50,411 nucleotides of DNA from positions 1-50,411 of the forward strand of contig CACHTK010000005.1 in assembly GCA_902582765.1 (NCBI GenBank), written 5' to 3'. Positions 1-50,411 of this stretch are shown piece after piece. A program made the position numbers and the translations under genes. A model generated the notes under the pieces. It ran no database searches. It worked only from the letters and a program-made list of their open reading frames with translations, and had not been told where the DNA came from. Position 1 is the stretch's first letter. The number at the start of each line of letters is the position of its first letter. The stretch comes from an uncultured Pelagibacteraceae bacterium (GTDB taxonomy: Bacteria; Pseudomonadota; Alphaproteobacteria; Pelagibacterales; Pelagibacteraceae).

Positions 1-776
1 TTTATGAGATTTTCGTTAAAATCCATCATATGATCATCATTTTCAACAAAAAAACTTGATTTTTTTCCATTAAATTTATCATAAATTTCTTTTCCCATCT
101 TAAATGGCACAATTTTATCTTTCATACCATGCATTACAAGAATTGGAGATGTATTTTTATTCAATTTGCTAATCGAATTGTATTTATCTTTTAACAAATA
201 TTTAACTGGCAAATATGGATAATAACTTTTTGCTAGTGTTTCCATAGATGTGAACGGTGACTCTAATATCACACCACTAAAAGAATAATCTTGTGCTAGA
301 TTTAATGCAATTGCTGTACCCAACGACTCCCCATACAAGATTATATTTTTATCTTCAATTTTCTTGGAATTTAGCCATTTCTTTGCTGCCAAAGCATCTT
401 CATAAAGACCTATTTCTGAGGGTTTTCCATCATTTCCACTAAACCCTCTGTAAGCAAATATCAAATAATTAACATTCAGTTTTGAGAATTCATTTAACTT
501 ATAAATACGATTGTCAAGTTTGCCAGCATTGCCATGAAAAAGTAATAAAGTCTTATAATTTTCGTTCTTTTGAAAGTGCCATCCTAACAAACTACCTTGA
601 GAGCTAATATACACCTTTTCAATTTTGTGATTTAAAGGTCCTTCATCTAAATAATTATTTTCTCCTGGAAGGTAAAGAAGATTTCTTTGATAAAAAAAAA
701 TAAAAATGCAAATAAACATATAAATTATTAATATTAACAATAATATATTTGTTAGTGTCATTTTTTTACTAATCAT
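1..776 (-). CDS. alpha/beta hydrolase (BEM46/YfhR-like serine hydrolase), C-terminus truncated by window edge
   Basis: Own reverse-strand translation: MISKKMTLTNILLLILIIYMFICIFIFFYQRNLLYLPGEN...LLLFHGNAGKLDNRIY...IILYGESLGTAIALNLA...PILVMHGMKDKIVPF; HGN oxyanion and GxSxG (GESLG) motifs; N-terminal TM anchor. Not in the ORF track because it is open at the window edge. Confidence 0.85.
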   Translation of the reverse strand, partial: MISKKMTLTNILLLILIIYMFICIFIFFYQRNLLYLPGENNYLDEGPLNHKIEKVYISSQGSLLGWHFQKNENYKTLLLFHGNAGKLDNRIYKLNEFSKLNVNYLIFAYRGFSGNDGKPSEIGLYEDALAAKKWLNSKKIEDKNIILYGESLGTAIALNLAQDYSFSGVILESPFTSMETLAKSYYPYLPVKYLLKDKYNSISKLNKNTSPILVMHGMKDKIVPFKMGKEIYDKFNGKKSSFFVENDDHMMDFNENLI

Positions 777-1980
777 TATTTCTGTTTAGATAAATGAAAA
801 AAATATAACTTAGTATACAAAGAATTAAAAAAATTGAAAAAGAAATTCTATAACTACTTACAATATCAAATCCTTTAGAATTAAATAAGTCTATAAATAA
901 TCCGATACCCCATTGCATAAAGAATGTTCCTGAATGAATGAAAACATTGTATGAAGTGAGTGACTTACCTGCTAAATTTTGTGAAAAGTTTAAAGCTATT
1001 GCTGGTTGAGTTAGAGAAATTACAATTGATGTCATGATGTATATTGCAAATAAAAAAGCTCCAGCCTTAGGACCAAAAAAGATTATTAGAAAAAAAACAA
1101 AGTAACTTATTGGGAGTCCAAATTTAATAAGTTTAACACTGCTTATTCCATAATCAGAGAGTTTGGGGAGAATATATCCCCATAAAAAGTATGACGCTAA
1201 CATAGTTACATTGATCCAAAACAAGCCTGTAGCACTTTGAAATGGAGAATACCCTGTAATATTTAGCATCCAAGGACCGGCCCAAAGCGTTTGGATTGCC
1301 TGTATACCACCATAATTAATAAATGCTAATGGTACCATACTGATAAAAAATTTATTCTTCCAAATTTGTGCTAAACCTTTTTTTTCTTCATCAATAGTGA
1401 AGTTTTCTTTTTTTTCCCAATTAGGAGTGAATAAGAAAATTAAAATAATACTTATTAAAATAAGTATAGCTATTAAAATAAAAATCCATCTCCATCCCAT
1501 GTAAGGTAATAAAATTTGGACAGGTAAAGTAGATGATACAAAACCTATATTTGCAACCATTAACATCCATGAATTAGCACGCTGTTGATATTTTTCAGCA
1601 AACCAAACTCTGTATCCTGTTAGAGGCCCCATCATACAAGCGCTCACACCGATCCCAATAAATATTCTTGAAATAAGTAACCCAGAAAAACTTTTTGCTA
1701 ATGCAAATGATATGGTCCCTACCAATGCAATTACTAAAAAATACCCAACAACTTTTTTTGGCCCAAATTTATCAAGGAGTAGTCCTATTGGGACTTGCAT
1801 AATTGAAAAGCCAATAAAATAGCCTCCTGCTAACAGTCCTAAATTCCCTGCTGTTAAATCGAATTCATATGTCAGGACAGGCGTTAATGTTGCAGTAATA
1901 GATCTAACAAGATTTGATAATAAAAAACCAAAGGCAAAAATACAGAATATGATAATGCTTTTATTTACTTTAGTAATCAT
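769..1980 (-). CDS. MFS transporter
   Basis: 403 aa, about 12 TM segments, MFS motif GLLLDKFGPKKVVGY. Confidence 0.88.
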   Translation of the reverse strand: MITKVNKSIIIFCIFAFGFLLSNLVRSITATLTPVLTYEFDLTAGNLGLLAGGYFIGFSIMQVPIGLLLDKFGPKKVVGYFLVIALVGTISFALAKSFSGLLISRIFIGIGVSACMMGPLTGYRVWFAEKYQQRANSWMLMVANIGFVSSTLPVQILLPYMGWRWIFILIAILILISIILIFLFTPNWEKKENFTIDEEKKGLAQIWKNKFFISMVPLAFINYGGIQAIQTLWAGPWMLNITGYSPFQSATGLFWINVTMLASYFLWGYILPKLSDYGISSVKLIKFGLPISYFVFFLIIFFGPKAGAFLFAIYIMTSIVISLTQPAIALNFSQNLAGKSLTSYNVFIHSGTFFMQWGIGLFIDLFNSKGFDIVSSYRISFSIFLILCILSYIFFIYLNRNND

Positions 1981-2009
1981 TTATAAATTTTTGAGATTTA
2001 ATCTGTACT

Positions 2010-3593
2010 ATGAATAATCAATCAACAAAAGATAAAGATGCACGCTCTGCAAATGCTATGGCTGCAACTTCTCATCCATTAGCGACCGAAGAGGCCTTAA
2101 AAATATTAAAAATGGGTGGAAATGCAGTAGATGCTTCTATAGCAGCTTCAATTGTTTTATCTGTAGTTGAGCCTAATGCAACAAGTATTGGTGGAGACTG
2201 TTTTGCAATTGTCAAAATGAATAATAAGGATGCAGTATCTTTTAATGGATCTGGGTTAGCACCAGAGAAATTAAGTTATGATTTCTTCAAGGAAAAAAAT
2301 ATAGATAAAATTGGATTAACAAGTCCTCATTCAGTAACGATTCCTGGTGCAGTCCATGCTTGGGAAACTATTCATAAAGAATTTGGAAAATTAGATTTTG
2401 AACAATTATTTACAGGTGCAATTGAGATTGCAAAAAACGGTCACAAGATTTCTAAAGTAGTGTCAAATGCTTGGCATAATAGCTTAAATAAAATTAATGG
2501 AAATGAAAATTCTAAAAAAATTTTTTTGAAGGAAGGTCGTACTTATCAAGAAAATGAATTAATGAAAAATATTTCATTAGGAAAAACATTAGAGGCAATT
2601 AGTAAAAAAGGAAGTAAAGAATTTTATGAGGGTGAAACTGCAAAAGATATAATTGAAAGTTTAAATGAATTAGGGGGTGTTCATACTTTTGAGGATTTTT
2701 CTAAACAGAACACAGTAAGATCAGAAACAATAAAATCTAGTTATAAGGGTGATTTTATTCATCAATGTCCTCCAAATGGACCTGGCGTAACTGTTTTGAT
2801 TATGATGAAATTGTTAGAAAAACTAAATATTCATAACTATAAATTCAACAGTACAGAAAGATTTCATCTTGAAGCCGAAGTCACAAAACAAGCTTATAAA
2901 GTTAAAGAAACAAGCCTAGGTGATCCAAATTTTGTAAATTTTGATTTAGATGAAATTTTAAGTGATAAAAATATTGAGGATATTTTTAATAAAATTAAGC
3001 TCAATTCATGCAGTGATGTTGGTGACTTAAATATTCCAGCTCACCCAGAAACTATTTATCTAACAGTTGTAGACAAAGACTTGAATAGTGTGTCCATCAT
3101 TAATTCAGTTTGTTACGTATTTGGATCAGGTATCACTACAAATAAAAGTGGAATACTTTTACATAACAGGGGTACAAATTTCAGAGTAGAGCATGGACAT
3201 CCAAACTGCATTGAGGGCTTAAAAAGACCATTACACACTATTATTCCAGGTATGGTCATTGACAAAGATAACAACACAACTTTGAGTTATGGAGTTATGG
3301 GAGGGCAATATCAACCAGTAGGACAGGTACATGTTTTAAATAATATGATTGATTACGGCATGGGTCCTCAAGAGGCTTTAAGTTTTCCAAGAGCCTTTCA
3401 TTTTAACAATATTTATAAGCTTGAAAAATCAGTCGATAATCAAATTTTTAATGAATTGAAAGAAATCGGTCACAATGTTGAGTATATTGATGGTACTCAT
3501 GGTGGAGGTCAAGCTATTAAAATAAATCGATCAGAAGGGGACCTTTTAGGAGGATCTGATCCTAGAAAAGACGGTTACGCAAAAGGGTACTAA
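2010..3593 (+). CDS. ggt: gamma-glutamyltransferase family protein (Ntn-hydrolase)
   Basis: MAATSHPLATEEALKILKMGGNAVDASIAASIVLSVVEP...TSIGGD; candidate nucleophile Thr region ETIYLTVVD; FGSGITTNKSGILLHNRGTNF; SYGVMGGQYQPVGQ. Confidence 0.88.
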   Translation: MNNQSTKDKDARSANAMAATSHPLATEEALKILKMGGNAVDASIAASIVLSVVEPNATSIGGDCFAIVKMNNKDAVSFNGSGLAPEKLSYDFFKEKNIDKIGLTSPHSVTIPGAVHAWETIHKEFGKLDFEQLFTGAIEIAKNGHKISKVVSNAWHNSLNKINGNENSKKIFLKEGRTYQENELMKNISLGKTLEAISKKGSKEFYEGETAKDIIESLNELGGVHTFEDFSKQNTVRSETIKSSYKGDFIHQCPPNGPGVTVLIMMKLLEKLNIHNYKFNSTERFHLEAEVTKQAYKVKETSLGDPNFVNFDLDEILSDKNIEDIFNKIKLNSCSDVGDLNIPAHPETIYLTVVDKDLNSVSIINSVCYVFGSGITTNKSGILLHNRGTNFRVEHGHPNCIEGLKRPLHTIIPGMVIDKDNNTTLSYGVMGGQYQPVGQVHVLNNMIDYGMGPQEALSFPRAFHFNNIYKLEKSVDNQIFNELKEIGHNVEYIDGTHGGGQAIKINRSEGDLLGGSDPRKDGYAKGY

Positions 3594-3596
3594 ATA

Positions 3597-5105
3597 ATGT
3601 CAAAAAGAATTGTTAGAAACATTTTTGAAAATGTAAATGATGAAAATATTGCTCTAACCTCTGAAATCAGTACAAAACTAAGTTACAAAGATTTAAAATT
3701 ATTTATCAATAAAATTTCTAAACAATTGGCTGGAAATGGATTATCAAACAAAGATAGAGCAGCGATAGTTTTACCAAATGGACCGTACATGGCTTCAAGT
3801 TTTTTGGCTATTTCAAGCTATATGTCTGCTGCCCCTTTAAATCCATCATATAAATCTGAGGAGTATGAATTTTATTTAAAAGATTTAAATCCAAAAATTG
3901 TTTTGGTTGAGAAAAATTCTGAAAATCCAGTTGTAGATGTAGCAAAAAAATTAAAAATAGAATTATGTGAAATTAATCCTGAAAAGGATGGACCTTCAGG
4001 AATATTTAATATTTACGAAAAAGAAAGTGAATATTCTTTACCCAATGAAAGTGATGAGGCATTAGTGCTTCACACATCTGGTACTACATCAAGACCAAAG
4101 ATTGTTCCTTTAACAAATAAAAATATTTTTTCTTCTGCAGAAAATATTTCTAAAAGTTTAAATATTTCTGAAAATGACCATTGTCTTAATATTATGCCAC
4201 TTTTTCATATACATGGTCTTATAGCTATTTTAGCTTCATCAATGAAAGCTGGAGCATCTGTATGTGCATCAAATGGTTTTAATGCTATCAAGTTTTTGGA
4301 TATAGCTAAATCAGAAAAAATAACTTGGTACTCAGGAGTACCTACAATGCATCAGGCTATTTTATTAAGAGCACGTAGAAATTTAGAAATTGCTAAGGCA
4401 CTACAACTAAGATTAATTAGATCATCATCTGCATCTTTACCACCAGCAGTATTTAATGATTTAAATGATGCTTTTAGTTGTCCAGTGATTGAGGCATACG
4501 GTATGACAGAAGCTACTCACCAAATGACTTCTAATCCATTGCCACCTAAGCAACAAAAAGCAGGATTTGTAGGCCTTCCAGCAGGTCCAGAGGTATGTAT
4601 TATGAATGAAAATGGGGAAGTGCTAAAACAAGGTGATGAAGGAGAAGTGTGCATAAAAGGTGAAAATGTTACTCTTGGATACGATAATAATGAAGAAGCA
4701 AATAAAACAAGTTTTACCAATGGTTGGTTTAGAACTGGCGATCAAGGTTATTTCGATAATGAGGGTTATTTAAAGATTTCAGGAAGATTGAAAGAAATAA
4801 TTAATAAAGGTGGAGAAAAAATATCTCCTTTAGAAGTTGATAACGTATTAATGGACCATCCATTAATAGATCAAGCAGTTTGTTTTGGGTATGAAGATAA
4901 AATGCTTGGAGAAAATATTGCTAGTGCAATTATAATAAAAAGTGGTGAGACATGTTCAGAAAATGATGTTTTGGAATATGCTAAAGAAAAACTTGCTAAG
5001 TTTAAAATACCAAAAAAAATTTTTTTTGTTGAAGAAATTCCAAAAGGAGCAACAGGAAAATTACAAAGAAATGTTTTAGCAAAAAAATTTGGTTTAAATA
5101 ATTAA
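3597..5105 (+). CDS. AMP-dependent acyl-CoA synthetase/ligase (ANL superfamily)
   Basis: LHTSGTTSRPKIVPLTNKN, AYGMTEATHQM, GWFRTGDQGYFDNEGYLKISGRLKEIINKGGEKISP, PKGATGKLQR. Confidence 0.88.
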   Translation: MSKRIVRNIFENVNDENIALTSEISTKLSYKDLKLFINKISKQLAGNGLSNKDRAAIVLPNGPYMASSFLAISSYMSAAPLNPSYKSEEYEFYLKDLNPKIVLVEKNSENPVVDVAKKLKIELCEINPEKDGPSGIFNIYEKESEYSLPNESDEALVLHTSGTTSRPKIVPLTNKNIFSSAENISKSLNISENDHCLNIMPLFHIHGLIAILASSMKAGASVCASNGFNAIKFLDIAKSEKITWYSGVPTMHQAILLRARRNLEIAKALQLRLIRSSSASLPPAVFNDLNDAFSCPVIEAYGMTEATHQMTSNPLPPKQQKAGFVGLPAGPEVCIMNENGEVLKQGDEGEVCIKGENVTLGYDNNEEANKTSFTNGWFRTGDQGYFDNEGYLKISGRLKEIINKGGEKISPLEVDNVLMDHPLIDQAVCFGYEDKMLGENIASAIIIKSGETCSENDVLEYAKEKLAKFKIPKKIFFVEEIPKGATGKLQRNVLAKKFGLNN

Positions 5106-6121
5106 TGACAAAAGTTTGTATATATGGTGCAGGATCAATTGGAGGGTATTTAGCTGCATGTTTGAGTAAAAATAATATTGATTTATCACTTATAGCCAGA
5201 GGTCCACATAAAAAAGCTATACAAGAGAATGGTTTAACATTAATTAAAAAAGATAAAACAGAAAACTTTAAATTAAAAGTAACAGATGATCCCAAAGAAC
5301 TTGGAATTCAAGATTATATTTTTATTTCAGTAAAAGCTCATGCAATTTCTAATATAGTTGAGTCTCTTCAAAGCTTAATTGGAGAAAATACAACTATAAT
5401 ATCTGCTGTGAATGGCTTACCTTGGTGGTATTTTCATAAAGCTAACACGGGCACAAACTTAGATGAGAAACATATAGATAGTGTTGATCCTAATGGTAAA
5501 ATTTGGAATTCATTGAACCCTTCAAGAGCTCTTGGATGTGTGGTTTATCCAGCAGCTGAAATTACTGAACCTGGTGTTATTAAACACAATGGTGGGGAAA
5601 GATTCACATTGGGCGAACCAGATGGGTCAAAATCAGAAAGACTTAAAATTATTGCAGACTTATTAATTACAGGAGGTTTAAAAGCACCACAAAAGAGTAA
5701 TCTAAGAGACGAAATATGGATAAAACTCTGGGGTAATTGCTCATTTAATATTGTGAGTGCACTACATGATAAATCTTTAGATGAAATTGGTAACGACCCA
5801 GAACTGTTAAAAATAGTGAGAAAATTGATGGAAGAGTGTCAGTCAGTAGGAGAAAAAATTGGAGTTAAATTTAATGTCTCGATAGATCATAGAATTAAGG
5901 CAGCAATTTCAATAAAAGGGCATAAACCATCAACTACTCAAGATTTACATGCAAAACGTCCTCTAGAAATTGATCCAATCATTGGATCAATAATTGAAAT
6001 TGGAAATAAAATTGATGTTAATACAGAAAATTTAAAGTCTGAATATAACAAGTTAAAACAAAAAGCTGAGGGCTTGGGATTATATAAAAGATCGAAAATA
6101 ATTGATCAGATTACAAATTAA
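5105..6121 (+). CDS. 2-dehydropantoate 2-reductase family (ApbA/PanE-like)
   Basis: MTKVCIYGAGSIGGYLAACLSKNN Rossmann start; VNGLPWWYFH; ALGCVVYPAAEITEPGVIKHNG; start overlaps the ligase stop by 1 nt. Confidence 0.85.
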   Translation: MTKVCIYGAGSIGGYLAACLSKNNIDLSLIARGPHKKAIQENGLTLIKKDKTENFKLKVTDDPKELGIQDYIFISVKAHAISNIVESLQSLIGENTTIISAVNGLPWWYFHKANTGTNLDEKHIDSVDPNGKIWNSLNPSRALGCVVYPAAEITEPGVIKHNGGERFTLGEPDGSKSERLKIIADLLITGGLKAPQKSNLRDEIWIKLWGNCSFNIVSALHDKSLDEIGNDPELLKIVRKLMEECQSVGEKIGVKFNVSIDHRIKAAISIKGHKPSTTQDLHAKRPLEIDPIIGSIIEIGNKIDVNTENLKSEYNKLKQKAEGLGLYKRSKIIDQITN

Positions 6122-8773
6122 CTAAAAGTTTAGAGAAATGTCTCTATGTATTGAATTACATTTTGAGACATAAATCGCTTGCTCTTTTGTAAGTTTTGAT
6201 TGCAGACGTAATCCAATAGTTTCACTAATAATCTTATCATGAGCATTTATCTTATCCATATACTTTTTCTTGAAATTTTTTCTCCAATCTATCTCTTGTT
6301 GGAATAATACATAAGTATCATTTGCTGAGCTTTGAAGTTTTTCAAAATCAACCTCATCTTCATCCATAAGGGTAATTAAATAATCTAACTTATCAGCAAA
6401 TTCATCAGATCCTGAAATTTCTCCAACTTTTTCAAAAATATTATCAATAAATTCTATTGCATCAATATAACCTCTATTATCTATTTTTGATTTAAGAAGT
6501 TTCATATCTTGACTTAATTCCTCAAACTTTTCTCCATGATTTATAAATTCCTTAATTAATAATAAATCTTCATATGCATTATCCACAGTCTTTTTATATT
6601 TTTTGACAGCTAAATTTTTTGCTTTGTTAATTTTATTAAATTCATCATTTTTAGATTTCCACTCTTGAGGAATTGTATTTTGAATTTCCTCTATCTCTAA
6701 CTTAACATTTTCAATTTTTTGCAAAATTTTATTTTTATCTGATACATCTTCATCATCAAGATTTCTTATCTCAGCTTTGTATTTATCTATCTTTTTATTT
6801 AATTTTAATATTTTCTTTTGTTTTTTTCTTGTTTTGAAATGTAAGTCTCTATAGTCGAAAGCATAGTCATCATAGATTGACTGAGCACTCTTAACTTCAT
6901 TAACTAATTCAAAGGAATATTTAGAATTATCAACATGACGTTGAAAATAGCTTAATTTATCTGCTGGTAGATTTGCTAAAATGATATCATCAAATTCATT
7001 AATACTAGTTTTAATTTGATCTCCATTAGTTTCAAAGTTTGCAAATTTGTATTCTTGCAAACAGTATTGAAGTTTAGGGTTCATTGGAGGTGGAGCAACA
7101 TTAGAGGTTAAATAAACTCTGTTAGGCAGATAATTAACAAGACTTGGATAAAAACCAACAATACCAAGGCCAATTAGCTGTAGTGCTATAAAAGGTACAA
7201 CGCCCTTCCAGATGTCCAATGTCTGAATTATTTTTGGAGCCACTCCTTTTAGATAAAACAAAGCAAACCCAAATGGAGGAGTTAAGAATGATGTTTGTAG
7301 ATTTACACCTATCATTACTCCTAGCCATACTGCTGTAACATTCGCTCCTGTTTCTGCAAGTAATATTGGTGCAATAATCGGAACTACAACAACAGCTATT
7401 TCTATAAAGTCTAAAAAGAAGCCTAGAAGGAAAATTACAACCATAACAACAATAAACTGTGTCCAGAAACCTCCAGGCAGATCTTGAAGAAAATCTCTTA
7501 CCAACTCTTCTCCACCAAATGCTCTAAATCCTGATGTAAGCATTGCAGCACCTAATAGAATTATGAAAACCATTGAAGTGGTAATACAAGTTTCTGTAAC
7601 AACTTCTTTTAGTACATTGTCTGTTTTATAACTTCTCCAGAAGCTCCATGCTATTCCATAAACAAGTATAATTACAAAAAATGCTGTAATGTAGATTGCA
7701 CCCAAATCTCTTTCTTCTAAATTTTTTACATTGAGTTCATAAGTTGAAGCCAGAAAAGTAATAGGTATTATTGATCCTATAATTAGTATTAAAGGATAAA
7801 ATGCACTTTTCTTACCTTCAAACAACCTATATCCAGCCATTAAAGTTGCGCCAATTGCTCCAATAGAACCAGCTTGGTTTACAGTTGCAATACCCATTAA
7901 TATTGATCCTAATACAGCAAATATAAGTGCAAGAGGAGGGATGATAATAACTATAACTCTCAACCAAAATTTAAAATCAAAAGTTCCTTTAAATGGAACA
8001 GGGGGTGCAACTCCCTTCTTAATTCTTGCATAAATGAAAACATATATCATATACAATGCTACTAGAACTAGTCCTGGTAACAAAGCGCCCAAGAACATAT
8101 CTCCAGCACTAGATGATCCAACTCTAAACTCACCAGGCATATTAAATTCACCAGTGATTGCTTTATAATCGTTTTGTCTAATATTATTAGCAACATCTGA
8201 GGCACTAGCTAATTGATCAGCAATAATAATTAAAACGATTGAAGGGGGAATTATCTGTCCAAGAGTTCCAGATGAACAAACAATACCACTCGCAAGTTTA
8301 CGGTCATAATTATTATTTAACATTGTCGGTAAAGAAATTAGTCCCATTGCGATAACGGTAGCTCCAACTATTCCAGTTGTAGCAGCAAGTAGGGCTCCTA
8401 CAAAAATTACCGATATACCAAGTCCACCAGGAATAGGACCAAATAGTTGGCCCATAGTAATTAGTAAGTCCTCAGCTATTTTAGATTTCTGAAGCATTAT
8501 CCCCATGAAAATAAACAAAGGAATTGCAATTAAAGTGTCTGTTTCAACATCCCAATAGTTACTTCTAAAATTAGTAATTCCAGCGACTAACCATTCTATA
8601 GGTCCATCGACTGTGAAATAAGCACTAGAGTCTCCTTCAAATATTGCTCCAAAAAATGCTGCTAAACCAATGGAAATTATTGCTGAACCAGGAAGAGCAA
8701 AAGCCACTGGATAGCCTGAGGCAAGTGCTGCGATCATAATTAAAACCAGAATTGCTAAAAATAATAATTCCAT
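6122..8773 (-). CDS. dctM: TRAP transporter large permease (DctM) with long C-terminal coiled-coil-like extension
   Basis: Residues 1 to about 550 DctM-like (LAILVLIMIAALASGYPVAFALPGSA; IPLFIFMGIMLQKSKIAEDLL; TTGIVGATVIAMGLISLPTML); residues about 560-883 hydrophilic and Lys/Glu-rich. Confidence 0.88.
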   Translation of the reverse strand: MELLFLAILVLIMIAALASGYPVAFALPGSAIISIGLAAFFGAIFEGDSSAYFTVDGPIEWLVAGITNFRSNYWDVETDTLIAIPLFIFMGIMLQKSKIAEDLLITMGQLFGPIPGGLGISVIFVGALLAATTGIVGATVIAMGLISLPTMLNNNYDRKLASGIVCSSGTLGQIIPPSIVLIIIADQLASASDVANNIRQNDYKAITGEFNMPGEFRVGSSSAGDMFLGALLPGLVLVALYMIYVFIYARIKKGVAPPVPFKGTFDFKFWLRVIVIIIPPLALIFAVLGSILMGIATVNQAGSIGAIGATLMAGYRLFEGKKSAFYPLILIIGSIIPITFLASTYELNVKNLEERDLGAIYITAFFVIILVYGIAWSFWRSYKTDNVLKEVVTETCITTSMVFIILLGAAMLTSGFRAFGGEELVRDFLQDLPGGFWTQFIVVMVVIFLLGFFLDFIEIAVVVVPIIAPILLAETGANVTAVWLGVMIGVNLQTSFLTPPFGFALFYLKGVAPKIIQTLDIWKGVVPFIALQLIGLGIVGFYPSLVNYLPNRVYLTSNVAPPPMNPKLQYCLQEYKFANFETNGDQIKTSINEFDDIILANLPADKLSYFQRHVDNSKYSFELVNEVKSAQSIYDDYAFDYRDLHFKTRKKQKKILKLNKKIDKYKAEIRNLDDEDVSDKNKILQKIENVKLEIEEIQNTIPQEWKSKNDEFNKINKAKNLAVKKYKKTVDNAYEDLLLIKEFINHGEKFEELSQDMKLLKSKIDNRGYIDAIEFIDNIFEKVGEISGSDEFADKLDYLITLMDEDEVDFEKLQSSANDTYVLFQQEIDWRKNFKKKYMDKINAHDKIISETIGLRLQSKLTKEQAIYVSKCNSIHRDISLNF

Positions 8774-9819
8774 TAATTACTCTCGACTTTTTCTAATCTG
8801 ACTTGATCTGGACTGTCTGATTGAGTTTGATCTTCAATATTATTAAAAATAATTTTATGGCTACTGGACATAAAATAGCTAGTAAATTGTAATAGCATTG
8901 TGACAGCAAAAACTGCTAAATATACTGCCATCAAATAAAGAAGGTATAGTCCATTAGAACCTTGTTGTGTAACTTCAAAAGCAACTACAGGTCCATTAAT
9001 AATACTTGCTTTACCATTTAAACCTAAAAATAAAACTATTAAACAAAGAGGGACCCCTAATAACGCTGAACCAACCATATTGGTCCAAGCCTTTTTTTTC
9101 TCACTAAAAGACGAATAAAGTACGTCAACTCTAACATGACCCTCGTGAATTAAAGCATAAGCACTTGCAAATAAATATAAAGCTGCATACCAAAATCTAA
9201 CTAAATCTCCTTGAAAAGCTTGTTCATAAGAGAAAACAAATCTAGATAAAACAATTACAAATTCACTTAAGACTACCAATACTGCAAGCCATATAAAACC
9301 AACAGATTTTGTAAAGTAACCTATTATAAATGAAACTAATATTATTGGAAAATGTATGTATGTTATTCTTTCTGGAGCTTTTACCATGAAAGCTTTAACC
9401 TCAGGACTAAATATGGCTTCCCACAATCTTTCAACGACCATAAATGAAATTATGAAATCAGCTAAACCAACTAAAAATACAGCCCAAAAAGATCCTCTAA
9501 TTAAATACGCTGAAAATTTTGATAAAATTTTTGAATCGTCAACTAATGTTTGTGAGTATGTCTTGAAGACATAAAAGATAACTGAGAGAATACAAACTAC
9601 ATATATTAGAATTTGAATATAACCATAAGTTAAATCGGAAGACTCTAAAGACTTTTGCTTATAACCAAACAAATCATAATGAGAAAAAACTTTTTTAATG
9701 CCTGGCCAACCACCCCAAACTGTAAATAAGTTATTAATTAAAAATGCCAGAGTAAATGCTAGGACTGAGTAGCTTAAAACTCTCAAATAAGTAGACAATT
9801 TACTATTTTCTGGACCCAT
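8773..9819 (-). CDS. dctQ: TRAP transporter small permease (DctQ), enlarged form
   Basis: Between dctP and dctM; YALIHEGHVRVDVLYSSFSEKKKAWTNMVGSALLGVPLCLIVLF is DctQ-like; extra N-terminal TM segments. Confidence 0.8.
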   Translation of the reverse strand: MGPENSKLSTYLRVLSYSVLAFTLAFLINNLFTVWGGWPGIKKVFSHYDLFGYKQKSLESSDLTYGYIQILIYVVCILSVIFYVFKTYSQTLVDDSKILSKFSAYLIRGSFWAVFLVGLADFIISFMVVERLWEAIFSPEVKAFMVKAPERITYIHFPIILVSFIIGYFTKSVGFIWLAVLVVLSEFVIVLSRFVFSYEQAFQGDLVRFWYAALYLFASAYALIHEGHVRVDVLYSSFSEKKKAWTNMVGSALLGVPLCLIVLFLGLNGKASIINGPVVAFEVTQQGSNGLYLLYLMAVYLAVFAVTMLLQFTSYFMSSSHKIIFNNIEDQTQSDSPDQVRLEKVESN

Positions 9820-9864
9820 ATGATTTTAAATTTTTTAAAAGTAATACTTAATTTTAAAATAAAA

Positions 9865-9889
9865 AAAAGGGCCCAAAAAGGGCCCTTTT
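9865..9889 (-). terminator. Intrinsic terminator/attenuator hairpin between dctP and dctQ
   Basis: Minus strand AAAAGGGCCC-TTTTT-GGGCCCTTTT followed by further T; 10-bp arms; about 20 nt after the dctP stop. Confidence 0.82.
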
Positions 9890-9909
9890 AATTATTAAAT
9901 CAAGCTCAA

Positions 9910-11040
9910 TTACATTCCTAAAGCTCTGTTTCTTTGCGAAATGTAAGGTGAATCTGATAAGTTAGTCCAAGATCCAATGTCTTTTCTTGCTTTTAAGAAG
10001 CTCGAGTGAACTCTTTCAGCAAGGCCACTGCTAGCTCTTGTTTCTTCAAACACTTCATTAGCAGCACCAGCAAAGCCATCATAAACCTTGTCGCTAAACT
10101 TCTCTAGTTTAACACCATGATCATTGATCAATCTTGCTAAAGCAGCACCGTTTTTAGCGTTGTACTCTGACATCATAACGTCATTTTCCATCGCCGCAGC
10201 AGCTTCAATCAATAACTGATCTGATTTGTTTAAGCTTGTGAACCAAGACTTGTTTGTTCCACATGCTAACATTGATCCAGGCTCGTGCATACCAGGGTAG
10301 TAGTAGTATTTAGCAGCTTCTTGGAATTTCATAGCTTCATCATTCCATGGACCTACCCACTCTGTAGCATCAATTGCTCCAGATACTAGGTTTTCGTAAA
10401 TTTGTCCACCAGGTAATGAAACTGGAGATCCTCCAAGTTTACCAATTACTTGTCCACCTAAACCAGGCATACGCATTTTTAAACCTTTGAAGTCATTAGG
10501 GCTTCTAATCTTTTTGTTAAACCATCCACCCATTTGAACTCCTGTGCTTCCACACATAAAGTTTTTAAGACCAAATTTGTCAGCTAGTTCATCCCATAAC
10601 TGTTGACCACCTGCAAATCTAATCCATGCATTCATTTCAGTGTAAGTAAAACCAAATGGTACCGCTGTAAAGTAACCCCAAGCTGGATCTTTTTTAACCC
10701 AGTAGTAGTCAGCAGCATGGTACATTTGTGAGTTACCAGATGCAACTTCATCAAAAGAGTCAAATGCTTTAACTCTTTCATTCGCTGCATAGTAAGTAAC
10801 TTGAATTCTACCATCACTTATATCTGCAATTCTTTGTGCAAATCTTTGAGCTCCTGTTCCTAGACCTGGAAAATCTCTTCCCCAAGTAGCAACCATTGAT
10901 GCTTCTATTCTTTCAGCAGCAACAGCTGGAGCAGCTAAAGATGATGCGGCTACAGCAGCAACACCCGTCGCAGCAGCAGCTTTAAAGAACTTACGTCTTG
11001 AAGGTAATTTTTTACCTTTCAACTTTTTGTCTTTAATCAT
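9910..11040 (-). CDS. dctP: TRAP transporter substrate-binding protein (DctP family) with Tat-type signal
   Basis: N-terminus PSRRKFFKAAAATGVAAVAASSLAAPAVAAE; ATGWNDEAMKF-type ATEWVGPWNDEAMKFQEAAKYYYYPG; RMPGLGGQVIGKLGGSPVSLPGGQIYENLVSGAIDATEW. Confidence 0.9.
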   Translation of the reverse strand: MIKDKKLKGKKLPSRRKFFKAAAATGVAAVAASSLAAPAVAAERIEASMVATWGRDFPGLGTGAQRFAQRIADISDGRIQVTYYAANERVKAFDSFDEVASGNSQMYHAADYYWVKKDPAWGYFTAVPFGFTYTEMNAWIRFAGGQQLWDELADKFGLKNFMCGSTGVQMGGWFNKKIRSPNDFKGLKMRMPGLGGQVIGKLGGSPVSLPGGQIYENLVSGAIDATEWVGPWNDEAMKFQEAAKYYYYPGMHEPGSMLACGTNKSWFTSLNKSDQLLIEAAAAMENDVMMSEYNAKNGAALARLINDHGVKLEKFSDKVYDGFAGAANEVFEETRASSGLAERVHSSFLKARKDIGSWTNLSDSPYISQRNRALGM

Positions 11041-11055
11041 TTATTTCTCCTCTAT

Positions 11056-11074
11056 AGTTAATTAACTGTCGACA
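11056..11074. promoter_or_regulatory. Adjacent palindromes upstream of dctP (possible operator)
   Basis: AGTTAATTAACT (11056-11067) abutting TGTCGACA (11067-11074) just upstream of the dctP RBS; no match to a known consensus was demonstrated. Confidence 0.3.
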
Positions 11075-11128
11075 ATTAAACACAAATGTAACTTAGAGTC
11101 ATTTTAAAAATTTAGGACTAATCGACTA

Positions 11129-11149
11129 AATACAATCTCGGATTGTATT
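11129..11149 (-). terminator. Hairpin directly after the last ABC ATPase gene (weak terminator or palindromic operator)
   Basis: aatacaatc-tcg-gattgtatt, 9-bp perfect arms with 3-nt loop, overlapping the ATPase stop codon. Confidence 0.5.
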
Positions 11150-12233
11150 AAATTAACTTTTCATTGATATAAACACAGCATTTTTCAGGTGGGATATAAA
11201 GATTGATATCTCCATTTGAAATTGGCATCTCTCTATTTACCTTAGATTTGATAACAAAATTACCCATATTTGCAGTCAATAGTTTGAAATTTCCAAAATC
11301 TTCTACTCTTGTAAGCAATGCTTTAATTGTATTTTGTCCCTCTTTTTCAGCAACATTTATAAACTCTGACCTTATTCCGAGCTTTACATTTTTATCTTTA
11401 ATTTTTGAAAGGTTTGAGTTTGTTTTAATTTCAATGTTATTAATTTTTACTGAATAGTCGGAGGATACCTCGCTTTCAAAAATATTCATGGCTGGAGATC
11501 CGATAAAATAACCTACAAATGTTGTTTTTGGTCTCTCAAAAAGATCTTTTGGAAGTCCCACTTGAACTATTTCTCCCTGATCCATAACAATAATATTATC
11601 AGCAAATGTCATAGCTTCATTTTGATCATGAGTGACATAGACTAAAGTCGTTTTATATTGCTCATTAATTTCTTTTAAGTTTCTTCTAAGTCTAAATTTT
11701 AAATCAGGGTCAATTACTGTTAAGGGTTCGTCCATTAATACACCTGCAACATCTTCTCTTACTAGTCCCCTTCCAAGTGAAATAAGTTGTTTTTGATCTG
11801 CTGTCAGCTTTCTTGCTGGTAAATTTAAGAAAGACGAAAGTCTAAGGGTGTCTGAAACTGATTTAACTCTTTCCTCTATTTTTTCTTTTGAAAAATCTCT
11901 ACACTTTAATGGGAAAGCTAAATTGTCATAAACGGTCATAGTATTATAAATAACTGGAAATTGGAAAACTTGAGCTATATTTCTTTCCTCTGTAATAAGA
12001 TTAGTTACATCATTTTCGTCAAATAAAATTTTTCCCTTAGATGGTTTTACCAGTCCTGACACAATATTTAACATTGTTGTTTTTCCACATCCGGATGGTC
12101 CTAAAATTGCATATCTCTTTCCATTTTCCCAAGTCATAGAAAATGGATTGAGTGCATATGTTGGATTGGGATCACTAGGATTATAAGTGTGAGATATATT
12201 TGATAAATCTATTTTAGCCATTATGAGCTCCAT
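11148..12233 (-). CDS. ABC transporter ATP-binding protein (carbohydrate/polyol uptake type, GlpT-like)
   Basis: GPSGCGKTTMLNIVSGL Walker A; VLMDEPLTVIDPDLK Walker B; C-terminal regulatory region. Signature motif is degenerate (TADQKQLISLGRGL). Confidence 0.87.
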   Translation of the reverse strand: MELIMAKIDLSNISHTYNPSDPNPTYALNPFSMTWENGKRYAILGPSGCGKTTMLNIVSGLVKPSKGKILFDENDVTNLITEERNIAQVFQFPVIYNTMTVYDNLAFPLKCRDFSKEKIEERVKSVSDTLRLSSFLNLPARKLTADQKQLISLGRGLVREDVAGVLMDEPLTVIDPDLKFRLRRNLKEINEQYKTTLVYVTHDQNEAMTFADNIIVMDQGEIVQVGLPKDLFERPKTTFVGYFIGSPAMNIFESEVSSDYSVKINNIEIKTNSNLSKIKDKNVKLGIRSEFINVAEKEGQNTIKALLTRVEDFGNFKLLTANMGNFVIKSKVNREMPISNGDINLYIPPEKCCVYINEKLI

Positions 12234-13293
12234 AGGGTGAAGAAACTAATTCTTCATTATTATTGAATACATAGAATTTATTTTCATTGAATTTCACTTT
12301 TACTTTCTCATGAATTTTGAAATTCATTACTTCTTCAATTAAAGCTATAACTTTCGAGTTTCCTTTTTTTAAATGAAGTAAAGTTTCTGAACCACTTATT
12401 TCTGCAAGTTCTATTTCAAACTCTTCTCCTTCTTTATCAAGTTTTATTTCTGAAGCTCTAATCCCGAAATAATAATTTTGACTCTTTAAATCTTTTAAAT
12501 ATGCTGGCAAGTTTATTGAAATATTCTCAAAGTTTAACTTATCTGAACTTTTATTACCTCTTAAGATATTCATTGGCGGATCGTTTGAGATTTCTGCTAC
12601 TTTAAGGTTCTTCGGATTTTCAAATATTTCTTTAGCATCTCCTTTTTGTAAAACTTTACCCTCATGTAATACTATTACTTCACCATTTAACTCCATTACT
12701 TCCTGAGGATCAGTTGTTGAGTATATTAAAATTGTATCTTGAGACAGGCCCTCAGAGAATATTCTTTTAAATTCCTCTCTTAATTGCTCTCTTAACTTAT
12801 AATCAAGGTTAACCAATGGTTCATCGAGAAGAAGTATCTTTGCCTTTTTTGCAAGAGACCTGGCTAAGGCTACTCTTTGTTGTTGACCACCTGATAATTC
12901 TTGAATTTTACGATTTTCAAAACCAACTAATCCTACAGTCTTAAGTGCATCTTCTACATCCATTTTAATTTGCTCTTCACCTAGTTTTCTTTGTTTAAGC
13001 GGAAAAATTATGTTCTCATAAACATCAAGATGAGGGTAATTAATAAATTGTTGATAAACCATTGCCACATTTCTTTCCCAAACAGGAATTTTGCTAAAAT
13101 CTTTATCTTCAAAAAATAATTCTCCAGTATCTGGGTTAAGCAAGCCTGCAATTGTTTTTAAAAATGTCGTTTTTCCAGATAAAGTTCTCCCTAAAATGGT
13201 GTAAAGATTTCCTTTTTTGAAATCGAATGATACATCATTCAAGTGGAACTGGTTATCTGGTTTGTAAGTTATATTTTTTCCAATTAAATTCAT
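12214..13293 (-). CDS. ABC transporter ATP-binding protein (carbohydrate/polyol uptake type, GlpS-like)
   Basis: GRTLSGKTTFLKTIAGL Walker A; LSGGQQQRVALARSLAKKAKILLLDEPLVNLDYKLRE. Confidence 0.88.
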   Translation of the reverse strand: MNLIGKNITYKPDNQFHLNDVSFDFKKGNLYTILGRTLSGKTTFLKTIAGLLNPDTGELFFEDKDFSKIPVWERNVAMVYQQFINYPHLDVYENIIFPLKQRKLGEEQIKMDVEDALKTVGLVGFENRKIQELSGGQQQRVALARSLAKKAKILLLDEPLVNLDYKLREQLREEFKRIFSEGLSQDTILIYSTTDPQEVMELNGEVIVLHEGKVLQKGDAKEIFENPKNLKVAEISNDPPMNILRGNKSSDKLNFENISINLPAYLKDLKSQNYYFGIRASEIKLDKEGEEFEIELAEISGSETLLHLKKGNSKVIALIEEVMNFKIHEKVKVKFNENKFYVFNNNEELVSSPYGAHNG

Positions 13294-14141
13294 TATTTTA
13301 ATGCTCCAGATAAATTCCCTTTAGATAAATATCTCTCAACAACAAAAGCAACAATTATCAAAGGTGCAACTGAAATTAATGCTGAGGCTGACAAACTCCA
13401 CCATGGAGTAATTGATGAGTTTAATGCTACAACTTTTACTGGTAGCAACTGCACTTCGGTAAATGTTAAAATAAAAGCAAAGAAAAAGTCTATCCAACCA
13501 AATATAATACAAAACATCCCAGCAACAATTAATCCTGGAATTGAGTTTGGAAGTACAACTTTATAAAATGCTTGATAGGGGTTACATCCATCAATCAATG
13601 CGGTTTCATCTAACTCTTTTGGTACCCTGTTAAAAAAGTCAACCATTATCCAAACAGCAATGGGCATTAGCAACACAATGTAAACTACTATTAAACCAAG
13701 TAAGCTATCTAATAATCCAATAGTGCTTAAAAATATAAAGAAAGGTATCGATAAAACAATTGGTGGCATAATTCTTTGAGATATAAAGAAGAACGTAATA
13801 TCATTATTTCTGACAAATCCTGCTTTAAAAGTAAATCTTGAAAGAGCATATGCAGCAAGTGTTCCTAGAATAATACTAATCAAACTAGCAGTGCATGTAA
13901 CAAAAATACTATTAAAGTATGGTTCAACGATATCAACTCCTCCTCTCGCTGGCGATTTAACTAATACACGCCATCCTTCTAAAGTTGGTTCAAAATCTAA
14001 CCATGGAATATAAGTAACTTTACTATTTACAGACTGAAAATCTTTAAATGAGGTAGAAATAGCCCACAAAAAAGGTGCAACTATAAATACAGTCCACAAT
14101 GTAATAAATGTATATTTTAAAAATGTATAAAGTTTATGCAT
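13293..14141 (-). CDS. ABC transporter permease (MalG-type)
   Basis: DETALIDGCNPYQAFYKVVLPNSIPGL EAA loop; multiple TM segments. Confidence 0.88.
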   Translation of the reverse strand: MHKLYTFLKYTFITLWTVFIVAPFLWAISTSFKDFQSVNSKVTYIPWLDFEPTLEGWRVLVKSPARGGVDIVEPYFNSIFVTCTASLISIILGTLAAYALSRFTFKAGFVRNNDITFFFISQRIMPPIVLSIPFFIFLSTIGLLDSLLGLIVVYIVLLMPIAVWIMVDFFNRVPKELDETALIDGCNPYQAFYKVVLPNSIPGLIVAGMFCIIFGWIDFFFAFILTFTEVQLLPVKVVALNSSITPWWSLSASALISVAPLIIVAFVVERYLSKGNLSGALK

Positions 14142-15007
14142 TATTCCTTAATCATTAATTTTGTTAAAACTTTTGCTATGATCGTAAGACTTATGATCAT
14201 TATAACTAAATAAGTGAAAGATAGAGTTGCAGCATAACCCATTTGAAACTCTCTCAATCCTTTAATATAAATATAAAAACTTGAAGTTTCTGTTGCGGTT
14301 CCAGGTCCTCCAGATGTCAAAACAAAAACAGTATCCATTATTTTTGATGCCTCAATTAATCTTATGATAATTGCACCAATTGAAATAGGGGCCATTAATG
14401 GAAATGTAACATAAACAAACTTTCTAAAAGGACTTGCTCCATCAATTGCAGCAGCTAAGAAAGGTTCCTTTGGAAGAGATAATAGTCCAGCAAGTAGTAA
14501 TAAAAACATAAATGGCGTCCATTGCCATACTTCAACGATAATTACAGTAAACTTAGCTATAACTGGATCACTAAGCCATAAAATAGGTTTAACTCCTATA
14601 TTTCCTAAAAGGTCATTTACTGGCCCTAGAGACTCATGGAAAAAAGTTCTCCAAATTACTGTCATAATAACTGGCGTAGTCATCATTGGAATTAAGAAAA
14701 TTACTCTAAAAAACCTTTTAAATTTTATTTCTCTCCAAACCATAAGAGCTAATGCAAAACCAATTACATATTGAAGTATAACTGTTGTTACAGATAAAAA
14801 ACTTAATCTGAAAAAAGACTCCCAAAATCTTGGGTCATCTGTGAACAGTCTTATATAGTTTGTGATCCCAATAAAATTCATTTCAGGCGTATAACTATTC
14901 CATCCTGATAAACTTAATCTTATTGTAAAAATGATAGGAAATATAAGTATTCCTATTAGCACAAATAAACCTGGAAATAAAAAAACAAACTTGTGCTTAA
15001 AATTCAT
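14141..15007 (-). CDS. ABC transporter permease (MalF-type)
   Basis: LAAAIDGASPFRKFVYVTFPLMAPIS EAA loop; TM segments; MNFKHKFVFLFPGLFVLIGILIFPIIFTIRLSL. Confidence 0.88.
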   Translation of the reverse strand: MNFKHKFVFLFPGLFVLIGILIFPIIFTIRLSLSGWNSYTPEMNFIGITNYIRLFTDDPRFWESFFRLSFLSVTTVILQYVIGFALALMVWREIKFKRFFRVIFLIPMMTTPVIMTVIWRTFFHESLGPVNDLLGNIGVKPILWLSDPVIAKFTVIIVEVWQWTPFMFLLLLAGLLSLPKEPFLAAAIDGASPFRKFVYVTFPLMAPISIGAIIIRLIEASKIMDTVFVLTSGGPGTATETSSFYIYIKGLREFQMGYAATLSFTYLVIMIISLTIIAKVLTKLMIKE

Positions 15008-15033
15008 AAATATAATTTTTGGATTTATTTAAT

Positions 15034-15060
15034 TTGTGGCCGTCAAGTTGACGGCCACAA
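15034..15060 (-). terminator. Strong hairpin between solute-binding protein gene and first permease gene
   Basis: ttgtggccgtcaa-g-ttgacggccacaa, 13-bp perfect inverted repeat, GC-rich against an AT-rich background. Confidence 0.7.
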
Positions 15061-15069
15061 TAAGTATTT

Positions 15070-16611
15070 TTAAAGCTTATTATCTTCCATTGCTACACCA
15101 ACAGAGTAAGCTTTTCTTACATTATCTTTTCCTACTCTATTAAGTATATCATTCCACTGTTTAGCAGCTTCATCTAAAGCATCTTGTGGTGATAATTGTC
15201 CAGCTAAAGCTTTAGCTGCAGCAGTTGCTAGTGCAGCATTAAACTCAAATGTGCCTGGAACTCTTAATGGAAAAACTCTATTTTTACTTTCTTCCATTTT
15301 TGCAAGAGTATCTACATAAGACTCAGCAATATCTTTGTCCCAACCAATCTGTGTCCAAACTTCAGCTTTAAAGTCGTCATTTCTAAATGGATTTACTCCA
15401 AATCTACCAATTCCTATATCAGCTTGGTGATTTGCCTCGTTGGCAAAGAAACACAAATAGTCAAATGCCATTTCTTTCTCTTTACTTTTCTTAGCAACAC
15501 CAACTGCCCATCCCCATACGAAGAAAGGAGCTTGGTTAAAACCTTCATCCCAAGAATTAGATTTTCTATTCCAAACTTTCATAGCGCCTGGTAATTGTGC
15601 AGCACCAACTTTATTGTTAATTGGGCTGTCAGGTTGCATAGCTGCAACAAATGCGTCATCCCATGAAAAACTAAATAAAGTTTGTCCACCACCAAATGAT
15701 CCAATTTCATCACCTAGACCGAAGTTAATTCCTCCTGGTGGAACGTATTTAGTAGCTGCAACCCAGTCAGTTAGAGCCTCTACAAAACCTGGATTATTAA
15801 TTAGTGGAGTCATTGTTTCTAAATCAAAGAAAAAACCACCTGGTGTTTTTGGGTTTTTAGAATAAGCAGCTGATCTAGAATAGAAAGCAGCATACATAAG
15901 GTCATCTTTTTTCATTACTTCTGCTGATCCATATTCTTTCTCACCATCACCATCCCAGTCCCAATTATTAAAGTATGCTGCCATTTCTCCATACTCTTTC
16001 CAAGTTTGAGGAACTCTTAGTTCTTTACCAGTAGCTAGTTTATATTGTTTTTGGTACTCAGGATTATCAATGACATCTTTTCTATATTTTAGATAATGTC
16101 TGTCTCCATCAACTGGAAATTGATACATAACACCATCCCAAGAAGCTACACCAATATGAGATGGAGTAACGTCTTGCATTTGTTTCATCTCAACATATTT
16201 TTTTGGCACTGGCTCTAAGTATCTTCTCCAATCATTAATGAAATTAGAAAATCCAAATACTATATCATATGGAGCTTGACCTGCTTGGAAGGGAACCATA
16301 GCTTTTGCATATAGATCTCCAGCTGGTGTATGAGTTACATCAACTTTTGCTCCAGTTAACTTAGCAAACTGTTCAGCATGAAGAGCTGTTGGCTCACCCA
16401 TAACTGGTACAGCATGCGTATTTATTTTTAGTGTCTTACCAGAGTAGTCTTTTTTTGACATTGACTCATAAGAACACTCACCAGGAATATCCCCAGTAGT
16501 TTTGATATGTGGAAATTGATCACTCCACTTATCAGCATACGCAACAGGACTAAATACCAACAAAGCTGATATAAGAGCAGTTACGCAAGTTTTTATTGTC
16601 TTCATCTTCAT
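15070..16611 (-). CDS. ABC transporter extracellular solute-binding protein (family 1; GlpV-like, about 510 aa)
   Basis: Sec signal MKMKTIKTCVTALISALLVFSPVAYA; HAEQFAKLTGAKVDVTHTPAGDLYAKAMVPFQAGQAPYDIVFG; operon position. Confidence 0.87.
   Translation of the reverse strand: MKMKTIKTCVTALISALLVFSPVAYADKWSDQFPHIKTTGDIPGECSYESMSKKDYSGKTLKINTHAVPVMGEPTALHAEQFAKLTGAKVDVTHTPAGDLYAKAMVPFQAGQAPYDIVFGFSNFINDWRRYLEPVPKKYVEMKQMQDVTPSHIGVASWDGVMYQFPVDGDRHYLKYRKDVIDNPEYQKQYKLATGKELRVPQTWKEYGEMAAYFNNWDWDGDGEKEYGSAEVMKKDDLMYAAFYSRSAAYSKNPKTPGGFFFDLETMTPLINNPGFVEALTDWVAATKYVPPGGINFGLGDEIGSFGGGQTLFSFSWDDAFVAAMQPDSPINNKVGAAQLPGAMKVWNRKSNSWDEGFNQAPFFVWGWAVGVAKKSKEKEMAFDYLCFFANEANHQADIGIGRFGVNPFRNDDFKAEVWTQIGWDKDIAESYVDTLAKMEESKNRVFPLRVPGTFEFNAALATAAAKALAGQLSPQDALDEAAKQWNDILNRVGKDNVRKAYSVGVAMEDNKL
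15925..15960 (-). other. EF-hand/dockerin-like Ca2+-binding loop inside the solute-binding protein
   Basis: Translated DWDGDGEKEYGS, Asp/Asp/Asp at loop positions 1/3/5 with Gly6. Confidence 0.5.
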
Positions 16612-16628
16612 TTCCTCTCTTTTGTTAT

Positions 16629-17690
16629 TTATGGAACTAACACTGCACGACCTTTGACTTTTCCATCATTAAGATCATGTAGCGCTTTGTTAGCATCATC
16701 TAATCTATATTCAGCCATTGAAAGTTTGACCAACCCCTTGTCAGCCAACTCCATTAGTTCATATAATTCAGACCACGTTCCTACTAAATTTCCTATAATA
16801 TTTCTTTCAGTAAAAATCACATCTACTGCAAGTATTTTAATTTCTTCACCATATCCTACAATATAAAAGTAACCGCCAGGCCTTGTCATATTTAAACCCA
16901 TTGATGTTGATCCTTTCTCACCAACAAAATCTATGACAGCCTCAGCACCTTTTCCTTTGGTAAGTTCTTTTACTTTCTCTACTTCATTACCATCAATCAA
17001 AACTCCATGATCTCCACCTAAAGACATTGCGTGGTCAAGTGCTTTTTGGGATTTCTCAACAATAATAATATGAGCTGCACACATTGCTCTTAGGCATTGA
17101 ATTGCTATATGACCTAAACCACCAGCGCCAATAACTACACAACTATCTCCTGGCAATAAAAGCCTAGTTGCTTTTTTAACAACTCTATAAGCTGTTAGTC
17201 CAGCATCTGAAAATGGTGCTACATCTTTTGGGGTTAGAATTTTAGGGATTTTAATTAAATTTCTCACACTAGTTTTTAGCAATTCAGAATAACCTCCTTC
17301 TTTCATACTCAATCCTGGAAATGCTCCTGCCTCAGCATGCATATCATTACCTCTTCTACAATCTAGACAAGTCCCATCTGTGCCAGATATTAAAGGATGA
17401 AGAATAACAGGGTCTCCTTTTTTAAAATTTGTTACGTCTTTGCCGACCTCCTCAATCCAACCAGCATTTTCATGACCCATAACACATGGAAGTAAATCTC
17501 CATCTGGATCTTGAATGTGTTTCCATACACCCTCAATAATATGTAAATCTGTTCTACAAACTCCTGCAGCACCTATTTTTACTATTACATCTGATGATTT
17601 TTCTAATTTTGGATCTGGCATTTCTTGTTCTGTCACCCAAACTTCTTCTTTCATTTCTGGATCATACTTGTGCAAAACCTGAGCTTTCAT
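16629..17690 (-). CDS. Zn-dependent alcohol dehydrogenase (NAD(P)-dependent, MDR family)
   Basis: GVCRTDLHIIEG; CVMGHENAGWIEEVGKDVTNFKKGDPVILHP; structural Zn-site Cys; VVIGAGGLGHIAIQCLRA. Confidence 0.9.
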   Translation of the reverse strand: MKAQVLHKYDPEMKEEVWVTEQEMPDPKLEKSSDVIVKIGAAGVCRTDLHIIEGVWKHIQDPDGDLLPCVMGHENAGWIEEVGKDVTNFKKGDPVILHPLISGTDGTCLDCRRGNDMHAEAGAFPGLSMKEGGYSELLKTSVRNLIKIPKILTPKDVAPFSDAGLTAYRVVKKATRLLLPGDSCVVIGAGGLGHIAIQCLRAMCAAHIIIVEKSQKALDHAMSLGGDHGVLIDGNEVEKVKELTKGKGAEAVIDFVGEKGSTSMGLNMTRPGGYFYIVGYGEEIKILAVDVIFTERNIIGNLVGTWSELYELMELADKGLVKLSMAEYRLDDANKALHDLNDGKVKGRAVLVP

Positions 17691-17743
17691 TTTATTCCTC
17701 TCGATTAAAAATTTATTTTTAAATTGTAGATTGAATCAAAAAA

Positions 17744-17760
17744 TATGTCTAGGCAACATA
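17744..17760. promoter_or_regulatory. Possible operator palindrome upstream of the alcohol dehydrogenase gene
   Basis: tatgt-ctaggca-acata: 5-bp arms, 7-nt spacer, in a 113-bp intergenic gap. Confidence 0.2.
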
Positions 17761-17803
17761 CCTTTTTTTTGTCACAGGAGTTAAATAGTACAACTTGAGA
17801 TTG

Positions 17804-18757
17804 TTAGTTAACTTTATTTTTGCAGTGCCCAGTTTTGAAGTATTCATCCAAGTTGTCGATAGCTAAATTAGCCATAGCTGTTCTAGTTTCCTTTGTAGCA
17901 CTGCCTAAATGAGGAAGTATGAATGCACTTTTATGTTTGTAGTAGCCTTTATTTAAGTTTGGCTCATTTTTATAAACATCTAACCCAACTGCATAAACTT
18001 TTCTTCTATTCAGTGCATCAACCATTGCCTCATCTTCAATTATATCTCCTCTTGCAACATTTGTAACTACTGCACCCTTCGGTAAATATTCGATTGTATC
18101 TTTATTAATCATATCAATTGTCTCTTTTGATGCTGGACAACATACAGATAACACATCTGATACAGATAAAAGATCTTTTAAATTATCATGATAAATTGCA
18201 CCTTGTTCTTTTTCCTCACTAAGTTTTGATCTGTTATGGTAATGAATTATCATTCCAAGAGATTTAGCAACTTTTGCAATTTTTTGTCCAATCCTTCCCA
18301 TTCCCAAGATACCTAACCTTGTACCTGTTAATTGTTTTCCAATTAATAAATCTGCTGACCAAACCCATCCACCTTCTCTAGCTCTTTCAATTCCCTCTGA
18401 AGCTCTTCTGCAAGCACCAAGAATTAACAGAACTCCTATTTCTGCTGTTGCATCAGTTAAAACATCTGGAGTATTAGTTACTGCTATTCCTCTTTTTTTT
18501 GCAGCCTCTAAATCAATATTTCCAAATCCAACTGCAAAGTTAGAAAGTATTTTGACAGAGTCTGGTAATTGATTGATTGTATCAGCATCAAGCTTATCAG
18601 TTAAAGCCGATAGTATACCATCACAGCCTTCGCTCATTTCAATTAATTTTTTTTGTGAATATAGTTCATCGTTAAGATTTAAATTTGCATCAAAAATCTC
18701 TTTTGCTTTGTCCTCACAAGATCTTAGCAATCTTCTCGTGACCAATATTTTTTTCAT
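17804..18757 (-). CDS. D-2-hydroxyacid dehydrogenase (glyoxylate/hydroxypyruvate reductase-like)
   Basis: TRLGILGMGRIGQKIAKVAKSLGMIIHYHNRS; VVTNVARGDIIEDEAMVDAL; VGLDVYKNEP; LPHLGSATKETR. Confidence 0.9.
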   Translation of the reverse strand: MKKILVTRRLLRSCEDKAKEIFDANLNLNDELYSQKKLIEMSEGCDGILSALTDKLDADTINQLPDSVKILSNFAVGFGNIDLEAAKKRGIAVTNTPDVLTDATAEIGVLLILGACRRASEGIERAREGGWVWSADLLIGKQLTGTRLGILGMGRIGQKIAKVAKSLGMIIHYHNRSKLSEEKEQGAIYHDNLKDLLSVSDVLSVCCPASKETIDMINKDTIEYLPKGAVVTNVARGDIIEDEAMVDALNRRKVYAVGLDVYKNEPNLNKGYYKHKSAFILPHLGSATKETRTAMANLAIDNLDEYFKTGHCKNKVN

Positions 18758-18766
18758 TAAGTTAGA

Positions 18767-20146
18767 TTAATTTAAATCGAAGATTTTACCAGGATTCATT
18801 ATATTATTTACATCTATTGATCGTTTAATAGATTTCATGACAGGCACGTTATCTGGATGTTCTCTAAGTAAGTAATGTTTTTTTTGAAGACCTATACCAT
18901 GTTCTCCAGTTATAGTTCCTTCAAGTTCAAGTGCTTTATTGATCAAATCATCACTATATTGTCTTATTCTTTTTTGTTTATCTTCATCATCTGGATCATA
19001 AAGAACTATAGAATGAAAATTTCCGTCACCAACATGACCTACCATCGGAGCAGTTAGGCCCAGCTTTTGAACTTCTTTTTCTGCCCATGAAATACACTCA
19101 ACTAATCTTGAAATTGGTACACATACATCTGTAGAATAAACTTTCATATCATTTCCCAAAGCTTTAACCGAATAGTAAACATCATGTCTTGCTTTCCATA
19201 ATTTTTTTTGCTCTTCAGGAGATGACGCCCATTGAAAATCACTTCCACCATTACTTTTTGAAATTTCTTCTACAATTCCAATATTTTCATTATTTGATGC
19301 TTCACTACCATGAAATTCAAAAAATAGAGTAGGTGACGCTTTTATATTGTCTAATTTAGAATACTTAATACTAATTTCCATTTGATCTTTATTAAGCATT
19401 TCAATTCTTGCAATTGGAACACCATATTGAATGACTTCTTGAGAAGCTTTTACTGCTGAGTCTAAATCTGGAAAATAACAAACCGCACTCATTATGCTTT
19501 CAGGTATTGGTGACAATCTTAATTGTACTTCGGTAATTATCCCAAGCGTTCCCTCTGAACCTATGAATAAATTTGTCAGATTATATCCAGCAGAAGTTTT
19601 TTTTGTTCTAGCTCCTGTTTTAATAATATCTCCATTTGGAAGAACAACTGTTAGACCTGAAATTACAGTTCTCATAGTTCCATATTTCACAGCCATAGTT
19701 CCTGAAGCTGATGTTGCTGCCATTCCACCAAGAGCAGCATCGGCACCTGGATCAATTGGAAAGAAAACTCCGTCTTCTCTTAAGTATTCATTTAATTGTT
19801 TTCTTGTTACATTTGCTTGAACCCTACAATCAAAGTCTTCAGCATTTACACTTAAAACCTTATTCATTTTTTCTAAAGAAATTGTTATTCCGTTTTGATT
19901 TCCAACAACATGACCTTCTAAAGAAGTTCCAGTACCAAAAGGAACAACTGGTATTTTGTGTTCGTTACATAATTTTAATAATTGTGAAACTTCCTCATTT
20001 GTTTCGGGAAATACTACAGCTTTTGAAAGAATTGGATCATACGTGTCTTCACCTCTTGCATAATTTGCTCGCGTGGACTCTGATGTTGAAAATCTTCCGT
20101 TAAAGATTTTTTTCAATTCTGTTTGTACAATCTCATTCATAAGCAA
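18767..20146 (-). CDS. FAD-binding oxidoreductase (D-lactate dehydrogenase / GlcD family)
   Basis: VPFGTGTSLEGHVVG; GADAALGGMAATSASGT; AGYNLTNLFIGSEGTLGIITE; MVGHVGDGNFHSIV; TGEHGIGLQKKHYL. Confidence 0.9.
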   Translation of the reverse strand: MLMNEIVQTELKKIFNGRFSTSESTRANYARGEDTYDPILSKAVVFPETNEEVSQLLKLCNEHKIPVVPFGTGTSLEGHVVGNQNGITISLEKMNKVLSVNAEDFDCRVQANVTRKQLNEYLREDGVFFPIDPGADAALGGMAATSASGTMAVKYGTMRTVISGLTVVLPNGDIIKTGARTKKTSAGYNLTNLFIGSEGTLGIITEVQLRLSPIPESIMSAVCYFPDLDSAVKASQEVIQYGVPIARIEMLNKDQMEISIKYSKLDNIKASPTLFFEFHGSEASNNENIGIVEEISKSNGGSDFQWASSPEEQKKLWKARHDVYYSVKALGNDMKVYSTDVCVPISRLVECISWAEKEVQKLGLTAPMVGHVGDGNFHSIVLYDPDDEDKQKRIRQYSDDLINKALELEGTITGEHGIGLQKKHYLLREHPDNVPVMKSIKRSIDVNNIMNPGKIFDLN

Positions 20147-20177
20147 ATATTACAAAAAAATCTTTTAAAAATACAGC

Positions 20178-21344
20178 CTATTTAGAAAGCATCTTGCCTA
20201 TGTTTTCTAAGGCCTGCTGTATGTTATCTCTAGATGCGGCAAAACTAAATCTTACGTAGTCTTGGCAAGTTTGTCCAAATGCTGTTCCGGGAACTATTGC
20301 AACACCAGCTTCATGCATTGCTTTTTTACAAAATTCTGCGCCAGTCATTCCAGTACCTTTTACATTTGGAAATGCATAAAAAGCTCCACCTGGGAGACTA
20401 CATTCTATTCCTGGTAAATCATTTAGACCTTTATGAATTAAATTTCTTCTTAAAGTAAACTTATCTAACATATCTTTAATTGAATCATCTGGTCCATCCA
20501 ATGCAGCTATACCAGCAAATTGTGCTGCTGCGTTTACACAAGATACACTGTTGATTAATAATTTATTCACATGTTCAACTAGTTCTTTCGGCCAAAAACT
20601 CCAACCTAATCTCCATCCAGTCATTGAATATGCTTTACTCCAACCTTCTAATACAATTAACCTATCTCTTAAATTTTCATAATGAAAAAACGATGGCATT
20701 TCTTTGTAGTCAAAAATTTGTCTACTATAGATTTCATCGCTTAAGATAGTAACATGTGGATGTTTTTCTAATTCTTTAGCAAAATAATCTATGACTGGTT
20801 TTTCAACAAAACTTCCTGTTGGGTTATTTGGGTTAATTAAAATTAACAATCTAGTTTTATCAGTAATTAAAGATAATATTTTGTCTGGATCAAATTTAAG
20901 ATCTTTGTCTTCAGTAAGATCATAAGGCACCGGTGTTGAACCAGTATAATTTATCATTGACTCATAAATCGGGAAAGCAGGTGTAGGATGAATTATTTCT
21001 GCTCCTGGTTCACCAAAACATTGAATAGCATAACTCATTGTGGGCTTTCCACCTGGCATGATTAAAATTCTTTCAGCATCAATATCTGCATTGTAACGTT
21101 TTTTAATCCATCTTGTAACAGCTTCTCTACATTCTGGAATTCCGTTCGACATTACATATCCATGATGACCATCGTCTAAAGCTTTTTTTGCAGCTTCAAC
21201 TACATGTTTTGGTGTTTTAAAATCTGGTTGACCTAATCCCAAATGTATCATTGGGTGACCCTTTGCTTCTAATGCTTTAGCCTCAGCTAATACGCTGAAT
21301 GCAGACTCTGTTCCTAAGTTTTCTAAATTTTTTGCCAGTATCAT
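20178..21344 (-). CDS. Pyridoxal-phosphate-dependent aminotransferase class I/II
   Basis: LILINPNNPTGSF; SKAYSMTGWRLGWSFWP; VRFSFAASRDNIQQAL. Confidence 0.9.
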   Translation of the reverse strand: MILAKNLENLGTESAFSVLAEAKALEAKGHPMIHLGLGQPDFKTPKHVVEAAKKALDDGHHGYVMSNGIPECREAVTRWIKKRYNADIDAERILIMPGGKPTMSYAIQCFGEPGAEIIHPTPAFPIYESMINYTGSTPVPYDLTEDKDLKFDPDKILSLITDKTRLLILINPNNPTGSFVEKPVIDYFAKELEKHPHVTILSDEIYSRQIFDYKEMPSFFHYENLRDRLIVLEGWSKAYSMTGWRLGWSFWPKELVEHVNKLLINSVSCVNAAAQFAGIAALDGPDDSIKDMLDKFTLRRNLIHKGLNDLPGIECSLPGGAFYAFPNVKGTGMTGAEFCKKAMHEAGVAIVPGTAFGQTCQDYVRFSFAASRDNIQQALENIGKMLSK

Positions 21345-21409
21345 AATTTTATTTTTTAAAGTGAGAAAACTAACTGAAAAGGTTAACTATGTCTATTAAT
21401 TAAAATTTT

Positions 21410-22562
21410 TTATCTTCTATAAATAATTTTGGACTCATCTAAGTCTCTTATACTTTTGCATCCCATCAATATCATGTTACGTCTTATTTCATCATGCATA
21501 TTTTGCAATAATCTTTCTACTCCTTGTTGGCCTCCAGCCCCTAAACTAAACAAAAAAGCTTTACCAAAACTACAAGCTGTCGCACCTGCTGCTAAAGCTT
21601 TAAGAACATGTGTTCCTCTTCGAACTCCACCATCTAAAATTACCTCTAATTTATCTCCTACAGCATCTCTAATAGCTTTTACTTGATCAAATGGAGATCT
21701 AGACCCATCAAGTTGTCTTCCACCATGGTTTGATATCATTATGGCTGTACATCCTATGTCTATTGCTCTTTTAGCGTCATCAACTGACATAACTCCTTTT
21801 AGTGCAATTGGACCATCCCATTTTTTTTATACAATACTCTGCATCTTTCCAATTCATTGCAGGATCATATTGTTCATTTATGTATCCCATAACAGATTGA
21901 GCAATATTAGTACCTTTATCAACTTTATCTTTAAGATTTGCTAATTCAAATTTCTTATGTGTAAAATAGTTAAAGACCCACTGAGGTCTCATAGCAAAAC
22001 TCAGTAGACTATCTAAAGTAAACTTTGGTGGTGTTGTAAAACCTGTTCTATGATCTCTTTCTCTGTTTCCGGCAACAATGGTATCGACTGTAATACACAT
22101 TCCATTGAAGTTTGCTCTTTTACATCTATCAATTAAATCATTAGTTATAGATTGATCCTTATGAATATATAACTGGAAAATTTTTGGTCCACTTGAAAGA
22201 TTTGCAATTTCTTCAATTGAAAAAGATGCCATAGTAGACATACTGTATATAGTACCAAATTTTTCAGCAGCACGAGCAGAAGCTTTATCTCCATCTGGGT
22301 GATATAAACTTTGCATAGCGGTAGGAGATAAAAAAATTGGCATATCCATCTTTGTTCCAAAAACTTCTGTCTTTAAATCAGGTTCACCAACACTATTTAA
22401 AATATTTGGAATTAGATCACAGTCATTAAATGAATCTGTGTTCCTATTCATTGTAACTTCATCGTCTGCTCCTCCGTCTATATAATGAAAAATAGGTGCA
22501 GGGAGTTTTTTTTTTGCTAACTTTCTAAAGTCATCAAAGTTATAGCAATTGCTTAAACTCAT
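21410..22562 (-). pseudogene. lldD: FMN-dependent alpha-hydroxy-acid oxidase (LldD family), split by a frameshift at an 8-nt poly-A (plus-strand T 21821-21828)
   Basis: ORFs 21780..22562 and 21410..21790 are N- and C-terminal parts of one protein. Removing one A gives CIKKWDGPIALKGVMSVDDAKRAIDIGC, colinear with the intact neighbour LCSQWGGHFALKGIMSVEDAKKAVDIGC. May be a sequencing error rather than a true pseudogene. Confidence 0.85.
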
Positions 22563-23713
22563 TATCCTCTGAATCTTAAATTACTTCTGTTTAGGTCACT
22601 GATTTTTGTGCAACCCATTAGTTTCATATCTCGTTGCAGCTCAGTTTTATATTGATTTAGTGCTCTTTCCACTCCAGCTTGACCTGCTGCTGCTAAAGCA
22701 TATAGATAAAGTCTTCCACCTGAACAAGCTTTAGCACCTAAGGATAATGCTTTTAGCATATGAGTTCCTCTGTGGATTCCGCCTTCACATATAACATCAA
22801 GCTTGTCACCAACAGCGTCAACAATTTCTGCGAGTTGATCAAAAGGAGATCTAGACCCATCAAGTTGTCTTCCTCCATGATTTGAAACCATAATTCCAGT
22901 ACAACCAATATCTACAGCTTTTTTTGCATCTTCAACGCTCATAATACCTTTAAGAGCAAAATGGCCACCCCATTGAGAACAAAGTTTTTCAGCATCTTTC
23001 CAATTCATAGATTGGTCTAACATAGTAGAAAAATAACTCCCAATTGAAGAGTTAGTGCTTGTACCTTCTTTTACAAAATCTTGAAGGTGTGGTAATTCAA
23101 ATTTACCTTTAGTCAGATAGTTTATCCCCCACATAGGCTTAGTGGCAAAACTAAACAAACTTGATAAAGTCAATTTGGGTGGAGAAGTAAAACCAGTTCT
23201 TAAATCTCTCTCTCTGTTTCCACCTGTAATAGTATCTACCGTTAAAGCCATTACATCGAATTTTGCTGCTTTAGCTCTCTCTAAACAAGAGTCATTCAAG
23301 CCTCTATCTTTGTGAAAATAAAATTGAAACATCTTAGGAGTATCAATCATAGCAGAAATTTCTTCTACACTGACTGTAGCCAAAGCTGAAACACCAAACA
23401 TTGTATTAAATTTTTTTGCTGCCTTTCCAACTGCTCTTTCTCCATCATAATGAAAAAGTCTTTGTAATGCAGTTGGTGCTAGGTAAAATGGTAAATCCAA
23501 TTTTTTTCCAAATATTGTTGTTGAAAGATCAACATTTTCAACTCCTCTTAAAACATTTGGAACTAAATCAACATCATCAAAAGCACTAGTATTTCTAGCA
23601 TACGTTATCTCGTCATCAGCTGCACCATCAATGTAGTGAAAAATTGGAGAAGGTAATTTTTTTTTAGCTAATTTTCGAAAATCACCAAAATTGTGACAGT
23701 CTTTTAAATTCAT
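22562..23713 (-). CDS. lldD: FMN-dependent alpha-hydroxy-acid oxidase (LldD family), intact tandem paralogue
   Basis: SNHGGRQLDGSRSPFDQL; GNRERDLRTGFTSPPKL; GGIHRGTHMLKALSLGAKAC. Confidence 0.9.
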   Translation of the reverse strand: MNLKDCHNFGDFRKLAKKKLPSPIFHYIDGAADDEITYARNTSAFDDVDLVPNVLRGVENVDLSTTIFGKKLDLPFYLAPTALQRLFHYDGERAVGKAAKKFNTMFGVSALATVSVEEISAMIDTPKMFQFYFHKDRGLNDSCLERAKAAKFDVMALTVDTITGGNRERDLRTGFTSPPKLTLSSLFSFATKPMWGINYLTKGKFELPHLQDFVKEGTSTNSSIGSYFSTMLDQSMNWKDAEKLCSQWGGHFALKGIMSVEDAKKAVDIGCTGIMVSNHGGRQLDGSRSPFDQLAEIVDAVGDKLDVICEGGIHRGTHMLKALSLGAKACSGGRLYLYALAAAGQAGVERALNQYKTELQRDMKLMGCTKISDLNRSNLRFRG

Positions 23714-23722
23714 AACCTTAAT

Positions 23723-24223
23723 TTAAAATTTTTTTATATAATTAAACATATAACTATTTGCCCCAGGATTTTTATCCCCAAGGCTCGCGTTTGATATATG
23801 GTTATATGATAGTGCTATTTCACTATTTGATGAAAATTCATAAGAAATTTGTATTTCTGTTTTAAACTCAATCACATGTCCTAAATCCTTACCATCGCCT
23901 TTAGAATATAGACCAGGAGTAAAGCTAGGAGTAAACTTCAAAGGACCCTCATTGTAAATTTGAAAACCTGTATAAATATATGCCGCGTTATCTGCTGTCA
24001 CCATTAGACCTGTTACTGGTTGAAGAATTCCTAAAAAGCTCTCTTTATCTTTTCCAGTATTAATATGCTGTATACCAAATAAAGTAGACTTTTTTCCCTC
24101 ATCACTAAAATCAAACGTTCCAGTATAAAAACTCCAATTTTCTTTAGAACTATGTCCATCTGCTTTTGCTAAATTAAAACCCAGCAAAAAATAGATTAAC
24201 AATAATTTTAAAATGGTTTGCAT
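23723..24223 (-). CDS. PagL-like lipid A 3-O-deacylase (outer-membrane beta-barrel)
   Basis: Signal peptide MQTILKLLLIYFLLGFNLAKADG; C-terminal SYNHISNASLGDKNPGANSYMFNYIKKF carries the PagL-type HxSN and NPGAN motifs. Confidence 0.72.
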   Translation of the reverse strand: MQTILKLLLIYFLLGFNLAKADGHSSKENWSFYTGTFDFSDEGKKSTLFGIQHINTGKDKESFLGILQPVTGLMVTADNAAYIYTGFQIYNEGPLKFTPSFTPGLYSKGDGKDLGHVIEFKTEIQISYEFSSNSEIALSYNHISNASLGDKNPGANSYMFNYIKKF

Positions 24224-24235
24224 AAAAATTTGTAC

Positions 24236-24598
24236 CTACTTTATAGATACTTTTCTAAGAATTAAAATACCGCCAAAAACAAATAAAATCAAAGGTAATA
24301 CCCAAAGTAAAACTGTGTTTTTGTTAATTTCTGGATCATAAACTATCCACTCTCCATATTTGCTCTTAAGAAAATCATAAATCTGTTCATCATTTTTACC
24401 TTCATCGATTTTATTTTGAATTAAAATTTTCATACTTAAAGCAAAATCAGATTGAGAGTCATAAACTGATTGTCCTTGACAAATTAAACATCTCAAATTT
24501 TTTGAAATTTGATCAACCTTTTCAGAATTAGCTGCATATGATAGATTAAAAGAACCTATTAAGTAAAATATTGTAAGTACTAAAATTTTAATTTTCAT
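24236..24598 (-). CDS. ccmH: Cytochrome c-type biogenesis protein CcmH
   Basis: NLRCLICQGQSVYDSQSDFA (LRCxxCQ motif); KSKYGEWIVYDP; C-terminal TM. Confidence 0.92.
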   Translation of the reverse strand: MKIKILVLTIFYLIGSFNLSYAANSEKVDQISKNLRCLICQGQSVYDSQSDFALSMKILIQNKIDEGKNDEQIYDFLKSKYGEWIVYDPEINKNTVLLWVLPLILFVFGGILILRKVSIK

Positions 24599-25121
24599 TT
24601 TTGATTATCATTTTAAGTTCAGCAAGTTTTTTATCATCAAGTGGACCAATATATTTTTTTAAAATAGTTTTAGAATTGTTATTTATGAGAATTGTTTCAG
24701 GTACTCCATATGCACCTAGCTCAATTGAATTAACTCCTGAAGGGTCAACTACAATTTTAGAATAAGGATTACCCAATTCTTTAATAAATTTTTTTGCATT
24801 TACCTCACTGTCTTTATAGTTAATTCCAATAATATTTAATTTACCTAACGAATTTAAATTTAATAAATAAGGATGCTCATCTCGACATGGTAGACACCAT
24901 GAAGCCCATATATTTATTAATGAAAAATCTTTATCATTTATCAATTCGTATAATGTTGTCTCCTCATTAGAATAAAGAAACTTAGCTTTAAAGTTAAAAT
25001 CAATATTACTTGAGTTTAAATTGGGGGAATAATTATTTGTTTTATTAAGGCCTTTAAGAAGAATAAAAAAACTTACAATAACTAAAAAAACTACTGCTAT
25101 TAGCTTAATATTTTTAACCAT
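24588..25121 (-). CDS. ccmG: Thiol:disulfide interchange protein CcmG/DsbE
   Basis: SLINIWASWCLPCRDEHPYLLNL thioredoxin active site; GAYGVPETILI. Confidence 0.9.
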   Translation of the reverse strand: MVKNIKLIAVVFLVIVSFFILLKGLNKTNNYSPNLNSSNIDFNFKAKFLYSNEETTLYELINDKDFSLINIWASWCLPCRDEHPYLLNLNSLGKLNIIGINYKDSEVNAKKFIKELGNPYSKIVVDPSGVNSIELGAYGVPETILINNNSKTILKKYIGPLDDKKLAELKMIIKNEN

Positions 25122-26985
25122 TTTTTTTTACAATGCTTAATATCCCTCCAAAGGAGATTAATATTATTGATATCCAAATCCATATCATAAACGGTTTTAT
25201 TTGATACCTGACATTATAAAATCCATCATTTTTTAATATATTAAACACCAAAAAATTATCAGAATATAATGTCGATTTTATATCGGCCTCACTAGTTATA
25301 GTTTGTGGCTGATCATAAACTCTTACTTCTGGTTTCAGATTGATCGAATTATTTTTGTCTGAAATTTTAAAATTTGCCTCTAAAGACTGGTAATTTTTAC
25401 TTTCATTTACTTTAAGACTTTCAAATTTAATTGTTTTATTTAAAAATTTTCTTTCATCTCCAACTTTCATATTTGATGAGTACTCTTTTGCAAGAACACC
25501 ATTGACTAAAACACTTAAAATAAACAAACTAAAACCGAAATGAGATATTTTTTGAGATAAATTTGTTTTTTTTACTGAAAAATCTTTAATAGTAATTAAG
25601 AAAAGAAAAATACTTGCAATAAAAAGTGGGAGTGAAAATAGATATGAAATTCCAACTCTTTTTAAAAAAATAAAAGAAATAATTATTGATAAAATAAAAA
25701 ATAAAAGCTGCTGTAGATTAATTTTATTTATTTTATCTTTAATCCAATTTAAATTTGGTCCAATTGCCATAAAAATTAAAAAAGGAATCAAAAAAGGTAC
25801 AATTAATTTATGATAAAAAGGGGGACCAACTGAAATTTTATCATTATTTACTACTTCTAGAAATATTGGATAAACCGTGCCAATTAAGACAACTGATAAA
25901 AAAAACATCATAAACAAGTTATTAACTAGAACAGCTGTTTCTTTACTAACAATATAAGTTTTTGTGAAATTGTTTTTGATTTTGTTTTGATAAAAAAAAT
26001 AAATAAAAATAGACAACGTAATTAATATAAATAAAAAACAAAGAATAAAAACTCCCCTTGATGGATCATTTGCAAAAGTATGGATTGAATTTAAAATACC
26101 AGATCTAACTAAAAATGTTCCACTCATACTTAATGAAAAAGTTGTAATTGATAAAATTACTGCCCAGGAATGAAACATTTCTCTTTTTTCCAAAATTAAA
26201 ATAGTGTGAAATAAAGCCGTTAAACAAAACCATGGCATAAGGGATACATTTTCAACTGGATCCCAAAACCAAAAACCTCCCCATCCTAGTTCATAATAAG
26301 CCCATATAGATCCTAATAAAATTCCAATAGATAAAAAAATCCATGAAACCAGTACCCAATTCTTTATATGCTTGGCCCAGGTTTTATTTACAGAACCTGA
26401 TATTAAAGCTGCGAGTGAAGAAGAAAAAATAATAGATGTTCCAACATACCCTAAATATAATATTGGTGGATGAATTGCTAATGCTGGGTCTTGAAGTATT
26501 GGATTTAAACCAGTTCCCTCGTTTGGAATTGGGAATAAACCCATAAAGGGATTTGAGGTAAAAAGAATAAATAATAAAAATCCTGCAATTATTATTTCCT
26601 GAAAAAATAAAGTAAGAATCCTATATTTATTTGAAAGATTTTTTGAGGTAATTGTAAAAATTAATAAAAAAATTGATAATACTAATAACCAAAGAAGTAA
26701 ACTTCCCTCATGGTTGCCCCATGTTCCTGAGATTTTATAGAATAAAGGTTTAGAGGTATGAGAATTAGTATAGACTGTCTCATTACTAAAATCTGAGATT
26801 ATAAAGGCTATTATAAGAGCAATGAAACTTATTATAATCATTAATGATTGAATAGAAATTAGTGAAAAAATTCTTCCACTGACATTTATATTATTTCTAT
26901 TTAATAATATTGGAGATTGAATGATTATTAAAATAGATGACAGTAAAGCAATATAAAGTGAATAATTTCCAATTTGGTTTAGCAT
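25114..26985 (-). CDS. ccmF: Heme lyase CcmF
   Basis: SGTWGNHEGSLLLWLLVLS; GWGGFWFWDPVENVSLMPWF (WWD motif); 623 aa, many TM segments. Confidence 0.94.
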   Translation of the reverse strand: MLNQIGNYSLYIALLSSILIIIQSPILLNRNNINVSGRIFSLISIQSLMIIISFIALIIAFIISDFSNETVYTNSHTSKPLFYKISGTWGNHEGSLLLWLLVLSIFLLIFTITSKNLSNKYRILTLFFQEIIIAGFLLFILFTSNPFMGLFPIPNEGTGLNPILQDPALAIHPPILYLGYVGTSIIFSSSLAALISGSVNKTWAKHIKNWVLVSWIFLSIGILLGSIWAYYELGWGGFWFWDPVENVSLMPWFCLTALFHTILILEKREMFHSWAVILSITTFSLSMSGTFLVRSGILNSIHTFANDPSRGVFILCFLFILITLSIFIYFFYQNKIKNNFTKTYIVSKETAVLVNNLFMMFFLSVVLIGTVYPIFLEVVNNDKISVGPPFYHKLIVPFLIPFLIFMAIGPNLNWIKDKINKINLQQLLFFILSIIISFIFLKRVGISYLFSLPLFIASIFLFLITIKDFSVKKTNLSQKISHFGFSLFILSVLVNGVLAKEYSSNMKVGDERKFLNKTIKFESLKVNESKNYQSLEANFKISDKNNSINLKPEVRVYDQPQTITSEADIKSTLYSDNFLVFNILKNDGFYNVRYQIKPFMIWIWISIILISFGGILSIVKKNG

Positions 26986-27407
26986 TAATTACTCTCTTTT
27001 AATGCCTCTTTCACCTCAGGTGGCATATAATTTTCATCATGTTTTGCTAATATTTTTACCGCAGTTAAAAAATTACGATCTTTTAAAAAACCTTCAGCCA
27101 CAACTCCTTTTCCTTCTTCAAATAAATTTGGAACGGAACCACTATAATTAACGATTAATTCATTTTTAAAGTCAGTTATAACAAAGCTAACTTCAGACTG
27201 ATTAACATTAATTGATTTTTCTTTAACCATTCCTCCAACTCTTATTTTTTTTGATGTCAACTCTGTTAAATTTTTTATTTCTGTAGGTGATTTAAAATAA
27301 ACAACGTTTTCCTCAAGTGATTTAAAAACTAAAAATACAATTAAGATTAATGAAAAGAATATAGATAATATAAAGATGGCTCTTAATTTAACTTTTTTAC
27401 CATACAT
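26985..27407 (-). CDS. ccmE: Cytochrome c maturation protein CcmE
   Basis: [47 protein letters not shown] (heme-binding His). Confidence 0.93.
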
Positions 27408-27418
27408 GAAAATAAAAA

Positions 27419-27652
27419 TTAAATTTTAGATGCAGATGAAGTAGCTAGTATTTCTTTATATGTCTCTTGTTTTTTTGCTATTTCAATTTTATCAGTATCT
27501 AAATTTTCAAAACGAGCCTTGAATTTCTTTTGCTCTTTAACAAGTTGAAGTTTGATTACTGAATATAAAATACAGAAACAAGAAAGAGTAAATGCAAAAG
27601 AAGACCATACATAGAGACCATATCCATTCATGTATAAAACTTCGTTAATCAT
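27419..27652 (-). CDS. ccmD: Heme exporter protein CcmD (true start may be the internal Met at about 27631)
   Basis: [23 protein letters not shown]; position between ccmC and ccmE. Confidence 0.8.
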
Positions 27653-28356
27653 AATCTATCTAATCCTTTATTTTTTATTTTTATCAGTTCTGTATTATAT
27701 TTCATCAAAAATATCAAAAGCGAAAAAAGTGCAAATGCCGCAGTCATTATACCTAAAGGTAACAGCATGGAAGCATGAATGGAAGTTTCTGTAAAAATAT
27801 TTACTGAAGAAGGTTGGTGCAATGTTGACCACCATTCAACAGAAAATTTGATTATTGGGACATTTATTAAACCAATTATTGCTATGTACGAACTAATCTT
27901 TACAGCTTTTTCCTCATTGTCAGTTACCCTCCAACTTAGAAGAAACATTAAATAGAAAAAAGCAAGTAATAACATTGATGTTATTCTTGCATCCCATGCC
28001 CACCAGGTTCCCCAAGTAGGTTTACCCCAAATGGATCCAGTAACCAAAGCAATAATATTAAAGACAAAACCAGATGGTGCTAAGCTTTTTGTAATTAAAG
28101 AAAGATTCTTATTTTTAAAAACTAAAATACCAAATGACAAAACAGCAATTAAAGAAAAAATTCCAAGAGAAATCCAAGCTGCTGGGACATGCACATACAT
28201 AATTCTCACAGAGTCGCTTTGTTTATAGTCTTCAGGAGAAAGTATTAATGCCTCAACAAGGCCAATGGTTATAATTACTAAAAAAATAATAAATACAAAC
28301 TTTTGTGTTTTATTTATTATTTTTAATAAGTTGTTTGGTTTTAAATACTTAAACAT
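27649..28356 (-). CDS. ccmC: Heme exporter protein CcmC
   Basis: RIMYVHVPAAWISLGIF; GSIWGKPTWGTWWAWDARITSMLLLAFFYL. Confidence 0.94.
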   Translation of the reverse strand: MFKYLKPNNLLKIINKTQKFVFIIFLVIITIGLVEALILSPEDYKQSDSVRIMYVHVPAAWISLGIFSLIAVLSFGILVFKNKNLSLITKSLAPSGFVFNIIALVTGSIWGKPTWGTWWAWDARITSMLLLAFFYLMFLLSWRVTDNEEKAVKISSYIAIIGLINVPIIKFSVEWWSTLHQPSSVNIFTETSIHASMLLPLGIMTAAFALFSLLIFLMKYNTELIKIKNKGLDRL

Positions 28357-28412
28357 TTTCTGTTATCTATAACACAAATTTAAATTATGAAAATTTTTCT
28401 AGTGGGTTATTC

Positions 28413-28466
28413 TGACCAAGAACACAGAGGGAGATAAAATAAATGGGATTAAAGCATCCTTGGTCA
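28413..28466. other. Inverted repeat in an unusually long intergenic region (possible structured RNA or regulatory element)
   Basis: tgaccaag (28413-28420) and cttggtca (28459-28466), 8-bp perfect arms around about 38 nt; no family recognised. Confidence 0.3.
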
Positions 28467-28538
28467 AAATATAATTTATTTTAGACATAATCTATGACGA
28501 AGGTTTGCACGAAATGTGTTTAAATAATGTAAATTTGC

Positions 28539-28859
28539 TTAATTAGAAGGCTTAAAGTAACCAGAGCCTTTTTTTCCTGAGAATATCTCGTTGATTAAAG
28601 GGTGTTTAATTGGTTCATCAGAGTCATCCACTAATAAATTTTGCTCAGAAACGTATGCTTCATAAGTGATTTCATCATTTTCAGCTAACAAATGATAGAA
28701 TGGTTGGTCTTTTCTAGGTCTTACGTTTTTTGGGATAGATTGATACCACTCCTCAGAATTGTTAAACTCAAAATCAACATCGTAAATTACACCTCTAAAG
28801 TCGAAGTGCTTATGTTTTACAACGTCTCCAATAGAAAATTTACCTTTTTGAACAGTCAC
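28539..28859 (-). CDS. hspQ: Heat shock protein HspQ
   Basis: FSIGDVVKHKHFDFRGVIYDVDFEF; RPRKDQPFYHLLAENDEITYEAYVSEQNL. Confidence 0.9.
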   Translation of the reverse strand: MTVQKGKFSIGDVVKHKHFDFRGVIYDVDFEFNNSEEWYQSIPKNVRPRKDQPFYHLLAENDEITYEAYVSEQNLLVDDSDEPIKHPLINEIFSGKKGSGYFKPSN

Positions 28860-28936
28860 ACATTAAATATGGATATTTAAAAATAAAAATCAATAAAAAA
28901 AATATAATTGTTTTATTATTCTGCTATTATGTAGCA

Positions 28937-29488
28937 GTGAATAAATCTGTTTTAAAATTTGTTACTGATTTAGGGCCTTTGGTAATTTTTTTTTATTTTT
29001 ATTATAATAACGATAAAAACTTAATTGTTGCAATACCTCCACTTATAGTTGCAACTATAATAGCTGTTTTAATTATGTGGATTGTTGAAAAAACAATTCC
29101 AAAAGTACCACTAATTAGTGGAATATTAATCACATTATTTGGTGGTTTAACAATTTATTTTGATGATCCAATATTTATTTACATGAAACCAACAATAATT
29201 AATATTTTGTTTGGTCTTGCATTAATGTTTGGCAAATACTTTACAAATGAACCAGTTTTAAAAAAATTACTTGGAAAATCTATGCCATTAAGTGATGAAG
29301 GATGGGAGATTTTAAATAAAAGATGGACGTACTTCTTTTTTGGATTAGCGATTTTAAATGAAATAATTTGGAGAACTCAATCAGAAGAATTTTGGGTTAA
29401 CTTTAAAGTTTGGGGTATGTTGCCAATAACCTTTATTTTTACAGCTTTTCAAATAGGTTTAATAAACAAATACAAACTGAATGAATAG
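28937..29488 (+). CDS. yciB: Septation protein A / YciB (IspZ) inner-membrane protein
   Basis: DLGPLVIFFYFYY; PLISGILITLFGGLTIYFDDPIFIYMKPTIINILFG; LNKRWTYFFFGLAILNEIIWR. Confidence 0.9.
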   Translation: MNKSVLKFVTDLGPLVIFFYFYYNNDKNLIVAIPPLIVATIIAVLIMWIVEKTIPKVPLISGILITLFGGLTIYFDDPIFIYMKPTIINILFGLALMFGKYFTNEPVLKKLLGKSMPLSDEGWEILNKRWTYFFFGLAILNEIIWRTQSEEFWVNFKVWGMLPITFIFTAFQIGLINKYKLNE

Positions 29489-29819
29489 AAATTTAAAATT
29501 AGTAGTAAATAATACGAATAAAGATGAAGGTAAAAAACTTTTTTTTGAGAGAACGGAATTAAAAATTATTTTAGATCTTTATGCAAAAATGGTTTCTTCG
29601 GGTAATTGGAAAGATTATGGCCTATCGATTTCCGGCAAACAAGTAAGTTTTAGTGTTTTTAAAAATGCTACTGAAAAAGCTATATATAAAATTTGTAAAA
29701 ACTTTAAGCCTTCAAACAAAAATCTTAAATATTTAATTACAGATACTAATGGCAAGATACTAAAAAATTCCTACGATCTTAAGATATTGTTGAATAAAGT
29801 TGATTGGAAAAAAATTTAG
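29481..29819 (+). CDS. DUF2794 family protein
   Basis: FFERTELKIILDLYAKMVSSGNWKDYGLSISGKQVSFSVFKNATEKAIYKI. Confidence 0.8.
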   Translation: MNRNLKLVVNNTNKDEGKKLFFERTELKIILDLYAKMVSSGNWKDYGLSISGKQVSFSVFKNATEKAIYKICKNFKPSNKNLKYLITDTNGKILKNSYDLKILLNKVDWKKI

Positions 29820-29822
29820 GTT

Positions 29823-30581
29823 TTATCTTCTTTGACCGAATAATCTTAAAAGCATTATAAATAGGTTTATAAAGTCTAAGTATAAAGTTAAGGCACCCAT
29901 AACAGCTTTTTTACCCATTAATTCACCGCTGTCAGATGCAGCATACATGTTTTTAATTTTTTGTGTATCGTATGCAGTTAAGCCAACAAATACTAAAACA
30001 CCAATTATTGATATCGCAAAATACATCATTGATGATTTTAGGAATATATTTACAACAGATGCAATTATAATTCCTATTAAACCCATCATTAAAAAAGATC
30101 CCATCTTAGTTAAATCTCTTTTTGTTGTGTAACCATAAATACTCATTGCTCCAAATGTTGCTGAAGAAATAAAGAATACTCTTGTTACACTTAAACCTGT
30201 GTAAACAAGTAATATTGATGAAAGAGATAATCCCATTAATGCAGCAAATACCCAAAAAGTAGTCTGAGCTCTTGAAGCACTCATTTTATTAATTCCAAAA
30301 CTCATGTAAAACACAATTCCTAATGGGGCTAACATTACAATCCATTTTAAACCTGATAAATAAATTGCATTTCCAAATTCTGTTAATCCAACAATTGCTC
30401 CGTTTGGATCTGTTACAACAGACATTTTAAATGATAAAAGTGCTATTATTCCAGTAAGCAAGACACCAGTTGCCATATAGTTATAAACTTTAAGCATGTA
30501 GGCTCTTAAACCTTCATCCATAACAACAGTTTGTTTGGCTGTTGTTGCTTTATTTAAAATATTATCTTTATTGAATTCCAT
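29823..30581 (-). CDS. Bax inhibitor-1/YccA family membrane protein
   Basis: LRAYMLKVYNYMATGVLLTGIIALLS; SIYGYTTKRDLTKMGSFLMMGLIGI; DTQKIKNMY; LYLDFINLFIMLLRLFG. Confidence 0.92.
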   Translation of the reverse strand: MEFNKDNILNKATTAKQTVVMDEGLRAYMLKVYNYMATGVLLTGIIALLSFKMSVVTDPNGAIVGLTEFGNAIYLSGLKWIVMLAPLGIVFYMSFGINKMSASRAQTTFWVFAALMGLSLSSILLVYTGLSVTRVFFISSATFGAMSIYGYTTKRDLTKMGSFLMMGLIGIIIASVVNIFLKSSMMYFAISIIGVLVFVGLTAYDTQKIKNMYAASDSGELMGKKAVMGALTLYLDFINLFIMLLRLFGQRR

Positions 30582-30652
30582 ATAATTTATATAAGATTTT
30601 TTTTTAGGATTTTCAAGTCTTCAAAATAAATGTAACAAATACTACGTAAATT

Positions 30653-31687
30653 ATGAATTATAAAAAACTAGGAAATACAGACGTAAATGTGAGTACAATC
30701 TGTCTTGGGACAATGACTTGGGGTGAACAAAATACCCAAAATGAAGCATTTGAACAAATGGATTACTCTTTAGATAACGGAGTAAATTTTTGGGATACAG
30801 CTGAACTTTATGCAGTTCCACCAAAAGCTGAAACATATGGTCATACAGAAACAATAATTGGAAATTGGTTTGAAAAAACAAAAAAAAGAAAAGACGTAAT
30901 ACTCGCGTCTAAAGTGGGTGGTCCTAGTAGAAAATATATGAGAAATGGAGAAAATAGCTTTACAGGCAAAAACTTAGAGAATGCTCTCCATGGAAGTCTA
31001 AAAAGATTAAAAACCGATTATATTGATCTTTATCAATTACATTGGCCTGAAAGAAATGTTAATAACTTTGGAAGACTGGGTTACGAACATAAAGAGAATG
31101 ACTGGAATAAATTTGAAGATGTTCTTGAAAACTTAAAAAAATTTATTGGACAGGGCAAAATTAGGTATGTTGGTTTGTCAAACGAAACCCCATGGGGAGT
31201 TATGAATTATCTTCAACTTTCTAAAGATAAAGATCTACCAAGAATGATGTCAATTCAAAATCCATACAGTTTATTAAATAGGTCTTATGAAGTTGGTTTA
31301 GCTGAAGTATCTATCAGAGAAAATATAGGGTGTTTATCATATTCACCTTTAGCTAGTGGTTATTTAACAGGCAAATATAGAAATAAAAAATTTCCAAAAG
31401 GATCAAGAATGGAAAGAGATTTTGATTTTTGGACAAGATATAGAAAACCAAATATGGAAGAGGCTGTTGAAGATTATTACAAAATTAGTCAAAAATTTGA
31501 CCTTGATATGAGTCAAATGTCTATAAAATTCTGTGAAGTTCAAGACTTTATGACTAGTGTAATTATTGGAGCAACAACTATGGAGCAGTTGAAAACTAAC
31601 GTAGAAAGTGTAAAAGTGAATCTTGATAGTGAAGTAATAAAAGAAATTAATAATGTACAAAAAAAATATCCTAATCCATGTCCATAA
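30653..31687 (+). CDS. Aldo/keto reductase (Tas-like)
   Basis: MNYKKLGNTDVNVSTICLGTMTWGEQNTQNEAFEQMDYSLDNGVNFWDTAELY; LKRLKTDYIDLYQLHWPER. Confidence 0.92.
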   Translation: MNYKKLGNTDVNVSTICLGTMTWGEQNTQNEAFEQMDYSLDNGVNFWDTAELYAVPPKAETYGHTETIIGNWFEKTKKRKDVILASKVGGPSRKYMRNGENSFTGKNLENALHGSLKRLKTDYIDLYQLHWPERNVNNFGRLGYEHKENDWNKFEDVLENLKKFIGQGKIRYVGLSNETPWGVMNYLQLSKDKDLPRMMSIQNPYSLLNRSYEVGLAEVSIRENIGCLSYSPLASGYLTGKYRNKKFPKGSRMERDFDFWTRYRKPNMEEAVEDYYKISQKFDLDMSQMSIKFCEVQDFMTSVIIGATTMEQLKTNVESVKVNLDSEVIKEINNVQKKYPNPCP

Positions 31688-32190
31688 TTAAAAAATTACT
31701 TTTAAAAACACTTATATTGACAGTATTTCTAATGACATCTGTCCAGTCAGAAGACTTAACAAAGTTAGGAACTTTTAAAGATTGGAATGCTGTTGCAGTT
31801 TTTAATGAAACTGGAAAAATCTGTTTTGCTTATTCTATACCAGTAAGCCAGTCTCCTAAGGCAAGCAACAGAGAAGCAAGATTATTTGTATCCTTTAGAC
31901 CTGAAGATAAGATTTCTGATGAAGTGAGCATAACATCTGGTTATGATTTTAATCCACAAAACGCAATTTTAGCTACATCGGGTAAATCAAAATTTGAGTT
32001 TGACCTACCACAAAATAAATTTGCTTGGATTTCTAGTGGAAAAACAGAACAAAAAATAATTAAAAGAATGAAAAAGGCATCTAGATTAATGATAACAGCC
32101 TACAAACAAAGTGGCACAAGAACTACAGATGACTATTCATTAATGGGATTTACCAAAGCTTATAACGCTGCAAAAAAAAGCTGCACATAA
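31678..32190 (+). CDS. Invasion-associated locus B (IalB)-like periplasmic protein
   Basis: Signal peptide; LGTFKDWNAVAVFNETGKICFAYSIP; KASRLMITAYKQSGTRTTDDYSLMGFTKAYNA. Confidence 0.75.
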   Translation: MSIIKKLLLKTLILTVFLMTSVQSEDLTKLGTFKDWNAVAVFNETGKICFAYSIPVSQSPKASNREARLFVSFRPEDKISDEVSITSGYDFNPQNAILATSGKSKFEFDLPQNKFAWISSGKTEQKIIKRMKKASRLMITAYKQSGTRTTDDYSLMGFTKAYNAAKKSCT

Positions 32191-33375
32191 ATGAAAAAAC
32201 AAAAGAAGATTGTACTCGCCTATTCAGGTGGTTTGGATACGTCTATCATTCTTAAATGGCTTCAGGAAAATTATGATGCTGAAGTTATAGCATACACTGC
32301 TGATGTTGGGCAGGAAATGGATAGAAAAAAAATAATAAAGAATGCAAAAAAATTGGGAGTTAAAAAAATCATTATTCAAGATCTTAAAAATATTTTTGTT
32401 AAAGATTATGTTTACCCAATGATAAGAGGTCATGCTCTTTATGAGGGTGTTTATTTATTAGGGACATCAATTGCAAGACCACTTATTGCAAAAGACCAAA
32501 TTAGAGTTGCAAAAAAATTTAAAGCTTATGCTGTCTCACATGGTTCGACAGGAAAAGGAAATGATCAAGTAAGATTTGAATTGGGATATCATTACTTTGG
32601 TCCTAAAATTAAAATAATTGCGCCATGGAGAATTTGGAAATTAAAATCAAGAACAGATCTAATCAATTATGCAAAAAAACATGGAATACCCATTCCAAAA
32701 GATAAAAAAGGTGCACCACCTTTCTCAGTTGATGATAATTTATTTCATACTTCAACAGAGGGAAAAGTTTTAGAAAATCCTAAAAATTCTGCACCTGAAT
32801 TTATTTTTCAAAGAACAACTTCTCCTGAAAAGGCTCCAAATAAACCAAGCTTTATTACTATTAATTACAAAAATGGTGACCCTGTTGGTTTAAATGGAAA
32901 AAAATTATCTCCAGCAAAAGTTTTGGATAAATTAAATCTATTAGCTGGAAGAAATGGAATAGGAAGAGTGGATTTAGTCGAGAATAGATTTATTGGAATA
33001 AAGTCTAGAGGAGTTTATGAAACTCCTGGAGGAACATTATTGCTTGTGGCACACAGGGCAATAGAATCTGTAACTCTTGATAAAGATACAATGCATAAAA
33101 AAGACAAGGTTATGCCAAGGTATGCAGAACTTGTTTATAATGGTTATTGGTATTCTAAGGAAAGATTTAAACTTCAAAAAATAGTCGATCTAAAAAGAAA
33201 CAAAGTGAATGGATCGGTTAAACTAAAACTTTATAAAGGTAATATTACAATTCAATCCAGACAAACTTCAAGTAATGCTTACTCAATGAAAAAAGTCTCT
33301 TTCGAGGAAAATAAAACTTTCAATAAATCAAACGTTGAAAGATTTATTAACTTTCATAAGAAAAAATTAAGATAA
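32191..33375 (+). CDS. argG: Argininosuccinate synthase
   Basis: KIVLAYSGGLDTSIILKWL; AVSHGSTGKGNDQVRFEL; GIGRVDLVENRFIGIKSRGVYETPGGTLL. Confidence 0.96.
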   Translation: MKKQKKIVLAYSGGLDTSIILKWLQENYDAEVIAYTADVGQEMDRKKIIKNAKKLGVKKIIIQDLKNIFVKDYVYPMIRGHALYEGVYLLGTSIARPLIAKDQIRVAKKFKAYAVSHGSTGKGNDQVRFELGYHYFGPKIKIIAPWRIWKLKSRTDLINYAKKHGIPIPKDKKGAPPFSVDDNLFHTSTEGKVLENPKNSAPEFIFQRTTSPEKAPNKPSFITINYKNGDPVGLNGKKLSPAKVLDKLNLLAGRNGIGRVDLVENRFIGIKSRGVYETPGGTLLLVAHRAIESVTLDKDTMHKKDKVMPRYAELVYNGYWYSKERFKLQKIVDLKRNKVNGSVKLKLYKGNITIQSRQTSSNAYSMKKVSFEENKTFNKSNVERFINFHKKKLR

Positions 33376-33400
33376 AAAAAAGAAATTATTTTCCAATGAT

Positions 33401-33423
33401 AAAAGACTCCAGTTGGGTTTTTT
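33401..33423 (+). terminator. Intrinsic terminator downstream of argG
   Basis: aaaagactc-cagtt-gggtttttt hairpin followed by T; it spans the listed ATG at 33413, so that start is unlikely. Confidence 0.65.
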
Positions 33424-33475
33424 TGAGCTCTTTACATTTTTCAAATTTAAATTATTAAAAATAAAATTTAAAATT

Positions 33476-34618
33476 ATGAATTTAAAACCAACAAGACAAA
33501 CAGCTATTGAAAATCTAAATATCTTCATTGAGAAAAATTTAGAGGATTATTCAAAACTAAGAAATTTTGACTTTGGTCCTGACAAAAGATCTAATACATC
33601 TTGCTTATCACCTTACATAGCACATGGGGTGATTAATGAAAAGGAGGTGATAAGAAAATCACTAGATAAATTTTCTTTTTCAAAAAATGAAAAATTTATT
33701 CAAGAAGTTCTATGGAGAACTTATTGGAAAGGATGGATGGAACTTCGATCTGGAGTATGGGATGACTATTTATTAGATTTAAAAATAATAAAAGAGGAAT
33801 TTAAAGATAATGGAGATTATTTAAATGCAATTAAAGGTAAAACTAAAATTGAATGCTTTAATGAATGGGTAAATGAATTAAAGACCTTTAATTATTTGCA
33901 TAACCATACAAGGATGTGGTTTGCAAGCATTTGGATATTTACACTAGAATTACCTTGGCAACTTGGTGCAGAATTTTTTATGCAACATTTGTATGATGGT
34001 GATACTGCATCAAATACTTTGGGTTGGCGTTGGGTAGCAGGTATTCAAACTCAAGGAAAACATTATCTTGCCAGTGAGTGGAATATTAAAAAATTTACAA
34101 ATAATAGATTTGAAAATACAAAACTTAACGAAAATGCACCCCCAATAATAAGTGATAAAAATTATACTATACTTCATAAAACTTTTGAAAATCCGATAAA
34201 TATTGAAGAGAAAAACTTGCTAGTTTTTGAAAATAACTTAGCATTTGAAATAACTGACTTTGCAATTCAAAAATTCAAAAAGATTTTTCTTATTGAAAAT
34301 AAAAATGAAAATAGAAATATTAAGCTCAGTGAAAATGTAATGAATTTTAAGGCTAGTTTAATTGAGGAACAAAAGAAAAGGTTAGTGGAAAAATCAATTA
34401 ATTGCGAAATTATCGATATAAACGAAATTAAAAACTTGGAAAATTGTTACTGTCTTTATCCAACTGTTGGAGAAAATTTAGATTACATAAATCAAAACTC
34501 ACAAAAAAATATTGAGTTTCTTTATAGAAAATTAGATCAAAATTCATGGAAGTTTTGTAACAAAGGTTTTTTTAACTTTAAAAAATATATTCCTAAAATA
34601 GTTGAAAACCTTGAATAA
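33476..34618 (+). CDS. Photolyase/cryptochrome-family protein with N-terminal FAD-binding domain and C-terminal Rossmann-like region (start corrected from 33413)
   Basis: NLKPTRQTAIENLNIFIEKNLEDYSKLRNFDFGP...TSCLSPYIAHGVINEKEV; VLWRTYWKGWMEL; NYLHNHTRMWFASIWIFTLELPWQLGAEFFMQHLYDGDTASNTLGWRWVAGIQTQGKHYL; no N-terminal antenna domain. Confidence 0.85.
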   Translation: MNLKPTRQTAIENLNIFIEKNLEDYSKLRNFDFGPDKRSNTSCLSPYIAHGVINEKEVIRKSLDKFSFSKNEKFIQEVLWRTYWKGWMELRSGVWDDYLLDLKIIKEEFKDNGDYLNAIKGKTKIECFNEWVNELKTFNYLHNHTRMWFASIWIFTLELPWQLGAEFFMQHLYDGDTASNTLGWRWVAGIQTQGKHYLASEWNIKKFTNNRFENTKLNENAPPIISDKNYTILHKTFENPINIEEKNLLVFENNLAFEITDFAIQKFKKIFLIENKNENRNIKLSENVMNFKASLIEEQKKRLVEKSINCEIIDINEIKNLENCYCLYPTVGENLDYINQNSQKNIEFLYRKLDQNSWKFCNKGFFNFKKYIPKIVENLE

Positions 34619-34643
34619 ATTATAATTGAAATTTTTTTAATTT

Positions 34644-34895
34644 ATGAGAAAAAATGATATGCAAAACCTACAAATATTGAAAATTATCAATAATTTAAAA
34701 GGTAGAAAAAATTATGAGGAAAAAAAAGCCTCTAAGCTAGGGTTTAAATCTCTTTATGCATATTTTGAAAACAAACTTTTACAAGAAAAAATTACCCTAG
34801 AAGAAAGTGCAAAAGAGTTAGAAATAGCAAAGGGTGAAACAGAGTTATTAAAAGAAGAAAAGAGCAAGCCAAAAAAAACTTGTGGATGTTGTTAA
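34644..34895 (+). CDS. Small hydrophilic protein of unknown function ending in CGCC
   Basis: 83 aa, MRKNDMQNLQILKIINNLKGRKNYEEKKASKLGFKSLYAYFENKL...KSKPKKTCGCC; follows the photolyase-like gene by about 25 nt. Confidence 0.68.
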   Translation: MRKNDMQNLQILKIINNLKGRKNYEEKKASKLGFKSLYAYFENKLLQEKITLEESAKELEIAKGETELLKEEKSKPKKTCGCC

Positions 34896-35950
34896 ATTCC
34901 TAAACTTTTTAAAGACTGAAATTCACCAATTTTAAAAATAATTGCATCTTCTTTTTTAAAACCATATTTTTCTGCATTATCTTTAAATCTAATCGGTGGT
35001 TCCATTATTGGTTCTAAAGATAGAACGAAGGTTCCCCAATGCATCCCTAAAACTTTTTTGCTTTTCAAATCTCTGGCGAGGCTTAGAGCCTCTTCAGGAT
35101 TAGTATGGTAAGAAGATTTATCTTTATTTGGAGATAATGGATAAAAATTATAAGCACCAATATTAATAAAAGTTAGGTCAATAGGGCCATATTTTTCACC
35201 TAATTCTTTATAAATATTTCCTACACCAGTATCACATGCAAAAAGTATTTTTTTATTTTTATATTGGATTAAAAAATTTCCCCACAATGTTTTGTTAGTA
35301 TCTGTCAAACTTCTTTTTGACCAATGCACCGCAGGAACTAATGTTACTTTTAGATCCTCATTAATCTTAATATCTTCATACCAATCCATTTCGTTCACAT
35401 CTTTATATTTGTTTCTTGTAAAATATTTGCCAAGTCTTAAAGGAAGTAGAACCTTTGCATCTTTAAAAGGAAATTTTCTTATTGTTCTCATATCTTGGTG
35501 ATCATAATGATTATGTGTCAGAAGAAATAAATCAGTTTTTGGAAGTTCATTTAAGTTTAAGGCAGTTTTGGTAAATCTTTTTGGACCAAAAATTAAGGGT
35601 CCTGCATTTTTTGAAAATACTGGATCAGTTATTATTGTTGTGTTTCCGAGCTTAATTAGGAAAGTTGCATGTCCTATCCAGCCAATATAATCGTCATTTT
35701 TTAAACTTTCTAAATCTGAAAGTACTTTTTGTTTTTCAATAATATGATCTTCGGGAATAGCCATATCAAGCTTTTTCTTTTCCTTATTAAATATTTTAAA
35801 TGACCACTTAAAATTTGAGTTTCGTTCTGGAGATCCTTCAGGATTTCTAAAACTACCGTCAGGTAAATGATGATAAGGTGTTTTTTCCATAGCTAATGTA
35901 AAAGAATTATAAATAAAAAATATAACAATTAAAATTGTTAACTTTGGCAA
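34892..35950 (-). CDS. MBL-fold metal-dependent hydrolase (UlaG / NAPE-PLD-like)
   Basis: GHATFLIKLGNTTIITDPVFS; LLTHNHYDHQDMRTI; LVPAVHWSKRSLTDTNKTLWGNFLIQ; FACDTGVG; GMHWGTF. Confidence 0.88.
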   Translation of the reverse strand: MPKLTILIVIFFIYNSFTLAMEKTPYHHLPDGSFRNPEGSPERNSNFKWSFKIFNKEKKKLDMAIPEDHIIEKQKVLSDLESLKNDDYIGWIGHATFLIKLGNTTIITDPVFSKNAGPLIFGPKRFTKTALNLNELPKTDLFLLTHNHYDHQDMRTIRKFPFKDAKVLLPLRLGKYFTRNKYKDVNEMDWYEDIKINEDLKVTLVPAVHWSKRSLTDTNKTLWGNFLIQYKNKKILFACDTGVGNIYKELGEKYGPIDLTFINIGAYNFYPLSPNKDKSSYHTNPEEALSLARDLKSKKVLGMHWGTFVLSLEPIMEPPIRFKDNAEKYGFKKEDAIIFKIGEFQSLKSLGI

Positions 35951-35956
35951 TAATCT

Positions 35957-36805
35957 TTAGTTGTTTAAGGTTCTTTTGAAACACTCAATTGTATTTTTTA
36001 ACAAACAAGCAATTGTCATTGGTCCAACTCCTCCTGGAACTGGAGTTAAAGCTTTTGCAACTTTTGAAACCTCTTCAAAATCAACATCACCTACTAAACC
36101 ATTTTCTGTTTTGTTTATTCCAACATCAATAACAATTGCATCTTTTTTCACCCAATTACCTTTTATAAGTTCAGGAATTCCAACAGCAGCAACAATGACA
36201 TCTGCCTCTAAACATTCATGCTGAAGGTCTTTAGTTTTTGAGTGAGTAATTGTTACTGTGCAATCTTCTTGAAGTAATAGTTGTGCCATCGCTTTACCAT
36301 TTAAGTTTGATCGCCCAATCATTACAGCTTTTTTTCCTGTTAAGTTAGGTTCTATTTTTTTTAATAAATAATAACACCCAAGAGGTGTACAAGGAATTGA
36401 ACCTTGGTATCCAGATGAAAGATTGCCAACATTCATAGGGTGTAAACCATCAACATCTTTATGTGGTGAAATAGTTTCTATAACGTGTTGCTTGTTAATA
36501 TGTTTTGGTAGCGGCAATTGAACCAAAATCCCTGAAACAGTTTCATCATTATTAAGTTCTTCAATTTTATCTAAGACTGTTTTTTCATCTACGGTATCTG
36601 GGTATTTAATAACTTCAGATTTTAAACCAACTTGCGTTGCTGATTTTTCTTTATTTCTTACATAAATCTGACTTGGAGCCAAATCTCCGATTAAGATTAC
36701 TGTAAGACCTGGAACTTTATTATATTTTTCTCTCAGGCCATCTACTTCTCTTTTTAATTCTTCTCTAAGTTCAGCCGATTGTTTTTTTCCGTCTATTAAA
36801 ATCAT
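35957..36805 (-). CDS. folD: Bifunctional methylenetetrahydrofolate dehydrogenase/cyclohydrolase FolD (start corrected to MILIDGK)
   Basis: LTVILIGDLAPSQIYVRNKEKSATQVG; GILVQLPLPKHINKQHVIETISPHKDVDGLHPMNVGNL; MIGRSNLNGKAMAQLLL; TPVPGGVGPMTIACLLKNT. Confidence 0.94.
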   Translation of the reverse strand: MILIDGKKQSAELREELKREVDGLREKYNKVPGLTVILIGDLAPSQIYVRNKEKSATQVGLKSEVIKYPDTVDEKTVLDKIEELNNDETVSGILVQLPLPKHINKQHVIETISPHKDVDGLHPMNVGNLSSGYQGSIPCTPLGCYYLLKKIEPNLTGKKAVMIGRSNLNGKAMAQLLLQEDCTVTITHSKTKDLQHECLEADVIVAAVGIPELIKGNWVKKDAIVIDVGINKTENGLVGDVDFEEVSKVAKALTPVPGGVGPMTIACLLKNTIECFKRTLNN

Positions 36806-36810
36806 GATTA

Positions 36811-37101
36811 TTAAAAAATAAGTGGTGCTATGTAGAGTTTCATACACATTTCTACAAACCAGATCAACAAAAGAAGAATGATAGGTGATATATCAAAAGC
36901 ACCTAGACTTGGCAAAAAGCCCCTTATTTTATTAAGTATTGGATCAGTAAGCTTATAAGTAAACTCTAATATTGAATAAACAAATCTATTTGAAGTATTT
37001 AAGACATTAAAAGCTATTAGCCAGCTTATAACAACATTAGCGATTACTACATAAGAATATAATTTTAATAATTGTAAAGCTAAATAAAAAATAGCTATCA
37101 T
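36811..37101 (-). CDS. yggT: YggT family membrane protein
   Basis: YVVIANVVISWLIAFNVLNTSNRFVYSILEFTYKLTDPILNKIRGFLPSLGAFDISPIILLLLI. Confidence 0.9.
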   Translation of the reverse strand: MIAIFYLALQLLKLYSYVVIANVVISWLIAFNVLNTSNRFVYSILEFTYKLTDPILNKIRGFLPSLGAFDISPIILLLLIWFVEMCMKLYIAPLIF

Positions 37102-38187
37102 TTATTTCTTCTCTACATATACAGAGGTGCTTGGAAAAGCAAAAGATGCTTTATTACCCTCAACAATTTCTTTAATTTTAATTGCCAGTCTTTCTTTAAC
37201 CAACAACATTTCACTCCAACTATTTGTTTTTGTATAACATCTTACATACATATCTATTGAGCTATCAGCAAATTTATCAACCCTAACAGAAACACCAACT
37301 TTAATATCATAATCTTCTGAACCATTTATAAAATCTTCTATCTCATTTCGTATAGTTTTTAATTGTTCAACGGTAGAGTCATACTGAAGTGTTATTGTCC
37401 AACTAATTCTCCAATTTGTTATTTGACTTTTATTAATTACAGCATTTTCTGCAAACTGAAAATTTGGAATAATTGCTAAAGACTTATCAAATTTTCTTAT
37501 AACAGTTGATCTAAAACCTATTTTTTCAACTACACCCTCGATTATTCCTTCAACTTCAATCCAATCACCCATTTTAAATCTTTTTTCAACAAGTACTAAA
37601 ATTCCTGATATTAAATTTTTGAATAAATCTTGTGCTCCTAAAGCAACTGCAACACCAAATAAACCAAGTCCTGCAATAATTGGACCAATTTTAATTCCCC
37701 ATAATTCTAAAACAGCTGCTGCTCCTAAAATTAAAATTAAAATTTTTAATGATTTGATAATCCAGCCAATTAGTTCTCTAGTTAAAATCTTATCGAATCC
37801 ACTTAGTATGTAAGAAATTGGTTCAATAATTTGATGAATAATCCAAAAGAGCAATATTGTTATCAAAGTTCTATTTACATTATCTAAAAATAATCTCGTA
37901 TCCTCTGCAAAAGACATGTAATAGCTTGCAAAAAATACTCCTAGCACAATTGGAAGAAATCTAGCTGGCCCCTCCATCGCCTTAACGAAGGTGTCATCAA
38001 GTTTGTTGGTTGTTCTTTTTGATATTAATTCTAATTTTTTAATAACTAATTTACTTATTAACCCTCTGAAAACTAGGAATACAAAGAATATTCCAAGACC
38101 AATTAAGATCTCTACAAAGTTAACACCTAAAATTCCTTTTTGCCATACAGACAAAAAAAGTCCTGAAAAGTTCTCAAAAACACTCAT
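37102..38187 (-). CDS. Mechanosensitive ion channel MscS family protein
   Basis: IIAGLGLFGVAVALGAQDLFKNLISGILVLVEKRFKMGDWIEVEGIIEGVVEKIGFRSTVIRKFDKSLAIIPN. Confidence 0.92.
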   Translation of the reverse strand: MSVFENFSGLFLSVWQKGILGVNFVEILIGLGIFFVFLVFRGLISKLVIKKLELISKRTTNKLDDTFVKAMEGPARFLPIVLGVFFASYYMSFAEDTRLFLDNVNRTLITILLFWIIHQIIEPISYILSGFDKILTRELIGWIIKSLKILILILGAAAVLELWGIKIGPIIAGLGLFGVAVALGAQDLFKNLISGILVLVEKRFKMGDWIEVEGIIEGVVEKIGFRSTVIRKFDKSLAIIPNFQFAENAVINKSQITNWRISWTITLQYDSTVEQLKTIRNEIEDFINGSEDYDIKVGVSVRVDKFADSSIDMYVRCYTKTNSWSEMLLVKERLAIKIKEIVEGNKASFAFPSTSVYVEKK

Positions 38188-38189
38188 GG

Positions 38190-38888
38190 CTAAATTTTAT
38201 ATAGCAAAAACTCTTCTTCACCAGAGTTAAATAGAAAAATTTTTTTCCACTTGATCTCATTTAAAATTGCAGATGCTTTTTCACCCATACACATCAAATT
38301 TGTTTCCATCCAACTGTCTAAAAGATCATATTTTTTAAGTAAATTTAGTAAACTCTTAGCGCTATTTTCTGAGTAAACATAAATTATATCAGGAATTGAG
38401 GCTTTTAATTGTGCTCTTAATTCCTCTTTTATTTCTTGAGTTGATAAAACCGTATAGTTAATCAATCTCTTTAAAGAATAACCTTCAGAAATTAGATCAT
38501 TATCTAACCTACTAGAAACTATCTCACCACTTACATAAAGAAGTGATCCATTCTTTGAGTCGAAGTTTTGTAATATTAATTCTTTCAAATTATTTACGTT
38601 TCCTTCTGCAGAGATAATATTTTGAAAACCGTTTAGCTTTGCAACTTTTTCTGTTGCAGAGCCAACACAATAACATTCAATTTTTTTATCAATTCTATTT
38701 AAATCTAAATTCTTAATCGCATTTGAACTTGTAAATATTATTCCCTTAAATTGGCTATAGTCAGGTTCATCGTATTTAAGTGGTTCAACTTTTATTACAG
38801 GTAAATGAGAAACTTTATGTCCTAAAGAACTAAATTTAAATATTAATTCTTTGCTATCCTCTAATGGTCTTGTTAACAAAATATGCAT
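38190..38888 (-). CDS. hemD: Uroporphyrinogen-III synthase
   Basis: MHILLTRPLEDSKELIFKFSSLGHKVSHLPVIKVEPL; IIFTSSNAIKNL; adjacent to hemC. Confidence 0.87.
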   Translation of the reverse strand: MHILLTRPLEDSKELIFKFSSLGHKVSHLPVIKVEPLKYDEPDYSQFKGIIFTSSNAIKNLDLNRIDKKIECYCVGSATEKVAKLNGFQNIISAEGNVNNLKELILQNFDSKNGSLLYVSGEIVSSRLDNDLISEGYSLKRLINYTVLSTQEIKEELRAQLKASIPDIIYVYSENSAKSLLNLLKKYDLLDSWMETNLMCMGEKASAILNEIKWKKIFLFNSGEEEFLLYKI

Positions 38889-39800
38889 TTACCTTTTATA
38901 AGATCCCTTTGACTCTGATTTTAATTTTTCTCCAATCTTAATACTTAAATCTTTAACCATTTTTTTATTTTCACTTTCTTCAACAAAAAATCTTTGTTTG
39001 CCATCTACTGAAAAAAGTTCAGCTTTTATATTTATAAGATCTTTATCAATCTTTGCATACACGCCAACTGCTGTATCGCAGTCACCCTCGAGTATTTTTA
39101 AGATTTTTCTTTCAGCATTTGCAATAATTCTGGACTGATCATCATTAATCTTTTCTAAGATATTAATTATTTCTTGATCGTTTTCTCTACATTGTATGGC
39201 AATAATACCTTGTCCAGCACACGGTATTAATTCTTCAGTATTAAATTCATGTGTAATTTTATTTGTCAAACCTAAAGCTTCAATGCCAGCTTTAGAAAGT
39301 AGAATTGCATCGTAATCTCCATTCTCTAATTTTTTTATCCTGGTATCCACATTTCCTCTTATTAATTTATATTTAAGATCTGATCTAATACTTTTTAATT
39401 GGTATTCTCTTCGGTAAGAAGAAGTACCAATTATTGAATTAGGTTTAAGGTCTTGAAAATTTATATTATAGTTGCTAATAAAAATTTCATTGGGCGAATT
39501 TCTTTTTAAATAAAAGTTTGTTATCAGTCCCTCTGTTTCAATCGATGGCATATCTTTTAAAGCATGAACAGCTATGTCAATATTATGATTAATTAATTCA
39601 ATTTCAATTTTTTTCGAAAATAATCCCTTTCCTCCAATGTTTGACAATCTATCCGTTTGATTTTCATCTCCACTTGTGACTATTTTTTTTGTTTCTATGT
39701 GGGTCGATGAAACTTTTTTTAGATCGCTTATCACTTTTTTGGTATAAATTTGAGCTAACTGACTTCCTCGAGTACCAATAATTAATTTATCCCTTTTCAT
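38889..39800 (-). CDS. hemC: Hydroxymethylbilane synthase
   Basis: IIGTRGSQLAQIYTKKV; DIAVHALKDMPS; SSYRREYQLKSIRSDLKYKLIRGNVDTRIKKLENGDYDAILLSKAG; LEGDCDTAVGVYA. Confidence 0.95.
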   Translation of the reverse strand: MKRDKLIIGTRGSQLAQIYTKKVISDLKKVSSTHIETKKIVTSGDENQTDRLSNIGGKGLFSKKIEIELINHNIDIAVHALKDMPSIETEGLITNFYLKRNSPNEIFISNYNINFQDLKPNSIIGTSSYRREYQLKSIRSDLKYKLIRGNVDTRIKKLENGDYDAILLSKAGIEALGLTNKITHEFNTEELIPCAGQGIIAIQCRENDQEIINILEKINDDQSRIIANAERKILKILEGDCDTAVGVYAKIDKDLINIKAELFSVDGKQRFFVEESENKKMVKDLSIKIGEKLKSESKGSYKR

Positions 39801-39854
39801 AATTCTTATTTTTATTACATTCTTATAGTTTAATTGTATTAATTATAAATATTT

Positions 39855-40928
39855 ATGAGTGAAAAAAATATAATCCTCGGAATTGAGACAAGTTGTGATG
39901 AAACTGCAGTATCAATTATAGAAGAAGATAAAAAAGGTAAGATAAAAATATTATCTAACATAGTTTCAAGTCAATTTGATATTCACAAAGAATTTGGAGG
40001 TGTAGTTCCTGAGCTTGCAGCACGATCTCATGTTGAAAAAATTGATTTAATTGCAAAAAAAGCAATTAATGAAAGCGGTGTGAATTTAAAAGATGTTTCA
40101 GCAATTGCCTCAACATCTGGTCCAGGCTTAATTGTTTGCCTTACTGTTGGTTTAAATTTTGGCAAAGCATTATCTGCAAGCCTAAATATACCTTTTATTG
40201 GCGTAAACCATCTTGAAGGGCATGCATTAAGTCCAAAACTTAATGCAAGCTTAGATTTCCCATATTTATTATTGTTAATTTCAGGAGGGCATACACAATA
40301 TCTTAGTGTGAATGGACTTGGAAAATATAAAAGATTAGGAACAACAATTGATGATGCTTTAGGAGAAGCATTTGACAAGACTGCAAAGCTTTTAGGTATT
40401 GAATTTCCAGGAGGACCGAAGTTAGAAAATTTTGCAAAGCAGGGTGATGCAAATAAATTTAAACTTCCTAAACCTATTATAAATAAAGGGGGATGTAATT
40501 TATCATTTGCAGGTCTTAAAACTGCGATTTTAAGGATTTCAAGCAATATAAAATCTAAACAAGAAAAGTATGATCTTGCAGCATCTTTTCAAAAAACAAT
40601 TGAAGAAATTTTAGAAGTAAAAACACAAATAGCATTTGATGAATTCAAAAAGAATATTAATAAAGAAAATAAAACTTTTGTAATCGCTGGAGGAGTAGCT
40701 GCTAATAAAGGTATTAGAAAAAAATTAATAAAAGTATGTAAGAAGAATAATTTTAAACCAATTTTTCCTGAACCAAAATTATGTGGAGATAATGCAGCCA
40801 TGATTGCACTTGTTGGTCTTGAAAAGTATAAAATCAAAAAATTTGATAATTTAGATCTTCCTGCAAGTCCAAGACTGCCACTTGACGAAAATGCAAAGTT
40901 TTTAAAAGGAGCTGGAGTTAGATTGTAA
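39855..40928 (+). CDS. tsaD: tRNA N6-adenosine threonylcarbamoyltransferase TsaD
   Basis: ILGIETSCDETAVSIIE; GGVVPELAARSHVEKI; GVNHLEGHALS; LLISGGHTQYL; FVIAGGVAANKGIRKKL. Confidence 0.96.
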   Translation: MSEKNIILGIETSCDETAVSIIEEDKKGKIKILSNIVSSQFDIHKEFGGVVPELAARSHVEKIDLIAKKAINESGVNLKDVSAIASTSGPGLIVCLTVGLNFGKALSASLNIPFIGVNHLEGHALSPKLNASLDFPYLLLLISGGHTQYLSVNGLGKYKRLGTTIDDALGEAFDKTAKLLGIEFPGGPKLENFAKQGDANKFKLPKPIINKGGCNLSFAGLKTAILRISSNIKSKQEKYDLAASFQKTIEEILEVKTQIAFDEFKKNINKENKTFVIAGGVAANKGIRKKLIKVCKKNNFKPIFPEPKLCGDNAAMIALVGLEKYKIKKFDNLDLPASPRLPLDENAKFLKGAGVRL

Positions 40929-41051
40929 ATGTCAAAAAGATATAGTGGTAAATCATTTAAAGATGCTAGTGTAATGAAACAAGCTAAACTTTCTTTAAAG
41001 GAAAAAAGAAAACTTAAAAAAGAAAAGAAAAAAATAAAACATAGAAAATAA
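40929..41051 (+). CDS. 40-aa highly basic micro-protein of unknown function (not in the ORF track)
   Basis: ATG directly after the tsaD stop: MSKRYSGKSFKDASVMKQAKLSLKEKRKLKKEKKKIKHRK*, ending 1 nt before the next ATG; 18 of 40 residues Lys/Arg. Confidence 0.6.
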   Translation: MSKRYSGKSFKDASVMKQAKLSLKEKRKLKKEKKKIKHRK

Positions 41052-41052
41052 A

Positions 41053-42597
41053 ATGAAAATACAAAACAATACAGAGGTTATTATCAATAAGTTTAAAGAA
41101 AAAAATTATAACTTTGTAATAGAAAAAACAAATTTTTTATCAGAAAAAGAAAATAATAATGATTTATTATGGACACTCAGAGGCTTAAGCTATCTTAATA
41201 AAAATAATAAAATTGATTCATTAAAATGTTTAAATATGGCGGTAAAGATTAATCCAAAAAATATTGACGCCAAAAACTACTTAGGCATTTTATATAATAA
41301 TTCAGGTAAACTAAGGCAGGCAGAAAAATGTTTTAAGGAGTGTATACAATCAAAACCAGATTATATTAGTTCAATATTCAATTTAGCAAATTTAAAAATA
41401 AAAACTAATAATTTTGAAGAAGCTATATCTCTTTATATTAAAGCATTAAAAATTAATGAAAACATTGAAAAAATTTATATTAATTTAGGTTTCGCATATC
41501 AAAGCACAAAACAATCTAAAAAAGCTAAATTAATTCTTGAAAAATGTTTAAATAAATTTCCATCATCAACTGAAGCCGATAAATTATTAAGTTCACAAAC
41601 TAATTTTAAAAATGATGAAAATTATCTAATGGATATGGTGAAAAAACTAAATACAAAACAGCTCAATGATGAAAAGAAAATCAACTTATTATTTGCTATA
41701 GGTAAGGGTTTTGAAGATAAAGGTGATTATAAAAAATCCTTTAATTATTATTCTAAAGGAAACCTTCTAAAAAAAAACAATTTGAAATCTGATATAAATC
41801 AAAAAATAGAATTTTTTGAAAATATTGAGTCTTTTTTTTCAAATTTTATATTTAAAAATGAAATTATTGGTAATAAAAAAAAAATTATTTTCATATTTGG
41901 GCTGCCAAGATCAGGTACAACATTGGTTGAAAGTATACTATCAAGCCATGACGAAGTTTCGAGTGTTGGTGAAATAAATTTTCTAAGTAATTTCGTTAAA
42001 TCAAATTTTTTTAAAGACAATAAAATTTTATTAGATGATCTTCATAAGTTTTCAGGTTCAAATTTAAAAGAGGAATATTTTAACTATTTAGAATCTTTCA
42101 ATATTAAAAATGATGTAATCACAGATAAAAGCTTAGAGACTTATTTTTACCTTGGTTTTATAAAACATTTTTTTCCATGCTCTAAATTGATACACAGTCA
42201 AAGGAACGCTAAAGATAATTGCTTATCAATTTATAAAAATTTGTTTACTGATAATGAAGCCTGGAAGTATGATGAAAATGAATTAGTTGAATATTATTCT
42301 TTGTATAAAAGAATAATGAATTTTTGGAATAAAAAAATTGGCAAAGATATCCTAAACATAAATTATGAGGATTTAGTCAAAAACAATGAAACTACAGTAA
42401 AAAAAATTATTAGTCATTGTCAATTAAAGTGGGATGAAAAATGCTTAAATCACCATAATTATGTTGCTCCAATAAAAACATTAAGTTTAAATCAAGCAAA
42501 TAAACCTGTGTATTCCTCATCAATAGGGTCTTCGAACAATTATGATATTTATTTGAGAAAAATGTTTGATAATTTAGATTTAAAAGTAAGCAAATAA
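41053..42597 (+). CDS. TPR-repeat protein with C-terminal sulfotransferase domain
   Basis: TPR-like repeats (NAKNYLGILYNNSGKLRQAEKCFKECIQSKPDYISSIFNLANLKIKTNNFEEAISLYIKALKIN); PAPS-loop-like KKIIFIFGLPRSGTTLVESILSSHDEV. Confidence 0.87.
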   Translation: MKIQNNTEVIINKFKEKNYNFVIEKTNFLSEKENNNDLLWTLRGLSYLNKNNKIDSLKCLNMAVKINPKNIDAKNYLGILYNNSGKLRQAEKCFKECIQSKPDYISSIFNLANLKIKTNNFEEAISLYIKALKINENIEKIYINLGFAYQSTKQSKKAKLILEKCLNKFPSSTEADKLLSSQTNFKNDENYLMDMVKKLNTKQLNDEKKINLLFAIGKGFEDKGDYKKSFNYYSKGNLLKKNNLKSDINQKIEFFENIESFFSNFIFKNEIIGNKKKIIFIFGLPRSGTTLVESILSSHDEVSSVGEINFLSNFVKSNFFKDNKILLDDLHKFSGSNLKEEYFNYLESFNIKNDVITDKSLETYFYLGFIKHFFPCSKLIHSQRNAKDNCLSIYKNLFTDNEAWKYDENELVEYYSLYKRIMNFWNKKIGKDILNINYEDLVKNNETTVKKIISHCQLKWDEKCLNHHNYVAPIKTLSLNQANKPVYSSSIGSSNNYDIYLRKMFDNLDLKVSK

Positions 42598-42601
42598 AAT
42601 C

Positions 42602-43018
42602 ATGAACTACTGGTTAATGAAATCTGAACCGGATGTGTGGTCAATTGACCAACAAATCAAAGCTGGAGAAAAAGGAGCCGACTGGGATGGTGTTAGAAAT
42701 TATCAAGCAGCAAACAATTTAAGAAAAATGAAAAAAGGAGATCTTTGTTATTTTTATCATTCCAATATTGGAAAAGAGATAGTTGGTATAGTCGAAGTTA
42801 TTAAAACGGCATTCATTGATCCAACGGATAAGAAAAAAAGGTTTGTTGCAGTTAAAGTTAGATTTAAAAGTAAACTTCAAAATCCTGTAACACTCGAAAA
42901 AATCAAAAAAACTAAGGCTTTAGAGAACTTATCTCTAATTAGGCAAAGTAGACTATCTGTCATGCCTATTGACACTAAAAGCTGGAAAATAATTTTGAAG
43001 ATGGGTAAAATTAATTAA
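42602..43018 (+). CDS. EVE domain-containing protein
   Basis: [18 protein letters not shown]...[39 protein letters not shown]. Confidence 0.92.
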
Positions 43019-43028
43019 AAAAAAATTC

Positions 43029-45014
43029 ATGCCTAAGAAAAAAAAAGCAAAAAAAAAAATAATCCCCAAAAAACCTAAAGAGACAATTTATAAAACTAAG
43101 AAAGACTGGGTAAGTAAAGCTACAGTTAATAAATCCCAGTATATAAAAAAATATAACGAATCGATAAAAGATAACGATGGATTTTGGAAAAAAGAAGGAA
43201 AAAGAATTAATTGGATTAAACCTTATAAAAAAATTAAAGACGTTAAATATAGTAAAGATGATGTTCATATCAAATGGTTCTATGATGGTACTTTAAATGC
43301 CTCAGCGAATTGCATTGATAGACATCTTAAAAAAAATGCTAATAAGACTGCAATTATATGGGTAGGAGACGATCCTAAGGTTCAAAAAAAAATTACATAT
43401 AAAGAACTTCATAAAGAAGTTTCAAAAGCAGCAAATGGATTAAAAAATCTGGGAGTTCAAAAGGGTGACAGAGTAACTATTTACCTTACTATGATACCAG
43501 AACTTGCCTACACAATGCTTGCGTGTGCAAGAATAGGTGCGGTTCACTCCATAATATTTGGAGGTTTTTCACCAGATAGTATTTCAGGCAGAATTAATGA
43601 TTGCGAATCTGATTATGTAATCACTGCAGATGAAGGAGTAAGAGGTGGCAAAACAATCCCTTTAAAATCTATTACAGATGAAGCTTTAGAAAGCTGTCCC
43701 AACGTAAAGAAATGTATCGTTGTCAAGAGAACAGGTACTAAAAAGATTGATTGGTACAATGATCGTGATGTTTGGTATCACAAAATGACAAGTAAAGTTT
43801 CTACAAAATGTGAACCAGAAGAAATGAATGCTGAAGATCCATTATTCATTCTTTACACATCCGGTTCAACTGGAAAACCAAAAGGTGTTCTACATACAAC
43901 TGGAGGATACATAGTTTATGCATCAATGACTCACCAGTATATTTTTAATTATAAACCTAAAGACATTTACTGGTGTACAGCTGATATAGGCTGGGTTACA
44001 GGACACAGTTATATTATTTATGGTCCACTTGCTAATGGTGCAACTACAATTATGTTTGAAGGAATACCTACTTATCCTGATACATCTAGGTGGTGGCAAA
44101 TAGTTGATAAATATAAAGTAAATATTTTCTACACAGCTCCAACAGCAATCAGAGCTTTAATGAGGGAAGGTGATAAACCTGTAAAGAAAACATCTAGAAA
44201 AACTTTAAAACTTTTAGGTACTGTTGGTGAACCAATTAATCCAGAAGCGTGGGAATGGTATTATAAAACTGTTGGTGATAGTAGATGTCCAATTGTTGAT
44301 ACTTGGTGGCAAACAGAAACTGGTGGAATATTAATAAGTCCTCAAACTGGGGCGATAGATTTGAAACCTGGTTCTGCAACAAAACCATTTTATGGAATTA
44401 AACCAGAGATCCTAGATAAAGATGGCAAGGTTTTAAAAGGAGAAGCACAAGGTAGACTTTGTATTTCACAATCGTGGCCTGGACAAATGAGAAGCGTCTA
44501 TGGTGATCATCAAAGATTTATAGAAACATATTTTTCACAATTTGATGGGAAATATTTTACGGGTGATGGCTGTAGAAGAGATAAGGATGGATACTATTGG
44601 ATAACAGGAAGAGTAGATGATGTAATTATTGTTTCTGGACATAATTTAGGTACTGCAGAAATTGAAAGTGCTTTTGTAGCTCATCCAAAAGTTGCTGAAG
44701 CAGCAGTAGTTGGATATCCACATGACATCAAAGGAAACGGGCTTTACTGTTATGTAACTTTAAATGCTGGAGAAAAAAGCACTCTTGATTTAGAGAGAGA
44801 CTTAAAACTTTGGGTTAGAAAACAAATTGGTCCAATAGCAACTCCTGACTTAATTCAGTTTGCTCCAGGACTACCAAAAACAAGATCGGGTAAAATAATG
44901 AGAAGAATTCTAAGAAAAATTGCTGCCAATGAACATGGCCAATTAGGAGATACAACCACTTTAGCTGATCCCTCTGTTGTTGAAAGCTTGGTCGATAATA
45001 GAAAAAATATTTAG
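43029..45014 (+). CDS. acs: Acetyl-coenzyme A synthetase with lysine-rich N-terminal extension
   Basis: [93 protein letters not shown]. Confidence 0.95.
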
Positions 45015-45637
45015 ATCTTTATTAGTTTAGAAAACTCTTCCTTAATATTGTCCCATTTTAAAATCATAGAATTAAGAACTATTTTTCTATCTATTGATTT
45101 TAACTCATTTGCTACTGGAGCCCAGTTATACAACGCAAGAGCACTTTCATTAAATGGCCAAGACTTATAATAGTCATCCCATTTAATTTGATCTAATCTT
45201 TTCTGAAAACTTGCCTTTGCTTCATCAACTATTTCCTTAGGCATACCATTCTCTAATTCTTTGTCCAAAATATTATTATAAATTTCAGAAACTTTATTAG
45301 TTTCTCGGAAATTATAAAAAACATTTAAATATGAAATTGTGTAAAAGGATAAATCCTGTAGCGAAATTGCATATATATTCCATTTGGCTGTGTTAATTGA
45401 TTTTAAAAATTTTTCATCATCAAAATGGAGAACCCATTTAGTGCCCATTCTTGTTTTTAAATAATTATATAAAGTAACCTGTGATACCCATGCTGATTTT
45501 TGCTGAATAAATTCTTTCAAATCATCAACATTTTTTATTTTTTTCTTTGGCAAAATGCCTTTAAACATTGCAACTAAATAAACTTTGAAATCTTCAAGTT
45601 TTATATCTTTTAAGTTGAATCTGTATTTAAGGGCCAT
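45011..45637 (-). CDS. Conserved-looking hypothetical protein (208 aa)
   Basis: Full-length ORF with low-complexity-free sequence, convergent 4-nt overlap with acs; no family recognised. Confidence 0.7.
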
Positions 45638-45757
45638 TTATCTACTTAATATGTTGATGTATAATGTAAAAATGACACAATATCGAGTGTTTTTAGGGCT
45701 TTAAATAAATTTGATTATCGGTATGGTTCCTTCTTTAACCTATAGGAGAGAGAAAAA

Positions 45758-46024
45758 ATGTCAAAACAAGAACAACACTGGGAAAAAACCAGGAACTTGC
45801 TCTTTATTACATTAGCAATTTGGTTTGTTTTCTCAATTGGCATCTTTCTTTTCGGAGCCGAAATGCAAGAATCAAGCATTAGACCATTTGGATATCCTTT
45901 AACGTATTGGTTTACATGTCAGGGATCGCTTGCAATCTTCGTCATTCTAATTTTCTGGTTTGCCGGTCGACAAGAGAAAATAGATGATGAATTCGGATTT
46001 ACTGAAAGAGAGGGTGATCAATGA
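45758..46024 (+). CDS. DUF4212 family protein, putative small subunit of a Na+:solute symporter
   Basis: HWEKTRNLLFITLAIWFVFSIGIFLFG...RPFGYPLTYWFTCQGSLAIFVILIFWFAGRQEKIDDEFG; overlaps the SSS symporter start; RBS AGGAGAGAG. Confidence 0.9.
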   Translation: MSKQEQHWEKTRNLLFITLAIWFVFSIGIFLFGAEMQESSIRPFGYPLTYWFTCQGSLAIFVILIFWFAGRQEKIDDEFGFTEREGDQ

Positions 46025-47835
46025 TAAAAGGTAAATTTATAGATAACTTACCTAAAGTCTATGGGATATATACTGGAGGCTTTTTAGTATTTATCATTAT
46101 AATGGCTATAGCTGAGCAAGCTGGAATGACAGCAAAAATGATTGGTATCTTTTTTGTATCATTTACAGTTTTGATTTATGCTCTAATTGGTTGGTTATCT
46201 AGAACACTTCAAACAGATGCTTATTACGTAGCTGGAAGGCAAGTACCTACCGTATTTAATGGAATGGCAACTGCAGCAGACTGGATGTCTGGTGCATCGT
46301 TTGTAGCCATGGCAGGTGGTATTTACTTCAAGGGCTATGGTTATATGGCACTACTTGTTGGATGGACTGGTGGATACGTACTAGTTGCATCTTTGTTAGC
46401 ACCATATCTTAGAAAATTTGGATGTTATACTGTACCAGATTTTATAGGAACTCGTTACGGTGGTAACTTAGCAAGATTTAGTGCTGTTATAGTCTTAACT
46501 GTTGCATCATTTACTTACGTGACTGCTCAAATTAACGCTACAGGAACAATTGCTTCTGTTGCTTTAGATATTCCATTTGAAATTGCAGTTTACGTTGGAC
46601 TGGCGAGCATTTTGATGTGCTCAATGCTTGGTGGAATGAGAGCAGTAACTTGGACACAAGTTGCGCAATATATTGTATTAATTATTGCTTATTTACTTCC
46701 AGTATTCTGGATAAGTAACAATATTGGTGCAGGTTTCTTCCCACACTTCATGTTAGCTGACGAAGTAGCAAGAATTGCAGAACTTGAAGGTCAATTTGGA
46801 TTTGTTAAAAACTCAGCTGCAGATTTAGCTACAGTTCCAAAAGGATTGTCTGCAATTACTAAAGCGCACTCATCAGTTAATGCAACGCCTTGGGCATTTA
46901 TATCATTAGCAGTTTGTATGATGGCAGGAACAGCATCATTACCTCACGTTATGATGAGATACTTTACTACTCCAAGTGTAAGAACAGCTAGAAGATCAGT
47001 AGGTTGGTCGTTATTCTTTATATTCCTACTTTATTCTTCAGCTCCAATGTTAGCTACTCTATCAAAAATTTCATTGATGGATCCTAACTTGGCTACTGGT
47101 ATTATTGGTAAATCGATAACGGAAGTTCAAGCTCTTGACTGGTATCAAAACTGGAACCAAGCGAAGTTGATGTTTGTAAGTGACTTTAATGGCAATGGAA
47201 CTCTGGAACTTAATGAGTTCTTTATGAAAGGGAGTGCTGTTGTATTAGCAACACCTGAAATTGCTGGATTACCTTATGTAATATCTGGACTAGTTGCTGC
47301 TGGAGGTATGGCTGCTGCCATGTCAACTGCAGATGGATTAGTTTTAGCTATTTCAAATGCGTTATCACATGATGTTTACTACAAGATCATTAATCCAAAA
47401 GCTGAAACTGCAAAAAGATTAATTGTTGCAAGGGTATTACTTGTATTGATTGGTTTTGCAGGAGCTACAATTGCTGCACTAGAGATACAAGGTATTCTAG
47501 GTTCGGTAATTTGGGCTTTTGACTTTGCGATGTCTGGACTATTCTTCCCACTTGTACTTGGTGTATGGTGGAAGAGAGCTAACGCTCCAGGAGCTGTTGC
47601 GGGAATGCTATTAGGACTGATCTCAGGAACTGCGTATCTAGTTTGGGTACGAAGTGGTGGATCTGGTTTCTTAGGTATAACTCAACTAACTTTTGGAATA
47701 GTTGGAGCGGCTGTGAGTTTAGTTTCTATGATTGTTGTCAGTTTAATTACTGCAGCACCAGACGCAGCTACTCAGAAAATGGTTGATGATGTCCGTGTAC
47801 CAAGTGGAAAAACCATACTTGGAAAACAACATTAA
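46021..47835 (+). CDS. Sodium:solute symporter family protein (VC_2705/acetate-type)
   Basis: AGRQVPTVFNGMATAADWMSGASFVAMAGGIYFKGYGYMALLVGWTGGYVL; STADGLVLAISNALSHDVYYK. Confidence 0.92.
   Translation: MIKGKFIDNLPKVYGIYTGGFLVFIIIMAIAEQAGMTAKMIGIFFVSFTVLIYALIGWLSRTLQTDAYYVAGRQVPTVFNGMATAADWMSGASFVAMAGGIYFKGYGYMALLVGWTGGYVLVASLLAPYLRKFGCYTVPDFIGTRYGGNLARFSAVIVLTVASFTYVTAQINATGTIASVALDIPFEIAVYVGLASILMCSMLGGMRAVTWTQVAQYIVLIIAYLLPVFWISNNIGAGFFPHFMLADEVARIAELEGQFGFVKNSAADLATVPKGLSAITKAHSSVNATPWAFISLAVCMMAGTASLPHVMMRYFTTPSVRTARRSVGWSLFFIFLLYSSAPMLATLSKISLMDPNLATGIIGKSITEVQALDWYQNWNQAKLMFVSDFNGNGTLELNEFFMKGSAVVLATPEIAGLPYVISGLVAAGGMAAAMSTADGLVLAISNALSHDVYYKIINPKAETAKRLIVARVLLVLIGFAGATIAALEIQGILGSVIWAFDFAMSGLFFPLVLGVWWKRANAPGAVAGMLLGLISGTAYLVWVRSGGSGFLGITQLTFGIVGAAVSLVSMIVVSLITAAPDAATQKMVDDVRVPSGKTILGKQH
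47182..47217 (+). other. EF-hand-like Ca2+-binding loop in the symporter
   Basis: DFNGNGTLELNE matches the 12-residue DxNxNGxxxxxE pattern. Confidence 0.55.
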
Positions 47836-47851
47836 TTAAAATATTTTATTT

Positions 47852-47874
47852 TAGGGGCGAAAATTTCGCCCCTA
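47852..47874 (+). terminator. Strong hairpin after the symporter gene
   Basis: taggggcgaaa-a-tttcgccccta, 11-bp perfect arms 16 nt after the stop; no long T tract. Confidence 0.65.
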
Positions 47875-47875
47875 G

Positions 47876-48238
47876 ATGAGATCAAAAATGTCAGCAAACT
47901 TCCATCCCTTAGTTTATATAATTGATTATATCCTTGGAGTTATAATGTGGACTCTAATTGGGCGAGTTGCGATGAATATATTTCAGAAGGAAGATTCACA
48001 GTTTTTCTTTATGAAAGTATTTGTCAAACTAACAAACCCACTTATAAAAATATTTAAACCAATTACTCCAAGCTTCATTATAGGACCTTTGGTTCCACTT
48101 TATGTAGCATGGTTCTTTTACATGGGCCGTTTCTATTTAATGCCTTATTTACTTGGTTATTCAGTTATGGGCATGCTTTCATTCCCTCTTGAAAGTGAAA
48201 TTGCTAGAGAAATATATAGAATATTCAGTAAAAACTAA
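47876..48238 (+). CDS. YggT-like small membrane protein (alternative start at 47888)
   Basis: YILGVIMWTLIGRVAMNIFQKEDSQFFFMKVFVKLTNPLIKIFKPITPSFI resembles the YggT 'TDPLLxPxRxxxP' region; multiple TM. Confidence 0.6.
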   Translation: MRSKMSANFHPLVYIIDYILGVIMWTLIGRVAMNIFQKEDSQFFFMKVFVKLTNPLIKIFKPITPSFIIGPLVPLYVAWFFYMGRFYLMPYLLGYSVMGMLSFPLESEIAREIYRIFSKN

Positions 48239-48256
48239 TTCAAATAAAACAAAAAA

Positions 48257-48281
48257 TTGATACTAATATTTTTAGTATCAA
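48257..48281 (+). repeat. Stem-loop abutting the rpe start codon
   Basis: ttgatactaa-tattt-ttagtatcaa: 10-bp perfect arms ending at the base before the ATG at 48282. Confidence 0.6.
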
Positions 48282-48941
48282 ATGAAAAAAATTCAAATTT
48301 CTCCTTCTATATTATCTGCTGACTTCAGCCAGCTTGGTAATGAAATTAAGAAACTAGAACAAGGTGGGGCTGATTTAATTCACGTCGATGTAATGGATGG
48401 CCACTTTGTACCGAATCTAACAATAGGTCCACCAGTGATAAGAAATCTAAGAAAATATACCAAACTTCCATTTGATGTACACTTAATGATTTCTCCAGTA
48501 CATGAATACATTGAAAATTATGCAAATGCTGGTGCTGATATAATAACTATTCATCCTGAAGCAACTAAAAACTTAAAAGAGTCCATAAGTTTGATAAAAA
48601 AGTTTGGCAAAAAAGTTGGTGTATCTTTAAATCCAAAAACTGAAATAAAAACTTTAATTGATGAAATACACAATATTGATTTAATTCTTGTTATGAGTGT
48701 TAACCCTGGTTTTGGTGGGCAAAAATTTATGCCTGAAGTATTAGATAAAATAAAAGAATTAAAAAAATTAAAAGATAAAAACCAATATCACTTTGATATT
48801 GAGGTTGATGGAGGAATTAATTTTAGTAATTCAAAAATAGTTTTAGAGGCTGGGGCTGATATTTTGGTATCTGGAACCACAGTTTTTAAAGAGAACGATG
48901 GGGATATTAAAACTAATATAGAAAAACTAAAATCAATGTAA
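48282..48941 (+). CDS. rpe: Ribulose-phosphate 3-epimerase
   Basis: ISPSILSADFSQLGNEIKKLEQGGADLIHVDVMDGHFVPNLTIGPPVI; FDVHLMI; VNPGFGGQKFMPEVLDKI; EVDGGIN. Confidence 0.96.
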   Translation: MKKIQISPSILSADFSQLGNEIKKLEQGGADLIHVDVMDGHFVPNLTIGPPVIRNLRKYTKLPFDVHLMISPVHEYIENYANAGADIITIHPEATKNLKESISLIKKFGKKVGVSLNPKTEIKTLIDEIHNIDLILVMSVNPGFGGQKFMPEVLDKIKELKKLKDKNQYHFDIEVDGGINFSNSKIVLEAGADILVSGTTVFKENDGDIKTNIEKLKSM

Positions 48942-48942
48942 A

Positions 48943-50411
48943 ATGTTTTTAAAAAGTTCTTTTAATTATATCAATGAATTTTATTTTATTTTTAAAAACC
49001 AAATACGAAAGATTTATTTAAACTCATCTATTTATAATAAAAAAATTTCAAGAGTTGATGAAAATATTTTAGTTTATCAGCCAGGTCTTAATATACTTAG
49101 TTCATTAATAAAATATGAAAAACAAAAAAAGAAGATTGAAGATTTTAATGTTCAATCAATGTGGGAAAATAAACGTTTAAAATATAATGATTTTAAAAAA
49201 CTTCATAGTTTTTATTGGTTGTTTTCAATAGATCTTAAATCTTCAAATGAAGTTACTCAGTCAATTATTGAAAAATGGATTAAAAAGAATCAAAACTACG
49301 AAACAAAAAGTTGGGAAATAGATATTCTTTCTAAAAGAGTAATAGCTTGGATTTCAAATTCAAAAATAACTTATAATGAGTCTACAAGTCGCTATAAAAA
49401 TAGTTTTAACGAAATAATCAGTAAGCAAGTAAATCATTTAATGAATGAAATTGACAGATCATCTGATTTAAACGACAAGATGATAGGGTGTACAGCTATA
49501 ACTCTCACTGGTATAGCATACAAAAACAATAGATTTTTGGAGTATGGGTTAGATTTACTTAAAAAGATTATTAACACATCTTTTGATAATAACTATTTTC
49601 CAAAATCAAGAAATATAAGACAGATGGTTTTTTATTTAAAATATTTTATTTTGATAAGAGAGCTGTTAAAAGACTCATTAAATGACATCCCAGAATACTT
49701 AAATGAGATAATTCATTATCTTGGTAAATCCTATGATTTTATTTGGGGGTCATTAAAGCAGAGTTTATTATTTAACGGAAATAATAATTCAAACAATAAT
49801 GACTTTGACAAATATTTATCTCTTTTTAGATACAAGTTTAAGAATGATAAATTTGATGTATCTGGCTATACAATATTAAAAAATAAAAACATAGTCCTTG
49901 CTATGGACACAGGAAATAATCCAGCAAGAAATTACTCCGAAAATTATCAAAGTGGACCATTATCATTTGAATTTTTTTTTAAGGGTAAAAAACTAATTAC
50001 TAACTCTGGTTATTTTCAAGATCATAACCATCAACTGAATTCAATTTCAAAATCGACTGCAACTCATTCGACATTAATTTTAGATAACTCTTCAACTTGT
50101 AATTTTAAAAAAAATAGTAAAGGTCCTAGTATAGTAAGCAAAGGATTTAAAACGTTTGATGGTGACGTAACATATGAAAAAAATTATTGGAGTATTAAAT
50201 GCTCACATGATGGATATTTATCAAGATATGGAGTAATTCATCAAAGAAGTTTAGAGTTTGATATAAATAAGAATATTCTTTTTGGAAAAGAAAAACTTAT
50301 TAAAAAAAAGAATTTTAAAGTTACTAACTTTGAAATAAGGTTTCATCTATTACCAAACATTAAAGTAACAAAGCTTCAGGACAATAAATCTATATTAATT
50401 GAATTGGAGAA
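48943..50411 (+). CDS. Heparinase II/III family protein, C-terminus truncated by window edge
   Basis: Own translation: MFLKSSFNYINEFYFIFKNQIRKIYLNSSIYNKK...VLAMDTGNNPARNYSENYQSGPLSFEFFFKGKKLITNSGYFQDHNHQLNSISKSTATHSTLILDNSS; TATHSTL-type motif. Confidence 0.85.
   Translation, partial: MFLKSSFNYINEFYFIFKNQIRKIYLNSSIYNKKISRVDENILVYQPGLNILSSLIKYEKQKKKIEDFNVQSMWENKRLKYNDFKKLHSFYWLFSIDLKSSNEVTQSIIEKWIKKNQNYETKSWEIDILSKRVIAWISNSKITYNESTSRYKNSFNEIISKQVNHLMNEIDRSSDLNDKMIGCTAITLTGIAYKNNRFLEYGLDLLKKIINTSFDNNYFPKSRNIRQMVFYLKYFILIRELLKDSLNDIPEYLNEIIHYLGKSYDFIWGSLKQSLLFNGNNNSNNNDFDKYLSLFRYKFKNDKFDVSGYTILKNKNIVLAMDTGNNPARNYSENYQSGPLSFEFFFKGKKLITNSGYFQDHNHQLNSISKSTATHSTLILDNSSTCNFKKNSKGPSIVSKGFKTFDGDVTYEKNYWSIKCSHDGYLSRYGVIHQRSLEFDINKNILFGKEKLIKKKNFKVTNFEIRFHLLPNIKVTKLQDNKSILIELE

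Follow-up and report, generated by a model that had tools for sequence, protein, structure and literature searches.

A probable NewPHL-type CPD photolyase with its two domains in reverse order in a SAR11 genome

A photolyase gene with the FAD domain first

The 50,411-nucleotide stretch of DNA analysed here (the window) carries a gene whose product is very probably a CPD photolyase of the NewPHL type (also SPL or Phr7), an enzyme that would repair cyclobutane pyrimidine dimers in the light, probably on single-stranded DNA. Few groups in sunlit seawater are as abundant as the SAR11 bacteria, and most of the sampled genomes of the genus carry the reversed gene, some of them without a class I photolyase. 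Should enzymes of this type prove strictly specific for single-stranded DNA, those SAR11 cells would be without an ordinary CPD photolyase. The relatives of the protein also point to a route by which the order of two domains in an enzyme could have been reversed. The gene and its features were located as follows.

33476..34618, + strand: NewPHL/SPL/Phr7-type photolyase gene (probable), 380 aa
33476..34120, + strand: N-terminal helical FAD domain, residues 1-215; matched by PF03441 at 33698-34069, without the final third of a canonical FAD domain
33704..33718, + strand: E77, W80 and R81, equivalent to the CPD-binding E274, W277 and R278 of E. coli PhrB by alignment to 1dnp; invariant
33902..33916, + strand: N143-H-x-R146-M147, equivalent to N341/R342/R344/M345 of E. 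coli PhrB by alignment to 1dnp
33956..33958, + strand: W161, counterpart of W359 in the E. coli Trp chain by alignment to 1dnp; invariant
33995..34033, + strand: D174-G-D176...N180...W184-R-W186, FAD-binding by alignment to 1dnp; N180 matches the flavin-switch Asn (N378) and W184 the proximal Trp (W382)
34121..34207, + strand: linker, residues 216-244, cysteine-free and without an Fe-S cluster motif (sequence and model)
34208..34615, + strand: C-terminal alpha/beta "Z-domain", residues 245-380 (model, Foldseek and profile comparison)
34562..34594, + strand: conserved C-terminal motif KGFFxFKxxIP, residues 363-373 (alignment of relatives)

The open reading frame was present at these coordinates with a product of 380 residues. 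The same frame can also be read from an upstream TTG at 33413; the ATG at 33476 is the start used by relatives. The immediate upstream neighbour, argG, ends 100 bp before this ATG, so no antenna domain was lost from the 5' side. PF03441 matched residues 75-198 with an E-value of 1.7e-13, and no PF00875 match was found anywhere in the protein, which agrees with the initial annotation that the protein starts within the helical FAD domain and lacks an N-terminal antenna domain. The PF03441 alignment spanned only positions 2-127 of the 203 in the profile; the protein is therefore also short of the final third of a canonical FAD domain, a feature that the initial annotation did not mention. The Pfam search gave no significant match in the C-terminal part, and weak matches there to PF00127 and MCM7 were taken as chance.

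The AlphaFold2 model, built with 53 SAR11 sequences (pLDDT 90.1), was all-helical over residues 7-207 and alternated between strands and helices from residue 247. The swapped domain order was thus borne out, and the predicted start of the C-terminal domain lies close to the "about 243" first proposed. When the whole model was searched with Foldseek, class III and class I photolyases matched over about 220-245 columns, and no structure spanning both domains was among the matches listed. The Z-domain, of about 135 aa, is an alpha/beta domain conserved together with its KGFFxFKxxIP motif in SAR11 and in other Alphaproteobacteria.

The closest named relatives were from uncultured Pelagibacteraceae, with up to 92% identity, and the host genome was therefore assigned to SAR11; its assembly is about 71% complete. 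Full-length SAR11 relatives spanned the clade at 51-92% identity, and internal stops were absent from the homologue rows inspected, a subset of these relatives. The dN/dS ratio was far below 1 in both domains; for locus L061, dN was 0.035 and 0.055 in the two domains versus a dS of 0.53-0.54. As judged from these sequence comparisons, purifying selection acts on both domains, and the reversed architecture, carried by full-length homologues across SAR11 with dN/dS well below 1, is evidently not an accident of a single sequence. Viral contigs, phage records and viral structures gave only ordinary photolyases or nothing, and a viral source was rejected.

Origin of the C-terminal domain

The initial annotation had read the C-terminal part as a counterpart of the photolyase antenna domain. 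Modelled alone, this domain reached a pLDDT of 87.8, and its best PDB match in Foldseek was 8ijy, the 6-4 photolyase of Synechococcus elongatus (E 7.6e-3, probability 1.00, TM 0.59 over 137 columns). Cryptochrome B (CryB; TM 0.55) and PhrB (TM 0.57) were also found, and the highest query TM-scores among the matches listed belonged to photolyases. None of these matches reached an E-value of 0.001, and non-photolyase Rossmann-like folds (universal-stress, CARF and dehydrogenase) ranked close behind. The Foldseek table is silent on which part of each target was aligned; we take the antenna domain to be the only alpha/beta domain of the matched photolyase structures.

A direct match of the C-terminal segment to PF00875, by which the antenna resemblance was to be checked, failed. 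When the Z-domain profile was aligned with the PF00875 antenna profile the score was 10.1, while 200 column shuffles reached 13.7; the alignment was collinear over 135 columns and was dropped as evidence because its score fell within the shuffle range. A comparison with the single Deinococcus sequence was uninformative, and a deeper Phr5-like profile, made of the alpha/beta parts of the sister clade, was substituted. This profile matched the canonical antenna domain with an E-value of 8.6e-10 and a score of 52.7 (maximum of 100 shuffles, 15.1), and the Z-domain matched the Phr5-like profile with an E-value of 2.6e-5 and a score of 28.1 (maximum of 100 shuffles, 15.0), a step to which hhalign gave a probability of only 49%. 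The profile comparisons lend moderate support to a shared origin of Z-domain and antenna domain, with the link running via a Phr5-like intermediate. The resemblance to an antenna domain therefore holds through the 6-4 photolyase match and the Phr5-like profile, but not as a significant direct match to PF00875.

It is also conceivable, if somewhat unlikely, that the C-terminal part has no kinship with the antenna domain and is a Rossmann-like domain acquired by the FAD domain in a separate event. The lack of a direct significant sequence match to PF00875 and the universal-stress, CARF and dehydrogenase folds near the top of the Foldseek results would fit such an origin. Against it stand the profile chain through the Phr5-like proteins, the top TM-scores of photolyases to the query among the matches listed, and the sister clade, which encodes a Phr5-like protein right after its FAD gene. 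On the most likely reading, the Z-domain is related to the antenna domain but has degenerated and changed its place in the protein.

Sister clade and two-gene arrangement

The tree built from FAD domains placed every Z-domain protein in a single group (99/99), where the window protein stands together with proteins of like architecture from Ruegeria and Peteryoungia. This group adjoined FAD-only proteins and Deinococcus proteins, apart from canonical photolyases. Several short FAD-only genes of Alphaproteobacteria were followed directly by an alpha/beta gene of about 140 codons, mostly overlapping or a few bases apart. Pairs of a FAD-only gene and a small antenna-related alpha/beta gene were seen at loci L058 (2148-2564), L060 (2139-2597), L056, L057, L059, L165, L166, L167, L168 and L169, and in several of these alphaproteobacterial pairs the two genes share a few bases. 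Both parts are fused in a protein of Deinococcus psychrotolerans (locus L145), whose C-terminal part matched PF00875 with an E-value of 1.5e-4, below the Pfam gathering score. Members of the sister clade carry a cysteine motif where the SAR11 protein (residues 198-245) has none.

Distribution in the genus and gene neighbourhood

Among genus genomes of at least 90% completeness, the reversed gene was present in 72 of 78. A class I-like PF03441 match was absent from 20 of the 78, two of them of 99% completeness, and all 20 carry the reversed gene. Nine genomes were also searched for PF00875: it was absent from all four that were checked from the group lacking class I (among them one single-contig and one three-contig genome, both of 99% completeness) and present in the other five. 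A DPRP (PF04244) protein, of a family that we take to be 6-4 type photolyases, was found in 9/9. With no PF00875 protein and the DPRP protein assigned to the 6-4 type, the reversed gene is the only candidate CPD photolyase in the checked genomes without class I, and on these searches the reversed enzyme may be the only CPD photolyase of all 20.

The SAR11 enzyme, as a member of this class, could instead repair double- as well as single-stranded DNA and be what the many SAR11 lineages without class I mainly use for CPD photorepair. The 20 genomes that have the reversed gene and no class I-like match would fit, as would the four checked genomes without PF00875, of which the single-contig and the three-contig genome hold only the reversed gene and one DPRP-type protein. 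We consider this reading unlikely, since the two characterised NewPHLs are reported as specific for single-stranded DNA, and SAR11 could rely on excision repair. Preference for single-stranded DNA remains our favoured reading. It is quite possible, if short of probable, that two things hold together: that the Z-domain derives from an antenna domain by decay and relocation, by way of a two-gene stage (FAD gene plus alpha/beta gene) surviving in the sister clade, and that part of SAR11 has no CPD photolyase other than the reversed-order enzyme, supposedly specific for single strands.

The photolyase gene was accompanied by argG and the two genes before it in 63-68 of 80 SAR11 loci. On its 3' side in the window lies an 83-aa open reading frame (34644-34895), found in only 11 of the 80 SAR11 loci examined. 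Two small membrane-protein genes lie between argG and the photolyase gene at L068 (2162-2991) and also at L069, L071 and L076; they are absent in the window. In Ruegeria sp. TM1040 (L141, 3721-5070) and Peteryoungia desertarenae (L144, 1159-2430) an AarF/ABC1/UbiB kinase gene adjoins the reversed photolyase gene. Reversed and DPRP-type genes lie about 3-8 kb apart in five SAR11 genomes (G365, G360, G235, G012 and G396), suggesting a photorepair neighbourhood in these genomes; in the window genome the two are on different contigs. The DPRP-type gene of the window genome (L172, 416-1913; genome G000, contig C2, about 7415-8912) consists of two overlapping frames of 152 and 366 aa, where relatives have one frame of about 500 aa; the split is a frameshift or a sequencing error.

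Active-site residues and proposed function

Residue equivalences were read from the alignment to E. coli PhrB (1dnp), whose residues have known roles in CPD binding, the FAD switch and the Trp chain, and invariance was scored across 16 diverse relatives. N143, R146 and M147 (PhrB N341, R344 and M345) were invariant, as were N180 and W184 (PhrB N378 and W382). The position of PhrB R342 is His144 in the SAR11 protein, and that of the outer tryptophan of the E. coli chain, W306, is F109 and is not conserved.

By the proposed mechanism, the N-terminal helical domain would hold FAD in a U shape. Blue or UV-A light would excite reduced FADH-, and an electron would move from it to the cyclobutane pyrimidine dimer, for which E77, W80, R81, N143, R146 and M147 would form the binding site; the dimer would split and the electron return. 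Photoreduction of FAD would run via W184 and W161, and because the outer tryptophan is absent, the path to the surface would have to differ from the canonical one. The Z-domain probably covers the FAD site, taking the place of the C-terminal third that a canonical FAD domain has and this one lacks; nothing points to an antenna pigment bound by it. In the NewPHLs of Emmerich et al. (2020, NAR 48:12845), the C-terminal domain reportedly shields the FAD site from solvent. The substrate would be mainly single-stranded DNA by analogy with the characterised NewPHLs, substrate preference not being readable from sequence.

Photolyase-family proteins have repeatedly evolved into sensors, and the outer tryptophan of the classical chain is missing here, as might be expected of a cryptochrome-like blue-light photoreceptor; such a role is very improbable, since the CPD-binding residues E77, W80, N143, M147 and N180 match those of PhrB and do not vary among the diverse relatives compared, Pfam found no signalling domain, the SAR11 loci showed no conserved signalling neighbour, and characterised members of the class repair DNA. 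The conserved CPD-repair residues, as aligned, favour repair over sensing.

Comparison with known photolyases

The names NewPHL and SPL are used for short proteins with inverted domain topology (PMC13274461), and Phr7 is described as having its FAD domain at the N-terminus and a Z-domain at the C-terminus, and as lacking Fe-S cysteines (PMC9426592). The SAR11 protein likewise has an N-terminal FAD domain with no antenna domain before it, no Fe-S cluster cysteines (none in residues 198-245) and a C-terminal domain equated with the published Z-domain by described architecture. The class is thus one already described, assigned here by that architecture rather than by alignment to A8LJA9 and M7YZC8. 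The initial annotation had suggested a distinct light-dependent repair or sensory enzyme; distinctness from canonical photolyases stands, but the domain order is that of the characterised NewPHL/SPL/Phr7 proteins, and such a finding was what the initial annotation itself had named as refuting novelty.

The NewPHLs of Dinoroseobacter shibae and Methylobacterium mesophilicum (UniProt A8LJA9 and M7YZC8; Emmerich et al. 2020), reported second-hand in PMC9426592 and PMC13274461 as CPD photolyases specific for single-stranded DNA, resemble the SAR11 protein, as compared by description, in being short, with the FAD domain first, the Z-domain last and no antenna in front, and in having alphaproteobacterial hosts. 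Phr7 of high-light Prochlorococcus, as described in PMC9426592, shares the FAD domain followed by a Z-domain, the lack of Fe-S cysteines and a surface-ocean oligotroph as host; that host, however, is cyanobacterial.

Class I and III CPD photolyases (E. coli PhrB, 1dnp; Agrobacterium, 4u63) share the FAD fold and the CPD-binding and FAD-switch residues, but have the opposite domain order and full PF03441 and PF00875 domains. Membership in class I or III was rejected, as no N-terminal PF00875 domain was found before the FAD domain.

In the Phr4/Phr5 and Phr6 proteins of Synechococcus and Cyanobium (PMC9426592) and in the D. psychrotolerans protein, which lies in the sister clade of the Z-domain group in our tree, the FAD part also comes first and the alpha/beta part second. 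These proteins differ in having an Fe-S cysteine motif and a recognisable PF00875 domain, and some are split in two genes. A reverse-order Fe-S photolyase of this kind was rejected for the SAR11 protein, which lacks the four Fe-S cysteines and falls in a separate clade. The alphaproteobacterial gene pairs and the fused Deinococcus protein resemble the cyanobacterial Phr4/Phr5 and Phr6 arrangement as it is set out in PMC9426592.
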